Below, in pieces: positions 1 through 60,829 of a DNA stretch of 60,829 bases. Source of the DNA: Armatimonadota bacterium. GTDB lineage: Bacteria > Armatimonadota > Zipacnadia > UBA1398 > JAKPQA01. Position numbers and translations under genes: made by a program. Numbering within the stretch: position 1 is the stretch's first letter; every line of letters starts with the position of its first letter. The notes under the pieces are model-generated. The model was not told the DNA's origin. It worked only from the letters and a program-made list of their open reading frames with translations, and made no database searches. The stretch is from positions 1 through 60,829 of the forward strand of contig JAKPQA010000114.1 in the NCBI GenBank assembly GCA_029547025.1. The letters run 5' to 3'.

Positions 1-126
1 TGGGATGGCGATCCCCTGGCGGCGCCCCGGACGCGCGATGTCGAAGTGGTCGTCGATGGACTGACCGGCGAGATCCTGGAGGTCCCGGACCTGGCGTCCA
101 AAGAGCCGAAGTCAATCAAGCCTTAG
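1..126 (+). CDS. C-terminal end of a PepSY-like protein (partial)
   Basis: The window opens inside a reading frame that runs for 41 codons to a TAG. The last part reads VVVDGLTGEIL, which resembles the closing strand of PepSY-type domains (VD-x-x-TGE-V/I-L). The next gene ends with the very similar DFQVDGVTGEVLRP, so the two are probably tandem paralogues of a secreted or membrane-anchored protein. The start and most of the protein lie outside the window, so function cannot be judged further. Confidence 0.6.
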   Translation, partial: WDGDPLAAPRTRDVEVVVDGLTGEILEVPDLASKEPKSIKP

Positions 127-223
127 GGTTCGAGGGGCCGGCCGCAGCACGGCGGCCGGCCCCAGAGCATACTAGCCTGAGCCGCTTGGGGACGACGAAC
201 CGCCGCGAACGGAGGTGTGGCGT

Positions 224-1063
224 ATGGGCTCGCGCGCGCAGTCTCGTGGGGGACTCACCCGTCGTCGGCTCCACGTGCTCGTCTTGCTGCTGCCGGCTGC
301 GGGAGTCGTTGCGGGGATCGGGGCTGGACGCGGCCGGGGTGCCGGTGACGAGCCGGAGGAACCCACCGCGCTCGCCACGAGGCTTCTGGCCGCCATCTAC
401 ACACAGCCGATGGAGGCCCTGCAGGTTGAGGCACTGGGCGGCCGCGCGCAGCGAGAGGGGGAGTGCCGCGTGGTAGCCCGGTGGGTGGATGACCAGGGGG
501 CCAGATCCAGGGCGTCGCTCACGATTGACGTCAATCGCGAGGAGATCCGCACCTACGTGGGCCCCCTGCTGACAGACCTGCCCGACCCATCGTCAGACGG
601 GCGCCTGAGGACTGCCGAGGAGTTTGCCCGGGCGCACCGCGGGCCGTTCACCGACGCCACCTAGCTCGTCTCCGAGAAGCAGTCTATGGACGTGCTCTTC
701 GTGTACACATGGGCGAACGTGCTGCCCAGTGGAGCATGGACGGGAGACTGGTGGTCCGTGGAGGTCGACATCAACCCCAAAGCCGGAGGGGTGCATGCGT
801 TCATCCGCCAGCATGCGCCCCGAAGCGTCACGGAGGACGAGGTGAACCTGTCGCGCGACCAGGCGGTCGAGGTCGCCAGGAGTGCGCTGCGCCGAGATGG
901 GGGAGGCACACAGGCGGCTGAGATGCTGGAGACTCGACTGGTTCTGAGTTCGCCCAACTCGCCGACCCGGGGCCCGGTGTGGCACGTGACGCTCTCTGAG
1001 GGCGAATCGACCCGTCTCGACTTCCAGGTAGACGGGGTCACGGGGGAGGTCCTGCGGCCGTGA
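224..1063 (+). pseudogene. PepSY-like membrane-anchored protein, interrupted by an in-frame TAG
   Basis: ATG at 224 follows GGAGG with 8 bases spacing. The N-terminus has several Arg followed by a hydrophobic segment (VLVLLLPAAGVVAGIGAG), a signal peptide or anchor. The frame meets a TAG at 662-664 and then continues open in the same frame, without a shift, to a TGA at 1061-1063. The second part carries a PepSY-like helix (LSRDQAVEVARSAL) and closing strand (VDGVTGEVL). It is therefore one gene of about 279 codons split by a single amber codon: a recent nonsense mutation, a sequencing error or readthrough. Downstream, the next gene overlaps it by four bases (GTGA), so translation of the next gene probably depends on ribosomes ending here. 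Confidence 0.6.
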
Positions 1064-1944
1064 GTGCGCGAACGGCGCGCATCCTCCGGCTACTGCTCTG
1101 GACCAGCGCGGTCGCCACTGCCGCACTGCTGGCCTTCGTGCTGTTCAGCGGCCCGCCCAATGGTCCGCGCCAGGTCGAGGCCCGCTTGCGCCGACAAGCG
1201 GGGGAGGTGTCGGCGGCCTTGGCATCGCCGGATCCCGAGACGAGGATGGGGTGCCTGTGGGCCCTGTGTTGCTCCGATCTCGTGACCGGCGACTCGATCT
1301 ACGCCCATCTCGGGCCCGCGGACAGAGCGAGGGCTAGGCAGGTGGTTCTCGAGGCCCTGGAGGCGAACTCAGACGGACAACCCTGGCTGGCTGCCAGGGC
1401 GATCTCTGACAACATCAGGACCGAGATGCACAGTCAGGCCGACAAAGTGGGGGCGTGCCTGGGGGGTGATGTGGACCCACGGGCACGCCTCGCGATCGCC
1501 TCCGCCCTCGCCTCGACCGGCAACGCGGACGCGATGCGGCGGCACCTCAGCAGAGCACTCCTCGGCGAGCCCGAGCGCCGCAACCGGCTCTGGTACGCCC
1601 GGCTTCTGTGGAGGCACGACCTCGGGCCGGTGGAGGCGCGACTGCTGACGCGCCGCGCCGGTGGGAAGCCGCCGGCGACCGAGTCAGCGGCCCTTGCGGA
1701 GCTGAAGAAGGAACTGGCGACCGGGAGCCAGGATGCCGCCGACGCCCTGTGCTTCTCGGGCCATCTCGACCTGCTCAGCGCGGAGCAGAAGGCGGGCCTG
1801 GCCGGGCGACCTGGTCCGGATGGGCGCGCGCGTGTTCTGGCGCGCCAGTGCAAGGGGGCCAGGGCTCAGCGGGGCGCACCAGTTGCGTGTGCCCGAGAGG
1901 GTCAGGGCCCGTCTCCGGAGTGCTCCGCCGGAGACAGGTCCTGA
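1060..1944 (+). CDS. membrane-anchored protein of unknown function
   Basis: The GTG start at 1060 overlaps the upstream TGA (GTGA), indicating translational coupling. The 294-residue product has an N-terminal transmembrane segment (LLLWTSAVATAALLAFVLF, about residues 9-28) after two Arg, so most of it faces outside the membrane. The rest is Ala/Leu/Arg-rich and helical, with spaced motifs such as ALASPDPETRMGCLWALC and ARLAIASALASTGNADAM that suggest weak HEAT-like helical repeats. No catalytic motif is seen. The last 15 or so codons lie inside a long inverted repeat (1898-1948), and the stop codon itself is in the repeat's right arm, so the present C-terminus may come from insertion of that element. 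Function not recognised. Confidence 0.6.
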   Translation: MSARTARILRLLLWTSAVATAALLAFVLFSGPPNGPRQVEARLRRQAGEVSAALASPDPETRMGCLWALCCSDLVTGDSIYAHLGPADRARARQVVLEALEANSDGQPWLAARAISDNIRTEMHSQADKVGACLGGDVDPRARLAIASALASTGNADAMRRHLSRALLGEPERRNRLWYARLLWRHDLGPVEARLLTRRAGGKPPATESAALAELKKELATGSQDAADALCFSGHLDLLSAEQKAGLAGRPGPDGRARVLARQCKGARAQRGAPVACAREGQGPSPECSAGDRS

Positions 1945-1948
1945 CCCT
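1898..1948. repeat. long inverted repeat overlapping a gene's 3' end
   Basis: Left arm 1898-1918 and right arm 1928-1948 pair at 19 of 21 positions around a 9-base loop. The arms run from AGGGTCAGG to GTCTCCGG. The structure contains the TGA of the upstream gene and precedes a convergent gene. It could act as a two-way terminator, although it has no T tract, or be a small REP/MITE-type mobile hairpin. Confidence 0.6.
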
Positions 1949-1996
1949 TCGTGTGGCTGGGGTCATGCAGAGCGACGGACCGCAGCGCCGGGCGAC

Positions 1997-2371
1997 CTAC
2001 ATGGCCTTGCTGACGATGTCGCTGACGGAGACGATGCCCTGTAGTTTGCCCTCGGCGATGACCGGGGCACGGCTCAAACCCGTGTTGGCGAGCAGGCGTG
2101 CCACGTACTTGACTGCCAGGTCGGGGTTGATGACTACCAGAGGCTTGGTGTGAATCTCGTGAACCTTCACGGCCGCCGGGTCCTTGCCTGCGGCCAACAC
2201 CTTGTAGGCCACATCTCGCTGAGTGACGATGCCGTAAGCATCATCATCCTCACGCCGGTCGACGATCAGCGCACGAACATTTCTGCTCTGCATCAGAGCG
2301 ATGGCCTGAGCAACCGTAGCGTTTCCGTCGATGGTGACGACCTCGGTAGTCATGATGTCCTTCGCCCGCAC
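1997..2371 (-). CDS. CBS-domain pair protein
   Basis: The GTG at 2371 follows GGGAGG with 8 bases spacing, and the conserved family start RAKDIMT follows directly; the longer open frame up to 2473 has no such support. The 124-residue product is a stand-alone tandem CBS (Bateman) module. CBS1 covers about residues 4-60 (VRAKDIMTTEVVTID, DAYGIVTQRDVAYKVL) and CBS2 about residues 68-124 (HTKPLVVINPDLAV, GLSRAPVIAEGKLQGIVSVSDI). Such modules bind adenine nucleotides and act as cytoplasmic energy or redox sensors, usually on a partner protein. No partner domain is fused and the neighbours give no clear target. It is transcribed divergently from the hydrolase gene at 2557. Confidence 0.85.
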   Translation of the reverse strand: MRAKDIMTTEVVTIDGNATVAQAIALMQSRNVRALIVDRREDDDAYGIVTQRDVAYKVLAAGKDPAAVKVHEIHTKPLVVINPDLAVKYVARLLANTGLSRAPVIAEGKLQGIVSVSDIVSKAM

Positions 2372-2556
2372 CGCACAGCCCTCCCAGGGGAGAAACGGTC
2401 CGACGAGCGCAAGGCGCCCCGGCCGGCTTCCCGCGGGGCGTCGGCACCGCGAGTGACGCGGCCTAGACGCCATTTCGCCGGGGGATGCCAGTACTCCTCG
2501 CCGACGAGCTCACCCGGCCGGCGCAGGGCTCGCGTGAGCTCAGGGCGAAGCTCACA

Positions 2557-4962
2557 ATGGGCTCGCCGCGTGCTGGCGGCGGCCAACTGGAGAGGGTGTC
2601 AACGGTGGCAGTGCTGACTCTTGCACTCGTGGTGACGGTGGGTGGCGCGACCGCGCCGCCCAACTCGGCGATGCTACGCAGCCCAACACCATGCCAGGTG
2701 TTCCTGCCGGGCGAGACCATCCGCTTCCGAGTGGTGTCGGCAGGCCCCGAAGCCAGACTGCGGGCCCTCGACTACGACGGACGAGAGGTCTGGGCCGCGC
2801 CGGCTGCGCCCGGCGACCTGGTACTTCCGCCTCTGCCCAGCGGCTACTACCGCCTCGAGTGGGGAACGGGCCACGAGACGCGCGGGACGTCCTTCGTAGT
2901 CCTCACCGATGGCCCGGCGGGGAGCCCAGAGCGACGGCCACTGGCGGTGGATGGTGCGACGTCGTGGCTGTGCGGGCCGCGGCAGTGGAAGCCCGTGGCT
3001 GAGATGGTGGGCCGGATCGGCATGACATGGATTCGCGAACGCCTCTCGTGGGGTGAGGTCCAGCCGGACAAGGAGACGTTCAGCTGGGGGAAGTACGACA
3101 CCGTGGCGCGCGAGCTGGCGGGCGCCGGCGTACGCACCTACCAGATCTACCACGACTCGCCCGCCTGGACACGGCCGGGGAAGGACACGCGCTACCCCGA
3201 TGACCTTCGTGACGTCTACCGCTTCAGCAAGGCGGCGGCGAAGCACTGGGCGGGGCGGGTGTGGGCCTGGGAGCCATGGAACGAGCCGGACATCGGCTTC
3301 TTCGACCAGCTTAGCGACAAGTACGCGGGCATCCAGAAGGCGGCCTACCTCGGGTTCAAGGCAGCCCGAGGGGACGTGCCGGTGCTCACGTGCTCGCTGT
3401 GCCGAGGGCGGTCGGGCTTCAGCGACGGCATCTTTGCCAGCGGCATTGCCGACTACGCGGACGCCTTCAACTTCCACACCTATGACCCGATCGGCCACTA
3501 CGACCAGACGATTCGCTCCTGGGTCGAGCTGGTGGAAGCGTACGGCATGGCGTCGCGCCCGATCTGGCTCACCGAGGCGGGCGTGCGGCTTGAGCACTCG
3601 GGCCGCGGGCTGTCGGCCGAGGACGAGCGGGTTCAGGCAGACTTCGTCCCGCGGTCCTTTGGCATCTCCCTGGCCAACGGTGTGGACCAGCACTTCTTTT
3701 TCGTTTTGCCGCACTATAAGGAGGGTGCCATCCAGTTCGGCGCGCTCAATCGCGACCTCTCGCCGCGGCCGGCCCTGGCTGCCATCGCCACCGCAGTGCG
3801 CCTGCTCGGGGAAGGGCGCTTCGCCGGCCGGGTGAGGGCGGGCGAGGGCCAGCCCGAGGTACTCGTGTTCGACAACGGCGACGAGCTGGTGGCTCTGGCA
3901 TGGTCCGAGAGCGCGACGCGGGTCGTGCTCCCGGTGAAGACCTCACCGGCACGGGTTTTCGATGTCGTCGGCCGCGAACGCCAGGTGGTGGCGCACGAGG
4001 GATCGGTGGAGCTCGAAGTCACGGCCTCGGCTCAGTACGTGGTGGGCATCGACCCTTCGTTCCTGCAGCGGCTACTGCCGCCCCCGCGCCTACCCGGCAA
4101 GCGCCAGCGGCTCGATCCGAGCAAGACCATCGTGGTCGCCTACGCCGAGAACGCACCCATCGACAAGGACCGGAACGCGTACACGGTACAGCCGTCCGAG
4201 CCGCTGACCTTCGTGATCGACACCTACAACATGGACGAGCGGCGTTCGGTGACGGGGCGTGTCCGTCTTGAACCGCCCAATGTGTGGACGACGGACGTCG
4301 GCCGCCTCGACATCTCCCTCGGGCCGATGGGCCGACACGTGGAGCGCATCACGATTCGGCCCACCGCAGGCGTGGGCCCGGCTCCCGTGCAGGTCACCGT
4401 GCGTGGCGAGTTCGGCGGCGAGCCGATCGCGCCATCGGTGTCGTACCTTCGGATGGACCTAACTCACGCCGAGCCTGTGGCTCGGGAGAGTCTTGGCCTG
4501 GACGCGAAGGATGGGTGGTCGAGCAACATATCGAGCAATGGCACCATGTCGGTGGCCGATCTGCCGGGCGGCGGGGTGAGCTTCTCGATCCGGTTTGATG
4601 AGCCGGGCGACCGGTGGGCGTATCCCGCGGCGAAGCTGGCGGGCATTGTCGACTGGTCTCGTTGGCATGGCATTGCCTTCGAGTACCGGCTCGACACCGA
4701 TGATCCAGGGACAACGGGCCGAGTCCAGGTCATCGAGGATTCGGGCGCGTCCTACATCAGCGGCGGCCTGTCGGCGACCAGGGATTGGCGGCGGGCCGTG
4801 GTGCTGTTCGCGGATCTTGGCTGGGGATCGTTCTCGACGCCGGATCCAAACGGGAGGCTGGACCTGACGGCTGTGAAGGGGCTGCTCGTCGGCTGCAACA
4901 CGGCCATCGACGAGCTGACACTTCAGGTGCGGAACCTCGAACTCGTGGCGTACGGCAAGTGA
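2557..4962 (+). CDS. secreted clan GH-A glycoside hydrolase (GH39/GH5-like barrel) with beta-sandwich modules
   Basis: The product is about 801 residues from the ATG at 2557. A GTG at 2605 after GGAGAGGG is an alternative start, and the true start is uncertain. A hydrophobic stretch (VAVLTLALVVTVGG) acts as signal peptide. After a beta-sandwich of about 100 residues comes a (beta/alpha)8 barrel with the clan GH-A acid/base motif WEPWNEPD (E243) and a strand-7 nucleophile motif WLTEAG (E340). The barrel ends near residue 440. The C-terminal 300 or so residues look like beta-sandwich and carbohydrate-binding modules. The family assignment within the clan is by eye only, and substrate is unknown. 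It is followed after 21 bases by another carbohydrate-active enzyme, probably in one operon. Confidence 0.75.
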   Translation: MGSPRAGGGQLERVSTVAVLTLALVVTVGGATAPPNSAMLRSPTPCQVFLPGETIRFRVVSAGPEARLRALDYDGREVWAAPAAPGDLVLPPLPSGYYRLEWGTGHETRGTSFVVLTDGPAGSPERRPLAVDGATSWLCGPRQWKPVAEMVGRIGMTWIRERLSWGEVQPDKETFSWGKYDTVARELAGAGVRTYQIYHDSPAWTRPGKDTRYPDDLRDVYRFSKAAAKHWAGRVWAWEPWNEPDIGFFDQLSDKYAGIQKAAYLGFKAARGDVPVLTCSLCRGRSGFSDGIFASGIADYADAFNFHTYDPIGHYDQTIRSWVELVEAYGMASRPIWLTEAGVRLEHSGRGLSAEDERVQADFVPRSFGISLANGVDQHFFFVLPHYKEGAIQFGALNRDLSPRPALAAIATAVRLLGEGRFAGRVRAGEGQPEVLVFDNGDELVALAWSESATRVVLPVKTSPARVFDVVGRERQVVAHEGSVELEVTASAQYVVGIDPSFLQRLLPPPRLPGKRQRLDPSKTIVVAYAENAPIDKDRNAYTVQPSEPLTFVIDTYNMDERRSVTGRVRLEPPNVWTTDVGRLDISLGPMGRHVERITIRPTAGVGPAPVQVTVRGEFGGEPIAPSVSYLRMDLTHAEPVARESLGLDAKDGWSSNISSNGTMSVADLPGGGVSFSIRFDEPGDRWAYPAAKLAGIVDWSRWHGIAFEYRLDTDDPGTTGRVQVIEDSGASYISGGLSATRDWRRAVVLFADLGWGSFSTPDPNGRLDLTAVKGLLVGCNTAIDELTLQVRNLELVAYGK

Positions 4963-4983
4963 GGATGGGGAAGGTGGACATGC

Positions 4984-7698
4984 ATGCGCGGCTACTGGCT
5001 CACGATGGTCATGCTGGCGATGGCACCGTGTGTGGCGGACGAGCAGCTGCCGGTCATTGCGATTCCTGAGACCGGGAACCCCCCGTCAATCGATGGGACG
5101 ATCAGTGAGGGCGAGTGGTCCAGGGCCGCGGTGACCTGTGGCTTCCGAGACATCACGACCGGGCGCCCGGGCCGCGCTGGCTCGATCGTCTCGCTGTGCT
5201 ATGACGGCCGGGCGCTCTACGTGCTCTTCGAGTGCGAGGGCGAAGGGGCCATGGCCGGTGGCCGGGGTGGCGAGAGGGATTCCGCGATCTGGAATGGACC
5301 GCTGGCCGAGTTGTTCCTCGCTCCGGCAGACTGGCCGGTCACTGACTACGCCCACTTCATGGTCGCGGCGGACTCCACGATTGCCGACGAACGCGTGAGC
5401 GCCGTCGGGCGCGATCTGAGCTGGAACCCGGAGTGGCGGGCGGCGACGGCACCCGCTGGCGATGGCTGGGTCGCCGAGCTGGCGATTCCGTGGGAACCGC
5501 TGTCGGTGGACGCCACCCGGTCCGGCACGGTCTTCCGAGCATGCATGGCCCGGAATGCGCCCAGCCTGGACGAGCTGAGCGCCTGGTCGCCGGTGCGCGG
5601 GGGCTTCCATGACCCGGAGCGCTTCGGGACGCTTCGTCTGGCCGGCGGCGAGCCGGTTGTGGCCGTCCGCGCACTTCCGGGCAGGCAGCTGGGCGAGACG
5701 GAGCTGACGCTAAGGCGGACCGGCTCGAGGCGCGGGCTACGTGTGCGGGTCCGGGGGCAGAGCTCGCGGGGTGCGCTCACTCTGGCTGACACGGAGTTGA
5801 GGGCGGGCGCGGAGGCGCGCGCGCATCGAGTCACCTTCGACGTGGCGGGTGGCACCGAGTGGCTCGAGGTGGAGGTCACCTCGCCCGACGGATCGGTGGC
5901 GTGGAGGCAGACGGCCGGATTGGCCCTGCCGGACCTCGCGGCGGTCGCGGCCGCCCTCCGCCGGCGCCTGGAGGGTTCCGGCGTCCCGGCCGGCGATCGC
6001 CAGAGGCTTGGGGCCCGGCTCTCACCGATCGTCGACCAAGCGGACGGCCCGCTGGACGAGGCGGGCATTGACGCGGCCACTGCTGAGCTGGACGCGGTCG
6101 CACGGGAGACGACCGACTCGGTCGGTCTTGCCGACGCTCGGGCCATGGCGGGCGGCAACGTGACTTTCTATGTTACCAATCCGATCGTGACCCGGAAGAT
6201 CCAGCCCGACACGGCCGATCCGGGTCCCGTTGCCAGGTCGCTGTACATCGACATGGCCCGCAACGAGTTCGAGCCAGTACAGATCGTCGTATGTGCCGTC
6301 GCGGAGCCTTTGGCGTCGGTGCGCGTGTCGGCCGGAGGTCTGCGCGGGCCCGGCGAGGCCCAGATCCCGGCCGGCCGCGTGACCGTATCGCCCATCGGGT
6401 TCGTGCGCAGCGCGGTGAGGACCCCCGGCGCATCGCTCGAGGGCGAGCTGCCTGACGTGCTACTACCCGACCGGCCCATGGAGGTCGCGAAGGGTCGTCG
6501 GCAGCCGTTCCTCATCACCATCCGCACCACCGACGACGACCAGCCCGGCGAGTACAGAGGGGTGGTGAGAGTCCGCACGACCGGAGGCTCGGTCGACATC
6601 CCCCTCACGGTACGCGTCTACGACGTGGCGATCCCGACGAAGTCAACGCTGCGCACGGCGTTCGTTCTCTGGGGCCACTTCGCTCGGTTCGTCAGCGAGC
6701 CGGGTCCCGAGGCCTATTTCGAGACATACCTCCGCTACTCGGAGGTGATGCTCGAGCACCGCATCAGTCCGATCACGATGTGGGACCCAAGGAAAGACGC
6801 CGAAGGTCGATGGGACTTCTCCGACTACGACCGCCTGCTGACCGCGCTGGTGCCCAAGGGCCTTACCACGGTGAACTTGGGGGGTAACGGCCGCGTGTGC
6901 GGCGACCGGAACACCGAGTTCGTCCGTGCGGCGGAGGAACACCTCAAGGAGCGCGGCTGGTGGGACCTCCACTACATCTACGGGCACGATGAGGCCGCGG
7001 CGGGCTCCCTGGGGGAGCTCCAAGCCAACTACAAGGCCCTGGTGGACGCCGTGCCCGACCTGAAGATCATGCAGACGGGGTGGAACCCGACTCCTGGCCT
7101 CGAGGGCCTGGTACGCATCTGGTGTCCTCTGACGGCTCTCGCCGACATGAATGCCATCCGGCAAGCCCAGGCCCGAGGTGACGAGGTGTGGTGGTATGTC
7201 TGCTGCGGGCCGGTGGCGCCCTACGCGAATCTGTTCGTGGACTATGCGGGCATCGATCATCGCATTCTCGGGTGGCAGACGTTCCGCTACGGAATCGAAG
7301 GGCTCCTGTACTGGGGCGTCGACGTCTGGCCGGGGAATGAGCAGCCCCTCGAGGAGTACGACCACAACAACTACGCACAGTGGAACCCGAACTCCTTCGG
7401 CTCGTTCAACGGTGATGGCTATCTCATGTATCCGGGTCGGAACGGCGAGCCGCTCGCGTCGCTCCGACTCGCCCTGCTCCGCGATGGGCTCGAGGACTAC
7501 GAGCTGATGGCCCGCGTGCGGGCGCTGGCGACCGGCAAGGGCGACCTCGCTGCCCGGGCCAGGAGATTGCTGATGCTGGACGCGCCACTGATTACGAGCC
7601 TGGTTGAGTATGCACGGGATGGCGCGCTCCTGCTGGAGCGGCGCCAGGCAATCCTCGAGGTGGGGGAAGCACTGGGCCAACGCGAATCGGGGCCCTAG
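4984..7698 (+). CDS. secreted CBM9-like plus DUF4091 (GH123-like) glycoside hydrolase
   Basis: The product has 904 residues. A short signal peptide (WLTMVMLAMAPCVA) precedes a DOMON/CBM9-like sugar-binding domain, recognised by PSIDGTISEGEWSRAA and continuing to about residue 220. A long middle region holds beta-sandwiches (NEFEPVQIVVCA, QPGEYRGVVRV). The last 350 residues form a barrel ending in the DUF4091 hallmark GLLYWGVDVWPG followed by LRLALLRDGLEDYELM. DUF4091 proteins are related to GH123 beta-N-acetylgalactosaminidases, and the conserved Asp-containing strand HYIYGHDEA fits a catalytic site. It lies 21 bases after the upstream hydrolase, so the two enzymes are likely co-expressed. 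The substrate cannot be read from sequence. Confidence 0.8.
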   Translation: MRGYWLTMVMLAMAPCVADEQLPVIAIPETGNPPSIDGTISEGEWSRAAVTCGFRDITTGRPGRAGSIVSLCYDGRALYVLFECEGEGAMAGGRGGERDSAIWNGPLAELFLAPADWPVTDYAHFMVAADSTIADERVSAVGRDLSWNPEWRAATAPAGDGWVAELAIPWEPLSVDATRSGTVFRACMARNAPSLDELSAWSPVRGGFHDPERFGTLRLAGGEPVVAVRALPGRQLGETELTLRRTGSRRGLRVRVRGQSSRGALTLADTELRAGAEARAHRVTFDVAGGTEWLEVEVTSPDGSVAWRQTAGLALPDLAAVAAALRRRLEGSGVPAGDRQRLGARLSPIVDQADGPLDEAGIDAATAELDAVARETTDSVGLADARAMAGGNVTFYVTNPIVTRKIQPDTADPGPVARSLYIDMARNEFEPVQIVVCAVAEPLASVRVSAGGLRGPGEAQIPAGRVTVSPIGFVRSAVRTPGASLEGELPDVLLPDRPMEVAKGRRQPFLITIRTTDDDQPGEYRGVVRVRTTGGSVDIPLTVRVYDVAIPTKSTLRTAFVLWGHFARFVSEPGPEAYFETYLRYSEVMLEHRISPITMWDPRKDAEGRWDFSDYDRLLTALVPKGLTTVNLGGNGRVCGDRNTEFVRAAEEHLKERGWWDLHYIYGHDEAAAGSLGELQANYKALVDAVPDLKIMQTGWNPTPGLEGLVRIWCPLTALADMNAIRQAQARGDEVWWYVCCGPVAPYANLFVDYAGIDHRILGWQTFRYGIEGLLYWGVDVWPGNEQPLEEYDHNNYAQWNPNSFGSFNGDGYLMYPGRNGEPLASLRLALLRDGLEDYELMARVRALATGKGDLAARARRLLMLDAPLITSLVEYARDGALLLERRQAILEVGEALGQRESGP

Positions 7699-8017
7699 CG
7701 GCCCGGGGGGGGGGACAGACCACTCGGGGAACGCCGGCTCGGACTCCAGACGGAGCCGTTGCTGTCCTTGCTCGTGGCACTGCTCGGGTGCGCTTGCCGG
7801 GAGTGGCGCCGAGTCGGTGTCAGCCTCGGGCGGCCACTTCGAAGTGCGGGGGCCCGTTGCGGCCGCGATAGCCTTTGCCCAGATCGGCGCGGCAATGTTC
7901 GGTGGACCGTTCCATCGCGCGGGGCTTGTGACGCAAGGGGGGCCTATGTGCCGGCCATGGGGATCTTGCTCGCCTTCTCGGTGGCGGGCCTTGGTCCGTC
8001 CGAAGGAGGCGAAGGGA
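7699..8017 (+). other. intergenic region with a G10 tract
   Basis: This 319-base gap separates the DUF4091 gene from the FecR gene. It opens with a run of ten G at 7705-7714. A frame with a TTG start at 7759 (LLSLLVALLGC, lipoprotein-like) runs to 8046, but it has no ribosome binding site, overlaps the next gene and shows no family similarity, so I do not call it. A long frame in phase with the FecR gene runs through here but lacks any start signal before 8018. No clear promoter hexamers are seen. Confidence 0.5.
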
Positions 8018-9169
8018 ATGCGGCGACGCCAACCTCCGCCGGGTAACGGCGATGACTTGTCTGGAGCGTTCGCCGAGCTCGCAGAGCGACAGGAGCGGGC
8101 GATGCGCATTCGGCGCCGGCTCCGATGGCCAGCCTGGCTCGATCGGCGAGTAGTCGCTGTGCTGGGTATTGCCGTGGTCGCGCTCATCTCCGACGGCGTC
8201 CGGCGCGAGAACCGGGAGTTCTCCGCGTCGCTGGACTCAGTGTCCGGGAGCGCCATGGTTCACAGACCCGGAGGTGCCCCCGAGCCGGCGAGCCCCGGGC
8301 AGGTGCTGTCGTCGGGCGATGTGGTCACCACAGGCTTGGCCTCCCAGGCGACCATTCGGTACCCAGATGGTAGCGTGCTAACCCTCGGTGGAGATACCAC
8401 ACTCGAGGTACGGCTGATCGAGTACAACAGAGGAGGCGGCTGGCGAGACCGGTCGATCGCGCTGCGGAGCGGTCAGTGCTGGACCACCGCAGGACCGGGG
8501 TTTGGGAACGGGTCTGAGCTGAAGGTGCACACACCGAGTGTGGTGGCGGCGGTGCGGGGGAGCACCATCAGCGTCGCCCACGACGCCATATCGCAGGTCA
8601 GCCGGGTGTGCTGCAGCGAGGGTGAGGTCCTGATCTGGGGACGAATCGGGTCGGTTTCGCTCAGCGCGGGTACCGAGAGCAGCGCCGTAGCCGGCGGTCC
8701 TCCGGCCATGGCGGCGACCATCGGCGAGGACGCGGCGGGCGAGTTCGCGCGCCACACCGAGCTTCGCGTGCCGCCAGCGAAGAACCCGCTGCTTCGTCGG
8801 GTCGAATCCGACCTCAACCGGTTTCTGGACCCACTGCTCACTGTGCTGGGGATCGGTCGCTGCAGTTGGGGAGTCGGCAGTAGCAACTCGGCGCGTCGCA
8901 CCGGCGCACTGGAGTCCATGCGCCGGATCCACACGGCCCTGCAGTCGTTCAGCACGTTCCCGGAGACTCTCAACCCCACCACGCTCGAGGAGCTCGGCTT
9001 GGGCGCCGATGTGGCTAAGCGTACCGTGGCCAGCTTCAGGGGCAACGCGATCGACTCGTACGAGTGCGACGAGCCCGCCAGTGCCTTCAGGGTGACGGCG
9101 CGGGCCAAGGACCGGGCGTCGACACCCATCGTCGCCACCACCGCCGGCGTCCACCTGGGCACACCGTAG
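8018..9169 (+). CDS. single-pass membrane protein with FecR domain
   Basis: The ATG at 8018 follows GAAGGAGGCGAAGGG. The 383-residue product has a cytoplasmic N-terminus of about 44 residues rich in Arg and Glu, one transmembrane helix (VVAVLGIAVVALIS, residues 45-58), then an extracytoplasmic FecR-type domain at about residues 72-230 (GDVVTTGLASQATIRYPDGS, VVAAVRGSTISV). FecR domains usually sense or scaffold at the envelope. The classical ECF sigma partner is not present here. The C-terminal 100 residues contain ALESMRRIHTALQSFSTF, which resembles the helical part of pseudopilins, and end in a beta-rich stretch. It converges on the gene at 9219, with a hairpin between them. Confidence 0.75.
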   Translation: MRRRQPPPGNGDDLSGAFAELAERQERAMRIRRRLRWPAWLDRRVVAVLGIAVVALISDGVRRENREFSASLDSVSGSAMVHRPGGAPEPASPGQVLSSGDVVTTGLASQATIRYPDGSVLTLGGDTTLEVRLIEYNRGGGWRDRSIALRSGQCWTTAGPGFGNGSELKVHTPSVVAAVRGSTISVAHDAISQVSRVCCSEGEVLIWGRIGSVSLSAGTESSAVAGGPPAMAATIGEDAAGEFARHTELRVPPAKNPLLRRVESDLNRFLDPLLTVLGIGRCSWGVGSSNSARRTGALESMRRIHTALQSFSTFPETLNPTTLEELGLGADVAKRTVASFRGNAIDSYECDEPASAFRVTARAKDRASTPIVATTAGVHLGTP

Positions 9170-9179
9170 GCCAACTGCC

Positions 9180-9209
9180 GGCCGGAGGCGGGATGGCCCA
9201 CCTCCGGCC
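9180..9209. terminator. hairpin between convergent genes
   Basis: GGCCGGAGG (9180-9188) pairs perfectly with CCTCCGGCC (9201-9209) around a 12-base loop, in the 49-base gap between the convergent genes ending at 9169 and 9219. There is no T tract on either side, so it would be a GC-type two-way terminator or simply a transcript-end stabiliser. Confidence 0.5.
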
Positions 9210-9218
9210 CAATAGCGT

Positions 9219-10259
9219 CTACGGCACCACGATCTGCCGAGTGGTCCAGTTCACCAGACCTCCGCTGTCCATGACAGCGAGCAGGATCGTGTAGGTGCCG
9301 GGGCCCGCGTAGGCCGGCGGTGTCGCCGTCGGGTCATCCGACCATCCGGTCCACAGCAGCGGTTCGGGGAAGTCCTCGCCCTGGAAGTTCCAGTCCCACC
9401 AGAAGCGGAGACCACCCAGCCCATCCTCGTTGTCGGTCGAGGCCGAGGCATCCACGAACCCATTTGGGAATGTGCCATTCGGATTCGTGACCGTGAACGC
9501 GGGCTCGGGTGCCTGGTTCGTCGAGTGGATTACCAGCGTGAGACCCTGGGTCCACGTGGCGGTCGCCCCGGCAGCGTCGCGCACCTGCATCTTCACGGTC
9601 GCACGGTAGTTCTCCTGGGCCGTGGCCGGCGGCGTGACAGGGACGGGCGGACAGGCTCGGGCCTCGGCCTCGGTGAACACATGGTCGGTCACGGCGAGCG
9701 GAGCCCAGTTGGTGTCGAAGACGCCGTCACCCGTCCAGTCGAACCGCATCGTGATAGTGTCCGGGGGCTGCTCTTCGTCCCAGGACTCGGTGGGGTCGAA
9801 GCTCCAAATCGTGGATGCAATGTCGCCCGAACTCACGGCGTTGGAGCAGCGGGCATGCGGTGGTGAGTTAACCGCGTCGCCGCGGACCGTCACCACAGCT
9901 TCGGCCGTCGCGGTCTGGCCCGCCGCATTCCGGACGGTGATGGTGAAGGTGGCCTGGGTGCCCGCAATCGTGACCCACTTCACGGCGCGGCCCGAACCGC
10001 TCGCGCCCAAGGGGCCGGCATCGATCCCGAAGTTGGTGCTCACGATGTCCGTGGCGTTCGTCGTCGCCCACGTGAACTCCACATGCCCCTGGCTGATGCC
10101 CAGCGACGTGGGCTCTACGGAGAGCGTGACGGTCGGGGCTTCGCCCCCGCCCCCGCCCCCGCCCCCGCCCCCCCCATCCGTTACCGGCATGCAACTGGGC
10201 AGCAACAGCGAGAGCGCGCACAGCGCCCCAATACCACAGACCCTGACGCTACAGACCAT
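9219..10259 (-). CDS. lipoprotein with Ig/PKD-like domains
   Basis: The ATG at 10259 follows GAGGAGGA with about 9 bases spacing. The signal peptide ends in a lipobox (LLLPSC, Cys at about residue 23), so the protein should be lipid-anchored. A run of 11 Gly follows, then two or three beta-sandwich domains of PKD/Ig type with motifs such as TFTITVRNAAGQTATAEAVV, FDPTESWDEEQPPDTI and FVDASASTDNEDGLGGLRFW, the last being the classic PKD motif region. It ends with TYTILLAVMDSGGLVNWT. Such proteins bind surface polymers or space out other modules. No enzymatic motif is visible. It lies downstream of the GH51 gene in the same direction. Confidence 0.75.
   Translation of the reverse strand: MVCSVRVCGIGALCALSLLLPSCMPVTDGGGGGGGGGGGEAPTVTLSVEPTSLGISQGHVEFTWATTNATDIVSTNFGIDAGPLGASGSGRAVKWVTIAGTQATFTITVRNAAGQTATAEAVVTVRGDAVNSPPHARCSNAVSSGDIASTIWSFDPTESWDEEQPPDTITMRFDWTGDGVFDTNWAPLAVTDHVFTEAEARACPPVPVTPPATAQENYRATVKMQVRDAAGATATWTQGLTLVIHSTNQAPEPAFTVTNPNGTFPNGFVDASASTDNEDGLGGLRFWWDWNFQGEDFPEPLLWTGWSDDPTATPPAYAGPGTYTILLAVMDSGGLVNWTTRQIVVP
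10143..10175. repeat. CCCCCG hexamer repeat inside a coding region
   Basis: Four tandem CCCCCG units are followed by a run of eight C. On the minus strand they encode the poly-Gly spacer just after the lipobox of the gene at 9219-10259. The hexamer units change length without shifting frame, whereas slippage in the C8 run would shift frame. Confidence 0.7.
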
Positions 10260-10330
10260 GGCTATCAGTCCTCCTCAGTATCACTGCGGGCTGGCGCCAT
10301 CTGACGCCAGGGCCCGATCGGCTCCGTCCT

Positions 10331-12721
10331 TCAGTCCTTCGCCCCAATGCGCAGGATCGTCAGCGAGTGCGGCGGGAACGTCCGTGTGAAATCAGGGCCG
10401 GGAATGCTCACGTCCAGCTCGACGGGCGCCACCCTGTCAGGCCGGGCGAGCGAGTTCTCGTCGTCAGGCGAGTTCGAGGTGAGCACGAGGGCGCGACCGC
10501 GCCGGTCGAGTCGGCGTGCCCCGGCCAGCGTCGTCCGAGTCACCTGCGGCGCATCCGACAGGTTGACCACCTTCACGACCAGCTCGCCCCCGGACTCATC
10601 CCATCCGGCACTCGCCGCCATGATCCTCGGGCCCTTGTCCACCACGTCATGGATCAGCCTACCGTCCAGATAGCACCGGATGCGAGGGCCGGCGAGCTCG
10701 ATGCGAATGTCATACCAGTGCCCCGTCTTGACGTGACCATCCACCGGATCGCCCAGCGTCGTCTTGTTCCCACCAGCCGATCGCTCAATGGCGTGGCGCC
10801 GGTTGCCCCAGCCGCCGATGTTCCACCAGTACCAGTTGGCATCATCGCGCTCGCGGAACTTGATGAGGAACCCCTCGGCACCACTGAGCTTCCGCGCCTT
10901 GACCGAGTACGTATAGTCGACCCACGAGGTGTCGCCCGCCGAGGCCGAGGCGAACTGGATCGTACCCGTCTGCCGGTAGGCCCCGTCACGAATGCTCCAC
11001 TCGCCCGCCTGGGGCGTGAACCCGCCGGTGCCCTGGGCGAAGTCGGCGGCGTAGAGCACCCGGTCGCCGTGCGTTACGCGGACCTCCCTGAACTCGGCCT
11101 GCGTGTCCCAGGTGGCGAGACCAATGCGGCCCGGCTCGACGACCGACGAGTCACCGCAGACCAGATCTGTCGGCAGCACGACATCGACCCGGTTCCGACC
11201 GAACAGACGCTGGACATGGTAGGACGGGGTGCCGTAGCACGACACGCTGTCAAAGACGATGGCGTCCGGGTTCCACGTCCGTTTGCTCACATGCACGAAC
11301 AGCGGAGCGTAGGACGCCATCACGACGATGTCCGAGTTGCGCTCCATGCCCGTCATGAAGGCGGCCTCGGCCACGGCTGCTCTGAGGTTACCCTGACCGC
11401 ACCCTTGGGTTACCGCGTACTCCCCCACGTAGACACGTGGCCCAGATCGGTCGTAGGAGTCATACCGATCCGCGTTGGCGGCGAACCATTCAGGGGTGTT
11501 GTAGTAGTGCTCGTCGATGACCTCGACGGGCGCGCTCGATACACGGGCATTTGCGATCAGGGTTACCTCCGGGTGGCGTTCCTTGATGGCCCTGTAGAAC
11601 CGGGCATAGCGCTCCTCATAGCCCGGCCCCCAGTTCTCGTTCCCGATCTCGACGTACCTGAGGCCGAAGGGCTCGGCGTGGCCGTTCCGCGCCCGGACGC
11701 GCCCCCAAGTGGAGTCCACCGGCCCGTTGGCGTAATCGATGGCATCGAGAGCGTCCTGCACCCACGGCTCCAGTTCGTCCATGGGCACGGCGGGACCGTT
11801 GCGCGCTTGGCACGCCATGCCACAGTTGATCACAAACAGCGGCTCGGCGCCCAGATCCTCACACATCTGCAGGTACTCGTGGAATCCGAGACCATCGGTC
11901 GACCAGTAGTCCCACAGGTTCCAGTGCCCCGGCCGCTCGACCGGATCGCCGATGGTCGTCTTCCATCGCCACGCGTTCTCCAGGTCGGGCCCCTCAACGA
12001 AGCACCCGCCTGGGAAGCGCAAGAAGGCGGGCTTGGTATCCGCTAGCATGGCGGCCAGGTCGGGCCGCAGGCCGTTGGCGCGGTGCTTCCAGGTGTTCCG
12101 CGGGAACAGCGACACGTGATCGAGCCACAGCGTTCCGCGGTCGGACACAGCGATCACCAGGCGCGCATCGGGGCAGTCGGCCGAGGCCCGCAGCGTGCAC
12201 GCATAGCGTCCCCACTCGGTCGATAGGCCTTCCACCTCCGCTTGGGCCAGCACCCTCCCGGAGGCGTGCTCGAGTGAGACTCGAACCGTGCCACCCAGGT
12301 CGGGGCTGCGCCGGGCGCAGAAGGACAAATCGTACTCCTCGCCCCGGCGCGCGCCAATGCCGAAGTAGCCCTCATTGGCCACCGCCACTCGGCCGTCGCG
12401 GCAGCGGTCGACGCGCAGTCGCAGCGACCGTGGGCTCACCTCAGAGACCGGCCGAGAGTCATCGAGCGCCATCTCGCCGGCCCCATCGCCCTCGGTGATG
12501 AGCCGCCAGCTTTCGAGCGGCCGCGGGCCGTCGAAGGAGCGATTCCGTACGAGCTCGGCGTAGAGCCCGCCATCGCCGGCGTGATTGATCTCCTCGAAGA
12601 ACAGCCCCCAGAGCGTGGGGCTGGACCGGAAGCCGGGCGCATCGCAGTGTACCGTCAACTCCGCCGCCGCCGGCGCCGGCGCCGTGGCGAGTGTCAGCAG
12701 CGTTCCCATTGCGATCATCAT
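10331..12721 (-). CDS. alpha-L-arabinofuranosidase-like GH51 glycoside hydrolase
   Basis: The ATG at 12721 has a perfect AGGAGGA five bases upstream, which decides the start over upstream in-frame ATGs at 12745 and 12811. The 796-residue product has a signal peptide (IAMGTLLTLATAPAPAAA). The family signature LWGLFFEEINHAGDGGLYAE follows, then a carbohydrate-binding-like insert, then the GH-A barrel with acid/base EIGNENW (E362) and nucleophile YVGEYAV (E434). The C-terminal part includes a laminin-G/concanavalin-like sheet (YTYSVKARKLSGAEGFLIKF) and the beta-sandwich typical of GH51. The predicted role is release of arabinofuranose from arabinan or arabinoxylan outside the cytoplasm. It is probably co-transcribed with the hydrolase gene upstream (178-base gap). 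Confidence 0.88.
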   Translation of the reverse strand: MMIAMGTLLTLATAPAPAAAELTVHCDAPGFRSSPTLWGLFFEEINHAGDGGLYAELVRNRSFDGPRPLESWRLITEGDGAGEMALDDSRPVSEVSPRSLRLRVDRCRDGRVAVANEGYFGIGARRGEEYDLSFCARRSPDLGGTVRVSLEHASGRVLAQAEVEGLSTEWGRYACTLRASADCPDARLVIAVSDRGTLWLDHVSLFPRNTWKHRANGLRPDLAAMLADTKPAFLRFPGGCFVEGPDLENAWRWKTTIGDPVERPGHWNLWDYWSTDGLGFHEYLQMCEDLGAEPLFVINCGMACQARNGPAVPMDELEPWVQDALDAIDYANGPVDSTWGRVRARNGHAEPFGLRYVEIGNENWGPGYEERYARFYRAIKERHPEVTLIANARVSSAPVEVIDEHYYNTPEWFAANADRYDSYDRSGPRVYVGEYAVTQGCGQGNLRAAVAEAAFMTGMERNSDIVVMASYAPLFVHVSKRTWNPDAIVFDSVSCYGTPSYHVQRLFGRNRVDVVLPTDLVCGDSSVVEPGRIGLATWDTQAEFREVRVTHGDRVLYAADFAQGTGGFTPQAGEWSIRDGAYRQTGTIQFASASAGDTSWVDYTYSVKARKLSGAEGFLIKFRERDDANWYWWNIGGWGNRRHAIERSAGGNKTTLGDPVDGHVKTGHWYDIRIELAGPRIRCYLDGRLIHDVVDKGPRIMAASAGWDESGGELVVKVVNLSDAPQVTRTTLAGARRLDRRGRALVLTSNSPDDENSLARPDRVAPVELDVSIPGPDFTRTFPPHSLTILRIGAKD

Positions 12722-12898
12722 CGCAGTCCTCCTGTCAAGAGCCATCCCGGGAACGAGCCCGACAGGGCGGCACCAGCCTGTGGCTGGCTCGCCCTGTTCG
12801 GCCCCCCGCACACCCTCCGCACGACAGAGGGAAGACTGCCCGGGACAGGGCCCCGTAGCGGAAATGGCACTGTCCAGCCCACTCGGAGTGCCGTGCGG

Positions 12899-15406
12899 CT
12901 ATGCCCCTTCCGCCCACGCCGATTCGCCGGCCTCCACCGACCAGTCGTTCCCGAAGAAGCCGGCTCCGACCAGCCCTTCGGTGCCACGGCTCAGCAACGT
13001 CGTGCGGCAGACAGTCCAGTCGGGCAGTGCCACACCCGAAACGAAGTAGGGCATTCGTTCGGTCAGCCGCAGGCCCGACATCCCCGTGCCGGCGACCACG
13101 CCCACGTGCGTGTCGCTGCTTGCCCCGGGACGAACGAACAGGCACGCCAGATCGTCGCCCTCCAGTCTACGGTTGCCGACCCGCAGGCTGCCTCGCCGCA
13201 CCTGCACCGGGCTGTCGCGGAGCAGGACCTCCCAGGCCCTGTTGGTATCCGCATTGCCGTAGAGGATGATGCTGCGGTCGGGGCCGAGCTCTCGGGCCTC
13301 CGTGTCTGCCACGATGTCAACCGAGCCGTTCGCGCGGTACCAGAATGCCTCGGCGTCATAGCGCGCCTTGGCCATCGACCAACGGTTTTCGTTGGCCGTG
13401 CCGCCGGTGCCGTAGACGAACGCCACGCGGTTGCGGAAAGCCTCTTTGAATGGCCCGCCCCTTCGCGGGCTCTTCTCGACCGACGACGGCGGCCGGGCGC
13501 AGACCCGCCAGCCGTTGCCGACGCGCTCGAACCGGAGTTCGGAGCCTGGCCCGCCGGCATCGATGCCGGTGAGAGGACACCCGTCGAGCTCCACCGAGAC
13601 GGGCCCCGCTGCGGGTAGCGCATCGAGCCGGATGCCCAGCCGGTGCACGTTGCCCGTAGTGCCCACGAACCGTCGGCTGGCCGGGTCGACGCCGATGTCC
13701 ACCGTGCTCAACTCGAATGCCCGAAGTTGCGTCTCGACCGTTACCCAGTGGCAGTCGGCGGAGACGCTCGGGCTGAATGTGGCGAACTGCACACGCCGAA
13801 CGGCAGCCGTGCAAGGCACGGCGTGGCGGGCGAAGAAGTCAAACATGGGCGCCCAGTCCACGCAATCGGCTCCCGGCTCATCGGAGACGTCCCACCAGTG
13901 CCCCGCACCGGGCTGCTCGTGGTACACGAAGTCCCTGTGGAACCTCGTCAACCGCTCGACCCAGCTCCGAGCCTCGCGGACGGGCACGTTGTCATCATCC
14001 GCCCCGTGCAGGACGTAGACGCCATGGTGTGCGTAGTTCGGGGCCAGGGCAGGCGTGTCGCTCGGCGACGACGTCCGGCGGATCAGCTTCTCGACGGGCG
14101 AGCCGCCCTCTCGCGGGCCGCCGCCACCATACGACATCAGGCTCGCCCAGCCCGCACTCGGGCCGATGGCCGCGAAACGATCGGGAAAGCATGCACCCAG
14201 GTGCCACACGCCATGGCCGCCCATCGAGTGCCCGGTCAGGTACACTCGCGAGGGGTCGGTGTGAAGCGTCCTCTCGGCCTCCTCGAGCACCTCGATGGCG
14301 TCCCATCGCCCCCAATCCTCCCAGTCGAACCCATAGGGCCGTCGGTTAGTCGGTGCCACCAGGTAACCCCAGGACTTGGGCGAGTAGGCATCTGCCTGGC
14401 CGATGGCTTCGACGCCGGCACCGTGGAGGGTCAGAAACAGCGCCGGACCACGGCAGCCAGGTTGTCCCGATGGCGGCATGACTCCGTAGTACTGAACGCT
14501 CCCATCTACGGCGCTGAGGAAGGTGACCTTGCGCGACTCCGCCGGCCGACGGACGCGCAGGTCGAGCCGCCCGACATCCAATGTCCTCTGTCCGGCCCCA
14601 CTGCCGGACACCAGCGCCAGCCGGAGCCGGAGAGTGCCACCCTCTCGCCGGGCCGGCGCGGCGATGCGGAAGCCCACCTTCCGCGTGGCCAAGGGCAACA
14701 GCGGGGGAAGTGGCGTCCGAACCGCCTGCCCTCCCTCGGCCAGCGAGACGAGGCTGAGGTCGCGGGCCGTCTCGCCCGTGGCGTTCAGCACCACCACCGC
14801 GCCCCATGTGTCGGCCGCGCGGCCGACGATCAGGTCCGGCATCGTCGGGTCGGCGAGGTTGAGCAGCGCGGGCGACACGGCGCGGGTTAGGCTGGCGCGG
14901 AACCCCCGCCCCACCAGGAAGAGCAGATCGTTGGCCCCTGCGTGAAGCGCCACGGGCAGTTGGACATAGCCGTTGTGGTAGGGGTCACCTACCCGCAACT
15001 CACCGTTCACATAAACGGCGCTATGCCCCTGGGCCTCGAGGATCCAGACGCCGGGCTCCGGCGGCGTGATCGCCGCATGGGCATATCCACCCCACAGGGC
15101 GTCGTCCTCGAACCAGCCATCGGCGTTGGCCTCAACGGTCTTCCACGTCCGTGTTGAGCCGTCCGGCATGGTGAGCTCGTCACCCTCGTGCGGCACCGAC
15201 CACGTGCCCGTGACGATCTGATGCTCGACGGCATCGGTGCGCGTGGCTGACCGGCCGGCGCGCAGCACCATGGGGACAGCCAGGGCCCTACGGACCACGA
15301 CCTCGTCAGCCGGGGCGGCCGGGCACCGCTGGGGGCTGCACAGCGATACCAAAGCCACGACCGCCGGTAACGCCGGCAGGCTCGATCTCCGTCGGCTCCG
15401 GTTCAC
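12899..15406 (-). CDS. secreted alpha/beta-hydrolase (prolyl-oligopeptidase/esterase type)
   Basis: The GTG at 15406 follows GAGGAGGGG with 6 bases spacing. The N-terminus NRSRRRSSLPALPAVVALVS then forms a signal peptide. The product has about 835 residues. The first 280 are beta-rich (VYVNGELRVGD, jelly-roll-like). A peptidase S9/esterase fold follows with the nucleophile elbow LTGHSMGGHG (S394), a later Asp in HGADDDNVPV and the catalytic His in GAGHWWD. The C-terminal 270 residues are another beta domain (SRGTEGLVGAGFFG near the end). By context it is likely a carbohydrate esterase acting on plant polysaccharide, but a peptidase cannot be excluded. It is divergent from azoR. Confidence 0.75.
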   Translation of the reverse strand: MNRSRRRSSLPALPAVVALVSLCSPQRCPAAPADEVVVRRALAVPMVLRAGRSATRTDAVEHQIVTGTWSVPHEGDELTMPDGSTRTWKTVEANADGWFEDDALWGGYAHAAITPPEPGVWILEAQGHSAVYVNGELRVGDPYHNGYVQLPVALHAGANDLLFLVGRGFRASLTRAVSPALLNLADPTMPDLIVGRAADTWGAVVVLNATGETARDLSLVSLAEGGQAVRTPLPPLLPLATRKVGFRIAAPARREGGTLRLRLALVSGSGAGQRTLDVGRLDLRVRRPAESRKVTFLSAVDGSVQYYGVMPPSGQPGCRGPALFLTLHGAGVEAIGQADAYSPKSWGYLVAPTNRRPYGFDWEDWGRWDAIEVLEEAERTLHTDPSRVYLTGHSMGGHGVWHLGACFPDRFAAIGPSAGWASLMSYGGGGPREGGSPVEKLIRRTSSPSDTPALAPNYAHHGVYVLHGADDDNVPVREARSWVERLTRFHRDFVYHEQPGAGHWWDVSDEPGADCVDWAPMFDFFARHAVPCTAAVRRVQFATFSPSVSADCHWVTVETQLRAFELSTVDIGVDPASRRFVGTTGNVHRLGIRLDALPAAGPVSVELDGCPLTGIDAGGPGSELRFERVGNGWRVCARPPSSVEKSPRRGGPFKEAFRNRVAFVYGTGGTANENRWSMAKARYDAEAFWYRANGSVDIVADTEARELGPDRSIILYGNADTNRAWEVLLRDSPVQVRRGSLRVGNRRLEGDDLACLFVRPGASSDTHVGVVAGTGMSGLRLTERMPYFVSGVALPDWTVCRTTLLSRGTEGLVGAGFFGNDWSVEAGESAWAEGA

Positions 15407-15588
15407 ATCAGACCCCTCCTCGCACGACGGTCCCAGCGTTCGGCACCGAGGATCAATTCGCCTTGGGGCACCCTCTGGATCTGGGGCGCCGGAACGGTCC
15501 GCGAGGGTGGGGTGTTGCATACCACAGAGAGTGCGTGAAGGGTATCCGTCCGCCCCCATTCAGCACGGGATCACCGGAGGAGAGGCCA

Positions 15589-16221
15589 ATGGGACAGCTA
15601 CTCTACATACAGGCGTCACCGCGGGGGGATCGCTCGTATTCGGTTTCTGCAGCCCACGCGTTCATCGACGCATACCGGTCCGCCCACCCGGACGACATGG
15701 TGACGACCCTGGATGTCTTCGAGAGGGACCTGCCGCCCTTCGACGGCTTCATGCTCCAGGCCAAGTACACCGTGCTGCACGGTGCTTCACCCACGGGCGA
15801 GGAGCGCGCCGCGTGGGACCAGGTCACGGCCATCGTCGACGAGTTCAAGGCCGCCGACCGCTACCTCATCGCCACGGGCATGTGGAACTTCAGCATTCCC
15901 TATCGGCTGAAACAGTACCTCGACATCATCGTTCAACCGGGTCTGACGTTCACCTACTCGGCGGAGCGGGGCTACCAGGGCATGGTCACAGGGAAGCCGT
16001 TGGCTCTGATATGCGCTCGGGGTGGCGAGTACCCGCCGGGCACCCCGGGCGCGGCGCTCGACTTCCAGAGGCCATACCTGGAGACGGTCCTCCGCTTCAT
16101 CGGCTTCGAGGGTATCCGGACCGTGGTTATCGAGCCCACACTGATGGGTGGGCAGGAGGCGGCCGAGCGGGCGCGGTCGTCCGCGCTGGCTAGGGCTGCG
16201 GAGTTGGGAGCGGAGATCTAG
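15589..16221 (+). CDS. azoR: FMN-dependent NADH:quinone oxidoreductase / azoreductase
   Basis: The ATG at 15589 follows GGAGGAGAGG. The 210-residue length matches the AzoR family (about 200). The flavodoxin-like fold is indicated by LLYIQASPRGDRSYS (phosphate-binding loop for FMN), PMWN-equivalent TGMWNFSIPYRLKQYLD and a C-terminal glycine-rich ARGGEYPPG loop that in AzoR contacts FMN. The cytoplasmic enzyme reduces quinones and azo compounds using NADH. The genes around it are unrelated, and it ends 12 bases before the convergent dnaE2 stop. No regulatory site was recognised. Confidence 0.85.
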   Translation: MGQLLYIQASPRGDRSYSVSAAHAFIDAYRSAHPDDMVTTLDVFERDLPPFDGFMLQAKYTVLHGASPTGEERAAWDQVTAIVDEFKAADRYLIATGMWNFSIPYRLKQYLDIIVQPGLTFTYSAERGYQGMVTGKPLALICARGGEYPPGTPGAALDFQRPYLETVLRFIGFEGIRTVVIEPTLMGGQEAAERARSSALARAAELGAEI

Positions 16222-16233
16222 GGCCGGGCCGGG

Positions 16234-19200
16234 TCACGGCACCCATGAACTCCACTTCGGCGCCATGCTCGCCGGCGCGTGGCCTCCGAACTGCAGCTCC
16301 TGGATACTCATCGCCACCATGCTGTCGGGGCGGCTGCTGCCGTTCCGGCCCTCCTTCCGTCCGGTTACGACGACGGCCGGACGCGTGAACAGGGGCTTCC
16401 CATAGCGCTGGTAGACCGACTCGAACACGGTGACATCCATCAACCCAGTCTCATCTTCAAGGGTGAAGAAGGCCACCGTGCGTCCGCTCCTCGTTGGCGG
16501 CCGGTGGGGACGGACGGCCAGGCCGGCCACGCGGACACTCCCGTTCCGCTTCCACTGAGTGGCTTCTGCGATGGTGGCCACCCCCCGACCTCTCAGGTTC
16601 CTTCGGAGTACCTCCATGGGGTGACGCCGAAGCCCAAGGCCCAACACCTGAAACTCGTGCCACCACTTCTCATCGGCGGTGAACTCCGGCACGCGATGTT
16701 GCCGCCCGGTGGAATCACCCGGGAGATCCAGCCGCTCCGAACCGCCATCTCTGACCACTCGTCCGAGCTCCCACAGGAGGCGGCGCCGGTTCGGGCAGAG
16801 CGAATCGAACGCCCCAGACAGGATCAGGTCGCGCCCGAGATCCTGATCCGGACGCACCCGCCGGCAGAAATCGACGAACGAACGGAATGGGCCGTGGGCC
16901 TGGCGTTCGGCGAGAATCTGCTCGCGGCGGATAGCCCCCATGCCCCTGATCTGCGAGAGCGAGACGCGTATGGCGCCGCCCTCCACCGTGAAACCCAGCT
17001 CACTCCGGTTCACATCCGGCCCCAGCACCTCAATGCCGCGCCGCTTGGCTTCCCACAGTAGCGTGTTGGGCGGGTAGAAGCCCATGGGCTGGTGGGACAT
17101 CAGGGCTGCGTAGAACTCGGCCGGGTAGTGGGCCAAGAGATAGGCCGTCTTGTAGGCGGTGTCGGCGAATGCGGCCGCATGGGCCTCGCAGAAACCATAG
17201 CCGGCATACGACCCGATACACTCATAAACCGACTGGGCCACATCCTCCCCAATCCCTCTCGCTCGGGCCCGCTCGATGAACTGATGACGCATCTCGACGA
17301 GCTCGTCAGCCATGCGGTAACGTGTCATGGCCCGGCGCAGCTTGTCGGCCTCACCGGGCGAGAATCCCCCGATGGCTGTGGCGATCTCGATGACCTGCTC
17401 TTGGAACAGCACCACGCCGTAGGTCTTGCCGAGGATGCGCTCGAGGGCCGGATGGGCATAGGTCACCGGCTCGCGCCCCTGCCGCCGGGCGATGTACGGA
17501 TCGACCATGTTCGCACTGATCGGGCCCGGACGGATCAGCGCCACGCTGGCGATCAGGTCCTCGAACCGGTCGGGCCGCAACCGAGCGTGGAGCGCCTTCT
17601 GCGCTGGGCTCTCGAGCTGGAACATGCCCACCGTATCGGATGCGGCGATGCGCCGGTAGGTCTCCACATCGTCAAGCGGGAGGGTGTCGTAGTCGAACTC
17701 AGGCTCCCGCTGCCGGATCAGCCTCACCGACGTCTCGACCGCCGAGAGCATCCGCAGGCACAGCAGATCGAGTTTCACCATCCCGAGATCCTCAATGTCG
17801 TCCTTGTCGAACTGAATCACGGGGATGTCTTTGGCGGCCATCTGCACCGGTGTGAGGTCGAGTAAAGGCTCTCGCGTGATCACCAGGCCGCCCAGGTGGG
17901 TCGAGAGATGCCGTGGGAAGCCCGCCAGGACGCGCGAGATCCGCAGGAGCTGTTCATAACGCTCCCGGGGGAGCCCACTGTCGCGCAACTCCGGGTAGCG
18001 GTCGAAGGCTTCCTCGATGGCCTCGGCCGAGCAGTAGGGCATGTGCCGGGCCAGGCGGTCGATCTCTTCAGGCGGGAGCCCCATGGCCTTCCCCAGATCG
18101 CGCACCGCGCTCCGGGCGCGGAATGTGTTGTAGGTCGCCACGCCCGCCACGTGTTCCTGCCCGTACTTCCGCAGCACGTAGTGCATCACGTCGTCGCGCT
18201 TCTCGGCCTCGAAGTCGATATCGATATCGGGCATGGCCGCACGCTCGAGGCTCATGAAACGCTCGAAGAGCAACCCGCGCTGAATGGCGTCAACTGAGGT
18301 GATCCCCAGGCAATAGGCCACCGCGCTGTCGGCGGCTGAGCCGCGCCCGGCGTGGCGGATTCCCCTGCGGTCTGCGTAGTCCAGCAGATCCCACACGATG
18401 AGGAAGTAGTCGTCGAAACCAAGCTGACTGATGACCCCAAGCTCGTGCTCCAGTCGCTGCCGAATCACAGGGGTGACCATGCCATAGCGCCGCCGGGCGC
18501 CCTCCCACACCAGCCGGCGGAGCATGGCCTGAGCGGTTTCGCCTGTGGGAGTCTCGAATGCGGGCAGATGATGTTCGCCCGGCCGGAGCGCGGGCTCACA
18601 TTGGGCGGCGATGTCCAACGTGGCTCTGAGCGCATCCGGGCAATCAAAGAAGCACTCGGTCATCTCCGCCGGCGAACGGAGGAAGCACTGGGCGTTGAGC
18701 CGGCGCTCGGGGTGGACATCATCCAGCCGTGTGAGCGTGCGGGCACACGTTAGTACATCATGGACAGGGAAGTCCTCCCGCGTCAGGTGGTGCACGTCAT
18801 TGGTGGCCACCGTGCGCACACCCAGCGTCTGGGCAAGCTCCGCCAACTGGGTGGTCAGTGTCCGGCCACCTGGCAGACCGACGTTCTGGAGTTCCACGAA
18901 GAACCGCTCGGGGCCGAAGATGCCTTTCAATCGCCTGCCCCAGCTCAGTGCCTCATTCCATTGCCGCCGGCGCAGATGTGCGGCCAGAAGTCCCTTGCGG
19001 CACCCGGAGAGCGCGATCAGGTCCGCGTGATACGACTCCAGCGTATCCACAGTCGTCGCCGGGTGGAGGCGCTCCTGCGAGAGGTGCCCGTGGGTGATGA
19101 TCCGGCACAGATGGGCATAGCCCCGGGGACTCTGTGCCAGAAGGGTGATGTGATACCCGCTCTCCAGCGTTACCTCGGCCCCGGTGATGGGACGGATGCC

Positions 19201-19371
19201 GACACTCTCACATGCCTGGTGAAACTGCACCGAAGCCGACAGGTTATCGTGGTCCGTCATGGCCAATGCGGGCATGCCAAGCGATGCGGCGGTCTCAGCA
19301 AGATCGCGGATCCGTGCCGCGCCATCGAGGAACGAGAACGGTGTGTGGACGTGCAAATGGACGAAGGACAC
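16234..19371 (-). CDS. dnaE2: error-prone DNA polymerase III alpha subunit
   Basis: The GTG at 19371 follows GAGGGGG and lies 10 bases after the stop of the preceding gene. The roughly 1045-residue product matches DnaE2 length. It begins with the PHP domain (HLHVHTPFSFLDG, residues 5-17; also TDHDNLS). The polymerase active-site carboxylates are in PDIDIDF (D382, D384, D386). The finger and tRNA-like motif HAGRGSAADS and the helix-hairpin-helix region near GFCEAHAAAFADTAYKTAYL follow. An OB-fold comes at the end (VRVAGLAVRPHRP, FFTLEDETGLMDVTVFE). DnaE2 makes damage-induced mutations together with ImuB. It is the last gene of a three-gene operon behind an SOS-type promoter. Confidence 0.93.
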   Translation of the reverse strand: MSFVHLHVHTPFSFLDGAARIRDLAETAASLGMPALAMTDHDNLSASVQFHQACESVGIRPITGAEVTLESGYHITLLAQSPRGYAHLCRIITHGHLSQERLHPATTVDTLESYHADLIALSGCRKGLLAAHLRRRQWNEALSWGRRLKGIFGPERFFVELQNVGLPGGRTLTTQLAELAQTLGVRTVATNDVHHLTREDFPVHDVLTCARTLTRLDDVHPERRLNAQCFLRSPAEMTECFFDCPDALRATLDIAAQCEPALRPGEHHLPAFETPTGETAQAMLRRLVWEGARRRYGMVTPVIRQRLEHELGVISQLGFDDYFLIVWDLLDYADRRGIRHAGRGSAADSAVAYCLGITSVDAIQRGLLFERFMSLERAAMPDIDIDFEAEKRDDVMHYVLRKYGQEHVAGVATYNTFRARSAVRDLGKAMGLPPEEIDRLARHMPYCSAEAIEEAFDRYPELRDSGLPRERYEQLLRISRVLAGFPRHLSTHLGGLVITREPLLDLTPVQMAAKDIPVIQFDKDDIEDLGMVKLDLLCLRMLSAVETSVRLIRQREPEFDYDTLPLDDVETYRRIAASDTVGMFQLESPAQKALHARLRPDRFEDLIASVALIRPGPISANMVDPYIARRQGREPVTYAHPALERILGKTYGVVLFQEQVIEIATAIGGFSPGEADKLRRAMTRYRMADELVEMRHQFIERARARGIGEDVAQSVYECIGSYAGYGFCEAHAAAFADTAYKTAYLLAHYPAEFYAALMSHQPMGFYPPNTLLWEAKRRGIEVLGPDVNRSELGFTVEGGAIRVSLSQIRGMGAIRREQILAERQAHGPFRSFVDFCRRVRPDQDLGRDLILSGAFDSLCPNRRRLLWELGRVVRDGGSERLDLPGDSTGRQHRVPEFTADEKWWHEFQVLGLGLRRHPMEVLRRNLRGRGVATIAEATQWKRNGSVRVAGLAVRPHRPPTRSGRTVAFFTLEDETGLMDVTVFESVYQRYGKPLFTRPAVVVTGRKEGRNGSSRPDSMVAMSIQELQFGGHAPASMAPKWSSWVP

Positions 19372-19381
19372 GGAATCCCCC

Positions 19382-19627
19382 TCAATCCGCCACACGGTAA
19401 AGCCGCCATTCCCCGGCTGCGTGATGGTGAAGCTCATACACCGCGCCATCGCCGGCCAGAACCCGATAGGCCCACCGAGGGGCTTCCCCCAGCCACCAAC
19501 AGCCGGCTTCCTCCCAAGCATCCAAGAGGTCGCGGACGGCCATGCGTCGATCGCGCCACGTGAACACTCGCGGCGCCCCGTCGGAATGGGGTGTGACCTG
19601 GATGGGCCGGTCGATTCGCTTGCTCAT
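19382..19627 (-). CDS. DUF6504-like small protein of the mutasome operon
   Basis: The ATG at 19627 overlaps the imuB stop (ATGA), so it is translationally coupled; the longer open frame starting at 19717 lies inside imuB and is not needed. The 81-residue product contains VFTWRDRRMAVRDLLDAWEE, CWWLGEAPRWAYRV and VYELHHHAAGEWRLYRVAD. I recognise this as the DUF6504 pattern (W-R-x-R-x-x-V, then YEL and W-L-x-R-V-x-D), a family seen beside Y-family polymerase genes in actinobacteria. Its biochemical role is unknown. The position between imuB and dnaE2 suggests an accessory factor of the translesion complex. The assignment rests on motif memory, not a search. Confidence 0.75.
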   Translation of the reverse strand: MSKRIDRPIQVTPHSDGAPRVFTWRDRRMAVRDLLDAWEEAGCWWLGEAPRWAYRVLAGDGAVYELHHHAAGEWRLYRVAD

Positions 19628-20790
19628 GGCACTCCGTGGTCCAATGCGGCCAACATGCGCTCTCGGCGAGGGATCTCGAGTTGCGTACCGAGCACGGCTG
19701 ATCCCGCCCCACAACACTGCCGGGCCTGCTCCAAGGCTTTGAAGAGTCGCTCTTTGGTCTTAGCGCGGAGGGGCCGGCCGCCGAACAGGTCGAGTTGGAT
19801 ATGAGTCGTCCGCTGTAGGTCGCCCACCTCCAGCTCCAGAGCCTCCAGGGGCTCCGTCAACTCCAGCCGCGACCAGAGCCATCGAAAGGTGCTGAGAAGA
19901 TCCTCCTCACACCCGATGGGAACCCGCAGCGGATGGGTGCGCGACCGTTCCCCGCCCTCGGCCCACTCCACCCGTAGGCGCACGCGCTGGCACAGTTCTT
20001 GCCGTTCACGCAGCGCCTCGGCGAGCGAATTCACCAAGTGCCGCAGCACCCGTGCGGCCGACTCGGAATCCGCCAATCCACCGGGGAAACACTCCCGAAC
20101 GGAGATGACTCGAGGTGGGTAGAGGGACTCGACGGGGGAATCATCGATCCCCTTCGCCAACTGAGCGATGCGCCGGGCTTCAGCCCCGAAGTGCTCTGCC
20201 AGGCGTAGGTGTGGCACGCGCTGCAGCTCGCCGATTCTCGACAGCCCCAGTGCCTGCAGATGATCGAGGACGCGTTCATCCAGCGGCCAGAGCCACTGCA
20301 CGGCCAGCGGCTCGAGGAATCGCGCGGCCCTGTCGGCGGAAATAGCCTCGCCGGGTGCCTTGCGGGAGACGATCTTGGCGACCAGTTTCGAAGGACCGGC
20401 ACCGACTTCGGCCGTGCACCCGGTGGCCTGGCGAACATCCTTCGCGATCTCCTGCAGAGCCGTCTGCGGGGCGATCGCGCCGGCCAGGTCGAGGAAGGCC
20501 TCGCCCAGCCCAACAGGCTCCACCACGGAAACATGGGTCACGCAGACCCGTAGCGCCTGATGCCACAAGGCTTCATAGCGGCCTTCGACGAATGGAAAGG
20601 CCTCGATCATAGGGCAAAGCGCACGGGCCTGGGTGAGCTTCATCCCGAGGGTGATACGCTCTCCCTCGGCTTCGGCCGTTAACGAGAGGATCCGGCCTTG
20701 GCGGTGAACCGCCACAGGGATTCCGGCCAAGTCACGATTACGGGCTTCCATCTCGGCAGCCAGCCGGGGCAAAGACAGGAAGCCGACCAT
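19624..20790 (-). CDS. imuB: ImuB-like Y-family DNA polymerase homologue
   Basis: I chose the ATG at 20790 because the in-frame ATG at 20835 overlaps the promoter -10 box and would not be transcribed. The product has 388 residues. Y-family features are the N-terminal FLSLPRLAAEMEARN, GIPVAV and GMKLTQARALCP. The palm motif appears as EPVGLGEAFLDLAG, where active polymerases have S-x-D-E. The first-strand Asp is also missing, so it is probably inactive, as in ImuB. A helix-hairpin-helix region (LQALGLSRIGELQRVPHLRL) and little-finger domain follow. QLDLF at residues 332-336 is a good beta-clamp-binding motif, typical of ImuB as the hub that recruits DnaE2. No imuA/recA-like gene is next to it. 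Confidence 0.88.
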   Translation of the reverse strand: MVGFLSLPRLAAEMEARNRDLAGIPVAVHRQGRILSLTAEAEGERITLGMKLTQARALCPMIEAFPFVEGRYEALWHQALRVCVTHVSVVEPVGLGEAFLDLAGAIAPQTALQEIAKDVRQATGCTAEVGAGPSKLVAKIVSRKAPGEAISADRAARFLEPLAVQWLWPLDERVLDHLQALGLSRIGELQRVPHLRLAEHFGAEARRIAQLAKGIDDSPVESLYPPRVISVRECFPGGLADSESAARVLRHLVNSLAEALRERQELCQRVRLRVEWAEGGERSRTHPLRVPIGCEEDLLSTFRWLWSRLELTEPLEALELEVGDLQRTTHIQLDLFGGRPLRAKTKERLFKALEQARQCCGAGSAVLGTQLEIPRRERMLAALDHGVP

Positions 20791-20803
20791 TGTCCCACGC
20801 TCC

Positions 20804-20863
20804 AGAACATTTGTTTGCCAAACTTCTGTTTGCATTTATAGCATAGAGGGCCGTGAACGTCAA
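20804..20863 (-). promoter_or_regulatory. sigma70-type promoter with two LexA-like operators for the imuB operon
   Basis: On the minus strand, TTGACG (20863-20858) and TATAAA (20840-20835) are separated by exactly 17 bases. Just downstream, over the expected transcription start, lie CAAAC-TTCT-GTTTG (20819-20832, perfect palindrome) and AGAAC-ATTT-GTTTG (20804-20817). Both have the A-A-C-N4-G-T-T core of Gram-positive-type LexA boxes. The position and the gene content (imuB, dnaE2) make SOS repression by LexA the natural reading. The LexA recognition sequence of this lineage is not known to me. Confidence 0.72.
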
Positions 20864-20910
20864 GAGGTTCAGGCCGAAGGGCGAAGGAAGCCCAGCCAAT
20901 GCACACGGCT

Positions 20911-20948
20911 GAAAACCGGAGACTGTCACCCATGGTCCGCACTCAGCG
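20911..20948. repeat. solo end of the MITE-like repeat
   Basis: GAAAACCGG followed by AGACTGTCACC and ATGGTCCGCACT matches the terminal arm of the element at 21047-21249, without an opposite arm. It is probably a degraded or partial copy. Confidence 0.55.
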
Positions 20949-21046
20949 CCCCGGCCGACCCTGAGGCCTGTCTCAGACCACAAGCAGGGGTGTTATCCTG
21001 AGCGCGTCAACGGGCGGTGCCCGCAGGCCGAGGCCAGAACACGGTC

Positions 21047-21249
21047 GAAAACCGGTGACAGCCACGAATGGCACGCACTTAGGGTCGGCACCCGCGCACA
21101 CCCAACCGTAGGCGAGGCTTCAGCCTCGCGCGAAGTGGCTCTACAGGCCATTGTGAGCCGAGGCTAAAGCCCCGGCTACAGAGGTGATGCGACATACGCC
21201 TCTGGCATCGGGCTTAAGTACGGACCATTCGTGACAGTCACCGGTTTTC
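21047..21249. repeat. MITE-like element, copy 1
   Basis: A 203-base non-coding element with imperfect terminal inverted repeats of about 36 bases. Both ends start GAAAACCGGTGAC and continue CACGAATGG, and I count about 31 matches in 36. The interior carries two further short palindromes, GGCGAGGCTTCAGCCTCGC and GAGGCTAAAGCCCCGGC. A second, nearly identical copy is at 30172-30409. No transposase is encoded, so it would be mobilised in trans if it moves at all. The rest of the 20864-21387 gap holds no gene that I can support. Confidence 0.75.
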
Positions 21250-21387
21250 AGCCTGGCGGTGACCTAGCCCAGAGGCGCAGTCCGGACGCCTCGGAGACGG
21301 CACTGCCCGGCCTGCCGCCTTCCACAACCAGGTCTGGCGACCGCGGGAGGCCCTAGGCCACCGCCAGCGCCCCGGAAAGGACCCCCC

Positions 21388-23592
21388 ATGCTCCCTCTGC
21401 TCAGCGCACTACCGAGTGCCCTCGCCCTGATGGCCACACCGACGCCAACACCCAACTGGATCTGGATCGAGGGAGAGGGACCTCCAACATGGGCCCCGGC
21501 GGCCGACCGCTACTTTCGCCGGACCTTCGAGCTCGACGACGTTCCCGCGAAGGTCGAACTCGCCATCACGGCCGATGACACCTTCGACGCGACCATCAAC
21601 GGCAAGCCGGCCGCCCAGGGCACGTCGTGGGAGCAGCTGTACCACGTCGACATCGCCCCACTGCTCCGCCGGGGCACCAACGTTCTGGCCGTGTGCGCGA
21701 AGAGCACCTTGCCCGGCCCGGGAGCGCTGGTCGTGCGCATCACGGGGCTGGCGGAGCCCCTGGTCTCCGACGCTCGGTTCCGCGTGACCCGCGACGCTCC
21801 CGCCGAGGGGTGGCGCGAGGTCGGCTTCGACGACTCCTCGTGGGAGCACGCACTCGTCATTGGCCCGCTCGGCTGCCCTCCGTGGGGCTCCGGCATAGCT
21901 GATCAGTTCGAAGGCGCGCACCTCATCGAGGACATCATCGCCACCTACCGCTCGGATGACCCCGTGCTCGTGGTGCCCACTCCGCGCGGCCGGCTGAGCG
22001 ACAAGCGAGACGTCACCCTGGGCCGCCTCGGACGGCCTCTGGGCGTTCGGTACGACGGCGTTCCGGCCGACAGCTACGCCATCGAGCTGCTCGACCGCGG
22101 GCTGGCAGCGTTCGGCGTGGCCGTCGAGCCCCGCGCAGCGAGCCCCGCCATCCGGCTGGTGCTAGCGCCGCAGCGCGACTCCCGGCCCCAAGCCTACTCG
22201 CTCGATATCAGGCAGGACGAGGGCGTCCGCATCCGCGCGGCCGACACGACGGGGCTGGTCTATGGCGTCGCCACGCTACTACAGATGCTCCGCGTGAACG
22301 ATGGTCAGCTCGTGGCACCCGACGCGAATCTCGACGACTACCCAGCCGCGGAGATCCGGGGCCCGGTTGTCGCGCCGTACTCGCCCAACTGGCTGGACTT
22401 CGGTGCCTACTTCAGGTTGAACGCCTGGTTCGTCGGCGATGTCCCGCCTGCCACCGTGGTCTCCGAGGCCAAGCGCCGTGGGATCGGCCTCATGCCCGCC
22501 CGGCATCTGCCCGACGAGTACGACTTCCAGAGCGATGAGGCGCTCAACGAGATCGCCCAGTGGGCGCTCTCGGCCGCCGACGCCGGCCTCCGATGGGTAA
22601 CGGTCAACGCCGACGACCACCCGGAGAAGGTCTACACCGAAGCAGACCGCCAGCGGTTCGGCGACGAGTTGCCCGGCCTCGCCAAGGCGCACGCTCACTT
22701 CATCAATCGGCTCAAACCGCTCCTCGGGGGGCGCATCGAGCTCGTCTTCTGCCCCCGGGTCTACTACAAGATCCAGGCTGGCACGGCCTACCCGCGTGCC
22801 CACGACGAACGGGCCTACCTCGAGAACCTCGCGAAAGGCATCGAGGAGCCCCTCTTGTGCTGGATCACCGAGGTCTCACCCTCCTTCCTGAGAGAGTCCG
22901 CCGAGCGCTTCCGGACGCCGCCGCTGGCCTGGCACAACTTCTTCCCCGGCGACACCACCGACTGGAAGGTCTACTACGAGGCCTATCCCGTCGTGCGCGA
23001 GCCTGGCAGCGCACGTGGGTTCTTCGTCCTCGGGAACACGCAAGAGCCCGATCTGTGGCGGCCCAACTACCTGACCTTCGCCGGTAACACGTGGAATCCG
23101 GAGAGGCCCATCGGCCTGCGCGAGGCATTCACGGCACTCTACGGCGTCCGCGCGGGCACGGCGCTGACGCGCTATGCTGAGCTCGCCGGCGGACATGACC
23201 GCCCCATCGGCGTCATGGCCGACTTCTGGGATCAGCCGCTCGAGGTGGCTCCGCGTTTCCTGGGCTCGGGCTGGGCCGGCGTGGTGCCGGGCGCCGAGCG
23301 CACGCCTGAGCTGCTGGCGCGCTGTCAGGCCCTGGCCACTTCGGCCGCCGAGGCCGCCGCCATGCCGCTGGAGGCCGAGGGCGTGCCTCCGGCCATGGCC
23401 CAGCGCCTCACCGACGAGGCCATGCGGACACACCTGGCGTTCAGCCTGTGGAGCCACCGTATCGCCACGGAGCTCGGCCAACCATGGACCGGCGAGGATC
23501 CCGCGGCACTCCGCATGCGCCTGGCCGACCTGATCGAGCGCCTCGGCCTGCCCGGCGGCGCCACCGATCTCGAGCTCACCAAAGGGCCATAG
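21388..23592 (+). CDS. secreted GH84-like beta-N-acetylglucosaminidase
   Basis: The ATG at 21388 has AGGA upstream, and the 734-residue product starts with a weak signal peptide (LPLLSALPSALALMA). Residues 20-170 form a galactose-binding-like sandwich (RYFRRTFELDDVPAKVELAI, typical of GH2/GH78 N-domains). Residues 180-310 form a GH20b-type domain (GVRIRAADTTGLVYGVATLL). The barrel follows with tandem Asp in NADDHPEK (D409, D410), as in GH84 enzymes, which use an Asp pair for substrate-assisted catalysis. LAWHNFFPGDT corresponds to the family's W-x-N-x-P segment. The C-terminus is helical. It is the first gene of a tight three-gene unit with the GT2 and YprB-like genes. The family call is by motif only. 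Confidence 0.7.
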   Translation: MLPLLSALPSALALMATPTPTPNWIWIEGEGPPTWAPAADRYFRRTFELDDVPAKVELAITADDTFDATINGKPAAQGTSWEQLYHVDIAPLLRRGTNVLAVCAKSTLPGPGALVVRITGLAEPLVSDARFRVTRDAPAEGWREVGFDDSSWEHALVIGPLGCPPWGSGIADQFEGAHLIEDIIATYRSDDPVLVVPTPRGRLSDKRDVTLGRLGRPLGVRYDGVPADSYAIELLDRGLAAFGVAVEPRAASPAIRLVLAPQRDSRPQAYSLDIRQDEGVRIRAADTTGLVYGVATLLQMLRVNDGQLVAPDANLDDYPAAEIRGPVVAPYSPNWLDFGAYFRLNAWFVGDVPPATVVSEAKRRGIGLMPARHLPDEYDFQSDEALNEIAQWALSAADAGLRWVTVNADDHPEKVYTEADRQRFGDELPGLAKAHAHFINRLKPLLGGRIELVFCPRVYYKIQAGTAYPRAHDERAYLENLAKGIEEPLLCWITEVSPSFLRESAERFRTPPLAWHNFFPGDTTDWKVYYEAYPVVREPGSARGFFVLGNTQEPDLWRPNYLTFAGNTWNPERPIGLREAFTALYGVRAGTALTRYAELAGGHDRPIGVMADFWDQPLEVAPRFLGSGWAGVVPGAERTPELLARCQALATSAAEAAAMPLEAEGVPPAMAQRLTDEAMRTHLAFSLWSHRIATELGQPWTGEDPAALRMRLADLIERLGLPGGATDLELTKGP

Positions 23593-23596
23593 ACCG

Positions 23597-24310
23597 ATGG
23601 CCGATACCTGGGTCTGTCTGGTGACCTACAACGAGGCCGCGAACCTGCCACTGGTACTCGAAGCGGTACGGGTGGCTCTACCTGAAGCGGGCATCATCGT
23701 CGTCGATGACAACTCGCCCGACGGCACCGCCTCGCTGGCCCGGGAGCGGGCGGCCCGCGACCCGGGCATCCATGTCATCGTCCGCGAGGGCAAGCTCGGG
23801 TACGCCAGCGCCCAACGGGCGGCCATCGACTTCGCTGTGGCGCAGGGAGCCGCGCGCGTCGTCACCATGGACGCCGACCTGTCGCACGACCCGGCGGCCC
23901 TGACAGCGCTGGTCGCGGCGCTCAACGACGCGGACATGGCCATCGGCTCGCGGTACGTGCCCGGCGGCGCTACTGTCGGCTGGCCGGTGCACCGGCAGCT
24001 CCTGAGCCGCCTGGGGAACCTCGCCTTCCGGTGGATCGGCGGCCTCCCCGCCCGCGACAACACCAGCGGCTACCGTGCCTACCGCACCGAGGCCATCGAG
24101 CGGCTGGATCTGGCCTCAGTGCCCGGCCGGGGCTATGCGTTGCTGACCCAGACCCTCGTCCGCGCGCAGCGGCTTGGCCTGCGCATCGCCGAGGTGCCGA
24201 TCACCTTCACCGAACGCCGCCACGGGCACTCGAAGATGTCATCGGCTATCATAGGCGAACAGCTTCGGCTCCTGGGCCGGCTGGCGTGGCAGAGGGTACG
24301 GCGCGGCTAG
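23597..24310 (+). CDS. polyprenol-phosphate mannosyltransferase-like GT2
   Basis: It starts 4 bases after the upstream stop. The 237-residue product follows the DPM1-type soluble GT2 layout: VCLVTYNEAANLP, VVDDNSPDGTA (nucleotide binding), EGKLGYASAQRAAIDFA, DADLSHDP (D-x-D metal site), AIGSRYVPGG and the acceptor-side segment DNTSGYRAYRTEAI. It ends in ITFTERRHGHSKMS, the conserved R-x-x-G-x-S-K-M motif. It lacks the C-terminal membrane domain found in some bacterial relatives. The expected reaction is transfer of a sugar from a nucleotide donor to a polyprenyl phosphate at the inner membrane face, feeding glycan or glycoprotein synthesis. Confidence 0.88.
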   Translation: MADTWVCLVTYNEAANLPLVLEAVRVALPEAGIIVVDDNSPDGTASLARERAARDPGIHVIVREGKLGYASAQRAAIDFAVAQGAARVVTMDADLSHDPAALTALVAALNDADMAIGSRYVPGGATVGWPVHRQLLSRLGNLAFRWIGGLPARDNTSGYRAYRTEAIERLDLASVPGRGYALLTQTLVRAQRLGLRIAEVPITFTERRHGHSKMSSAIIGEQLRLLGRLAWQRVRRG

Positions 24311-25240
24311 ATGGCATCACCGACGCGGTCCCCCGCCCACAGGAGGGCCCGCGACTTGCTCTCACGCGACTTGCGACGGAAGCTCTCACGGATCGGCGCC
24401 ATCCCGCCGCCGGCCGATGGCGCTGCGCCGCAGGTCCGGCCGCCCCGGCCGTCCCGCCCCGCGCCGTGGGACATCCCCGAGGACTCCTCGCCGGTCTTCT
24501 TCCCCGTGGCTGACGAGGGCGACGAGTTCGTCGATCTGCTCGGCGGGGGCGAGATCGACGCCGACTTCGGCCCCTTCTGGCTGACCGAGCTCGAGGTTGA
24601 GGGCGTTTGGCCGCGTGCCCGCGCTCTGCTTGACGACCTGGCGACGCGTCCGGGCGCGGCGCCCGACATCCCCGAGATGCAGGGCCTCGAGCCCTCGGAT
24701 CTGCTCGTCTTCGATATCGAGACCGCCGGGCTGATGGGCGCCACGCTGTTCCTCGCCGGAGTGCTGGACTTCCTGTCGGGGGCACCCCGGCTGCGCTTCT
24801 TCCTGGCCCGCGACTACGACGAGGAGCCCGCCATGCTGGACGCCCTGGCCGCGCACATGGCCCGGACCCGCGCCATCGTGACGTTCAACGGCAAGTCCTT
24901 CGACGTGCCCTTCCTCGCCGACCGCATGCGCTACCACCGGCTACGCTTTGACCCGCCACCGGTGCACATCGACATCCTCCACGCGGCCCGCCGCCGCTGG
25001 AGGGGCCGTTTCGAGAACTGCCGGCTGCAGACGCTCGAGCGCGAGCTCTGCGGCCGCCACCGGACCGACGATGTGCCGAGCGACCTCATTCCGGCCGTCT
25101 ACCACGAGTTCGTGGCCACACAGGATGCCGAGCTGCTCGTGCCCATCCTCCAGCACAACGCGCTGGATCTGCTCACGCTCTGGGAACTCCTCTGCGCGAC
25201 CCTGGCGACGCCAGTGCCCAACAGAGCCGAGAACCGGTGA
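24311..25240 (+). CDS. YprB-like RNase H-fold 3'-5' exonuclease
   Basis: It starts immediately after the GT2 stop codon. The product is 309 residues. A basic, Pro-rich N-terminus precedes the DnaQ/RNase-H-like nuclease domain at about residues 128-300. The acidic motifs are [10 protein letters not shown] (D135, E137), [19 protein letters not shown] (second motif), [10 protein letters not shown] and [15 protein letters not shown] (HxAxxD type third motif). This matches the YprB/RNase_H_2 family of predicted exonucleases. The cellular substrate is unknown. The stop codon lies within a short sequence resembling the MITE end (GAGAACCGGTGACAG, 25229 on). Confidence 0.82.
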
Positions 25241-25482
25241 CAGGCCGGAATCGTGCTCAGGCCGCCTCCATGGTGCGCGGTACCCAAGCCGCGCCTTTCC
25301 TCAGCCCCGCGCCGCCTTCTGCATCCAGTCCACGTCGCGGCGAGCGGGCGCGGCCTCCGAGCGCGCCATACTGGGGGGTCCACGAGGTGTGCGGTCTGGA
25401 GGTTCTGGGGGAATCTGCGCGAATATTACTCAGGTTATGTGGCATTGGTCGGTGCTCCAGACTCAGTTGCGGAGGGATGGTC
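25241..25482 (+). other. upstream region of the pseudopilin gene
   Basis: This is a 242-base gap. It begins with a weak match to the MITE end (GAGAACCGGTGACAG) and contains one AT-rich island near 25421-25440 (GCGAATATTACTCAGG) that could hold a -10 box. No convincing -35 is seen, and I find no gene here. Confidence 0.3.
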
Positions 25483-26115
<633 letters not shown>

Positions 26116-26168
26116 CCGGTCCCCCGGAGCACTGAGCGAGAGTGTCCCGACGCGAAGGAGAGTGCCAG

Positions 26169-26438
26169 ATGAGGCGGTTCATCGCCTGGGGAGTCATGGT
26201 CCTTTTCTGCGGAAGCGTCCTGGTCGGCTGCAGCTCCAAGGCCAAGGAGCCCGAGAAAGTCACGGCCAAGAAGTCGGCCAGCGAGCAGAGGAAGGGCGAG
26301 ATGTTCGACGCCGTCAAGTCGACACGCGACGCCATGCAGAAGGCCGGTCAAGCTTCTGGCGTCGCCGGAAGCGGCAAGATGCCCGGTGCCATGGGGGGCA
26401 TGAAGAACCAAGCTGCGGGCGCGGGCTCTGGCGAGTAG
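26169..26438 (+). CDS. small lipoprotein
   Basis: The ATG at 26169 follows GAAGGAGA with 8 bases spacing. The 89-residue product has a signal peptide and lipobox (CGSVLVGCSS), then a charged Lys/Glu-rich helix (SSKAKEPEKVTAKKSASEQ) and a Gly/Met-rich tail. No family is recognised. It lies 53 bases after the pseudopilin gene in the same direction and ahead of a strong terminator, so the two form one transcription unit. Small lipoproteins of this kind are common next to DUF1559 genes, but the role is unknown. Confidence 0.7.
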   Translation: MRRFIAWGVMVLFCGSVLVGCSSKAKEPEKVTAKKSASEQRKGEMFDAVKSTRDAMQKAGQASGVAGSGKMPGAMGGMKNQAAGAGSGE

Positions 26439-26487
26439 CTCGCCACGTCGCATGCGACCGGTACGCTCCACCAACATTGTCTGACGC

Positions 26488-26518
26488 AGGCGCAGACCCC
26501 GGCACGGGGTCTGCGCCT
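26488..26518 (+). terminator. strong hairpin terminator
   Basis: A perfect 13-base-pair stem (AGGCGCAGACCCC with GGGGTCTGCGCCT) closes on a 5-base loop and is followed by CTTGTCT. It ends the pseudopilin/lipoprotein unit. Confidence 0.8.
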
Positions 26519-26627
26519 CTTGTCTCGTCGCCCACGGCGCAGGTGCCGAGCCGATCCATCGCCCATCTCCACGTGAACACGAAGCGGCCGCACGGTCTCT
26601 CTGGGCTTCCCTAGCGGGGGTGACTCC

Positions 26628-28829
26628 ATGTCCGTGGGCAGACTCGGATCGCGGGCACTGAGCGTATTGGCGGCACTGCTCCTCAGCTCCGCGGCTCTGC
26701 ATGCGGGGCCGGTTGCGCCCATCCGCGTGCTGCTGCTCGGTGGACTGAACACCCACGAGGCCCAGGCCGCCCTGGAGCCCGGGCAGTCGACACGCCTCGT
26801 GAAGCGCATTCTGGAGGACACGGGACGCTTCGCTGTCGACGTGACCGAAGACCCATCGACGCTACGGCCCGGGACGTTGGCGTCGTATGCGGTTGTTGTC
26901 GACAACTGGTCGAACTACCCCGCGCCGGACTGCCCGTGGGGTGAGGAGGCCCAGAGGGCGCTGTTGGCCTTCGTTCGCGCAGGAGGCGGCTTCGTTGCCA
27001 TCCACGCCTCGACAGCATGCTTCCCCGCCTGGCCGCAGTACCGCGACCTGATCGGCATCTACTGGGAAGAGGGCAAGGCGAACCACGCCCGCATCCACAC
27101 ATTCGCCGTGAAGCCCGCGGTGCGGGACCACCCGGTGGCCAAGGGCCTGGCCCAGTTCCGCATCACCGATGAGCTCTATCAGCGGCTGACGCTGGGCCCA
27201 CGGGCCAAGGTGCTGTGCACCGCCTACTCGACGCCTGAGGCGGGCGGCACGGGGGAAATCGAGCCCATGGTCGTGGCGACACACTACGGGCGCGGGCGTG
27301 GCTTCAGCATCGTGCTGGGGCACGACGGGGTCGCCATGGACTCGGACGGCTGGCGGCTTCTGTTCGCTCGTGGTGTCGAGTGGGCCGCCACGGGCCAATC
27401 AACTGTCGCTGACCCCTACGACGTCGATGTCGCCCTGTTGCCCGTGCTCGGGTACCAATGCACCGACCGCCGGGATCGGTTGGCTGTGGTGGAGGGGCTC
27501 GTGCGCCGCGCGGCGGCCGATCCGGGCCGGCGTGCTCTCGTGGCGGCCAAGCTCGCCGCCGCCATCGAGGCGGATGCCACGCCGGATGCCCGTCGCTTCC
27601 TGTTCGACCAGCTCTCACGGATCGCCACGGCCGCCGAAGTACCCACGGCCTGCCGATGGCTGGGCGATGTTGAGCTCGGGTCCCGGGCGGTCCAGGTGTT
27701 GCAACGCCTCGACGACCCGGCGGCGGCCTCAGCGCTGCGGGCGGCGACCCTCAGGCTCCGGGGTCGGCCCCTGGTGGGTGTGTTGACCGCGCTCGGGGCG
27801 AAGCGGGATCGGGGCGCTGTGCCGCTGCTGGTACGGCACGCGGCGAGTTCCGACCGCGAAGTGGCCCTGGCCGCGGTCGATGCACTCGGCCAGGTCGGTG
27901 GCGTGAGAGCGGTCGATGTCTTGCGCCGCGCGCGGGCCGAGGCTCCTGCCGACTGGAGTGCGCCGATCGCCCATGCACTCATCCGTGCGCTTGAGTCGCT
28001 GGATCCGGGGGACCCAGGGGCACTGGCGGAGTGGCGGTCTATCTGGGCATCAGCGGCGCCGATGCCCGTTCGCAGGGCGGCGTACCATCTGCTGGTTCGT
28101 GGGACGGATGACGCCTCGCTGGTGTTCGACGGGCTGCGGAGCGGGGATGCGGTGACGGCGGCGATCGCTGCAGAGGCGATGGCCGGGCCTGGCAGGGCGC
28201 CGCTGCGCCGGGTGGCGGCCGAGGGACTCTGGGGCTTCAGTCCGGCTGTGCAGGTCATCGTCCTCGGCGCCCTGGCGCGTGACCCCGATCCGACGTTGGC
28301 CCAGCAGGTGGAGCCACTGCTCGACTCCGGCGACCGTCTGGTCCGCTCCGCCGCCCGGGAAGCGCTCCGCCGTTGTGGCGCGGCCGTGCCAGCATCGCAC
28401 AGTGCGGCATTCACCGACCCCGGCCCGAACCTCGCCCTCGGCGCGAAGGCGTCAAGCCCCGACGGGATCGAGAGTGACGGCCAGGCGAGCGGCGATGCCG
28501 CAGCGATCGACGGGGACTTGAGTACCTACTGGGACGAGGCCGACCACCAAGCCGAGTACCTACTCTGTGTGACATTCGCCTCTCAGGTCGAGATTGGGGC
28601 GCTGCGCATTACGGGGTTCCAGCACCACGAGTACGCACCCAGGGACTTCGCGGTCCTCTGTGACGGGAAGACGGTCCTCGATGTGACCGACGCGGAGTAT
28701 GACCACAACCAGTTCGCCGTCCGGTTCACGGCCACGCGGTGCAAGACGCTGACGCTCCGCATCCACGGCTACTACGGCCTGAGCCCGGCCATCCGCGAGA
28801 TGGAGGTGTTCGGTCCGGGAGCAGAGTGA
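26628..28829 (+). CDS. secreted ThuA-domain protein with HEAT repeats and a discoidin-like domain
   Basis: The ATG at 26628 follows GGGGGTGACTCC. The 733-residue product has a signal peptide (LSVLAALLLSSAALHAG). A ThuA domain (class I amidotransferase-like fold) spans about residues 32-260: VLLLGGLNTHE, VVVDNWSNYP, GGGFVAIHASTACF, PVVAKGL-like DHPVAKGLAQF and VLGHDGVAM. A middle region of about 300 residues has HEAT-like helical pairs (VALAAVDALGQVGGVRAVDV). The C-terminal 140 residues form an F5/8 type C-like sandwich (YWDEADHQAEYLLCVTF, LTLRIHGYYGLSPAIREMEV) that probably binds carbohydrate. ThuA proteins are linked to trehalose or other sugar metabolism, and the reaction is unproven. The next gene, 10 bases on, is a Gfo/Idh oxidoreductase. 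Confidence 0.8.
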   Translation: MSVGRLGSRALSVLAALLLSSAALHAGPVAPIRVLLLGGLNTHEAQAALEPGQSTRLVKRILEDTGRFAVDVTEDPSTLRPGTLASYAVVVDNWSNYPAPDCPWGEEAQRALLAFVRAGGGFVAIHASTACFPAWPQYRDLIGIYWEEGKANHARIHTFAVKPAVRDHPVAKGLAQFRITDELYQRLTLGPRAKVLCTAYSTPEAGGTGEIEPMVVATHYGRGRGFSIVLGHDGVAMDSDGWRLLFARGVEWAATGQSTVADPYDVDVALLPVLGYQCTDRRDRLAVVEGLVRRAAADPGRRALVAAKLAAAIEADATPDARRFLFDQLSRIATAAEVPTACRWLGDVELGSRAVQVLQRLDDPAAASALRAATLRLRGRPLVGVLTALGAKRDRGAVPLLVRHAASSDREVALAAVDALGQVGGVRAVDVLRRARAEAPADWSAPIAHALIRALESLDPGDPGALAEWRSIWASAAPMPVRRAAYHLLVRGTDDASLVFDGLRSGDAVTAAIAAEAMAGPGRAPLRRVAAEGLWGFSPAVQVIVLGALARDPDPTLAQQVEPLLDSGDRLVRSAAREALRRCGAAVPASHSAAFTDPGPNLALGAKASSPDGIESDGQASGDAAAIDGDLSTYWDEADHQAEYLLCVTFASQVEIGALRITGFQHHEYAPRDFAVLCDGKTVLDVTDAEYDHNQFAVRFTATRCKTLTLRIHGYYGLSPAIREMEVFGPGAE

Positions 28830-28839
28830 GGGGAGCCGA

Positions 28840-30126
28840 ATGGGTGCCAACCGGCTGACACGAAGGAGGTTCCTCCACCAGGCCGCGGCAGGCATGGCCA
28901 TCCCCGCCATCGTTACCTCCAAGGCGCTGGGGCAGGGCGATGTGCCGCCGGCCTCCGATCGAGTGACGCTGGCCTGGATCGGCGCCGGTGACCGCGGTGG
29001 TCGCCAGCTTCTGGCCTGGGACTTCCTGCCGTTGCCCGAGGTGCAGGTCGTAGCCATATGCGACCCATTCCGCTCGCGGCGAGAGGCCTGGGCGGCGAAC
29101 GTCGATGAGCATTACGGCCAACGGGGTTGCCGCGCCTACCGGGACTTCCGCGAGATGCTGGAGCGCGAGGACGTCGACGGCGCGGTGATCGCGACGCACG
29201 ACGGCTGGCATGTGCCGGCGGCTCTGGCCTGTGTTCGTGCCGGTGTGGATGTCTACGTCGAGAAGCCGCTAGGCGTCAGTGTCGAGCAGGACCTCCTTCT
29301 CCGGGACACTGCCCGGCGCTACGGAGCGGTGTTCCAGTATGGAACCCAGCAGCGGTCCATGTCGCACTGCCGCCATGGGTGCGAGCTGGTGCGGAACGGG
29401 AGGGTGGGGGAGATCACAGCCATCGAGGTCGTCGCTCCCGAAGGTGGCGCCGGAGGTTCCACCGAGCCGGTCCCGGTGCCCGATGACCTCGACTACGACC
29501 TGTGGCTCGGCCCGTGCCCATGGAGCCCCTACACGGCAGACCGGTGTATCAACCGGGGGTCGTTCTGGGTGTATGACAACTCCATCGGCTTCCTCGGCGG
29601 ATGGGGCGCCCACCCGCTGGACATCCTCGACTGGGCTTTGGGCGATGAACATGGCATCCCGGTGGAATATGAGGGTACGGGCATGATCCCGATCGAGGGG
29701 CTCTACGACACCGTGGCCACGTGGGAGGTCCACTGCCGGTATGCCGACGGCCTCCCACTGAGGTTCACCAGCGGTGGGGGCGACCTGACCCAGTTCATCG
29801 GCACCGAGGGGTGGATCGGTATCAGCCGTGGTGGGCTCACGGCCGAACCGGCCTCGCTTCTCTCCTCGCGGGTCGGCCCCCACGAGGTCCGGCTGGCCGA
29901 AAGCGCTCACCACGCGCGCAACTTCGTCCAGGCTGTTCGCACCCGCGTGCCGGCGGTGAGCGGCCTGGAGTCGGCCGTGCGCAGCGACCTGATCAGCCTG
30001 CTCTCGGACATCGCCATCCGTACGGGCAGCAAGGTGGTCTGGGATCCCAAGGGCGAGACGATCGTGGGTAACGAGCCCGCGCGGCGGATGCTGTCGCGGA
30101 CGCCTCGAGCGCCGTACCGGTTGTAG
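28840..30126 (+). CDS. Tat-exported Gfo/Idh/MocA-family oxidoreductase
   Basis: The start is 10 bases after the ThuA gene with GGGGAG as ribosome site. The 428-residue product begins with a twin-arginine signal (LTRRRFLHQAAAGMAIPAIV). The NAD(P) Rossmann motif is LAWIGAGDRGGRQL and the catalytic motif is EKPLGVS (K142), both typical of Gfo/Idh/MocA enzymes. Next come DYDLWLGPCPWSPY and GGWGAHPLDILDWALG, the His-containing pattern of the Tat-exported subfamily common in planctomycetes and relatives. The substrate is probably a sugar or inositol derivative and remains unknown. The pairing with ThuA recalls other ThuA-dehydrogenase gene pairs. Confidence 0.87.
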   Translation: MGANRLTRRRFLHQAAAGMAIPAIVTSKALGQGDVPPASDRVTLAWIGAGDRGGRQLLAWDFLPLPEVQVVAICDPFRSRREAWAANVDEHYGQRGCRAYRDFREMLEREDVDGAVIATHDGWHVPAALACVRAGVDVYVEKPLGVSVEQDLLLRDTARRYGAVFQYGTQQRSMSHCRHGCELVRNGRVGEITAIEVVAPEGGAGGSTEPVPVPDDLDYDLWLGPCPWSPYTADRCINRGSFWVYDNSIGFLGGWGAHPLDILDWALGDEHGIPVEYEGTGMIPIEGLYDTVATWEVHCRYADGLPLRFTSGGGDLTQFIGTEGWIGISRGGLTAEPASLLSSRVGPHEVRLAESAHHARNFVQAVRTRVPAVSGLESAVRSDLISLLSDIAIRTGSKVVWDPKGETIVGNEPARRMLSRTPRAPYRL

Positions 30127-30171
30127 GGGGCGGCGGAGAAGGCTCCTGACCCCCCTTCCGAGCGCACGGCC

Positions 30172-30409
30172 GAAAACCGGTGACAGTCACGAATGGCACG
30201 CACTTAGGGTCGGCACCCACGCACACCCAACCGTAGGCGAGGCTTCAGCCTCGCGCGAAGTGGCCCTACAGGCCATTGTGAGCCGAGGCTAAAGCCCCGG
30301 CTACAGAGGTGATGCGACATACGCCTCTGGCATTGGGCTTAAGCGCGGACCATTCGCGACGGTCACCTATTTCGGAACTTCTAGAACTGGGTGACTGTCA
30401 CCGGTTTTC
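30172..30409. repeat. MITE-like element, copy 2
   Basis: Over about 188 bases it differs from copy 1 (21047-21249) at only a handful of positions. The right end differs: after GCGACGGTCACC it has an extra segment of about 35 bases containing TTCGGAACTTCTAGAAC, then GTGACTGTCACCGGTTTTC. The terminal arm is therefore partly duplicated, which makes the element 238 bases long. It lies in the 829-base gap 30127-30955 with no coding content. Confidence 0.75.
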
Positions 30410-30551
30410 GTGGCTCTCGCATCGCCTCCCGCGGCCGTGTCCTTGGAAGGAGCGATGGCGACCAGGGATCTTGGCGCGGGGTGGGACCTTGGTCGTGCGG
30501 AGTCGGCTGTGCGCTGACCGTGGGTCTCCATCGCGCAGCAGGAGCCCGATC

Positions 30552-30627
30552 GGAGGCCCGGCTTCAGCCGGGCGCGCACCACCACCGGCGGCGACGGCTC
30601 TCCGCGCCCGACTGAAGTCGGCCCTCC
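30552..30627. repeat. small element with 25-base inverted ends
   Basis: Left arm 30552-30576 and right arm 30603-30627 pair at 22 of 25 positions (both start GGAGG and end CGGGCGCG). Each arm is itself a palindrome (CCGGCTTCAGCCGG; CCGACTGAAGTCGG). This is the design of REP/BIME-type repeats. No gene is present. Confidence 0.55.
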
Positions 30628-30849
30628 GACCAGGTCGGTGCGCGGACGATGGAGAGCATCGGTCGGCCCGCGGCGGGCTCACCGGCGGGGACGCCGGATC
30701 CGGATGGCGATGAACGGCCCACCTCGCGGCGAGTCATCGGTCGCTGCCGGCCCTGGCGATGGGGACCTTAGCCTGCACTCCCGAAGACGCGCTTCGACGG
30801 ATGCCAACGGGCTCGCCCATCCCGCGTTCCCCCGCACTGCCATTCGCGG

Positions 30850-30855
30850 TAGAAT
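30850..30855 (+). promoter_or_regulatory. possible -10 box for the phosphofructokinase gene
   Basis: TAGAAT stands out in GC-rich sequence about 100 bases before the gene. No good -35 hexamer is visible at the right distance. Confidence 0.25.
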
Positions 30856-30955
30856 GTGGGCCCTTCGTCTGTCCTCGGACGACGGATTCCCCACGCGCAA
30901 CGCTGCGGCCGCATGGCCGCGCGGAACCGCATAGGCGATGGAGGTCCACAGACCC

Positions 30956-32239
30956 ATGGGTGACACCAATGGCACGAAGCGGCTGGGCATTCTGGTGGGT
31001 GGCGGCCCGGCCCCCGGCATCAACGGCGTCATCGGCGCTGCGACCATCGAGGCCCTGAACCGGGGGCTTGAGGTGGTCGGCATCCTGGACGGCTTCAAGT
31101 GGCTATCGAAGAACGACACCAGCCACACCGTGAAGCTTTCGTATGCCGACGTCGAGCAGACGCGGTTCCGTGGCGGGTCGATGCTGCACACGTCGCGCGA
31201 GAACCCCACCAAGGACGAGCAGAAGATGCAGAACGTGGTGGCCGCGCTCAAGACATTGGGCATCGACTACCTGGTCACCATTGGCGGAGACGACACCGCA
31301 TTCAGCGCCAGCAAGACATCCCAGTATGGGGCGGGTGCCATTAAGGTGGCCCACGTGCCGAAGACCATCGACAACGACCTGCCGCTGCCGGGCAACATGC
31401 CGACCTTCGGTTTCCAGACCGCCCGCCACTATGGTGGCGAGCTGGTGCGGAACCTGGTGAACGACGCCCGGACGACTCGGCGCTGGTACCTGGTCGTGGC
31501 CATGGGGCGGACGGCAGGTCACCTGGCGCTGGGCATGGGCACCTGCGGCGACGCGAACCTGACCATCATCCCCGAGGAGCTGCCCGACGAGGGCTACTCG
31601 CTGGACCTGCTGTGCGACACCATCGAGTGCGCCATGCTCAAGACGAAGGTGACCCGCGGCGACGACTGCGGCGTCGTGGTGGTGGCCGAGGGCGTGGCGG
31701 AGTTCTGCGCCGAGGACCTGAAGGACCACCCTCTGGTCGCCCTCAAGTACGACGAGCACGGGCACTGGCGGCTGGCCGAAGTGCCTTTCGCGCTGATCCT
31801 CAAGCGTAAGCTCCAGGAGCGGGCTGAGGCCCGGGGCGAGAAGACGACCTATGTCGACGTCACCGTGGGCTACGAGCTGCGTTGCTCCGACCCCATCTCG
31901 GTCGATGTGCAGTACACCGAGCAACTGGGATGGGGCGCCGTGCGGTACTTGCTGGGGATCGGCGAGGAGAGCTACGAGCGCGGCGGAGCCATGATCTCGA
32001 TCCAGGCCGGGGACATTGTGCCGATCCCGTTCAGCGATATCCTCGACCCCAAGACCGGCAAGACGTCCGTTCGCCGTGTGAACGTGCACTCGGACTACTA
32101 CCGCTGCGCCCGCTCGTTCATGACGCGCCTCGAGCGCGAGGACCTCTCGAACGAGGCCACGCTGGGCAAGCTGGCCGAGGCAGCGGGGATGGCGCCGGAA
32201 GACTTCAGGGCCAAGTTCGGCCCCGTGGTGGGGATGTAG
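30956..32239 (+). CDS. pfp: PPi-type 6-phosphofructokinase
   Basis: I chose the ATG at 30956 because GGAGG lies 11 bases upstream; another in-frame ATG is at 30938. The 427-residue product is a PFK-A family enzyme: LGILVGGGPAPGINGVI, GGDDT (residues 110-114), PKTIDNDLPLPG (from residue 135), VVAMGRTAGHLALGM and PEELPDEGY. Classical ATP enzymes have GGDGS and P-G-TIDND. An Asp at the GGDD position and Lys in PKTIDND are the known markers of pyrophosphate-dependent enzymes, so reversible PPi-dependent fructose-6-phosphate phosphorylation is expected. The enzyme is cytoplasmic. A GH43 gene follows 6 bases later. Confidence 0.85.
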   Translation: MGDTNGTKRLGILVGGGPAPGINGVIGAATIEALNRGLEVVGILDGFKWLSKNDTSHTVKLSYADVEQTRFRGGSMLHTSRENPTKDEQKMQNVVAALKTLGIDYLVTIGGDDTAFSASKTSQYGAGAIKVAHVPKTIDNDLPLPGNMPTFGFQTARHYGGELVRNLVNDARTTRRWYLVVAMGRTAGHLALGMGTCGDANLTIIPEELPDEGYSLDLLCDTIECAMLKTKVTRGDDCGVVVVAEGVAEFCAEDLKDHPLVALKYDEHGHWRLAEVPFALILKRKLQERAEARGEKTTYVDVTVGYELRCSDPISVDVQYTEQLGWGAVRYLLGIGEESYERGGAMISIQAGDIVPIPFSDILDPKTGKTSVRRVNVHSDYYRCARSFMTRLEREDLSNEATLGKLAEAAGMAPEDFRAKFGPVVGM

Positions 32240-32245
32240 GGCTCT

Positions 32246-33187
32246 GTGACTGCGGGACGGAGTCGGAGGCTTCGTGGGCCGAGAGCGGCGGCCGTGCTGC
32301 CTATCGCCGCCGCTCTCTGTCTCGGCACGGTCTGGGGGGACGACGAAGTGCTGCTCACCGGCCAGATCCACATGCGCGACCCGTGGGTCCTGCCCTATGA
32401 CGGGATCTACCACCTCATCGGGACCACGGGCGACGCCTGGGGCAAGGAGGGCGGGGGCTTCATCGGCTACCGTTCGACCGACTTGGTACACTGGACCGTC
32501 ACGGGGCAGGCCTTGCCCGCCGAGGGGAAGCCCGCGTGGGCCGACTACCACTTCTGGGCCCCTGAGCTTTATGAGCGCGACGGGCGGTTCTTCCTCTGCT
32601 TCTCGGGCAAGACAGACCACTCGTGCCGCGGCACGGGCATGGCGGTCTCCGACTCACCGCTCGGGCCGTTCCGGCCGCTGTCCGACATGCCACTGACCCC
32701 ACCGGACTGGGAGTGCCTCGACGGGCAGTTGTTCCGCGACACCGACGGCACCGAATGGTTCCTCTTCGTTCACGAGTGGGTGCAGGCCCCGCTGGGCGAG
32801 ATGTGGATCCAGCAGATCTCGCCCGACTACACGCAGCTCGTTGGCGAGAGGCACCTGCTGTTCCGGGGCGAGGATGCCCCGTGGTCCAATAAGGTCATCG
32901 ATGGCCCGATGATGGTGGCTGAAGACGGCAAGTACCACCTGTTCTGGTCAAGCTTCAACGACCGGGACGGCTACTGCTGCGGGGTGGCCACGGCCGACTC
33001 ATTGCTGGGCCCCTACACGCAGTCGCCCGAGCCCGTCATCCGGGACGATGGCGGCCACAACTGCGTGTTCCGCGGGTTCGACGGCCAGCTCTACACGAGT
33101 TTCCACCGGCCGAACAACACACCAGATGAGCGGGTATGCATTCAGAAGCTTGAGTACGTCGATGGAAAGTGGGGGTTGGGGGAGTAG
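32246..33187 (+). CDS. secreted GH43-like glycoside hydrolase
   Basis: GTG start 6 bases after the PFK stop. The 313-residue product has an N-terminal signal (RAAAVLPIAAALCLGTVWG) and a single five-bladed beta-propeller. GH43 features are MRDPWVLPYDGIYHLIGT (first Asp), YHFWAPELYERDGRFFLCF, CLDGQLFRD (second Asp region) and KVIDGPMMV, the last in the position of the V-T-D-G-P-F motif of one GH43 subgroup. Then HLFWSSFNDRDGYCCGVA and DGGHNCVFRGFDGQLYTSFH complete the propeller. It probably releases arabinose or xylose outside the cytoplasm. Linkage to PFK suggests co-expression of extracellular hydrolysis and glycolysis. Confidence 0.82.
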   Translation: MTAGRSRRLRGPRAAAVLPIAAALCLGTVWGDDEVLLTGQIHMRDPWVLPYDGIYHLIGTTGDAWGKEGGGFIGYRSTDLVHWTVTGQALPAEGKPAWADYHFWAPELYERDGRFFLCFSGKTDHSCRGTGMAVSDSPLGPFRPLSDMPLTPPDWECLDGQLFRDTDGTEWFLFVHEWVQAPLGEMWIQQISPDYTQLVGERHLLFRGEDAPWSNKVIDGPMMVAEDGKYHLFWSSFNDRDGYCCGVATADSLLGPYTQSPEPVIRDDGGHNCVFRGFDGQLYTSFHRPNNTPDERVCIQKLEYVDGKWGLGE

Positions 33188-33295
33188 CACAACCGCGCCC
33201 GGAGACCGGTGTCTGCCCCCCGGATTCCGCAAGGCCAGCTTCGAGTCGTCGCCGAACTCCCGCCACATGACTCCACACAAGGGGGAGATGTGGCG

Positions 33296-33859
33296 ATGCG
33301 TCACCATTCGCTCTGGTCCGTTGTCGTCGGTGCCACCCTGGGACTCCTGGGCCTGGCAGTGCACGGCTCTGTATCCGCGCAACAGGCGGGCCGAGTACCG
33401 CAGGTGCGCGCGGCCGAGGGGCATGCGCTGAAGACCATCACCCTCAACACCGGGGCCTACTCCGTGGAGCCGGGAACCGACCGCCGCAGCGAGAGCATTG
33501 TCGCCACGGAGGACATGCACATCGTGTCGATCAGCCACTTCACCGGCGTCCAGACCGGTGCGTTCCCCTCGGACAATGGGCACGTGCTGTCGACCTCGCC
33601 GGAGAACCCTTGGGAGAAGTGGGCCGACAAAGCAACGGGCATGGAGCCGACGGGCACCCGGGGCTACTTCGGTTACTGCGGGCGCGACTACTACAGCGAG
33701 TGCACGGGCATCGGCGACATCATGTGGCAGGAGACGATGCCCGCCGGGTGCCATGTGCTCGTGCGCGCCGGCGAGACGCTCTACATGCACACCTACACCG
33801 GCAACGGAACCGGTGGGCCGCGGATGTTCCACCACCTGGCCCGAGTCTACTACTGGTAG
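33296..33859 (+). CDS. secreted protein of unknown function
   Basis: The ATG at 33296 follows GGGGGAG with 8 bases spacing. The 187-residue product has a clear signal peptide (WSVVVGATLGLLGLAVHG, then SVSAQQ). The mature part is beta-rich and aromatic, with motifs TITLNTGAYSVEPG, MHIVSISHFTGVQTG, YCGRDYYSEC and VLVRAGETLYMHTYTGNG, and it ends in RVYYW. The pattern looks like one compact beta-sandwich with a possible disulphide between the two Cys of YCGRDYYSEC. No family recognised. It is followed by an inverted repeat before the convergent cluster. Confidence 0.65.
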   Translation: MRHHSLWSVVVGATLGLLGLAVHGSVSAQQAGRVPQVRAAEGHALKTITLNTGAYSVEPGTDRRSESIVATEDMHIVSISHFTGVQTGAFPSDNGHVLSTSPENPWEKWADKATGMEPTGTRGYFGYCGRDYYSECTGIGDIMWQETMPAGCHVLVRAGETLYMHTYTGNGTGGPRMFHHLARVYYW

Positions 33860-33866
33860 GACGCGA

Positions 33867-33912
33867 GGGGCAGACACGGGTCCACCGTCGTCCGCGAACC
33901 CGCGCCTGCCCC
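33867..33912. terminator. inverted repeat between convergent genes
   Basis: GGGGCAGACACGGGTC (33867-33882) pairs imperfectly with AACCCGCGCCTGCCCC (33897-33912). It sits just after the stop at 33859 and before the convergent gene ending at 34002. No T tract follows. Confidence 0.4.
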
Positions 33913-34001
33913 GTCTCGCCGGGCGTCTTGGCGAGGTATGGGCCGGATCCTCTCCAGCCAAGCCGCCCCAGTGGACGCCGACTGCCCCTCAGTAGAAGCG
34001 C

Positions 34002-34895
34002 CTAGCTGAGGGACGGGGAGCCATCGGCGCCGAGGGCTCGCGCAACCCACTTCCAGATCTCCCGAAGGGCATCGCCTGCGGGAGAACCGGGTACTGTCAC
34101 GACCGGTACCCCTTGTGAGACCGCCTTCGGCACGGTTTCGTCGAAGGGAATCTCGCCCACCAGTGGCACCTCTTGAACCGAACAGAAACCTCGCACGGCC
34201 GCCGCCTGTGGTTCGCTCAGATCGGCCTTGTTGAGGATCACCGCAGCCGGCAGACCGAAGTGCCTCACCAGCTTGACCACGCGTTCGAGGTCGTGAAGGC
34301 TTGAGGCCGTCGGCTCGGCGACAATGAGCACCATATCGGCGTCGGCAATGGCCGCGATGGCGCTGCAGCCGATGCCGGGCGGGCCATCGATGATCACGAG
34401 TGGGGCGGCCCGCTCCGTGGCTGTCTCCTGGGCGAGGGCACGGACTTCCGTCACGAGCTTGCCCGAGTTGCCGCCTCCCGGCCGGAGCCGAGCGTGGGCC
34501 AGGGGACCGTATGGTGTGCCGGACACGTAGCAGTGGCCCGTGAGAGCCGGAACGAGCTCAAGGGCCCCGTTGGGGCAGGCCAGGACACAGAGACCGCAGC
34601 CCTCGCACGCCCGAGGGTTTTCGGTGGTCCGGGTGATGGCGCCAAAGCGGCATCGCCGCTCGCACTCGCCCGCACCTCGGCAGCGAGACGTGTCGCGTCG
34701 CACTTGCTTCGAGCCCCAGAACTCCTGCTGGCGGTCGACCTGTGGCTGCGTCAGTAGATAGAGGTTCGGGGCGTCGACATCGCAGTCCGCCAGAACGCAA
34801 GGCTGCGCGAGAGCGGCCAGCGAGCCGACTACCGAAGTCTTGCCCGTTCCGCCCTTGCCGCTCACTACTGCCAGTTGTCTGGCTCGGTCATCCAT
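34002..34895 (-). CDS. MinD/Mrp-type P-loop ATPase with inserted ferredoxin domain
   Basis: The 297-residue product starts with a deviant Walker A motif (GKGGTGKT, residues 13-20) and DCDVDAPN, typical of MinD/Mrp ATPases. At about residues 65-115 a ferredoxin-like insert is present. Its second cluster motif is complete (CEGCGLCVLACP), but the first (CRGAGECERRC) lacks the usual first C-x-x-C pair. VIIDGPPGIGCSAIAAI is the switch region. Such proteins occur as pairs in anaerobes with NifX-like proteins and are thought to handle metal or FeS clusters. It is the last gene of the cluster, 4 bases after its paralogue. Confidence 0.85.
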   Translation of the reverse strand: MDDRARQLAVVSGKGGTGKTSVVGSLAALAQPCVLADCDVDAPNLYLLTQPQVDRQQEFWGSKQVRRDTSRCRGAGECERRCRFGAITRTTENPRACEGCGLCVLACPNGALELVPALTGHCYVSGTPYGPLAHARLRPGGGNSGKLVTEVRALAQETATERAAPLVIIDGPPGIGCSAIAAIADADMVLIVAEPTASSLHDLERVVKLVRHFGLPAAVILNKADLSEPQAAAVRGFCSVQEVPLVGEIPFDETVPKAVSQGVPVVTVPGSPAGDALREIWKWVARALGADGSPSLS

Positions 34896-34899
34896 CGGC

Positions 34900-35199
34900 C
34901 TAGAGCCCCTGCCTCACCATGGGAGACCCGCACTTGGGGCAGGCAATCGAGGTGCACGGAGTGCCGCGCACGTGGGGCGCGGTTGCGCCGCACCTGGGGC
35001 AGACGCACTGCCCTCCGGGTCCCATACCCGCGCCGCCGCCGCGGCCCCCGCGCCCACCACCACCGGCACCTCGTCCGCCGCCACGCCCTGCGCCGCCACC
35101 GAGACCCCGACCGGCACCACCGCCGCCTCCAGCACCGGCGCCGAAGAACTGGGCATTGCCCGCGCTTCCACCTTCAGACTGCTGGCTATCTCTCTGCAT
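34900..35199 (-). CDS. possible separately translated Gly-rich zinc-ribbon protein
   Basis: Within the fused gene, ATG at 35199 (MQRDSQQSEGG) is preceded by GAGAGGG with 7 bases spacing, a better ribosome site than most in this cluster. The 99-residue product would have a low-complexity Gly/Arg linker and two C-P-x-C-G knuckles forming a zinc ribbon with H-x-R-G-x-P-C between them. I have seen such stand-alone ribbons in NifX/DUF5320 clusters. Whether it is made alone, as part of the ATPase, or both cannot be told from sequence. Confidence 0.5.
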   Translation of the reverse strand: MQRDSQQSEGGSAGNAQFFGAGAGGGGGAGRGLGGGAGRGGGRGAGGGGRGGRGGGAGMGPGGQCVCPRCGATAPHVRGTPCTSIACPKCGSPMVRQGL

Positions 35200-36186
35200 G
35201 CCAGATCCCTCTCTGCTCTGCACCGTCACCCGCGGCCGGTCAACGCGCGCGGGACTGCAGTTGTCTGGTGGGCCACCGCCAACCCGAGTCACCAGGGCCG
35301 CGAGCCCGTCGAGCAGGCCTGTCAGCGGATCCCGCCATTCGGGCAGGGCATCCACCAGCGTCCGCCCCCCCGCATAGGCCGAGGCGATCGCGCGGGAGTG
35401 AGGGATGCGCAGGAGTATGGGCACACCCAGCGGATCGCACACGTCCTCGACCCGCGCGCTACCGAGCCCGTCCCTGTTCACGACTACCGCGCACGGGACG
35501 TTCATCTCGCGGCATGTCTCGATGGCCAACGCCAGGTCACTGCACCCGAAGGGCGTTGGCTCCGTGACGAGTAGACAGACATCCGAGTTCTCGACCGAGT
35601 CCTGCATCGAGCACGCATTCCCCGGGGGCGCATCGATGATGGTCACGTGGTCCGGTAAGCACTTCGCCCTTGCGGCATCGATCACGGGGCCAGTTCTGGC
35701 CCGCCCGACATCGAGCATGCCGCTCACGATCCGAATGCCCTCGGCCGACCGCCCCGTGGCAACCAGACCGACTGAGTGGGCCTTCTCGGTGATGGCGCTC
35801 ACGGGACAGACGTAGCTGCAGACGCCGCAGCTCGAGCACAGGTCTGGGAACACCAGCACCCGGTCGCGGATCAGAGCGATGGCGCCCGTGTGGCACGCGG
35901 CTGCACATCGGCCACATGAGATGCAGCGGTCGGCGTCCACCTCGGGGACGCCGACCGTCACGAGCTCCTGGTCCTCCCACGCGGGGTGGAGGAGCAGGTG
36001 CGCGTTGGGCTCCTCGACGTCACAATCGATCAGCGTCACCGGCCGGGGCCCTCGGTCATGCGCAACGATGGCGAGACTCGTCGCCAGGAGCGTCTTGCCG
36101 GTGCCGCCCTTGCCTGCCGCGACGCTTAGCACCAGTGCCTTCTCGGCTGTGGGACCCAAACTCACACCTTCATCCACGACCCGCAT
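34900..36186 (-). CDS. MinD/Mrp-type ATPase with ferredoxin insert, fused to a Gly-rich zinc-ribbon protein
   Basis: The product has 428 residues. Residues 1-300 match the paralogue downstream: Walker A GKGGTGKT (25-32), DCDVEEPN, two complete 4Fe-4S motifs (CISCGRCAAACH and CSSCGVCSYVCP) and IIDAPPGNACSM. After GLLDGLAALV the frame continues without a stop into a Gln/Gly-rich region (residues 330-390, almost pure Gly/Arg/Ala) and a C-terminal zinc ribbon (CPRCGATAPH and CPKCGSPM). That last part is usually a separate small gene in such clusters. An internal ATG at 35199 with its own Shine-Dalgarno suggests that the tail can also be made alone. The exact N-terminal start is not well supported by a ribosome site. 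Confidence 0.82.
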   Translation of the reverse strand: MRVVDEGVSLGPTAEKALVLSVAAGKGGTGKTLLATSLAIVAHDRGPRPVTLIDCDVEEPNAHLLLHPAWEDQELVTVGVPEVDADRCISCGRCAAACHTGAIALIRDRVLVFPDLCSSCGVCSYVCPVSAITEKAHSVGLVATGRSAEGIRIVSGMLDVGRARTGPVIDAARAKCLPDHVTIIDAPPGNACSMQDSVENSDVCLLVTEPTPFGCSDLALAIETCREMNVPCAVVVNRDGLGSARVEDVCDPLGVPILLRIPHSRAIASAYAGGRTLVDALPEWRDPLTGLLDGLAALVTRVGGGPPDNCSPARVDRPRVTVQSREGSGMQRDSQQSEGGSAGNAQFFGAGAGGGGGAGRGLGGGAGRGGGRGAGGGGRGGRGGGAGMGPGGQCVCPRCGATAPHVRGTPCTSIACPKCGSPMVRQGL

Positions 36187-36206
36187 CGCCGGTTCGGCCG
36201 GCGCTC

Positions 36207-36716
36207 CTACCGATCGCCCTCGGACGCGCCGGGCGCCTGGCCCTGCAGGCGGTCAAGCTTGGCCTGTGCGGACTTGAGGTCAGCCGTCAGCCCGTTGACG
36301 CGTTGGCGAAGCTGCTCCAAGGAGTCCGTGTCACCCGGCGGCGGAGGCGATGCCGCCATGCCCGCGTGCGCAGCGACACTGGCGCCCGCAAACGGCGTCA
36401 GCTCGCCACGCTGTAGGGCCTGTGCCACCTCTCTGACGGTCCCACCCCAGGCCTGGTAGAGCGCCATGCCCGAAGCGGACAGCGCCTGGTAGGCGTTGGG
36501 GCCCAAGTTGCCCGCCACAACGGCTTCGGCTCCCGAGTTGGCGACGAGCTGAGCGGCCATGATGCCGGCACCCGACCCGCGGCTCGCCGCGGCGTTCTCG
36601 ATTACCGTGTACTCGAGCGTTTCCGTGTCGACGACCACGAAGCAGCGGCACCGCCCGAAGCGGCCGTCCACCGCCGAGTCCAGTGTCGGCCCCGAGGACG
36701 CGATCGCAGCTCTCAC
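36207..36716 (-). CDS. NifX/NafY-family (FeMo-cofactor biosynthesis-like) protein
   Basis: GTG start with GAGGGG upstream. The 169-residue product has the dinitrogenase iron-molybdenum cofactor fold: AIASSGPTLDSAVDGRFGRC at the start, then FVVVDTETLEYTVIEN, AGIMAAQLVANSGAEAVVAG and GPNAYQALSASGM. The C-terminal 50 residues are an added coiled-coil (LEQLRQRVNGLTADLKSAQA). These proteins bind Fe-Mo-S clusters or act as scaffolds. There are no nitrogenase genes here, so the role is in some other metal-cluster process. It is part of the five-gene minus-strand cluster. Confidence 0.87.
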   Translation of the reverse strand: MRAAIASSGPTLDSAVDGRFGRCRCFVVVDTETLEYTVIENAAASRGSGAGIMAAQLVANSGAEAVVAGNLGPNAYQALSASGMALYQAWGGTVREVAQALQRGELTPFAGASVAAHAGMAASPPPPGDTDSLEQLRQRVNGLTADLKSAQAKLDRLQGQAPGASEGDR

Positions 36717-36768
36717 GGTTCATTGCCCCTCTCCGCCGCCCACGTGGTCTGGCGGCAACGGCCTCTGG

Positions 36769-37107
36769 CTAGGCCTCGTTCTCGACCGCGTCGATCTGTG
36801 CGCGCAGCGCCTCGAGCTGACGTGCGAGAACCTCTGCCTGTCCCCGCAGGAACTGGAGCCGCGTTGCCTTGTCCACAGGGGCGCCCTGGAAGCCCGCGGA
36901 ACCTGCGGCCCCGGGGAAACCCATGCCGCCGCCCCAGGCGCCCTGGCCCATGAAGGCTCCGCCACCGACCCAAGGGGCCTGACCCGTAAGCAGGTACTGC
37001 GCGCACGGCCCCAGGCCCGTCGGGCTCCGTCCGACCCAACCCGGGCTGTAACCGAACCGCATCCAACCCGGCAAGCCCGTCGCGTAGTACATGTTCCTGT
37101 GCCTCAT
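36769..37107 (-). CDS. DUF5320-type protein
   Basis: The ATG at 37107 follows AAAGGAGAGG with 6 bases spacing. The 112-residue product is Gly/Met/aromatic-rich (YYATGLPGWMRFGYSPGW, WVGGGAFMGQGAWGGG) and ends in a coiled-coil helix (TRLQFLRGQAEVLARQLEAL and QIDAVENEA). This is the DUF5320 pattern: Gly-rich start plus C-terminal helix. The family is nearly always encoded beside NifX-like and MinD-like genes, as here. It lacks the M-P-x-G-D-G-T-G-P-x-G start of many members, so it is a divergent one. Function unknown. Confidence 0.72.
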   Translation of the reverse strand: MRHRNMYYATGLPGWMRFGYSPGWVGRSPTGLGPCAQYLLTGQAPWVGGGAFMGQGAWGGGMGFPGAAGSAGFQGAPVDKATRLQFLRGQAEVLARQLEALRAQIDAVENEA

Positions 37108-37160
37108 GATGATCCTCTCCTTTCCATTCCCAATGCCATCGATTGGTAGGGGCCCTCCAT

Positions 37161-37490
37161 CTAGTGGTCGCACGCGCTGGGGCCGGTCTCCAGCTGCCCT
37201 GCCACGAAGCGAGCCAGCACTTCGTCCACCGGCCCGGAAACGCCAACCACTGGCTCGATCCCGTGGTCGTGGAACAGCCCGACCGCCCGGGGACCCATCC
37301 CGCCCGCGATCACGACTTGCACCCCGTGGGAGTGGAGCAGTGTGGGCAGCACCCCTGGCTCGTGTCCGGGGTTCTCCAGAACGGTCAGTGCCGTGACCTC
37401 GCCATTCTCAACATCCGCCAGAACATACCGTTCGCACCGCCCAAAGTGTGGTGAGACCTGTGACCCATCCGATGCCACTGCGACCTTCAC
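37161..37490 (-). CDS. NifX-family protein, first gene of the cluster
   Basis: The GTG at 37490 follows GGAGAG closely. The longer open frame reaching 37640 would include the promoter and is rejected. The 109-residue product is a minimal NifX fold: VKVAVASDGSQVSPHFGRCE, YVLADVENGEVTAL, HSHGVQVVIAGGMGPRAVGL and DHGIEPVVGVSGPVDEVL, with the conserved H-F-G-R-C metal-binding motif complete. It leads the operon and, with the paralogue at 36207, suggests an apo/holo scaffold pair for an unknown metal cluster. Confidence 0.88.
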   Translation of the reverse strand: MKVAVASDGSQVSPHFGRCERYVLADVENGEVTALTVLENPGHEPGVLPTLLHSHGVQVVIAGGMGPRAVGLFHDHGIEPVVGVSGPVDEVLARFVAGQLETGPSACDH

Positions 37491-37540
37491 ACAACCACTC
37501 TCCAGTCCACCCAAGGGTCTCTGCGCGCTTCCCGATCGGG

Positions 37541-37573
37541 GTGGCCGCCCAGGAATGGCAGTCGTGCGGCCAC
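37541..37573 (-). promoter_or_regulatory. inverted repeat in the leader of the NifX cluster
   Basis: GTGGCCGC (37541-37548) pairs perfectly with GCGGCCAC (37566-37573) around 17 bases. It lies in the roughly 90-base leader between promoter and first start codon. It could be an operator or an RNA hairpin. Confidence 0.35.
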
Positions 37574-37586
37574 TAAATGTCTCAAA

Positions 37587-37615
37587 CATATAGCACATCG
37601 GGGAATACATGTCAA
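37587..37615 (-). promoter_or_regulatory. consensus sigma70-type promoter of the NifX/MinD cluster
   Basis: TTGACA (37615-37610) and TATATG (37592-37587) are exactly 17 bases apart. This AT-rich block stands out from its GC-rich surroundings and sits upstream of the minus-strand cluster. Confidence 0.75.
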
Positions 37616-37712
37616 CCGATGACGGCGAATGCACGGGCACCGGGAGCGTAGGCGGTATTCAGGGCCGCGGGACGCTGCTGTGGTTGGATCGGCGACGATC
37701 CCGCCGAATCGC

Positions 37713-38513
37713 CTAGCGGTTCGCCTCGGCCTCGTAGGCTTTCATGGCAGCCAGCTCGCGCGGCAGATGGACGTCGTAGGGCTCCCAGTCGATCCACTCG
37801 CCGCTCAGGTACCCGTCCCACTCAGCTCCCTGCAGCAAATGGACGGCCCGGCGATGATCGATCTCGCCCCGGCCCATAGGCCTCAGATCGAGTGCCGATC
37901 CGATGGTGCCGTCGTGGAAGTGGACATGGCGGATCCACGGCAGCAGAGCGTCGAATGCGTCATCGATCGTCACTCTGGCCGTGCGCGCCGGATGCATGAT
38001 GTCCCAGTTGACCGCGATGGCCGGGCGCTCCACGCGCCGCATCACCGCAGCCACGTCGGTCGGCCGGCACCAGTCATCATGCGTTTCCATGCACACGGTG
38101 ACACCACATGCCTGGGCGTAGTCAGCCACGGTGGTGAGACAGTGCGCGACCTGGTCGATTGCCGCTTTGCGCGACACGCCCCCGGGGATCGGGCCGCCGA
38201 AGACGCGGATGCGCGGCGAGCCGACATCGGCGGCCAGGTCGATCGCCCGGCGCGTGAGCTCCACAGCCTCGCCGGACTTTGCCGGATCCGCATAGGTGCA
38301 CGACGTGGCGATGCAGCACAGCGCGACGCCGTGGTCCAGAGCTAACTGCCTTGCTTCCTTGCGGGCGGCGGGGCTCGCATCGAGCTCGATGCCATGGCGG
38401 TGGCCCGAGTCGATACGCGGCTCAACACCGTCGTAGCCCAGACGGCGGGCCAGGGCGAGCATGGGGCTGAGCTCGAGGTCGGGGCACGAGAAGCTCATGA
38501 AGGAGTACTTCAA
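37713..38513 (-). CDS. sugar phosphate isomerase/epimerase-like TIM-barrel protein
   Basis: TTG start at 38513 with GGGGGAAT upstream; the ATG at 38498 is an alternative. The 266-residue product is an AP-endonuclease-2/xylose-isomerase-like barrel. It shows SFSCPDLELSPMLALARRLG, YDGVEPRID, GVALCCIATSCTYADP, ADVGSPRIRVFGG, VTVCMETHDDW (metal-binding Glu), AVNWDIMHPAR (Asp), WIRHVHFHDGT (His) and a final GYLSGEWI with the fourth ligand Glu. All four expected metal ligands are therefore visible. It likely isomerises or epimerises a sugar or inositol derivative in the cytoplasm. It is divergent from the hydrolase at 38827. Confidence 0.87.
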   Translation of the reverse strand: MKYSFMSFSCPDLELSPMLALARRLGYDGVEPRIDSGHRHGIELDASPAARKEARQLALDHGVALCCIATSCTYADPAKSGEAVELTRRAIDLAADVGSPRIRVFGGPIPGGVSRKAAIDQVAHCLTTVADYAQACGVTVCMETHDDWCRPTDVAAVMRRVERPAIAVNWDIMHPARTARVTIDDAFDALLPWIRHVHFHDGTIGSALDLRPMGRGEIDHRRAVHLLQGAEWDGYLSGEWIDWEPYDVHLPRELAAMKAYEAEANR

Positions 38514-38826
38514 GGGTATTCCCCCAAGGCTCGAGGTCGCGAGCAGCCTGCGACCTGGCTTGGGCCACCCGGCACGCCCAAGACATTGGTAGTACTCGCT
38601 CCGGCCACCCGATCGCTAAGCATACCCTCTCTGAGGAGCCTGCGACTGACCATTCGTTCGCTTGCCCCGGGTTCATTGTCCACGGTGCCATCCAGGTTCC
38701 GATTTGGGTCTCGGATTTGTCGCCGCCAGCGACGAGCTGGTGTGTGGCCACGGGGGCAGGCATGGGCGCGCCGCCGGGCGAACACGCCGGCCAACGCAGT
38801 GGCCCGATCCCGGGAGGCATGTGACC

Positions 38827-39930
38827 ATGGACCTCACGCGCTGCGCGATCGCCGCCTTGTTGCTCGTGGCCGTGCCGATGAGCCCCGTCGTCGCCGACGC
38901 TGCCCCCGCAGCTTCGGCGGGCATCCGGGCCTTCTGCGTCGACTTCAACTGGTGGGGGCCGGGGGGCTTCGCGCCACCCGGCACCTTCGCGCGAGCGGAT
39001 CCGGAGCAGCACCTGGCCTGGTACCGCGCTCTCGGCGCCAACGTGATCCAGACCTTCTGCGTGTCCTGCGACGGGTATGCGTGGTTCAGGGGCAGGGTCG
39101 CGCCCGTACAGCCGGGCATGCGGGGTGATTTCCTGCGCGAGCTGGCCGACCTCGGCCACCAACACGGCATGAAGGTCATGGGCTACTTCTGCGTCGGCGC
39201 CAACCGCTACTGGGGAGAGCAGCACCCGGAGCTGAGCCACGGCGCCCCCAGCGCGATCCACATTCCGCTCACGAAGGAGTATCTGCAGTACCTGTGCGAC
39301 ACCATTCGGGACGCCCTCCGGCGAACGGAGATCGACGGGTTCATGATCGACTGGGTGTTCAACCCCGAGCCCGAGGGCGAGTGGCTCGAGTGCGAGCGAC
39401 GCATGTATGTCGAGCTTTTCGGCAAGCCATTCCCTGGGGCCGCCGGGGTCGATGCCGAGGAGAAGGTCGAGTTCGGCCGCCGAGCTGTTGATCGTGCCTG
39501 GCAGCGGATCCGCCGCGCCGCCAAGAGCGCCAAGCCCGACTGCGTCATCTGGCTCAGTTCGCACGATCTTGCGAACCCGCAACAGAAGAACTCGCGCCTG
39601 GTGCGAGAAGTCGACTGGCTGATGACCGAGGGCCCGTCGAGGGAGTTGCTGGACGTCGCCCGCGCCGCCGTTGGGCCGCACGCCCAGGTGATCCAGTGCG
39701 TGTGCGGCTGGGGGGCGCAGCACCCAGCCGGCAAGCTCCTCGCCGACTACGCCTGTCTGGGCATCGGCTTCTACGGGTTCGCCATGCCCTGGCCGGAGAC
39801 AACGCTGCCGCCGACGTTCGAGCAAGCCGATGCGGCGTCGGGCGGCGATGCCGGCATCGCCGAGCGTCTGCGTGGCAACGCGCGGAACATCGAAGAGATG
39901 CGGCAGGCGTGGACGGGAGCGATCCACTGA
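38827..39930 (+). CDS. secreted TIM-barrel protein, putative glycoside hydrolase
   Basis: The ATG at 38827 follows GGGAGG with 10 bases spacing. The 367-residue product has a signal peptide (CAIAALLLVAVPMSPVVA). The barrel shows AFCVDFNWWGPGG, YRALGANVIQTFCVSCDGY, GMKVMGYFCVGANRYWG, IDGFMIDWVFNPEPEGEW and VDWLMTEGPSREL. The I-D-G-F-M-I-D-W strand with its Asp and the later E-G pair resemble GH29/alpha-amylase-like retaining hydrolases. It is probably a member of one of the uncharacterised hydrolase families common in this lineage. Substrate unknown. It precedes the UroD-like and ABC transporter genes by 185 bases. Confidence 0.65.
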   Translation: MDLTRCAIAALLLVAVPMSPVVADAAPAASAGIRAFCVDFNWWGPGGFAPPGTFARADPEQHLAWYRALGANVIQTFCVSCDGYAWFRGRVAPVQPGMRGDFLRELADLGHQHGMKVMGYFCVGANRYWGEQHPELSHGAPSAIHIPLTKEYLQYLCDTIRDALRRTEIDGFMIDWVFNPEPEGEWLECERRMYVELFGKPFPGAAGVDAEEKVEFGRRAVDRAWQRIRRAAKSAKPDCVIWLSSHDLANPQQKNSRLVREVDWLMTEGPSRELLDVARAAVGPHAQVIQCVCGWGAQHPAGKLLADYACLGIGFYGFAMPWPETTLPPTFEQADAASGGDAGIAERLRGNARNIEEMRQAWTGAIH

Positions 39931-40037
39931 GCTGCCACCTCTCTGCCGGAGTCCCTGCCCGTGCGGCGAGTGAGGCCACCGGCTACTTCCTCCCGGCGCC
40001 CCTCGGACAGGCTCAGGCGGAGGCGGTGAGCTCTTCA

Positions 40038-40058
40038 CCTCCCCCGTTCACGGGGAGG
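40038..40058 (+). terminator. short GC hairpin between genes
   Basis: CCTCCCC and GGGGAGG pair perfectly around a 7-base loop, between the hydrolase and the UroD-like gene. The sequence type (CCCCGTTCACGGGGAGG) is a dispersed repeat in many high-GC bacteria. Confidence 0.35.
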
Positions 40059-40115
40059 CTGGGAAGGGGCTGACCGACGTCAGCCATCCGGCCCCCGTCA
40101 AGAGGAGGCTCCACC

Positions 40116-41414
40116 ATGCTCCACGACCCGAGCCATCGCACGCCACCGGCCCCGGCGGAGGAGATCCGCCTCACACCACACGACAAAGACGTGCTCCGCC
40201 GCCTGATCGCGGACGTTGCTGACATCGCCGCCCTTCCGATCCAGCGCGAGCGGGCGGAGCTGTGGCAGCGGCTGAACGACCTGGAATCGGTTCGCCCCAT
40301 GGTCTGGATCAACGAGATCCCCTGGCACGAGATGGACGTCGATGGCGAGCTGGCGGTGCGGACGGAACATCCCTGGGCACGCGACCTCGAGAGTCGCCTC
40401 CGCCAGACCCTCTACCAGTGGCGTCACCTGCCCGGCGACATGATCGTCTCCGACGCCATCGAGTGCCCGCTCGCCATTCACAGCACCGACTTCGGCATCA
40501 TCGAGGACGTTGACATCGTCACGACTGACGACGCCAACCCGGTCGTGTCGCGCCACTTCAGGATCCAGATCCGCCACCTGGAAGACCTCGAGAAGATTCG
40601 CATGCCGCACGTCACCCACAACCCCGACGCCACGGCGACCGCATACGCCACGATGTGCGACCTCTGCCAAGGCCTCATGCCCGTCCGGAAGGTGGGGCAG
40701 AGCCACATCTGGTTCACGCCGTGGGATTACCTCATTCGGTGGTGGGGGGTCACTGAGGCCATGCTCGACCTGCACGACCGTCCTGAGATGGTGCATGCTG
40801 CCGTGGATCGCATGGTAGCGGCGTGGATGACGGAGCTCGACCAGTTCGTCGAACAGAACCTGCTGTCGCTGGACTGCAACAACACGCGCGTCGGCTCCGG
40901 GGGCTACGGCTACACCCGGGAGCTGCCGGGGAGCGACTTCGATCCCGGCTGGGTCCGGCCCCATAACATGTGGGGCTGCTCGAACGCCCAGGCTTTCTCC
41001 CAGGTGTCGCCCGAGACCCACTGGGAGTTCGCCCTCAAGCACGAGATCCCATGGCTCTCGCGCTGGGGGCTCAACTACTACGGGTGCTGCGAGCCCCTCG
41101 ACGCCAAGATGGACATCCTTCGCCGGATCCCTCGTCTGCGGAAGATCTCGATGAGCTGCTGGGTCGATCTGGATCGCGCCGTCCGCAATGTGGGCCGGGA
41201 CTTCGTCATCAGCTACAAACCGAACCCCGCCTACCTGGCGGAGCACCGCTGGCGGCCGGAAGCCATGCGGGACGAGCTCCGCACGGCGCTCGAGAAGACC
41301 CGCGGATGCCACGTGGAGATCATTCTGAAAGACATCTCGACAGTCCGCTACCAGCCCCAGCGCCTGTGGGAGTGGGCAGCCATGGCCTCCGAACTGGTCA
41401 GCGAGCAGGCTTGA
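40116..41414 (+). CDS. uroporphyrinogen decarboxylase / cobamide methyltransferase-like protein
   Basis: The ATG at 40116 follows AAGAGGAGG. The 432-residue product is a URO-D superfamily barrel (MtaA/MtbA-like), seen from WRHLPGDMIVSDAIECPLAI, CDLCQGLMPVRKVGQSHIWF, DYLIRWWGVTEAMLDLHDRP (the G-x-x-x-x-x-x-D-x-P segment) and HEIPWLSRWGLNYYGCCEPL (strand with Cys pair). It ends with AYLAEHRWRPEAMRDELRTA and HVEIILKDISTV. Authentic HemE has other substrate-binding Arg/Asp residues. This member belongs to the long unassigned branch often linked to sugar transporters. It probably transfers a methyl group or acts on a cobamide-linked substrate. It starts an operon with the ABC transporter genes. 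Confidence 0.75.
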   Translation: MLHDPSHRTPPAPAEEIRLTPHDKDVLRRLIADVADIAALPIQRERAELWQRLNDLESVRPMVWINEIPWHEMDVDGELAVRTEHPWARDLESRLRQTLYQWRHLPGDMIVSDAIECPLAIHSTDFGIIEDVDIVTTDDANPVVSRHFRIQIRHLEDLEKIRMPHVTHNPDATATAYATMCDLCQGLMPVRKVGQSHIWFTPWDYLIRWWGVTEAMLDLHDRPEMVHAAVDRMVAAWMTELDQFVEQNLLSLDCNNTRVGSGGYGYTRELPGSDFDPGWVRPHNMWGCSNAQAFSQVSPETHWEFALKHEIPWLSRWGLNYYGCCEPLDAKMDILRRIPRLRKISMSCWVDLDRAVRNVGRDFVISYKPNPAYLAEHRWRPEAMRDELRTALEKTRGCHVEIILKDISTVRYQPQRLWEWAAMASELVSEQA

Positions 41415-41452
41415 GCGCCGGAGACCTCGAAGCCCACTCGTGGTGAGGTGCG

Positions 41453-42979
41453 ATGGCCCACGAGACCCCGGCGCTTCGCATGACAGGCGTCTCCAAGCGG
41501 TTCCCCGGCTCCCTGGCCGTGGATCACGTCGACTTCGAGGCGCGGGTTGGCGAAGTCCACGCGCTCATGGGCGAGAACGGTGCCGGCAAGTCGACACTCA
41601 TGCGAATCCTCGCTGGCTCCTTCGACGACTACACTGGCCAGGTCGAAGTCGGTGGCCGCCCGGTTACCCTGCACTCGCCTGCCGCGGCCCGAGACTGCGG
41701 CATCGCCATGATCTACCAGGAGCTCAGCCTGGCTCGCAAGAGGAGCATTGCCGAGAATGTCCTGGCAGGCCGCCTGCCTTGCCGCCGCTTCGGGTGGCTC
41801 GACACCGGAGCCATGCTCGAGCAAGCCCGTGCGTGCCTGGCCCGCGTCGGCCTCGACCTCGACCCGCGAACGCCGGTGGAGGAGATCAGCCAGCACGAGG
41901 CCCAACTGGTCGAGATCGCGCGCGCCCTGGGCCACGTGCCATGCATACTGGTCATGGATGAGCCCACTTCGGCCCTGTCGCGCGAGGAGGTCGACCGGCT
42001 GTTCGAGATCATCCTCAACCTGAAGCGCACGGGTCTCTCGATCGTGTACATTTCCCACCACCTTCCTGAGGTGTTTCGCGTCGCGGATCGCGTAACGGTC
42101 CTCCGCGATGGCAAGCGCGTCGGCACATACGAGATCGGAGATGTGACCCACGAGTCGCTGATCGAGGCCATGGTCGGCGGCGCGGCGAGCGAACACCAGA
42201 CGCACCGCGGCAGCAACCTGGGCGCGCCGCTGCTCCACGCGGAGCACCTCAGCCGGTACGGCTTCTTCCACGACGTGAACCTCACAGTCCACGAGGGAGA
42301 GATCGTCGGCATCGCGGGTCTCAATGGGGCCGGACGCACCGAGCTGGCGCGCGCAATGTGTGGGATTGACCCACTCGACGAGGGCCGCGTGGTCCTGAAC
42401 GGGGAGGCGTTGCGTCCCAGGAACGCCGAGGAGGCAATCCGGCGCGGTCTGGCCTATCTCACTGAGGACCGCAAGACCCAGGGCCTCGCCCTCGGGCTCC
42501 CGGTCGAGGAGAACATCGTGGCCGCCATCTGGGGCCGCCTCAGCCGCCGGGGCGTGTACCGCCGGACCGAGGGCCGGGCCGTCGCGTCGCGATGGGTGGA
42601 CGCCCTGCACATACAGCCACCCGACCTACGCCGCGAAGCCGGCCAGCTGTCGGGCGGGAACCAGCAGAAGGTACTCCTCGCCAAATGGCTCGCCACCGGC
42701 CCGAGAGTCCTGGTGCTCGACGAGCCGACGCGAGGGGTCGACGTCGGTGCCAAGGCGGCCATCCATCGCGCGATAGCTGACCTGGCCCGCCAGGGACGCG
42801 CCATTGTGCTCGTGTCCAGCGATCTGCCCGAGCTCGCCAGCCTCTCGCACCGCGCCATCGTGCTCCGTGAGGGACGAGTCATCGGTGAGCTCCGTGGCGA
42901 CGCTCTGACACCCGAGCGCATCCTCCTGGCAGCGAGCGGGCAACCGCCTCCGGCGATGGACGAGGAGGGGGCGACATGA
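41453..42979 (+). CDS. sugar ABC transporter ATP-binding protein (two-domain, RbsA/MglA type)
   Basis: The 508-residue product contains two ATPase halves. The first has GENGAGKST (Walker A), IYQELSLA (Q-loop), a weakened signature (ISQHEAQLVEIARAL) and LVMDEPTSALS. The second has the altered Walker A GLNGAGRTE, then LAYLTEDRKTQGL, a good LSGGNQQK signature and LVLDEPTRGVDVGAK. This asymmetry is normal for RbsA/MglA proteins. It powers uptake of a monosaccharide or similar compound. It overlaps the next gene by four bases (ATGA). Confidence 0.93.
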   Translation: MAHETPALRMTGVSKRFPGSLAVDHVDFEARVGEVHALMGENGAGKSTLMRILAGSFDDYTGQVEVGGRPVTLHSPAAARDCGIAMIYQELSLARKRSIAENVLAGRLPCRRFGWLDTGAMLEQARACLARVGLDLDPRTPVEEISQHEAQLVEIARALGHVPCILVMDEPTSALSREEVDRLFEIILNLKRTGLSIVYISHHLPEVFRVADRVTVLRDGKRVGTYEIGDVTHESLIEAMVGGAASEHQTHRGSNLGAPLLHAEHLSRYGFFHDVNLTVHEGEIVGIAGLNGAGRTELARAMCGIDPLDEGRVVLNGEALRPRNAEEAIRRGLAYLTEDRKTQGLALGLPVEENIVAAIWGRLSRRGVYRRTEGRAVASRWVDALHIQPPDLRREAGQLSGGNQQKVLLAKWLATGPRVLVLDEPTRGVDVGAKAAIHRAIADLARQGRAIVLVSSDLPELASLSHRAIVLREGRVIGELRGDALTPERILLAASGQPPPAMDEEGAT

Positions 42980-43980
42980 CGCAACCCGGACTCACGCCCT
43001 CCTCTGGGCCCGGCCTGCGGGTCCACCGCTGGCTCGGCCTCTGGGGCGTGTATCTCGTCGTTGCCCTCCTGCTGGCGATCGGCCGGACGCTATCGGCCGA
43101 CTTCCTCTCGGCCGACAGCCTGCTGCAGGTGGTCCGCGACGTGTCCATCCTCGGCATCGTGGCCGTCGGTGTGAGTCTCGTCACAGTCAGCGGACACTAT
43201 GTCGATCTGTCGATCCCCGCCATCATGGCCGTGTCGGGCATCGTCGCCGTCGCGCTGCTCCCAGCTGGGCTGGCCACGGCATTGATCGCCGCTCTCGCCG
43301 TGGGCGTGTTGCTGGGCCTCATCAACGGCACGGTGATCGGCTACCTCCGCCTGAACCCGATCATCTGGACCCTGGCTGCCCTGGCCGTCTTCGACGGCAC
43401 CACACGATGGGCGTACGGCGGCAAGTGGGTCTATGTCGACAAGAACACAGCCACTGGCGCCCTGTTCTCCCAGGTCTATCGGGGCAGCGTACTCGGCGTC
43501 GTGCCTGTGGCCGTCCTTCTCCTCGCAGTGTCGGCGGGCTTGAGCTACGTGCTGCTGCAACACACCGTGTTCGGCAAACGCCTCGCCCTCACCGGGGCCG
43601 CCTACGATGCCGCCCGGCTCACGGGGGTGCCGGTCCGGCGCGTGGTCATGCTGGCCTTCGTCTGGTCGGGCCTCATGGCTGCCGTGGCGGGCATCCTGAA
43701 GACGAGCCTGAACATGTACGGGGACGTCGAGATCGGCGCCACCTACGACTTCCAGGCCATCACCGCCGTGGTCCTGGGCGGCGTGGCGCTGGCCGGCGGA
43801 CGGGGCACCGTGGCCGGCGTCATCGGCGGCGTGCTGGCCATCGGCCTCCTGGGGAGGATCCTCCCGCTCATGCCCGGTGTCGGGCAGGATCAGCAGCTGG
43901 CCATCCGCGGGATGCTGTTCGTCATCATCGTGGCGCTGAGCTCCTACTTCATGCGTAAGGCGGGGCACCGTGAGAGCTGA
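42976..43980 (+). CDS. sugar ABC transporter permease (RbsC type)
   Basis: ATGA overlap with the ATPase gene. The 334-residue product has about nine to ten hydrophobic helices and the family motifs VSLVTVSGHYVDLSIPAIMA, LINGTVIGYLRLNPIIWTLA and GGVALAGGRGTVAGVIGGVL, the last being the EAA-like/G-G-x-G-T-V segment of RbsC permeases. It is expected to form the channel with the permease domain of the next gene. Its stop overlaps the next start by 11 bases. Confidence 0.92.
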   Translation: MTQPGLTPSSGPGLRVHRWLGLWGVYLVVALLLAIGRTLSADFLSADSLLQVVRDVSILGIVAVGVSLVTVSGHYVDLSIPAIMAVSGIVAVALLPAGLATALIAALAVGVLLGLINGTVIGYLRLNPIIWTLAALAVFDGTTRWAYGGKWVYVDKNTATGALFSQVYRGSVLGVVPVAVLLLAVSAGLSYVLLQHTVFGKRLALTGAAYDAARLTGVPVRRVVMLAFVWSGLMAAVAGILKTSLNMYGDVEIGATYDFQAITAVVLGGVALAGGRGTVAGVIGGVLAIGLLGRILPLMPGVGQDQQLAIRGMLFVIIVALSSYFMRKAGHRES

Positions 43981-46267
43981 AGGCCGCCTCTCCGAGTGGG
44001 CTCACGCCCTCCGTTTGCCCCTCATGGGAGCGGCGATCTGTGCCGTGTTCGCCGTCCTCGTGCCGGGGCAGTTCGCCAACGGGACAAACGCGGGCAACAT
44101 CATCCGCGCGACCACCACGGACACACTGGCCGCCATCGGTCTGACCCTCGTCATGCTGGTCGGACACCTGGACCTCTCCATCGGGGCCACCATGTGCCTC
44201 GGTGGTATTGTACTTATCTTCACCCAGCCGTTGCTCGGTTGGCCCGGCGCCGTGTTGGCGGCCGGGGTGGCTGGCTCCGTCGTCGGTCTGGCCAACGGCC
44301 TGCTCGTTTCGCGGGCCAAGGTGAACTCGTTCATCGCGACGCTCGGCACCATGACCATCCTGCAAGGCGTGTGCCGGGCGCTGCTGGAGGGTGGCAGCAA
44401 GTCCTTGCCCGACGCGGTGGTCGGCCTGCAGGCGGCCGAGTGGCTCAGCCCGGTTCTCCCGTGGTCGCCGCGGGTGCTGCTCGTCGTGGCGCCTCTAGCC
44501 CTGACCGAGGTCGTGCTGCGCCGCACGGCCTTCGGCCGGAACCTGTACCTCGTGGGCGCCGACTCGCAGGTCGCCTTCAATGCCGGCGTGCCCGTCACCC
44601 GTCTGCTGACTCTGACCTTCGTGGCATCGGGCATCCTCTCTGCTCTCGGGGGAGCCCTGACCACCGCCGCGCAGAACACCGTTATGCCGAACCTCGGCGA
44701 GAAGTCGCTCATGCTCGTCATCGCCGCCGTGATCGCGGGCGGAACCGCCATGAGCGGCGGCCGGGGCACTGTCAGCATGAGTGTTCTGGCCTTGCTCTTG
44801 CTCAACACGCTCACGAACGGCATGAGCTACCTCGGCGCATCCAAGTCCGCCAAACTGGTGGCCCAGGGAGCGGTGCTTGCCGCCATCATCCTGCACGACG
44901 CCTGGCGACAAGCGCGCCTCGATCGAGTCCGCGGCCAGAGGCGACAGCTGCTTCGGGAGCTGGAAACGCAGGGACTGCCCCTGGCTTCCGTCGAGGACAC
45001 CATCTCCGCGCAAGGGAGTCCGGACATGCAGCCACGACAGCACGACCGCATCTTCGCCATGGTGTGCGTTACCGGGATGGCGTGTGTGGCCATGGTGACG
45101 ATCTACGCCATGTGGAGTCGCGGGCACGCCTCGGCGCCCCCCACATCGGCCTCGATCGCGGGGGCGCCGGAGGCGCCGGGCAGCGCCACCCAGACAGATA
45201 CCGCGGGTGCCCTAAGCCTGAAAGCTACCGACGGCCAGCCGCTGGTGTGGATCGACGACAGCCCACTCGAGGCGCCGCCGCGTCCGGCCAACCCTGAGGC
45301 TCTGCCCGATGACGACCCGCTCCGCTGGTACGACTTCGAGTATGCCGGGTGGAGCGGCACCAAGCTCCCACAGCCCGCCAGCCCTGGCGATGGGCCCCGC
45401 GGCAAGCGCGTGGTCTCCCTTCAGTACATGGACCACCCGTACTGGAAAGGCTATGGCAACGGCATGAGGAGGCTGGCCGAGGCCTATGGCTTCGATCTGA
45501 CCATCATGGAGGCCGGCAACGATAACAAGGTCCAGATGGACCAGGTCGAGCAGGCCCTGGAGATGCGCCCCGACATGGTCATCATCACTCCCGTCGATGC
45601 CAACGGAGTCGTGCCCATGCTCAAGCGCCTCTACGATGCGAAGATGCCCACCATCGCCAGCAACCTGATCCCCGTCGACGAGGGCATGAAATACGTCATC
45701 TGTTGGACCGGACCAGACGACTGGGGGCAGTTCCGGATGCTGGCGCGCGAGTTCGCCCAGCGGATGGGCAACCAGGGGGGCTACTGCGTCGTCCGTCACC
45801 TGGCCGGCACGAGCTGCTACCTCTCGCGGACCTGGGGCGCCGTGTCCGAGCTGAAGAAGATCGCCCCGGCCATGACCTGCCTGGACATGCAGACAACGGA
45901 CCTGCAGGCCGAGAAGACCAAGACCCAGGTCGCCGCCTGGCTGAAGACCTACGGCGCCAAGCTCAAGGGCATCGTGAGTGCGGACGACTCCAAGGCGCAG
46001 GTCGGCATCGTTGAGGCGCTCAAGGACGCGGGACGCGATGACGTGATCTGCGTCGCCGCTGGGAGCAGCCGAACGGGGCTCGAGTACATCAAGGAGGGCC
46101 GCCTGTACGCCATCACATACCAGTCCGCTGAGGCGGACGGCGCCCTGCCCGTCGAGATCGCCGCACGCTGGTTCCGCGGCGAGCCCATTACCCGTCCGGT
46201 CTATTACCTACAGAAGCATATCATCACGGCGAAGGACGTGGACCAGTTCTTGCCGGCGCAGTGGTAG
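43970..46267 (+). CDS. fusion of sugar ABC permease and periplasmic substrate-binding protein
   Basis: GTG start at 43970, 11 bases inside the upstream gene. The 765-residue product has an RbsC-type permease at residues 15-310 (LVMLVGHLDLSIGATMCLGG, AKVNSFIATLGTMTI, AGGTAMSGGRGTVSMSVLAL). A charged cytoplasmic linker follows to about 358, then an extra transmembrane anchor (FAMVCVTGMACVAMVTIYAM, about 362-381) and a flexible linker. Residues 478-765 form a type I binding protein in normal domain order (VVSLQYMDHPYWKGYGNGMR, MVIITPVDANGVVPMLKRLY, IVSADDSKAQVGIVEALKDA). The binding protein would thus be tethered to its own channel. An internal ATG at 45026, 7 bases after AAGGGAG, could also give a separate anchored binding protein. 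Confidence 0.88.
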   Translation: MRAEGRLSEWAHALRLPLMGAAICAVFAVLVPGQFANGTNAGNIIRATTTDTLAAIGLTLVMLVGHLDLSIGATMCLGGIVLIFTQPLLGWPGAVLAAGVAGSVVGLANGLLVSRAKVNSFIATLGTMTILQGVCRALLEGGSKSLPDAVVGLQAAEWLSPVLPWSPRVLLVVAPLALTEVVLRRTAFGRNLYLVGADSQVAFNAGVPVTRLLTLTFVASGILSALGGALTTAAQNTVMPNLGEKSLMLVIAAVIAGGTAMSGGRGTVSMSVLALLLLNTLTNGMSYLGASKSAKLVAQGAVLAAIILHDAWRQARLDRVRGQRRQLLRELETQGLPLASVEDTISAQGSPDMQPRQHDRIFAMVCVTGMACVAMVTIYAMWSRGHASAPPTSASIAGAPEAPGSATQTDTAGALSLKATDGQPLVWIDDSPLEAPPRPANPEALPDDDPLRWYDFEYAGWSGTKLPQPASPGDGPRGKRVVSLQYMDHPYWKGYGNGMRRLAEAYGFDLTIMEAGNDNKVQMDQVEQALEMRPDMVIITPVDANGVVPMLKRLYDAKMPTIASNLIPVDEGMKYVICWTGPDDWGQFRMLAREFAQRMGNQGGYCVVRHLAGTSCYLSRTWGAVSELKKIAPAMTCLDMQTTDLQAEKTKTQVAAWLKTYGAKLKGIVSADDSKAQVGIVEALKDAGRDDVICVAAGSSRTGLEYIKEGRLYAITYQSAEADGALPVEIAARWFRGEPITRPVYYLQKHIITAKDVDQFLPAQW
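45026..46267 (+). CDS. possible separately translated membrane-anchored substrate-binding protein
   Basis: Inside the fusion gene, ATG at 45026 (MQPRQHDRIFAMVC) is preceded by AAGGGAG with 7 bases spacing. The 413-residue product would start with a basic stretch and a signal anchor, exactly like an ordinary secreted binding protein. This suggests that the fusion arose by loss of the stop codon between two operon genes and that both products may be made. Sequence alone cannot decide. Confidence 0.45.
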   Translation: MQPRQHDRIFAMVCVTGMACVAMVTIYAMWSRGHASAPPTSASIAGAPEAPGSATQTDTAGALSLKATDGQPLVWIDDSPLEAPPRPANPEALPDDDPLRWYDFEYAGWSGTKLPQPASPGDGPRGKRVVSLQYMDHPYWKGYGNGMRRLAEAYGFDLTIMEAGNDNKVQMDQVEQALEMRPDMVIITPVDANGVVPMLKRLYDAKMPTIASNLIPVDEGMKYVICWTGPDDWGQFRMLAREFAQRMGNQGGYCVVRHLAGTSCYLSRTWGAVSELKKIAPAMTCLDMQTTDLQAEKTKTQVAAWLKTYGAKLKGIVSADDSKAQVGIVEALKDAGRDDVICVAAGSSRTGLEYIKEGRLYAITYQSAEADGALPVEIAARWFRGEPITRPVYYLQKHIITAKDVDQFLPAQW

Positions 46268-46274
46268 GGCCGGG

Positions 46275-46754
46275 CTACCCGTTCATCCGCCAGATGGCGG
46301 CAGTCAGCGCTGTGGCGAACGTGACCCACGCCAGATAGGGCACCATCAGCAGCCCGGCAATCGGTGTGCAGAGCCACAGCCGCCACGCCGTCGCCGCGAT
46401 GGCGCACCAGAGCACCACGATCTCGGCCACGGCCCACCCTGGCTGACGGAGCCCAAAGAACACCACCGACCATGCCAGGTTCAGCACAAGCTGAACGGCG
46501 AAGAGCGCCGAGCACGCCCCGGCGGACTCCGGCCGAGCCCGCCAGGCCAGCCAGAGGGCCACGCCCATCGTCACATAGAGCGTCGTCCACACCGGGGCGA
46601 ACACGCCGCTGGGTGGCGTCCAAGATGGCTTGCTGAGACCGGGGTACCAGGTCGAGACCGACGACGCCGTGAACAGCCCGCCCAAACCACCAACCGCCAG
46701 GCACGCAAGCACCGATAGCGCCAGCCCAGCCCACCCGCAGAACCATGGCCTCAC
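46275..46754 (-). CDS. tspO: TspO/MBR-family membrane protein
   Basis: The GTG at 46754 has GGAGGAG five bases upstream. The 159-residue product has five transmembrane helices and TspO motifs: WYPGLSKPSWTPPSGVFAPV (loop 1), VWTTLYVTMGVALWL, NLAWSVVFFGLRQPG and a C-terminal PYLAWVTFATALTAAIW, which includes the cholesterol/porphyrin-binding type region. TspO proteins bind porphyrins and related ligands and affect stress and tetrapyrrole handling. It converges with the fusion gene, with only 7 bases between stops. Confidence 0.93.
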   Translation of the reverse strand: MRPWFCGWAGLALSVLACLAVGGLGGLFTASSVSTWYPGLSKPSWTPPSGVFAPVWTTLYVTMGVALWLAWRARPESAGACSALFAVQLVLNLAWSVVFFGLRQPGWAVAEIVVLWCAIAATAWRLWLCTPIAGLLMVPYLAWVTFATALTAAIWRMNG

Positions 46755-46781
46755 GGCAACTCCTCCCGTCCAGAGCAACAC

Positions 46782-48746
46782 CTACACCCAGATGCTGTAC
46801 GCTCGGATGCCCTTCCACGTCCCATAGAGAGACCACAGGCTGCCTGTTAGGAAGTCCCCGAGCACCATACCCATAGCGAACGGCACTGCCTGCTTGAGCG
46901 CGCTGTGCCCGCCGTAGCGCGTCAGGACCGACTTCACCGCCCAGGCTATGAACAGCGAGAACCACATGTGCTCCATGGCCCAGGCCGTCGAGATGGCATA
47001 CCCTACGGGGTGGATCGGCCACCAGTCGAGCCTTGAGTTCCCGGCCATCCCGACAATGGAGCCCACGAGGCCCGCGACCACCGCGACTAGCACCGGCACG
47101 TTGAACCGCGTCGGGCTCTGGATCTTCGACGCGATCTCGATGGTCGGTAGGCTCGCCATCCAGATCGACGCATGGTAGGGCGCCCACTTCGTGGCCGCAC
47201 CGTCCTGGTACCAGATGTGGAGCATCGCCCAGAGTGCGCTCACCGACCCAACCATCATGGCCGCCAGCATCGGCAGCGTCAGCGATCGCGGCGCCAGCCC
47301 GCAGCGGCTCGCGAGCTTGTGCCCTTCGGCGATGTGGGGCATCGGATGACACCGGTGGCCATAGTTGAACCAGTAGAACAGGTAGGAGCTGACCGTGTTC
47401 GCCGGACCCACGTTGCGCGACCCGAGAAGGCGGGGCAGAATCTGACCCGGCCCTACGAAGTGCATCTCGTGCGACGGAATGCCCATCTCCGCGCGGATAC
47501 GGGTCACCGCCTGGGACAGAAGCGCGTAGATGACGAAGAACGCCATCGCATACCAGGTTGACATCCCGGCGTAGTGCCCGAACCACACCAGACCCCCGCC
47601 CGCGCCCAGCACGGCCAGCGCCGATGTGCGGTAGCTCATCGCCTCCCGGGTGGAGTCCCCCCCGTCGCCGCGGAGCGCCGCCCGGGCCACTCGCGCCAGG
47701 TGCCCCCGGCTCATCCAGAGCGAGAACCCAACGAGCCCCATGTACGCGCCGAACGACTGCTCGCGCATGAATGGGAACCCGTTCGCTTCCAGCTTCCCGA
47801 TCTGCGCGGCGGCCACCATCTGCGCCTTGAAGAACAGGTAGAACCACCAGCACGAGAAGGTGAGCTCCTTGGGGATCAGCATCCCCATGCCGATGATGAA
47901 CGGGTAGAACGACACCGCGAAGAAGCCCACGGCGTTCCACGGACGATCAATGAGCTGCGCCCCCAGGTTGTACTGAGGGATCGCGGTGGACCGCACGGCG
48001 ATCTGCGGCACCGAAGGCTTCAGCACGTGCCACCCGTTCAGCAGATCGATGGCGCACACCAGCGCGAAGGCCAGCCAGAATGTGCGGGCTCGGAACAGCC
48101 CCAACGACCCCGCCGTCATCTCCAGCGGGATCTGCGCCACCGGGTACGTCAGCCGCTCGGACTCGATCCACCGTCGCCGCGACACGGATGCCAGCCCCAG
48201 AAACACCGTCGCCATGAGCACGATGAAGCCGTTCCACCGAAGCAGCGGGCCGATCCACGGCCGGTAGTTCTCGGGCAGGTAGAGCGAGCTGCCGCCCGCC
48301 CAGAAGTTCGTCAGCGAGGTCTTGTCGAAGACGGCCAGATCCCGCGACAGCCACGGCAGGACCAACTCGCCCCACTGGTTCTCCGGCGTGGCGTAGTGAG
48401 CCGGATAGGCCAGCTCCGGGGGCATGCCGCAGAGCATGTCGATGCCCGCCATGGCCGAACCCAGCGAGACCAGCATATAGATGGTAACCAGCTCGCCGGG
48501 CGCCAGAGCCAGCTTCGGCGCCAGCCGCCGCAGCGGCGCGTTCAGCGCCAGCACGATGAGCATGGTGAAGACGACATTGAAGAAGAGCGACAGCGAGGTC
48601 GGCGTCTGCGTGTTGCGGATGACCTCGATGATGACGAGCCAGTAAGCATTCAGGGGGATGAGCAGCAGAGCGAGAATGATCGCCCGGCGCGAGGCGGCCA
48701 CGGGCGTGCCGTGCGCCGCGTCGATACCCGGAGCAGCCGTCAGCAT
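46782..48746 (-). CDS. multi-spanning membrane protein of the DUF6785/DUF6784 type
   Basis: The 654-residue product has about 13-14 hydrophobic helices. It begins RRAIILALLLIPLNAYWLVI and contains LALAPGELVTIYMLVSLGSA, DMLCGMPPELAYPAHYATPE and SERLTYPVAQIPLEM (the last conserved in OPT-like transporters), then a second half with HYAGMSTWYAMAFFVIYALL, EMGIPSHEMHFVGPGQ and WFNYGHRCHPMPHI. I recognise this as the DUF6785-type family, related to oligopeptide/OPT-like transporters and common in Armatimonadota and Planctomycetota. The substrate is unknown. No clear ribosome site precedes the ATG. It is 27 bases upstream of tspO on the same strand and may be co-transcribed with it. Confidence 0.72.
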   Translation of the reverse strand: MLTAAPGIDAAHGTPVAASRRAIILALLLIPLNAYWLVIIEVIRNTQTPTSLSLFFNVVFTMLIVLALNAPLRRLAPKLALAPGELVTIYMLVSLGSAMAGIDMLCGMPPELAYPAHYATPENQWGELVLPWLSRDLAVFDKTSLTNFWAGGSSLYLPENYRPWIGPLLRWNGFIVLMATVFLGLASVSRRRWIESERLTYPVAQIPLEMTAGSLGLFRARTFWLAFALVCAIDLLNGWHVLKPSVPQIAVRSTAIPQYNLGAQLIDRPWNAVGFFAVSFYPFIIGMGMLIPKELTFSCWWFYLFFKAQMVAAAQIGKLEANGFPFMREQSFGAYMGLVGFSLWMSRGHLARVARAALRGDGGDSTREAMSYRTSALAVLGAGGGLVWFGHYAGMSTWYAMAFFVIYALLSQAVTRIRAEMGIPSHEMHFVGPGQILPRLLGSRNVGPANTVSSYLFYWFNYGHRCHPMPHIAEGHKLASRCGLAPRSLTLPMLAAMMVGSVSALWAMLHIWYQDGAATKWAPYHASIWMASLPTIEIASKIQSPTRFNVPVLVAVVAGLVGSIVGMAGNSRLDWWPIHPVGYAISTAWAMEHMWFSLFIAWAVKSVLTRYGGHSALKQAVPFAMGMVLGDFLTGSLWSLYGTWKGIRAYSIWV

Positions 48747-48807
48747 ACGCAGCGCTTCGTCGGTCGGGCCGCTGGCCCCTACATCCTGCCCATTCCTCGC
48801 CTAGACC

Positions 48808-49536
48808 CTATGGTGTCGAGAGCGACCCTGCCTCACAGAGCAGTCGCATCTTCAGTCGACTGGCGTACTCCTCGAGGGCCTGGCCGACGACCCCGTCGTC
48901 GGCCGTGGGGCATGCGCAGACCACGAATGCCAAGTCGCCGGCCCAGAGGCCCCACACGCGCCGGCCGCTGAGCTCCTGGCTCAGCCGCCGGCACTTGGCC
49001 TGCAGGTCACTCTCACGCTTGTGGGCGTTGAACTGGAGGTGCTGGTAGATGACCAGAACCGACGTGCCACGGAGAAGGCGGAACACACCCCCTGCCTGGT
49101 CGTAGCTGACGTACTTCGGGCGGTTGCCCGCCGACGGTGCACGCTTCTCCGGCACCAGCCCGATGTCAGGATCGATGAACACAACAGCGTCCGCCGCGAG
49201 TCGCGTTGGTAGGCTCGCGAAGTAGTCGCCCGACCGCTCGCCAGGCAGCCACTCGTGGTCGTGCAGCGCAAGATCCCAGCCGATCGGGTCGAAGAAGCAG
49301 TGGAGCCGCGGCAGACTGCGCCGTCCGTCCTTGACACCCCCCCACAGGAACTCGCGCAGCTCGGACCTCCGCCCTCCCACCGGGTAGGACGTCAGCTTGC
49401 CCTCGGCGCTCCCGTCATCACGTGTGAGCATGGGCAGGATCGTGAGGCGGGGGTGCCCCACCGCGCGCTCGGCCAGCTCCATCAGCAGGTCATACTTCCA
49501 GAAGTCCCGTCGATCCCCGAAGTACTGATCCTTCAT
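48808..49536 (-). CDS. protein of unknown function, MKDQYFGD family
   Basis: The ATG at 49536 follows GGGGAGG with 5 bases spacing. The 242-residue product starts MKDQYFGDRRDFWKYDLLME and contains TILPMLTRDDGSAEGKLTSY, CFFDPIGWDLALHDHEWL and the acidic motif AVVFIDPDIGLVPEK, then YVSYDQAGGVFRLLRG and VLVIYQHLQF. Related proteins with the same Q-Y-F-G-D start and F-x-D-P-D-x-G-L motif occur scattered in many bacteria as hypothetical proteins. The D-P-D/Y-Q-H layout recalls a Rossmann-like or nuclease/methyltransferase core, but this is only a guess. It borders an insertion sequence. Confidence 0.7.
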   Translation of the reverse strand: MKDQYFGDRRDFWKYDLLMELAERAVGHPRLTILPMLTRDDGSAEGKLTSYPVGGRRSELREFLWGGVKDGRRSLPRLHCFFDPIGWDLALHDHEWLPGERSGDYFASLPTRLAADAVVFIDPDIGLVPEKRAPSAGNRPKYVSYDQAGGVFRLLRGTSVLVIYQHLQFNAHKRESDLQAKCRRLSQELSGRRVWGLWAGDLAFVVCACPTADDGVVGQALEEYASRLKMRLLCEAGSLSTP

Positions 49537-49671
49537 GCGCGCCTCCCCGTCGCCGCCCGCCAGCCACGACCATGGGGCGGCCGTTCGGCTTCGTCGGCCG
49601 AGCCGCCCGGGCTTACGTGTTGCCCCTCTTCTGCCCCCTCATCCCTCATCCCTGATCCCTGACCCCTGCAT

Positions 49672-51068
49672 TGCACCCCAATGAGTAGGCAGAGGTTGAG
49701 GCGAAGTTGGGGGTACGGGTCTCTGGAGACCGCGCCGGGAGCCGGCGCGAGAGGAGCCGTGTCCCATGGCCAGTCGGGAGTTCAGCCGGGAGTTCAAGCT
49801 TCAGGTGGTGGGAGAGATCGAGTCGGGGCAGAAGTCGGTGATCCGGATCTGCCGCGAGCACTCGCTGTGTGACTCGGTGGTGAGACGGTGGCTGGAGCAG
49901 TATCGGCAGCGAGGTGCCGAGGCGTTCCAGACCGGTGACCCTCAGGCCGATGCGTTGGCCGCGGCCGAGAAGCAGATCCGGGATCTGCAGGGGGCTCTGG
50001 GCCGATCGGTGATGGAAGTCAACTTCCTCAAAGAGTGCCTGAAGAGGGCCCACGTCCCTTTGCCACCCAGCGCGAGATGGTAGAGTCCGCCCCGGCGGAA
50101 CTCCCCGTCTCGCGCCGATGTGAGCTGGTGGGCGTGAGTCGATCGGGTCTATACAAGGCCCGTCGGGCGGCGACCCGGCCCGATGGCGACGCGGAGCTGC
50201 GCGCGCAGGTGGAGCCCATCGTCGGGCAGTGGCCGGGTTATGGCTATCGGCGGGTGACGCGGGAGCTGGCCCGCCACGGCGTGGTGGCCAACCACAAGCG
50301 CGTGCTGCGAGTGATGCGCGCCGAAGGCTGGCTCTGCCGCCTGAGGTGCCGGAGCGTGCGGACCACCCAGTCGGATCACGGTCTGGGCGTGTGCCCCAAC
50401 CGCATCCAAGACCTGGTGGTGACCCAACTGGACCAGTTGTGGGTGGCGGACCTGACCTACATCCGCCTGCCCGAAGGGTTCGTGTATCTGGCCACGGTGC
50501 TGGATGCCTATTCCCGACGCGTGCTGGGCTGGAAGCTGGCACGCTACCTGGATGCGCGGCTGGCCACGGCGGCTCTGGACCAGGCACTGGCCCGACGCCC
50601 GGGCGCCCGGGCCATCCACCACTCAGACCAGGGCGTGCAGTATGCGTCGTCCGAGTATGTGGCGCGGTTGGACGGCGCCGGACTGGTTCAGAGCATGAGC
50701 CGTCGAGGGTGTCCTCGGGACAACGCCCAGGCGGAGTCGTTCTTCGCCACGCTGAAGCTCGAGGAAGTGCGGCTCAACGACTACCGCAACTTCGCCGAAG
50801 CTGAGGCCCGACTGGCCACCTTCATCGAGGATGTCTGCAACGGCAAGCGGATGCACTCGGCTCTGGGCTACCGGAGCCCCGTGGCGTTCGAGGCGGCGGA
50901 GCGCAGATCCAAAGATGAGCGGAGCGACGCCGCCTCGAACTTGCCCGTCAGGAAGGTACTGGCCCTCCCGCCGGCGAACGGCGGATACACCCCCGCTTCG
51001 CGGGGCCCAACCCAAACACCCGTTCCCCCCTCAATCCCCCCAACTCCCTGTCTACTAACCGGGGTGCA
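49672..51068 (+). mobile_element. IS3-family insertion sequence
   Basis: The 1397-base element starts TGCACCCC (49672) and ends GGGGTGCA (51068). Behind these come further matching bases (GAGTAGGCAG on the left, GTTAGTAGACAG on the right as reverse complement), giving terminal inverted repeats of about 20-25 bases with the TG...CA ends of IS3 elements. It encodes OrfA and OrfB in overlapping frames (-1). I see no target-site duplication next to these ends, so the copy may be old or its exact ends off by a few bases. The left flank is a run of ATCCCTGA-type 8-base repeats. Confidence 0.8.
49766..50083 (+). CDS. IS3-family transposase OrfA (helix-turn-helix)
   Basis: The ATG at 49766 has GAGGAG upstream. 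The 105-residue product is a classic IS3 OrfA: FSREFKLQVVGEIESGQKSV, ICREHSLCDSVVRRWLEQYR (helix-turn-helix) and a leucine-zipper-like end (AEKQIRDLQGALGRSVMEVN). It binds the inverted repeats and, by -1 frameshift with OrfB, would form the transposase. Confidence 0.9.
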   Translation: MASREFSREFKLQVVGEIESGQKSVIRICREHSLCDSVVRRWLEQYRQRGAEAFQTGDPQADALAAAEKQIRDLQGALGRSVMEVNFLKECLKRAHVPLPPSARW

Positions 51069-51237
51069 GTCCACTCTTCTACGACACCAACCTGCCCCGT
51101 ACCTCCCTCAATCTCACACCAACTCTGAACTCTCACACGCCTACGGCTTAGCCGGCGTGGTCTTGGCCGCCGGGTTCACGCGTCGAGCGCCGAGGGCTTT
51201 GGCGAGGATGTGGGCACCCATGCAGCCGGCCTCGTAG
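50035..51237 (+). CDS. IS3-family transposase OrfB (DDE integrase core)
   Basis: This frame is -1 relative to OrfA and overlaps it by 49 bases. It contains the HTH_21 segment (PVSRRCELVGVSRSGLYKAR), then the rve integrase domain with all three catalytic residues: WVADLTYIRLP (D), HHSDQGVQYAS (D) and DNAQAESFFATLK (E), plus the family end MHSALGYRSPVAFE. The frame then stays open past the right inverted repeat (51061-51068) and runs 169 bases into flanking DNA, overlapping the convergent gene at 51141. The element's own stop is therefore missing or was altered. No A6G-type slippery site is obvious in the overlap. Confidence 0.87.
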   Translation: MPEEGPRPFATQREMVESAPAELPVSRRCELVGVSRSGLYKARRAATRPDGDAELRAQVEPIVGQWPGYGYRRVTRELARHGVVANHKRVLRVMRAEGWLCRLRCRSVRTTQSDHGLGVCPNRIQDLVVTQLDQLWVADLTYIRLPEGFVYLATVLDAYSRRVLGWKLARYLDARLATAALDQALARRPGARAIHHSDQGVQYASSEYVARLDGAGLVQSMSRRGCPRDNAQAESFFATLKLEEVRLNDYRNFAEAEARLATFIEDVCNGKRMHSALGYRSPVAFEAAERRSKDERSDAASNLPVRKVLALPPANGGYTPASRGPTQTPVPPSIPPTPCLLTGVQSTLLRHQPAPYLPQSHTNSELSHAYGLAGVVLAAGFTRRAPRALARMWAPMQPAS

Positions 51238-52319
51238 TTGCTGGTCCCGATGTAGGCGATGCGCTTGCTCCCGGGCGCATCGGTGTCGAAACAGATGACG
51301 GGGATACCGTGCTCGATCGCGCGGTCGATGTACGGCGTGAGGATGCTCGGATTGCCGGGCGCGATGAGGATGCCGGCCGGCTTTCGGGCGATGGCGCTGT
51401 CGAGTTCCTCGGCCTGCTTCTCCGGACTGTGGTCTTCGGGGCCGCTGAATCGGGTTCTGACGCCGAGCTCTCTCCCGGCGTCGTTGAGACCGGCGGCGGC
51501 CGCCTGCCAGTACTCGCCGCCGGTCGAGATACCGAGGGCCACGTACTCCTCATGGGCAGCACTCCCCGGGGCTCTCTGACCCTCGAGCAGCTTCACCCAC
51601 TGGGGGTGCCTGAGCGGCAACTCCTCTTTGGCGCCCTGGGAGGGGGTGCGGAACACGTCGACATTGCCCCGATTCACCTCGATGGTACCCGTGTCCACTG
51701 TCTTCTCGATGGCGGGAATGCTTGGATCGGCGCTTGGGTCGTCGGGGTCGCGGAGGAACCTGTGCCGCAGACCATAGAGATACTTGACACCGAGATAGCC
51801 CATGTAGTACTGGCGCTGGGCCACCGAGGCGAGAATGGTGCCGTCGGCGATCTTGTCGAGCACGGGCGAGTCCCCATCCATAGCGAGCACGATGACTTTC
51901 CCCTGGCGCCCCGCGTCGGAGACGGCTCGAGCGATTCCGGGGCCGCTCGCACCGTTGACACCAGCGAACCCGGCGAGATCGGGGTGGGCCTCGAGCACCG
52001 CGGCCGCCTCGCGGGTGCCGACCTCCATCTTCGTCTCGTCGTCGATCTCCTCGACCACCTCGATCTCGGGGTACTCATTGGCAAACGTCTCGCGGTACCC
52101 GCGGATCCGTTCCTCGAGGTTCCATTGCCCCGGCCGGGTCGAAAGGGCGACCTTGAAGCGCTTGGCGGGGGCAATCTCCGGGCCGGAGGCCGGATGGGCG
52201 CCTTCGGCGGGACCGGATGGAAGGTCCTCAGACCTCTTGCAGCCCGGACCGAGGAGCGCGATGCCCAAGGCGAGCACCAGGATGGTGCCCGGCCTGCGTC
52301 TGGTCGTGCACGGAGCCAC
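51141..52319 (-). CDS. sugar ABC transporter binding lipoprotein with circularly permuted domain order (1)
   Basis: GTG start with AGGAGGG 8 bases upstream. The 392-residue product has a lipobox (ALLGPGC, Cys27). In ordinary type I binding proteins the N-half comes first. Here residues 54-183 match the usual second half (FKVALSTRPGQWNLEERIRG, YPEIEVVEEIDDETKMEV, GKVIVLAMDGDSPVLDKIAD, TILASVAQRQYYMGYLGVKY). Residues 208-221 match the usual C-terminal strand (VDTGTIEVNRGNVD). A linker of about 35 residues leads to residues 258-377, which match the usual first half (YVALGISTGGEYWQAAAAGL, RKPAGILIAPGNPSILTPYI, IAYIGTSNYEAGCMGAHILA). It is the last gene of the operon and close kin of the next one. 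Confidence 0.85.
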   Translation of the reverse strand: MAPCTTRRRPGTILVLALGIALLGPGCKRSEDLPSGPAEGAHPASGPEIAPAKRFKVALSTRPGQWNLEERIRGYRETFANEYPEIEVVEEIDDETKMEVGTREAAAVLEAHPDLAGFAGVNGASGPGIARAVSDAGRQGKVIVLAMDGDSPVLDKIADGTILASVAQRQYYMGYLGVKYLYGLRHRFLRDPDDPSADPSIPAIEKTVDTGTIEVNRGNVDVFRTPSQGAKEELPLRHPQWVKLLEGQRAPGSAAHEEYVALGISTGGEYWQAAAAGLNDAGRELGVRTRFSGPEDHSPEKQAEELDSAIARKPAGILIAPGNPSILTPYIDRAIEHGIPVICFDTDAPGSKRIAYIGTSNYEAGCMGAHILAKALGARRVNPAAKTTPAKP

Positions 52320-52501
52320 GGGCGGTCCCTCCTAACGGGTACGCCAGAGCCGCGCCGATCGCCTCCTGGAAGCCGACGCCAGGGCGGTCGCCCAACGCAA
52401 ACCGCCCCCACAGGGGGCGATCTGCACGGCATTCAGTCTCGCTGGGCCCTGGCGCCTTCCGGTGCGAGCGGCTCATGACGGCAAGCCCGAGGGGCCGTCG
52501 G

Positions 52502-53704
52502 CTAGAGGCTTCCGGAGCTGTCGGCGCCGCTGGCGTCGTCGGCGCGCTCCCCGGCGCGCTTGGCCCCCAGGGCCTTCGCCATGATGTGGGCGCCCATGAC
52601 GCCGGCCTGGTAGTTGCTGGTGCCGACGTAGGCGAGGCGCCTGCTCTTTGGCGAGTCCGTATCGATGCAGATGACGTTGATGCCCTCCTCGATGGCGCGG
52701 TCGATGTAGGGCTTGAGGGTCTCGGGGTTCCCGGGCGCGATCAGGATGCCTGCGGGCTTGCGGGCAATGACGTTGTCGAGCTCCTCGGCCTGCTTCTCCG
52801 GGTTCTGGTCCTCGGGGCCGGTGAACCGGGGCTTGACGCCCAGTTCGGCGCAGACATCCTTGAGGCCCTCGCGCGTGGCGTTCCAGTATTCGACTCCGGT
52901 GGAGATGCCGATGACGACGTACTCCTCGTTGGAGGTATCGCCCACTACTTTGCGGTCGGAGAGGAGCCGGACCCACTCGGGGTGCGTCTTCTTGATGTCT
53001 TCCTTCGCGCCCTGGGAGGGCGTACGGAAGACGACCACATTCTCCTTGGTCACCTCGACGGTGCCGGTATCGACCTCGGCCGCGATGGCGGGGAGCCGGG
53101 AGTCGGCCGACTGGTCATCGGGCGCGCGGAGCAGCTTGTGCTTCAGGCCGTAGAGGTACTTGACGCCGAGGTACGTCATGTAGTACTGGCGCTGGGCGAC
53201 TGAGGCCTGGATGGTGCCCGCCTCTATGGCATCCAGGACCGGCGAGTCGGCGTCCATGGCCACCACGACGACCTTGCCCGACCTCCCGGCATTCTCGACC
53301 GCTTTGGCCACGCCTGGCCCACTGGCGGCATTGATGCCCGCGAAGCCGGCCAGGTCCTGGAACTTCTCGAGCACCGCTGACGCCTCGCGCGTGCCGACTT
53401 CGTACTTGGTCTCATCGTCGATCTCGGCGACGACTTCTATCTCGGGGTACTCCTTCTCGAACGTCTCTTTGTAGCCCCGGACTCGCTCGTCGAGGTTCCA
53501 CTGCCCCGGGCGTGTGGAGATGGCGACTTTGAACTTCTTCTCGACAGCCGTGGCGCCCGTCGTGGCCGTGGTCTTGGCACCCGTCGCGGCGTCTGGTCCG
53601 GCCGGCAGGTCCCCGGGCTTCTTGCAGCCGGAGGAGAGAATGAGGGTCCCCAGCAGCAGCATCCAGGGGCCCAGCATCGAGGGCCTGGTCATGTTCCGAA
53701 ACAC
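52502..53704 (-). CDS. sugar ABC transporter binding lipoprotein with circularly permuted domain order (2)
   Basis: The GTG at 53704 follows GAGGAGG with 8 bases spacing; an ATG four codons on has no ribosome site. The 400-residue product has lipobox LILSSGC (Cys27). Like its neighbour, residues 57-187 are the normal C-half (FKVAISTRPGQWNLDERVRG, FAGINAASGPGVAKAVENAG, TIQASVAQRQYYMTYLGVKY), residues 211-224 the normal last strand (VDTGTVEVTKENVV), and residues 261-382 the normal N-half (EYVVIGISTGVEYWNATREG, RKPAGILIAPGNPETLKPYI, LAYVGTSNYQAGVMGAHIMA). The cut point is the crossover between the two lobes. Sequence similarity to the downstream copy is high throughout, so the permutation predates their duplication. 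Confidence 0.87.
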   Translation of the reverse strand: MFRNMTRPSMLGPWMLLLGTLILSSGCKKPGDLPAGPDAATGAKTTATTGATAVEKKFKVAISTRPGQWNLDERVRGYKETFEKEYPEIEVVAEIDDETKYEVGTREASAVLEKFQDLAGFAGINAASGPGVAKAVENAGRSGKVVVVAMDADSPVLDAIEAGTIQASVAQRQYYMTYLGVKYLYGLKHKLLRAPDDQSADSRLPAIAAEVDTGTVEVTKENVVVFRTPSQGAKEDIKKTHPEWVRLLSDRKVVGDTSNEEYVVIGISTGVEYWNATREGLKDVCAELGVKPRFTGPEDQNPEKQAEELDNVIARKPAGILIAPGNPETLKPYIDRAIEEGINVICIDTDSPKSRRLAYVGTSNYQAGVMGAHIMAKALGAKRAGERADDASGADSSGSL

Positions 53705-53748
53705 TGGCTTCGCCTCCTCGATACGCACAGACCCGAGGGTCTTCGTCG

Positions 53749-54864
53749 CTAGGCGCCGCGACGCCTCTTGGCCACGAGCACGTCCAGGGTCACGAAGAAC
53801 ACCAGAGCGGCACCGACGATCACGAACCGCCAGTCGGGCGGGACGCCTGTCTGGGTGAGACCGGTCTTGATGCAGTTGACGAGCACAACGCCCAGGAATG
53901 CCCCCAGTACCGTGCCCTGCCCGCCCACCAGGCTGGCGCCGCCGATGACGCACTCGGCGATGACCTGTAGCTCAATCCCCTGCCCGGCCTCATAGCTCGC
54001 CGTCCCGTAGCGGGCCGAGTTGAGCACACCGGCCAGTCCGGCCGTCAGGCCGGTGATGACGAATGTGACCGTGCGCACCCGGGCCACGTTGATGCCCGAA
54101 AGCGCCGCCGCCTTTTCGTTACCTCCCATGTAGTAGACCTGGCGCAGCCAGCGCAGATTGCGCAGGAGCACATCGCCCACAAGGACCGTGGCCAGGGTGA
54201 CCACCATCACCCAGAACCCCTGCATGTTGAGGAAACCGCCCTCACCGGCCGGGCGGACGCCGTAGAAGCCGGCTTTCCCGATGGCGGCAAACGATGCGGG
54301 AAGGTCATCGGACCGCACCGGCCCCGCCGCGTGGATGTAGCAGATGACGAGGCCCCGGGCGACCATCATCATGCCCATGGTGGCGATGAGGGGGCTGATG
54401 CCCACACGGGCAACGAACAGGCCGTTGATGAGTCCGCACAAGCTGCCGGTGAGTAATCCAATGAGCACCCCGATGGGGGTCGGCAGGCCACACTTGAGAG
54501 CAAAGACACAAGCCAGACCTGACAGGGCGAGGATCGATCCGACGGATATGTCGAATGCTCCGCCCACGATGACGATGGTCATCCCGACGACGAGGATGGC
54601 CTCGGTGGTGATGCCCCGGAGCATGGCCTGGATGTTGTTGGGCGACAGGAAGACGGAGGGGAAGGGGTCACTCTGGGTCTGAGGCAGCGTCTTGACGTGG
54701 AAGACGATGACCACGGCGATGACGATCAGCAGCGTGGCGAACTCCCTGAGCCGTGCCATGTTGAGCAGGGCGGCGCCCGTGATGCCCCCCCCCGCCTCGG
54801 CTACGGCCGAGCTCTCCCCGGTCGTGGTGGAGTCCCGTGGTGGAGCGCTGTGGTCGTCGGCCAT
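53749..54864 (-). CDS. sugar ABC transporter permease (RbsC type)
   Basis: The ATG at 54864 (MADDHSAPP) is preceded by GGAGGG at 14 bases; the longer open frame overlaps the ATPase gene. The 371-residue product has about ten helices and RbsC motifs: VGMTIVIVGGAFDISVGSIL, LINGLFVARVGISPLIATMG and CVIGGASLVGGQGTVLGAFL. A hydrophilic N-terminus of about 35 residues precedes helix 1. It should pair with the ATPase upstream and the two binding proteins downstream to import a monosaccharide-like substrate. It is a homodimer candidate, as only one permease gene is in this operon. Confidence 0.92.
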   Translation of the reverse strand: MADDHSAPPRDSTTTGESSAVAEAGGGITGAALLNMARLREFATLLIVIAVVIVFHVKTLPQTQSDPFPSVFLSPNNIQAMLRGITTEAILVVGMTIVIVGGAFDISVGSILALSGLACVFALKCGLPTPIGVLIGLLTGSLCGLINGLFVARVGISPLIATMGMMMVARGLVICYIHAAGPVRSDDLPASFAAIGKAGFYGVRPAGEGGFLNMQGFWVMVVTLATVLVGDVLLRNLRWLRQVYYMGGNEKAAALSGINVARVRTVTFVITGLTAGLAGVLNSARYGTASYEAGQGIELQVIAECVIGGASLVGGQGTVLGAFLGVVLVNCIKTGLTQTGVPPDWRFVIVGAALVFFVTLDVLVAKRRRGA

Positions 54865-54908
54865 GTCGGTGTTGTCGTCCCTCCGTTGCTGCTGCAGCTG
54901 GTGGCGCC

Positions 54909-56456
54909 TCAGTTGTGCGCCACCGATTCCTGGCCGGTGGCCAGGAGCATGATGCGCTCCTCGGTGGCTTCGGCCGCGTCCAGGCAGCCGCGGATGCATC
55001 CTTCGTGCATCACCAGGACGCGGTCACTGGCTCCAATGACCTCGGGGAGTTCGGATGAGATCATGATGACGGCCACACCGTCGCGAGCCAGCCCTCGCAG
55101 GATCTCGTGCACCTCGGCCTTGGCGCCCACATCCACACCGCGAGTGGGCTCATCGACGATAAGCACCCGGGGCGAGGTCGCCAGCCATTTGGCCAGCATG
55201 ACCTTCTGTTGGTTGCCTCCCGAGAGGTTCGATGTGGTGCTCTCGACCGAGGGCGTGCGGATGCCCAGACGGTCCACATAACGCCGGGCGACATCGGCCT
55301 CGCGTTTTCCGTCCATGAAGCCGAGGCGGGACAGGGCCCGCAGGTTAGCGGCGGCCACGTTCTGGCGCACCGAGAGGCGCAGGAAGAGGCCCAGTTCCTT
55401 GCGGTCCTCCGGCACGTAGGCGATGCCGTACCCGATGGCATCCTCAGGCGACCGCGCGCGGACCGGGCGGCCGTCGACCAGAACCGTCCCGGCGTCGGGC
55501 CGATCGGCGCCGAATATGGCGCGCGCCACATCGGTACGGCCCGAGCCCACGAGCCCGGCGATACCCAGGATCTCACCGGCCCGTGCCTCGAAGGTGACAT
55601 CGCGGAAGCGGGGCTCCCGGGTCAGTCCTTCGACCCGTAGCACCACGGGCCCGGGCTCGCCGGCGCGATCCGGGTAGCCGGCCCCCATCTCGCGCCCAAC
55701 CATCATGCGCACCACATCCGCTGGCGTGGCGTCCTCGCGATTCCGCACGCCGACGAGAGCACCATCGCGCAGCACCGCGATGCGGTCGGCGATCTCGAAG
55801 ACCTCGGGGAGTTTGTGTGAGATGTACACAACACCGACGCCTCGGTCGCGGAGGCGGTGGATGATCCCGAAGAGATAGCGCGCCTCCCGATCCGTAAGAG
55901 CACTTGTGGGCTCGTCGAGCACCAACACGCGGCAGTCGAGTGACAGGGCCTTGGCGATCTCGATCATCTGCTGCAGGGCCACCGGGAGACGCCCCACGGT
56001 GGCAGCGGGATGGACATCGAGGTCGAAGCGCCGCAGGATTTCCTGGGCATCTTTGAACAGGCGCCGACGGTTCACGAACCCGATCACGGGGTAGACCGGC
56101 TCGCGCGCGCAGAAGATGTTCTCGGCGACGGTGAGGTAGGGGACGAGGCTGAGCTCCTGGTGCACGATGGAGAGTCCGGCGAACGCCGCCTCGCGAGCCC
56201 CGCCGAAATGCACGGGCCGGCCGTCGTAGATGATCCGACCCGAGTCGGCCCGGAGGTTGCCGCAGAGGATCTCCATGAGGGTGCTCTTGCCGGCGCCGTT
56301 CTCGCCCACGAGGGCGAGCACTTCGCCCGCGAACAGCTCGAGGTCGACGCCGCGGAGCGCCCGGACGCCCCCGAACGACTTATGGATCCCCTCCATCTGG
56401 AGTAGCCGAGGGGGGCCGCTGCTCTCGGAACCCATGCGCTCTGAAGTCCTCGCCAT
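54909..56456 (-). CDS. sugar ABC transporter ATP-binding protein (two-domain, RbsA/MglA type)
   Basis: ATG at 56456; a second in-frame ATG at 56435 follows GCGAGGA and may be the true start. The 515-residue product has two ATPase halves: VGENGAGKST, IVHQELSLVPYLTVAENI, a degenerate signature (RLPVALQQMIEIAKAL) and LVLDEPTSALTDRE in the first; GLVGSGRTDVARAIF, YVPEDRKELGLF, NLSGGNQQKVMLAKWL and LIVDEPTRGVDVGAK in the second. This is the first gene of the minus-strand transporter operon with the permease and two permuted binding proteins. Confidence 0.93.
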   Translation of the reverse strand: MARTSERMGSESSGPPRLLQMEGIHKSFGGVRALRGVDLELFAGEVLALVGENGAGKSTLMEILCGNLRADSGRIIYDGRPVHFGGAREAAFAGLSIVHQELSLVPYLTVAENIFCAREPVYPVIGFVNRRRLFKDAQEILRRFDLDVHPAATVGRLPVALQQMIEIAKALSLDCRVLVLDEPTSALTDREARYLFGIIHRLRDRGVGVVYISHKLPEVFEIADRIAVLRDGALVGVRNREDATPADVVRMMVGREMGAGYPDRAGEPGPVVLRVEGLTREPRFRDVTFEARAGEILGIAGLVGSGRTDVARAIFGADRPDAGTVLVDGRPVRARSPEDAIGYGIAYVPEDRKELGLFLRLSVRQNVAAANLRALSRLGFMDGKREADVARRYVDRLGIRTPSVESTTSNLSGGNQQKVMLAKWLATSPRVLIVDEPTRGVDVGAKAEVHEILRGLARDGVAVIMISSELPEVIGASDRVLVMHEGCIRGCLDAAEATEERIMLLATGQESVAHN

Positions 56457-56463
56457 TCGTTGC

Positions 56464-56490
56464 GCCGGGCCCGGCCAAGCCGGGCCCGGC
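56464..56490 (-). terminator. GC hairpin upstream of the transporter operon
   Basis: GCCGGGCCCGGC occurs twice (56464-56475 and 56479-56490) separated by CAA, giving a perfect 12-base-pair stem. Each arm is itself a palindrome. It lies between the lipoprotein gene and the ATPase gene (same strand), so it should end the upstream transcript. No T tract is seen. Confidence 0.55.
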
Positions 56491-56506
56491 TGGTCGGTCT
56501 GGGCGG

Positions 56507-58765
56507 CTAGTCAGGGTACCACCTGGGCGCGAACTCGACGGTGCCGGTGGTCGCCAACGGTACCACATGGCCATCGTCGATCCGCACCGCCACGATGTCG
56601 GCATCGAACTCGCCGGTGGTCAAGTTACTCGACAAGACTGAGTACGCCACGGCCTGACCGCCAGGTCCCGCAGCGACGAAGTACTTGTCGAGCCCATCGT
56701 TGGTAAGCGCGCATGGCGCGGAGCCCGGTGTGCTGACGTCGAGCCAGTACACGTCGGTGCCGCCGTTCGCGGCGCCCGTGAACACGACGGTCTGCGAATC
56801 GAGCCAGTCGACGGTGGTGGGGAGTATCTGACCGGTGTCGAAGAACCCGACGACATCGCTCGTCGACACGCTGATCAGGCCGATCCCGTACGACTCTCCG
56901 GTGGCCTGCCGCGGACGCAGCCCGCGGAGCATGTTCAGGCCCCGAGCGCGAGGCAGGCCGGCCGCGGCCGTGTCGTTATGGACGACCACACCCACAGCCA
57001 GGACGCTGTCGTCCGGAGAGAACGCGGCACCGAAGGACGGGGTCCAGCCTGGCTGTCCGTAAGCATACGTGTCGTAGGTGGATAGATCGGCCAGCACAAT
57101 GGCCTCGGCCGCGCCACTGGAGCTCCCCCACGACATGGATGTGAAGACCAGGTACTGGCCATCGTGCGAGAACCGTGGTGCCCACTCGTCATCATCGGGG
57201 GTCTGGGTCAGATTGGCCGGTGCCGCCGTGGCCGCGTCGAACTCGAACAAGTCATACTGCCCACTGTCGCCGGCCTCGCCCTGGAAGATGATCGTGCCGT
57301 CCGGCGAGACGTCTGCCGAGAGCACGCCCGTGATACCCCATGCGGGGTTGGCCTGGAAGGAAGAGAGCTGCGTGGGCGCACTGCCGCGGGTGAGCGACCA
57401 CAGCTCGAGACCGTCGGTGTAGAGCAGGCTTCGTCCCTGCGTCGTCGCGCTGACCACATGGATCGTGGTGCTGGCTGACTTCGACCCGCAGGTGGCCGTG
57501 ATCACCGCCGAGCCTGCCGACTTGCCCCGGACGACGCCGAAGTCGTTGACTCTCGCGACTTGCGGGTTGTCGCTCGACCAGTCGAAGTCGAAGATCAGGT
57601 CGCCCTGTGGTGTCAGCGCCCCGGCGTCGAGTTCGAGCATATCTCCAACCTGGATGGTGTCCGTCGACGGAGCCGTGATCGCGATGTCCCCGACGATGTT
57701 GGCCGGGAACACGCCGACGCGGGCCACCTGGCCGGCCACCACGAAGGCCTGGCCCACCGCAAGGTTCTCGAAGCCCTCATCGGTCTCCCGTGCCGCCGCA
57801 ACGATGTGCAGGCCGGGTGTCACGCCCATCAGGCCAAACTGGCCCAATGCGTTCGTGCGGACCATCTGCCCCGAGTCGATCATCACCCAGGCATCCGTGA
57901 CAGTCTGAAGGCCCGATGGGTCGGTGGGAGAGAAGTATAGATCTCCCCAGGCCAGTGTGACCGGGGCGGCGACATAGCCCGCGACGGCGCCGGTCGGTCC
58001 TGCCGGCGTCTCGCCCACTGACACCGTCTGACCGCCGAGAATCTCCACCGGCACGTGGTGCTCCAGGGCCGTGACTTGGTACTCGCCGGGCGCCACATTT
58101 GCGAAGAGGAAGAAACCGTCCTCGTCGGTCGTGGTTGCCTGTCCGTCGAGCGTCACCTGCACGTTGGGTATGGGCAGGAGTTCGCCTAGCCCGCCGCTGA
58201 GGTCCGAGGGTGCAAACCGGACATCGGTCCATGTCAGGCCGGCAGCGCCCCCGATGGGCGATCCCATGCGGGGCCGCCCGAGAAGGTAGCCAAAACACGC
58301 CCCCGGGTCGGTGCTCGTTAGCGCGGGGTCGCGAGTGCCCGAGGTGGTGCCATTCGTACGCACGTTAACGGGCACGCCCGACCCCAGCGAGGCGCCCGTC
58401 CTGTCGGCGAAGGAGATCACGCGACTCCCGGCGGGCACCCCTACCAGCGAGTAGGTGCCTGAACGCCCGGTGCGGCACTTCTGGCCCGTGTCCATGGTCG
58501 CGATGCCACCGGCAAGCGGTTCGAGCCCCTGAGCTTCCTGCTCGGCCTCAGTAAGCGGGAGCTCGCAGACTACCAGATCCGACGCCCGAACGCGCACAGG
58601 CGTGTACACGTATCCGTTGGCGCTGCCGGTGCCCACCAGTAGTTGCTGATCGTTGTCGACTGGCGGATTGATCACCTGGCCCCCGTCACCACAGCCGCCG
58701 ATGACGACCGCCAGGAGAACGGAGAGAACGGCAGACGCGCTCCATCGGACTAGCAATGCTCTCAC
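56507..58765 (-). CDS. large lipoprotein with regulatory-like sandwich domains and a TolB/WD40-like propeller
   Basis: The GTG at 58765 follows GCAGGA with 6 bases spacing. The 752-residue product has a lipobox (VVIGGCGDGG). Repeated carboxypeptidase-regulatory/PEGA-like sandwiches follow (RTGRSGTYSLVGVPAGSRVI, TTDEDGFFLFANVAPGEYQV, RTNALGQFGLMGVTPGLHIV). A Big2-type Ig domain appears near residue 360-440 (DWSSDNPQVARVNDFGVVRG). The last 300 residues form a TolB/PD40-like propeller (SADVSPDGTIIFQG, PRFSHDGQYLVFTS, AFSPDDSVLAVGV). Such proteins sit at the cell surface and probably bind other macromolecules; no enzyme site is seen. A hairpin follows its stop. Confidence 0.78.
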   Translation of the reverse strand: MRALLVRWSASAVLSVLLAVVIGGCGDGGQVINPPVDNDQQLLVGTGSANGYVYTPVRVRASDLVVCELPLTEAEQEAQGLEPLAGGIATMDTGQKCRTGRSGTYSLVGVPAGSRVISFADRTGASLGSGVPVNVRTNGTTSGTRDPALTSTDPGACFGYLLGRPRMGSPIGGAAGLTWTDVRFAPSDLSGGLGELLPIPNVQVTLDGQATTTDEDGFFLFANVAPGEYQVTALEHHVPVEILGGQTVSVGETPAGPTGAVAGYVAAPVTLAWGDLYFSPTDPSGLQTVTDAWVMIDSGQMVRTNALGQFGLMGVTPGLHIVAAARETDEGFENLAVGQAFVVAGQVARVGVFPANIVGDIAITAPSTDTIQVGDMLELDAGALTPQGDLIFDFDWSSDNPQVARVNDFGVVRGKSAGSAVITATCGSKSASTTIHVVSATTQGRSLLYTDGLELWSLTRGSAPTQLSSFQANPAWGITGVLSADVSPDGTIIFQGEAGDSGQYDLFEFDAATAAPANLTQTPDDDEWAPRFSHDGQYLVFTSMSWGSSSGAAEAIVLADLSTYDTYAYGQPGWTPSFGAAFSPDDSVLAVGVVVHNDTAAAGLPRARGLNMLRGLRPRQATGESYGIGLISVSTSDVVGFFDTGQILPTTVDWLDSQTVVFTGAANGGTDVYWLDVSTPGSAPCALTNDGLDKYFVAAGPGGQAVAYSVLSSNLTTGEFDADIVAVRIDDGHVVPLATTGTVEFAPRWYPD

Positions 58766-58903
58766 CTGATTCCTGCCCTCACGCAGGCACGCACCTCACC
58801 CGGGACACCCATTCGGATGCCGGCACACGCCGACCCCATGGAACTCGGACAGCAATAGGTTTCGCTCCCGGCGCCAGGGACCCTCCTGGTCCACAGGGCG
58901 CGC

Positions 58904-59341
58904 TCACCCGACGTCGCAGTCAGGAGACAGCTGCCTGGCCCGATCCAGGTATGCGCCGAGGAGTACAGCGGCCGCGACGCCATCGACTACCTGCTTGCGG
59001 CGCCCGCGCCGGACATTGCATTCCAGGAGGGCCCGTTCGGCCTGGGTCGTCGTCAGGCGCTCGTCGAAGAGCTCCACGGGCACCGTGACTCTGTCGGCCA
59101 GGGCCTCGACAAGCCCCCGCGCAGCCTCGGCCGATGCGCCGGCTTCGCCCGACATGTGCAGCGGCAGCCCGACCACGATGCGCCCCACTTCGAGATCGGT
59201 GCAGAGCTGCGCGATGGTGTCGAGATGAGAGCCATCGTCCGCCACGTCGACGAAGCCGTGCGGCGATGCCACGACGCCGAGAGGGTCGCTCACCGCCAAG
59301 CCGATTCGCCGGGTGCCGTAGTCGACCGCCAGGATGCGCAC
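58904..59341 (-). CDS. ruvX: RuvX/YqgF Holliday-junction resolvase-like nuclease
   Basis: GTG start at 59341, one base after the stop of the upstream gene. The 145-residue product has the usual length and RNase-H fold: RILAVDYGTRRIGLAVSDPL (catalytic D7), RIVVGLPLHMSGEAG (family G-L-P motif), VELFDERLTTTQAERALLE (Glu in D-E-R-L-T-T) and VDGVAAAVLLGAYLD (final Asp). YqgF processes pre-16S rRNA in well-studied bacteria. Its linkage to a DUF6807 gene seems accidental, but they look co-transcribed. Confidence 0.93.
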   Translation of the reverse strand: MRILAVDYGTRRIGLAVSDPLGVVASPHGFVDVADDGSHLDTIAQLCTDLEVGRIVVGLPLHMSGEAGASAEAARGLVEALADRVTVPVELFDERLTTTQAERALLECNVRRGRRKQVVDGVAAAVLLGAYLDRARQLSPDCDVG

Positions 59342-59342
59342 C

Positions 59343-60266
59343 CTATCCTGCCGCCCATCCGTCGTAGAGCGCGGCCAGGCCGGCCTCTTCAGGCGTGCCG
59401 GCATAGGCCACCACACGGTAGCGCAGGCTGATTTGGCTGCCCGCGGGCAGGGCCATGCCGGGCACCTCGAGCCAGTTCAGCGGGGTGGGCGACATGAAGC
59501 CGTAGTCGCGCGTGAACCAGGGGCACGGCTGCCACGGATTGCTCGGGTGGTCCATCAGCGCGATGCCCTCGGTGCCGCCGGGCCGTGCGGCCCAGAAGGC
59601 GCACCACTTGGCTGGCTGGCCGAAGGTGGCCTTCTCCCCGGCCTGTCCCTCGGAGTTCACCAGGTGGCCGCCCGCCAGAGGGGTCAGGTCGGCCGCAGCG
59701 CGAACGGAGAACAGCGAGTGGTTGCTCTTCTCGATGGTCACGTCGCGCGCGGCGGTGAGCGTGATGTCGGCATCGATCAGCCGAAGGGCCGCGGAGGGTG
59801 CGGTGACGGTGAACCGGCGCGTATCGGTGACATCCGGCTCTCGGCCGTCGAGTACCCAATCGCAGGCGTCCGTGATCACCACGTGTGCGGCCGTGCCCTG
59901 AGCGATGGCGGGCCCCCGCGACACGATGCGACCCCGTTCGAGGCCTTCCTGCCAGTAGTTCGCGCCGTTCACGCGATCGCACCCGATGTACACGGACCGA
60001 TGGTGTGGATACGGGTCGCCCGACTCTTCGGTCAGCGGGGCGCCCGTCAGCGGCCCGGCCACCGGGTAGAAGTAGGGATACTTCTGCGTGGCGTGGGCGC
60101 GGTAGCACGTGAGAGCCCGGCCGCCACACCTGACCCAGACGATGGGCCCCAGGGAGTAGGCGAGCAGGTCGAGCGGGCCGGCCGCCGGTGACTCCTGGGC
60201 CGAGGCGCGGCTCCGACCGGCCAGAACCGCAAGGGCCACGCCCCTCAGGAATGTGCGTCGGTGCAT
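59343..60266 (-). CDS. DUF6807 ('PmoA family') protein with Tat-type signal
   Basis: The ATG at 60266 follows GGGAGG. The 307-residue product starts HRRTFLRGVALAVLAG, an R-R-x-F-L twin-arginine signal. The family motifs are QKYPYFYPVAGPLTG, EESGDPYPHHRSVYIGCDRV (the conserved D-x-x-H-H), NGANYWQEG and a late TEGIALMDHPSNPWQPCPWF. It belongs to the DUF6807 group often mislabelled as methane-oxygenase PmoA; it is a soluble beta-rich protein, not part of a monooxygenase. In related genomes it neighbours sugar dehydrogenases. Biochemical role unknown. Confidence 0.85.
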   Translation of the reverse strand: MHRRTFLRGVALAVLAGRSRASAQESPAAGPLDLLAYSLGPIVWVRCGGRALTCYRAHATQKYPYFYPVAGPLTGAPLTEESGDPYPHHRSVYIGCDRVNGANYWQEGLERGRIVSRGPAIAQGTAAHVVITDACDWVLDGREPDVTDTRRFTVTAPSAALRLIDADITLTAARDVTIEKSNHSLFSVRAAADLTPLAGGHLVNSEGQAGEKATFGQPAKWCAFWAARPGGTEGIALMDHPSNPWQPCPWFTRDYGFMSPTPLNWLEVPGMALPAGSQISLRYRVVAYAGTPEEAGLAALYDGWAAG

Positions 60267-60829
60267 GGCGGGCCTCCCTGGAGTGCCGAGACCAGAGGAC
60301 CAGACGGCCTGCCCCCGTCTCCCCGAGGCGGTTCGTCCTCGATGCCAGTCTCCCCTCCACCCCCGGAGGACTCCATCGCGCAGCGGTGGCGCGCGTGACG
60401 TCCAGCAGATGGGCAGCAGGGATGACTGCCGCCGCGCTCTCGTCGATGTGCCTGGCGCTGCCCATCGGCCTCGCTGGCACCATCCCAGGCGGGACGACGT
60501 GGGCCCTGGTGGGGGGCGGCCCGTCGGCCTTCGTGACGCCCCGCGGGCGCGGCTCCTCAGGGACGACGGGGTAGGGGGGCGGCGCCCATTGGCGGTAACA
60601 TAGGGCCCTGGGCCGGGCGGCTGGGTCTCGCGAAGGTCGCGCGGAACGCTCGCCTGGTCTTTCGGAGGGGCCGCACAGGGGTGCGCCCAGAGGGCGCGGG
60701 GCCCCGGACCGGCCCGAGGTTGGGGCGTGCGGATCGGGCGCGTTGGGGGCCCACCACGCTGGGAGACGCGTGGTTCCCCCCATGGCGCCCCTCCGCAAGA
60801 CGGTCAACGGTTGGCGTGTCGTGGAGGGG
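60267..60829. other. region without recognisable gene at the window end
   Basis: Both strands have open frames of up to about 130 codons here, as expected by chance at this GC content, but none has a good start signal, a family motif or a signal peptide. A GC-rich pyrimidine/purine-biased stretch (GGGGTAGGGGGGCGG, then GGGCCCTGGGCCGG) lies at about 60565-60625. The next gene probably begins beyond the window. Confidence 0.4.

Follow-up and report, generated by a model that had tools for sequence, protein, structure and literature searches.

Two tandem genes in an Armatimonadota contig encode CUT2-type (RbsB-like) sugar-binding lipoproteins, P0001 and P0002, whose parts are confirmed to run in the order C-module, linker, N-module, and orthologous operons of sister species carry the protein in either order. 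We conclude that the modules are swapped because Pfam, sequence matches to PDB entries, an AlphaFold2 model and unpermuted orthologues of 55-71% identity agree, bearing out the swapped lobe order that an earlier note had read in both copies. We consider it likely that P0001 and P0002 are functional, naturally circularly permuted lipoproteins serving the RbsA/RbsC-type importer encoded beside them, and somewhat more likely than not that the normal-order members are reversions.

Operon layout and module order

Within the window, by which we mean the whole 60,829-nucleotide stretch of DNA that was analysed, the operon runs on the minus strand from the ATPase P0004 through the permease P0003 to P0002 and P0001 (Table 1). 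It pairs the binding proteins with an RbsA-like tandem ATPase and an RbsC-like permease, as CUT2 families do, and both partners are ordinary CUT2 components, in keeping with their earlier description as normal. The two binding-protein genes are separated by 182 bp, and each begins with GTG, 8 nt after a ribosome site (GAGGAGG for P0002, AGGAGG for P0001). Both products have a signal peptide, with Cys27 as the likely lipidation site in each; the two lipoboxes, LSSGC and LGPGC, depart from the standard in lacking the usual Leu at -3. The copies are 68-70% identical in each half. An IS3-like transposase pair (OrfA/OrfB; 49766-51237, plus strand) adjoins the second binding-protein gene. A separate plus-strand ORF (43970-46267), preceded by a second permease and tandem ATPase, has a normal-order binding domain (PF13407) fused to an RbsC-type permease (PF02653), and so encodes a transporter whose binding protein is part of the same polypeptide.

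Table 1. Features of the permuted binding-protein operon in the window.
Feature	Position	Strand	Basis
RbsA-type tandem ATPase P0004	54909..56456	(-)	PF00005, two stretches
RbsC-type permease P0003	about 53749..54864	(-)	PF02653, 121 bits
Sugar-binding lipoprotein P0002, copy 1, permuted, 400 aa	52502..53704	(-)	ORF, SD, signal peptide, Cys27, PF13407, AF2
C-module of P0002 (C-lobe from strand betaF plus usual C-terminal strands), aa 58-226	53027..53533	(-)	
Inter-module linker of P0002, new, FRTPSQGAKE...LLSDRKVVGDTS, aa 227-259	52928..53026	(-)	
N-module of P0002 (N-lobe first portion plus helix alpha4), aa 260-384	52553..52927	(-)	
Sugar-binding lipoprotein P0001, copy 2, permuted, 392 aa	51141..52319	(-)	ORF, PF13407
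C-module of P0001, aa 55-223	51651..52157	(-)	
Inter-module linker of P0001, same length as that of P0002, aa 224-256	51552..51650	(-)	
N-module of P0001, aa 257-381	51177..51551	(-)	

Both proteins matched PF13407 (Peripla_BP_4) with 187 bits for P0001 and 200 bits for P0002 at a cut-off of 35.1, yet neither has the collinear N-lobe to C-lobe order usual for PF13407/CUT2 proteins. Profile positions 3-122 matched the C-terminal part of each, and the N-terminal part was matched by positions 99-252 in P0002 and 127-251 in P0001. In a survey of the PF13407 proteins of the class, this swapped two-stretch pattern was found only in proteins of this operon, which excludes chance. Searches of the PDB with phmmer gave the same picture: across 6sw4, 3g1w and others, the known second half aligned with residues 56-226 and the known first half with residues 257-382. 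In 3g1w, residues 128-294 correspond to P0002 58-226 and residues 3-125 to P0002 258-380. The two stretches meet at 125/128, which puts the cut in the C-lobe, after helix alpha4 and before strand betaF. The earlier note had placed it at the lobe crossover; the cut is indeed common to both copies, but its position is one helix further on. The P0002 linker has no counterpart in 38 canonical relatives and corresponds to the prolonged C-terminal tail of the unpermuted orthologues. When the proteins were rotated and scored pairwise against E. coli RbsB, P0002 was unchanged and P0001 rose from 93 to 101; at so low an identity this comparison had too little power to be informative, and the order rests on profiles and orthologues. 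A duplicated C-half joined to an unrelated domain was ruled out, as the N-half of PF13407 scores more than 100 bits on the C-terminal part.

Predicted fold, binding pocket and precedents

An AlphaFold2 model of P0002, built from permuted homologues together with half-length fragments of normal ones, had a mean pLDDT of 88.8 (95-98 in the core, with single core blocks at 91-99) and a pTM of 0.81, and showed the bilobed Rossmann-like fold of PF13407/CUT2 proteins. Its elements run from betaF of the C-lobe onward through the final strands, three short linker helices and the N-lobe elements to a last long helix, the equivalent of alpha4. A model of the normal-order sister protein of genome G248 contains the same secondary-structure elements in the usual order, relative to which that of P0002 is rotated. 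Foldseek returned the permuted entry 5er3 as the best match to P0002 (276 columns, TMt 0.63, E 2e-14). Against canonical binding proteins only one half aligned (TMq 0.28-0.40, 155-193 columns), and end-to-end alignments were found solely out of register, at 10-14% identity. As a control, the G248 protein aligned end to end with 6sw4 and 3g1w over about 301 columns (TMt 0.89-0.93, E down to 3e-26). Aligned separately and predicted as a structure, the halves thus fall in the swapped and not the usual order by phmmer, AlphaFold2 and Foldseek alike.

In this topology the chain would start at its lipid anchor, followed by a flexible spacer, enter the C-lobe at the first strand and continue to the old C-terminus; the new linker, which is helical, would bring it across to the old N-terminus, and it would end after the first C-lobe helix. 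The same bilobed fold and pocket would form despite the rotated order. Both chain ends, and with them the lipid anchor, would lie on the C-lobe rather than the N-lobe, a consequence that the earlier note had foreseen and that follows from the topology.

We next consider the pocket. At RbsB positions F15, F16, D89, R141, N190, D215 and Q235, which together with N13, R90 and F164 we take to be the sugar contacts, the equivalent residues are Y, W, D, R, N, D and Q in 8/8 binding proteins of these orthologous operons; the positions of N13, R90 and F164 are changed in the window proteins and their orthologues. Among the nearest relatives of known structure are an arabinose-binding and a glucose/xylose-binding protein, and by sequence the ligand of P0001 and P0002 is likely a monosaccharide. 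We infer that the permuted proteins bind sugar and close like other binding proteins. The canonical CUT2 proteins closest by sequence, AraP 6sw4, 3g1w and the T. maritima glucose-binding protein 2h3h (30-37% identity over the better half), have the same fold and pocket residues but the normal order.

The earlier note had regarded a natural permuted sugar-binding protein as new; that claim does not hold, because two precede it. TpMglB-2 (Tp0684) of T. pallidum was described in 2016 as a glucose-binding lipoprotein that is both circularly permuted and functional, and was proposed as Type Ic / Cluster Bc (PMC4990184; PDB 6bgc), with spirochaetal and Gram-positive relatives (PMC4990184). Like the window proteins it is a natural permuted type I sugar-binding lipoprotein with a cognate ABC permease and ATPase. 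Glucose binding and closure were shown for TpMglB-2 by experiment. Its similarity to the window proteins is weak (Foldseek rank 26, 11% identity, rmsd 11). TpMglB-2 is cut inside the N-lobe, with strand order 5-4-6-1-2-3 and both ends in that lobe (PMC4990184). The Type Ic cut places the first three strands C-terminally; the C-terminus of the window proteins instead holds the whole first N-lobe portion and alpha4.

The other precedent, the Rhodopirellula baltica binding protein 5er3 (2015), is permuted with a cut in the C-lobe and is collinear with P0002 at 24% identity. Its cut falls later by one beta-alpha unit (about 151-156 in 2h3h numbering, compared with about 124), so that its C-terminus retains betaF-alpha5 whereas the window proteins start with betaF. 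We found no paper on 5er3 in the open literature. Three distant members of the phylum (G140, G175 and G177; loci L027, L026 and L025) encode 5er3-like permuted proteins with the same later cut; the L026 protein (G175) is collinear with 5er3 at 292 bits, and an ABC ATPase gene adjoins the binding-protein gene in L025 and L027. The cut of the window proteins also equals, by design of the latter, that of RBP-CPC, an isolated lobe engineered from T. maritima RBP with its new N-terminus at residue 128 and alpha4 moved C-terminally (PMC9815098). Natural permuted sugar-binding proteins are therefore already known, and the window proteins represent a third natural cut point.

Both module orders among sister operons

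Close permease orthologues (E<1e-60) occur in 7/46 genomes of the class. Each of the seven has one binding protein of the subfamily, except the window genome (G000), which has two. The protein is permuted in four of the seven (both copies in G000, and G249, G255 and G275) and in normal order in the other three (G248, G250 and G274). The swapped order does recur in operons where an RbsC-type permease gene lies next to the binding protein, a point that the earlier note had proposed to check, but it is not shared throughout the clade, since the orthologues of sister species are in normal order. The three unpermuted orthologues occupy the same operon and differ from the window proteins by their order and by a long junction and tail; they are 52-71% identical to the window proteins' halves.

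Three pairs of closest relatives are of opposite order. G248 (normal) and G249 (permuted), of the same genus, are 83% identical in both halves; G274 (normal) and G275 (permuted), also of the same genus and with the same downstream gene, are 75-77% identical; and G250 (normal) and G255 (permuted) are 76-80% identical. Permease and ATPase give the same pairing for G248/G249 and G274/G275, and permease alone does not resolve G250/G255. Trees of the N-half, the C-half and both require at least four order changes with normal-order outgroups, all outgroups examined being of normal order, and a single permuted clade was rejected (AU p 9e-8, 1e-7 and 1e-82). In the two within-genus pairs the stretch from the permease end through the ribosome site to the signal peptide aligns with scores of 240 and 155, compared with shuffled maxima of 114 and 100. 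Since this leader is still alignable, the leader stayed in place and the two modules behind it swapped places. On these sequences, from the draft assemblies of seven genomes, three to four order switches appear to be needed. Horizontal transfer of a ready-made permuted protein was ruled out, because both halves group with the unpermuted sister and, in the within-genus pairs, so do the ATPase and permease.

Searches around the binding-protein genes gave no convincing leftover module fragments, so that no remnant testifies to a recent switch, and no three-module gene was found. Among plasmid records no place covered >=80% of the query, and a scan of genome contigs returned the known members and a distant normal-order Lachnospiraceae protein alone. 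We found no report of both module orders side by side in an orthologous operon of sister species. In G250 an IS110-like transposase sits between permease and binding protein (L037 1931-2998), and mobile elements, namely this one and the IS3-like pair beside the window gene, may have contributed to the rearrangements. The operon of G255 carries an inserted 557-aa gene between ATPase and permease (L042 3018-4688), whose product appears to be exported. The G274 assembly breaks inside the C-module (L038 end / L039 start), in contigs with an identical 74-bp overlap; such a break is as expected at a branching assembly graph, possibly from strain variation or a repeat there.

Direction of change and rival explanations

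The junctions carry scars that bear on direction. We measured the junction from the start of alpha4 to the pocket Arg and the tail after the DTG motif. In the 38 canonical relatives the N-C junction is 32-34 residues (one 40) and the C-tail 13-38. The normal-order orthologues of G274, G250 and G248 have junctions of 40, 42 and 42 and tails of 45, 46 and 39, the extra residues sitting exactly at the permuted form's free ends and linker. After TPSQGAKE, the permuted linkers are 28, 28, 28, 28 and 27 residues long and the normal-order tails 16-23; the motif LLSDRKQGEA is common to G255 and G275 and absent from their sisters. Because of these scars, the near-constant permuted linkers and the shared motif, we somewhat favour the permuted form as ancestral in the clade, before the normal order. 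Against this, the three normal-order junctions are similar and have one His in common, and could be homologous rather than made anew.

Permutation by duplication is a textbook route (PMC3320104). A two-module tandem array could be opened at either module, and permuted and normal forms would be two phases of one C-N-C-N array. In a reversion, neighbouring tandem copies would be re-fused, the N-module of the first being joined to the C-module of the second. From a pair like that in the window, a normal gene would arise by deletion of the first C-module, fusion of N-module 1 to C-module 2 over the 182-bp gap and loss of N-module 2, which makes the window's tandem permuted pair a candidate intermediate of the phase shift. 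We give about even odds to the full scheme of reversible, recurrent permutation, with three to four switches from a permuted ancestor and normal genes as re-fusions from tandem copies that left linker and tail scars.

Should the normal order instead be ancestral, about four independent permutations (G000, G249, G255 and G275) would have occurred at one cut, with a long junction loop and C-tail arising first as a permissive state. Parsimony does not separate this from the permuted-first reading, one gain and three reversions costing the same as four gains, and the normal outgroups and the alike normal junctions (40-42) speak for it. Had the events been independent, however, linkers of differing length would be expected, and the permuted ones are near-constant although normal-order tails vary; LLSDRKQGEA is also shared although the sisters' tails differ. 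We regard normal-first as rather unlikely. An ancestor with both forms in tandem, whose halves were homogenised by gene conversion within each genome before lineages lost one form, would account for the alike permuted linkers, the alike normal junctions and the grouping of halves by species, and tandem copies do exist in the window. Those copies, though, have diverged to 68-70% identity and show no recent conversion, and no operon genome has one copy of each order, which makes this account improbable.

That the permuted proteins are chemoreceptors or sensors, or are degenerating and no longer serve transport, is suggested by the two tandem copies and by the discussion of permuted TpMglB-2 as a chemoreceptor as well (PMC4990184); with the genes kept directly after ATPase and permease, frames intact and pocket residues conserved, we consider it very unlikely. 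Least credible of all is an artefact of assembly or gene prediction from collapsed or chimeric tandem copies. The assemblies are drafts and the G274 gene spans a contig break, but the module junctions of 8/8 genes each fall within one contig, the frames are open and the linkers conserved, the five permuted genes come from four independent assemblies, and one normal-order gene lies within a 153 kb contig.

Natural circular permutations have mostly been recognised between distant proteins that parted long ago, and their origin and neutrality have been argued from little evidence. Here, sisters at 75-83% identity differ in order with operon, leader and modules kept, amounting to a recent and replicated natural experiment. 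One protein available in either order, junction scars included, would allow folding, binding, closure and transport to be compared.
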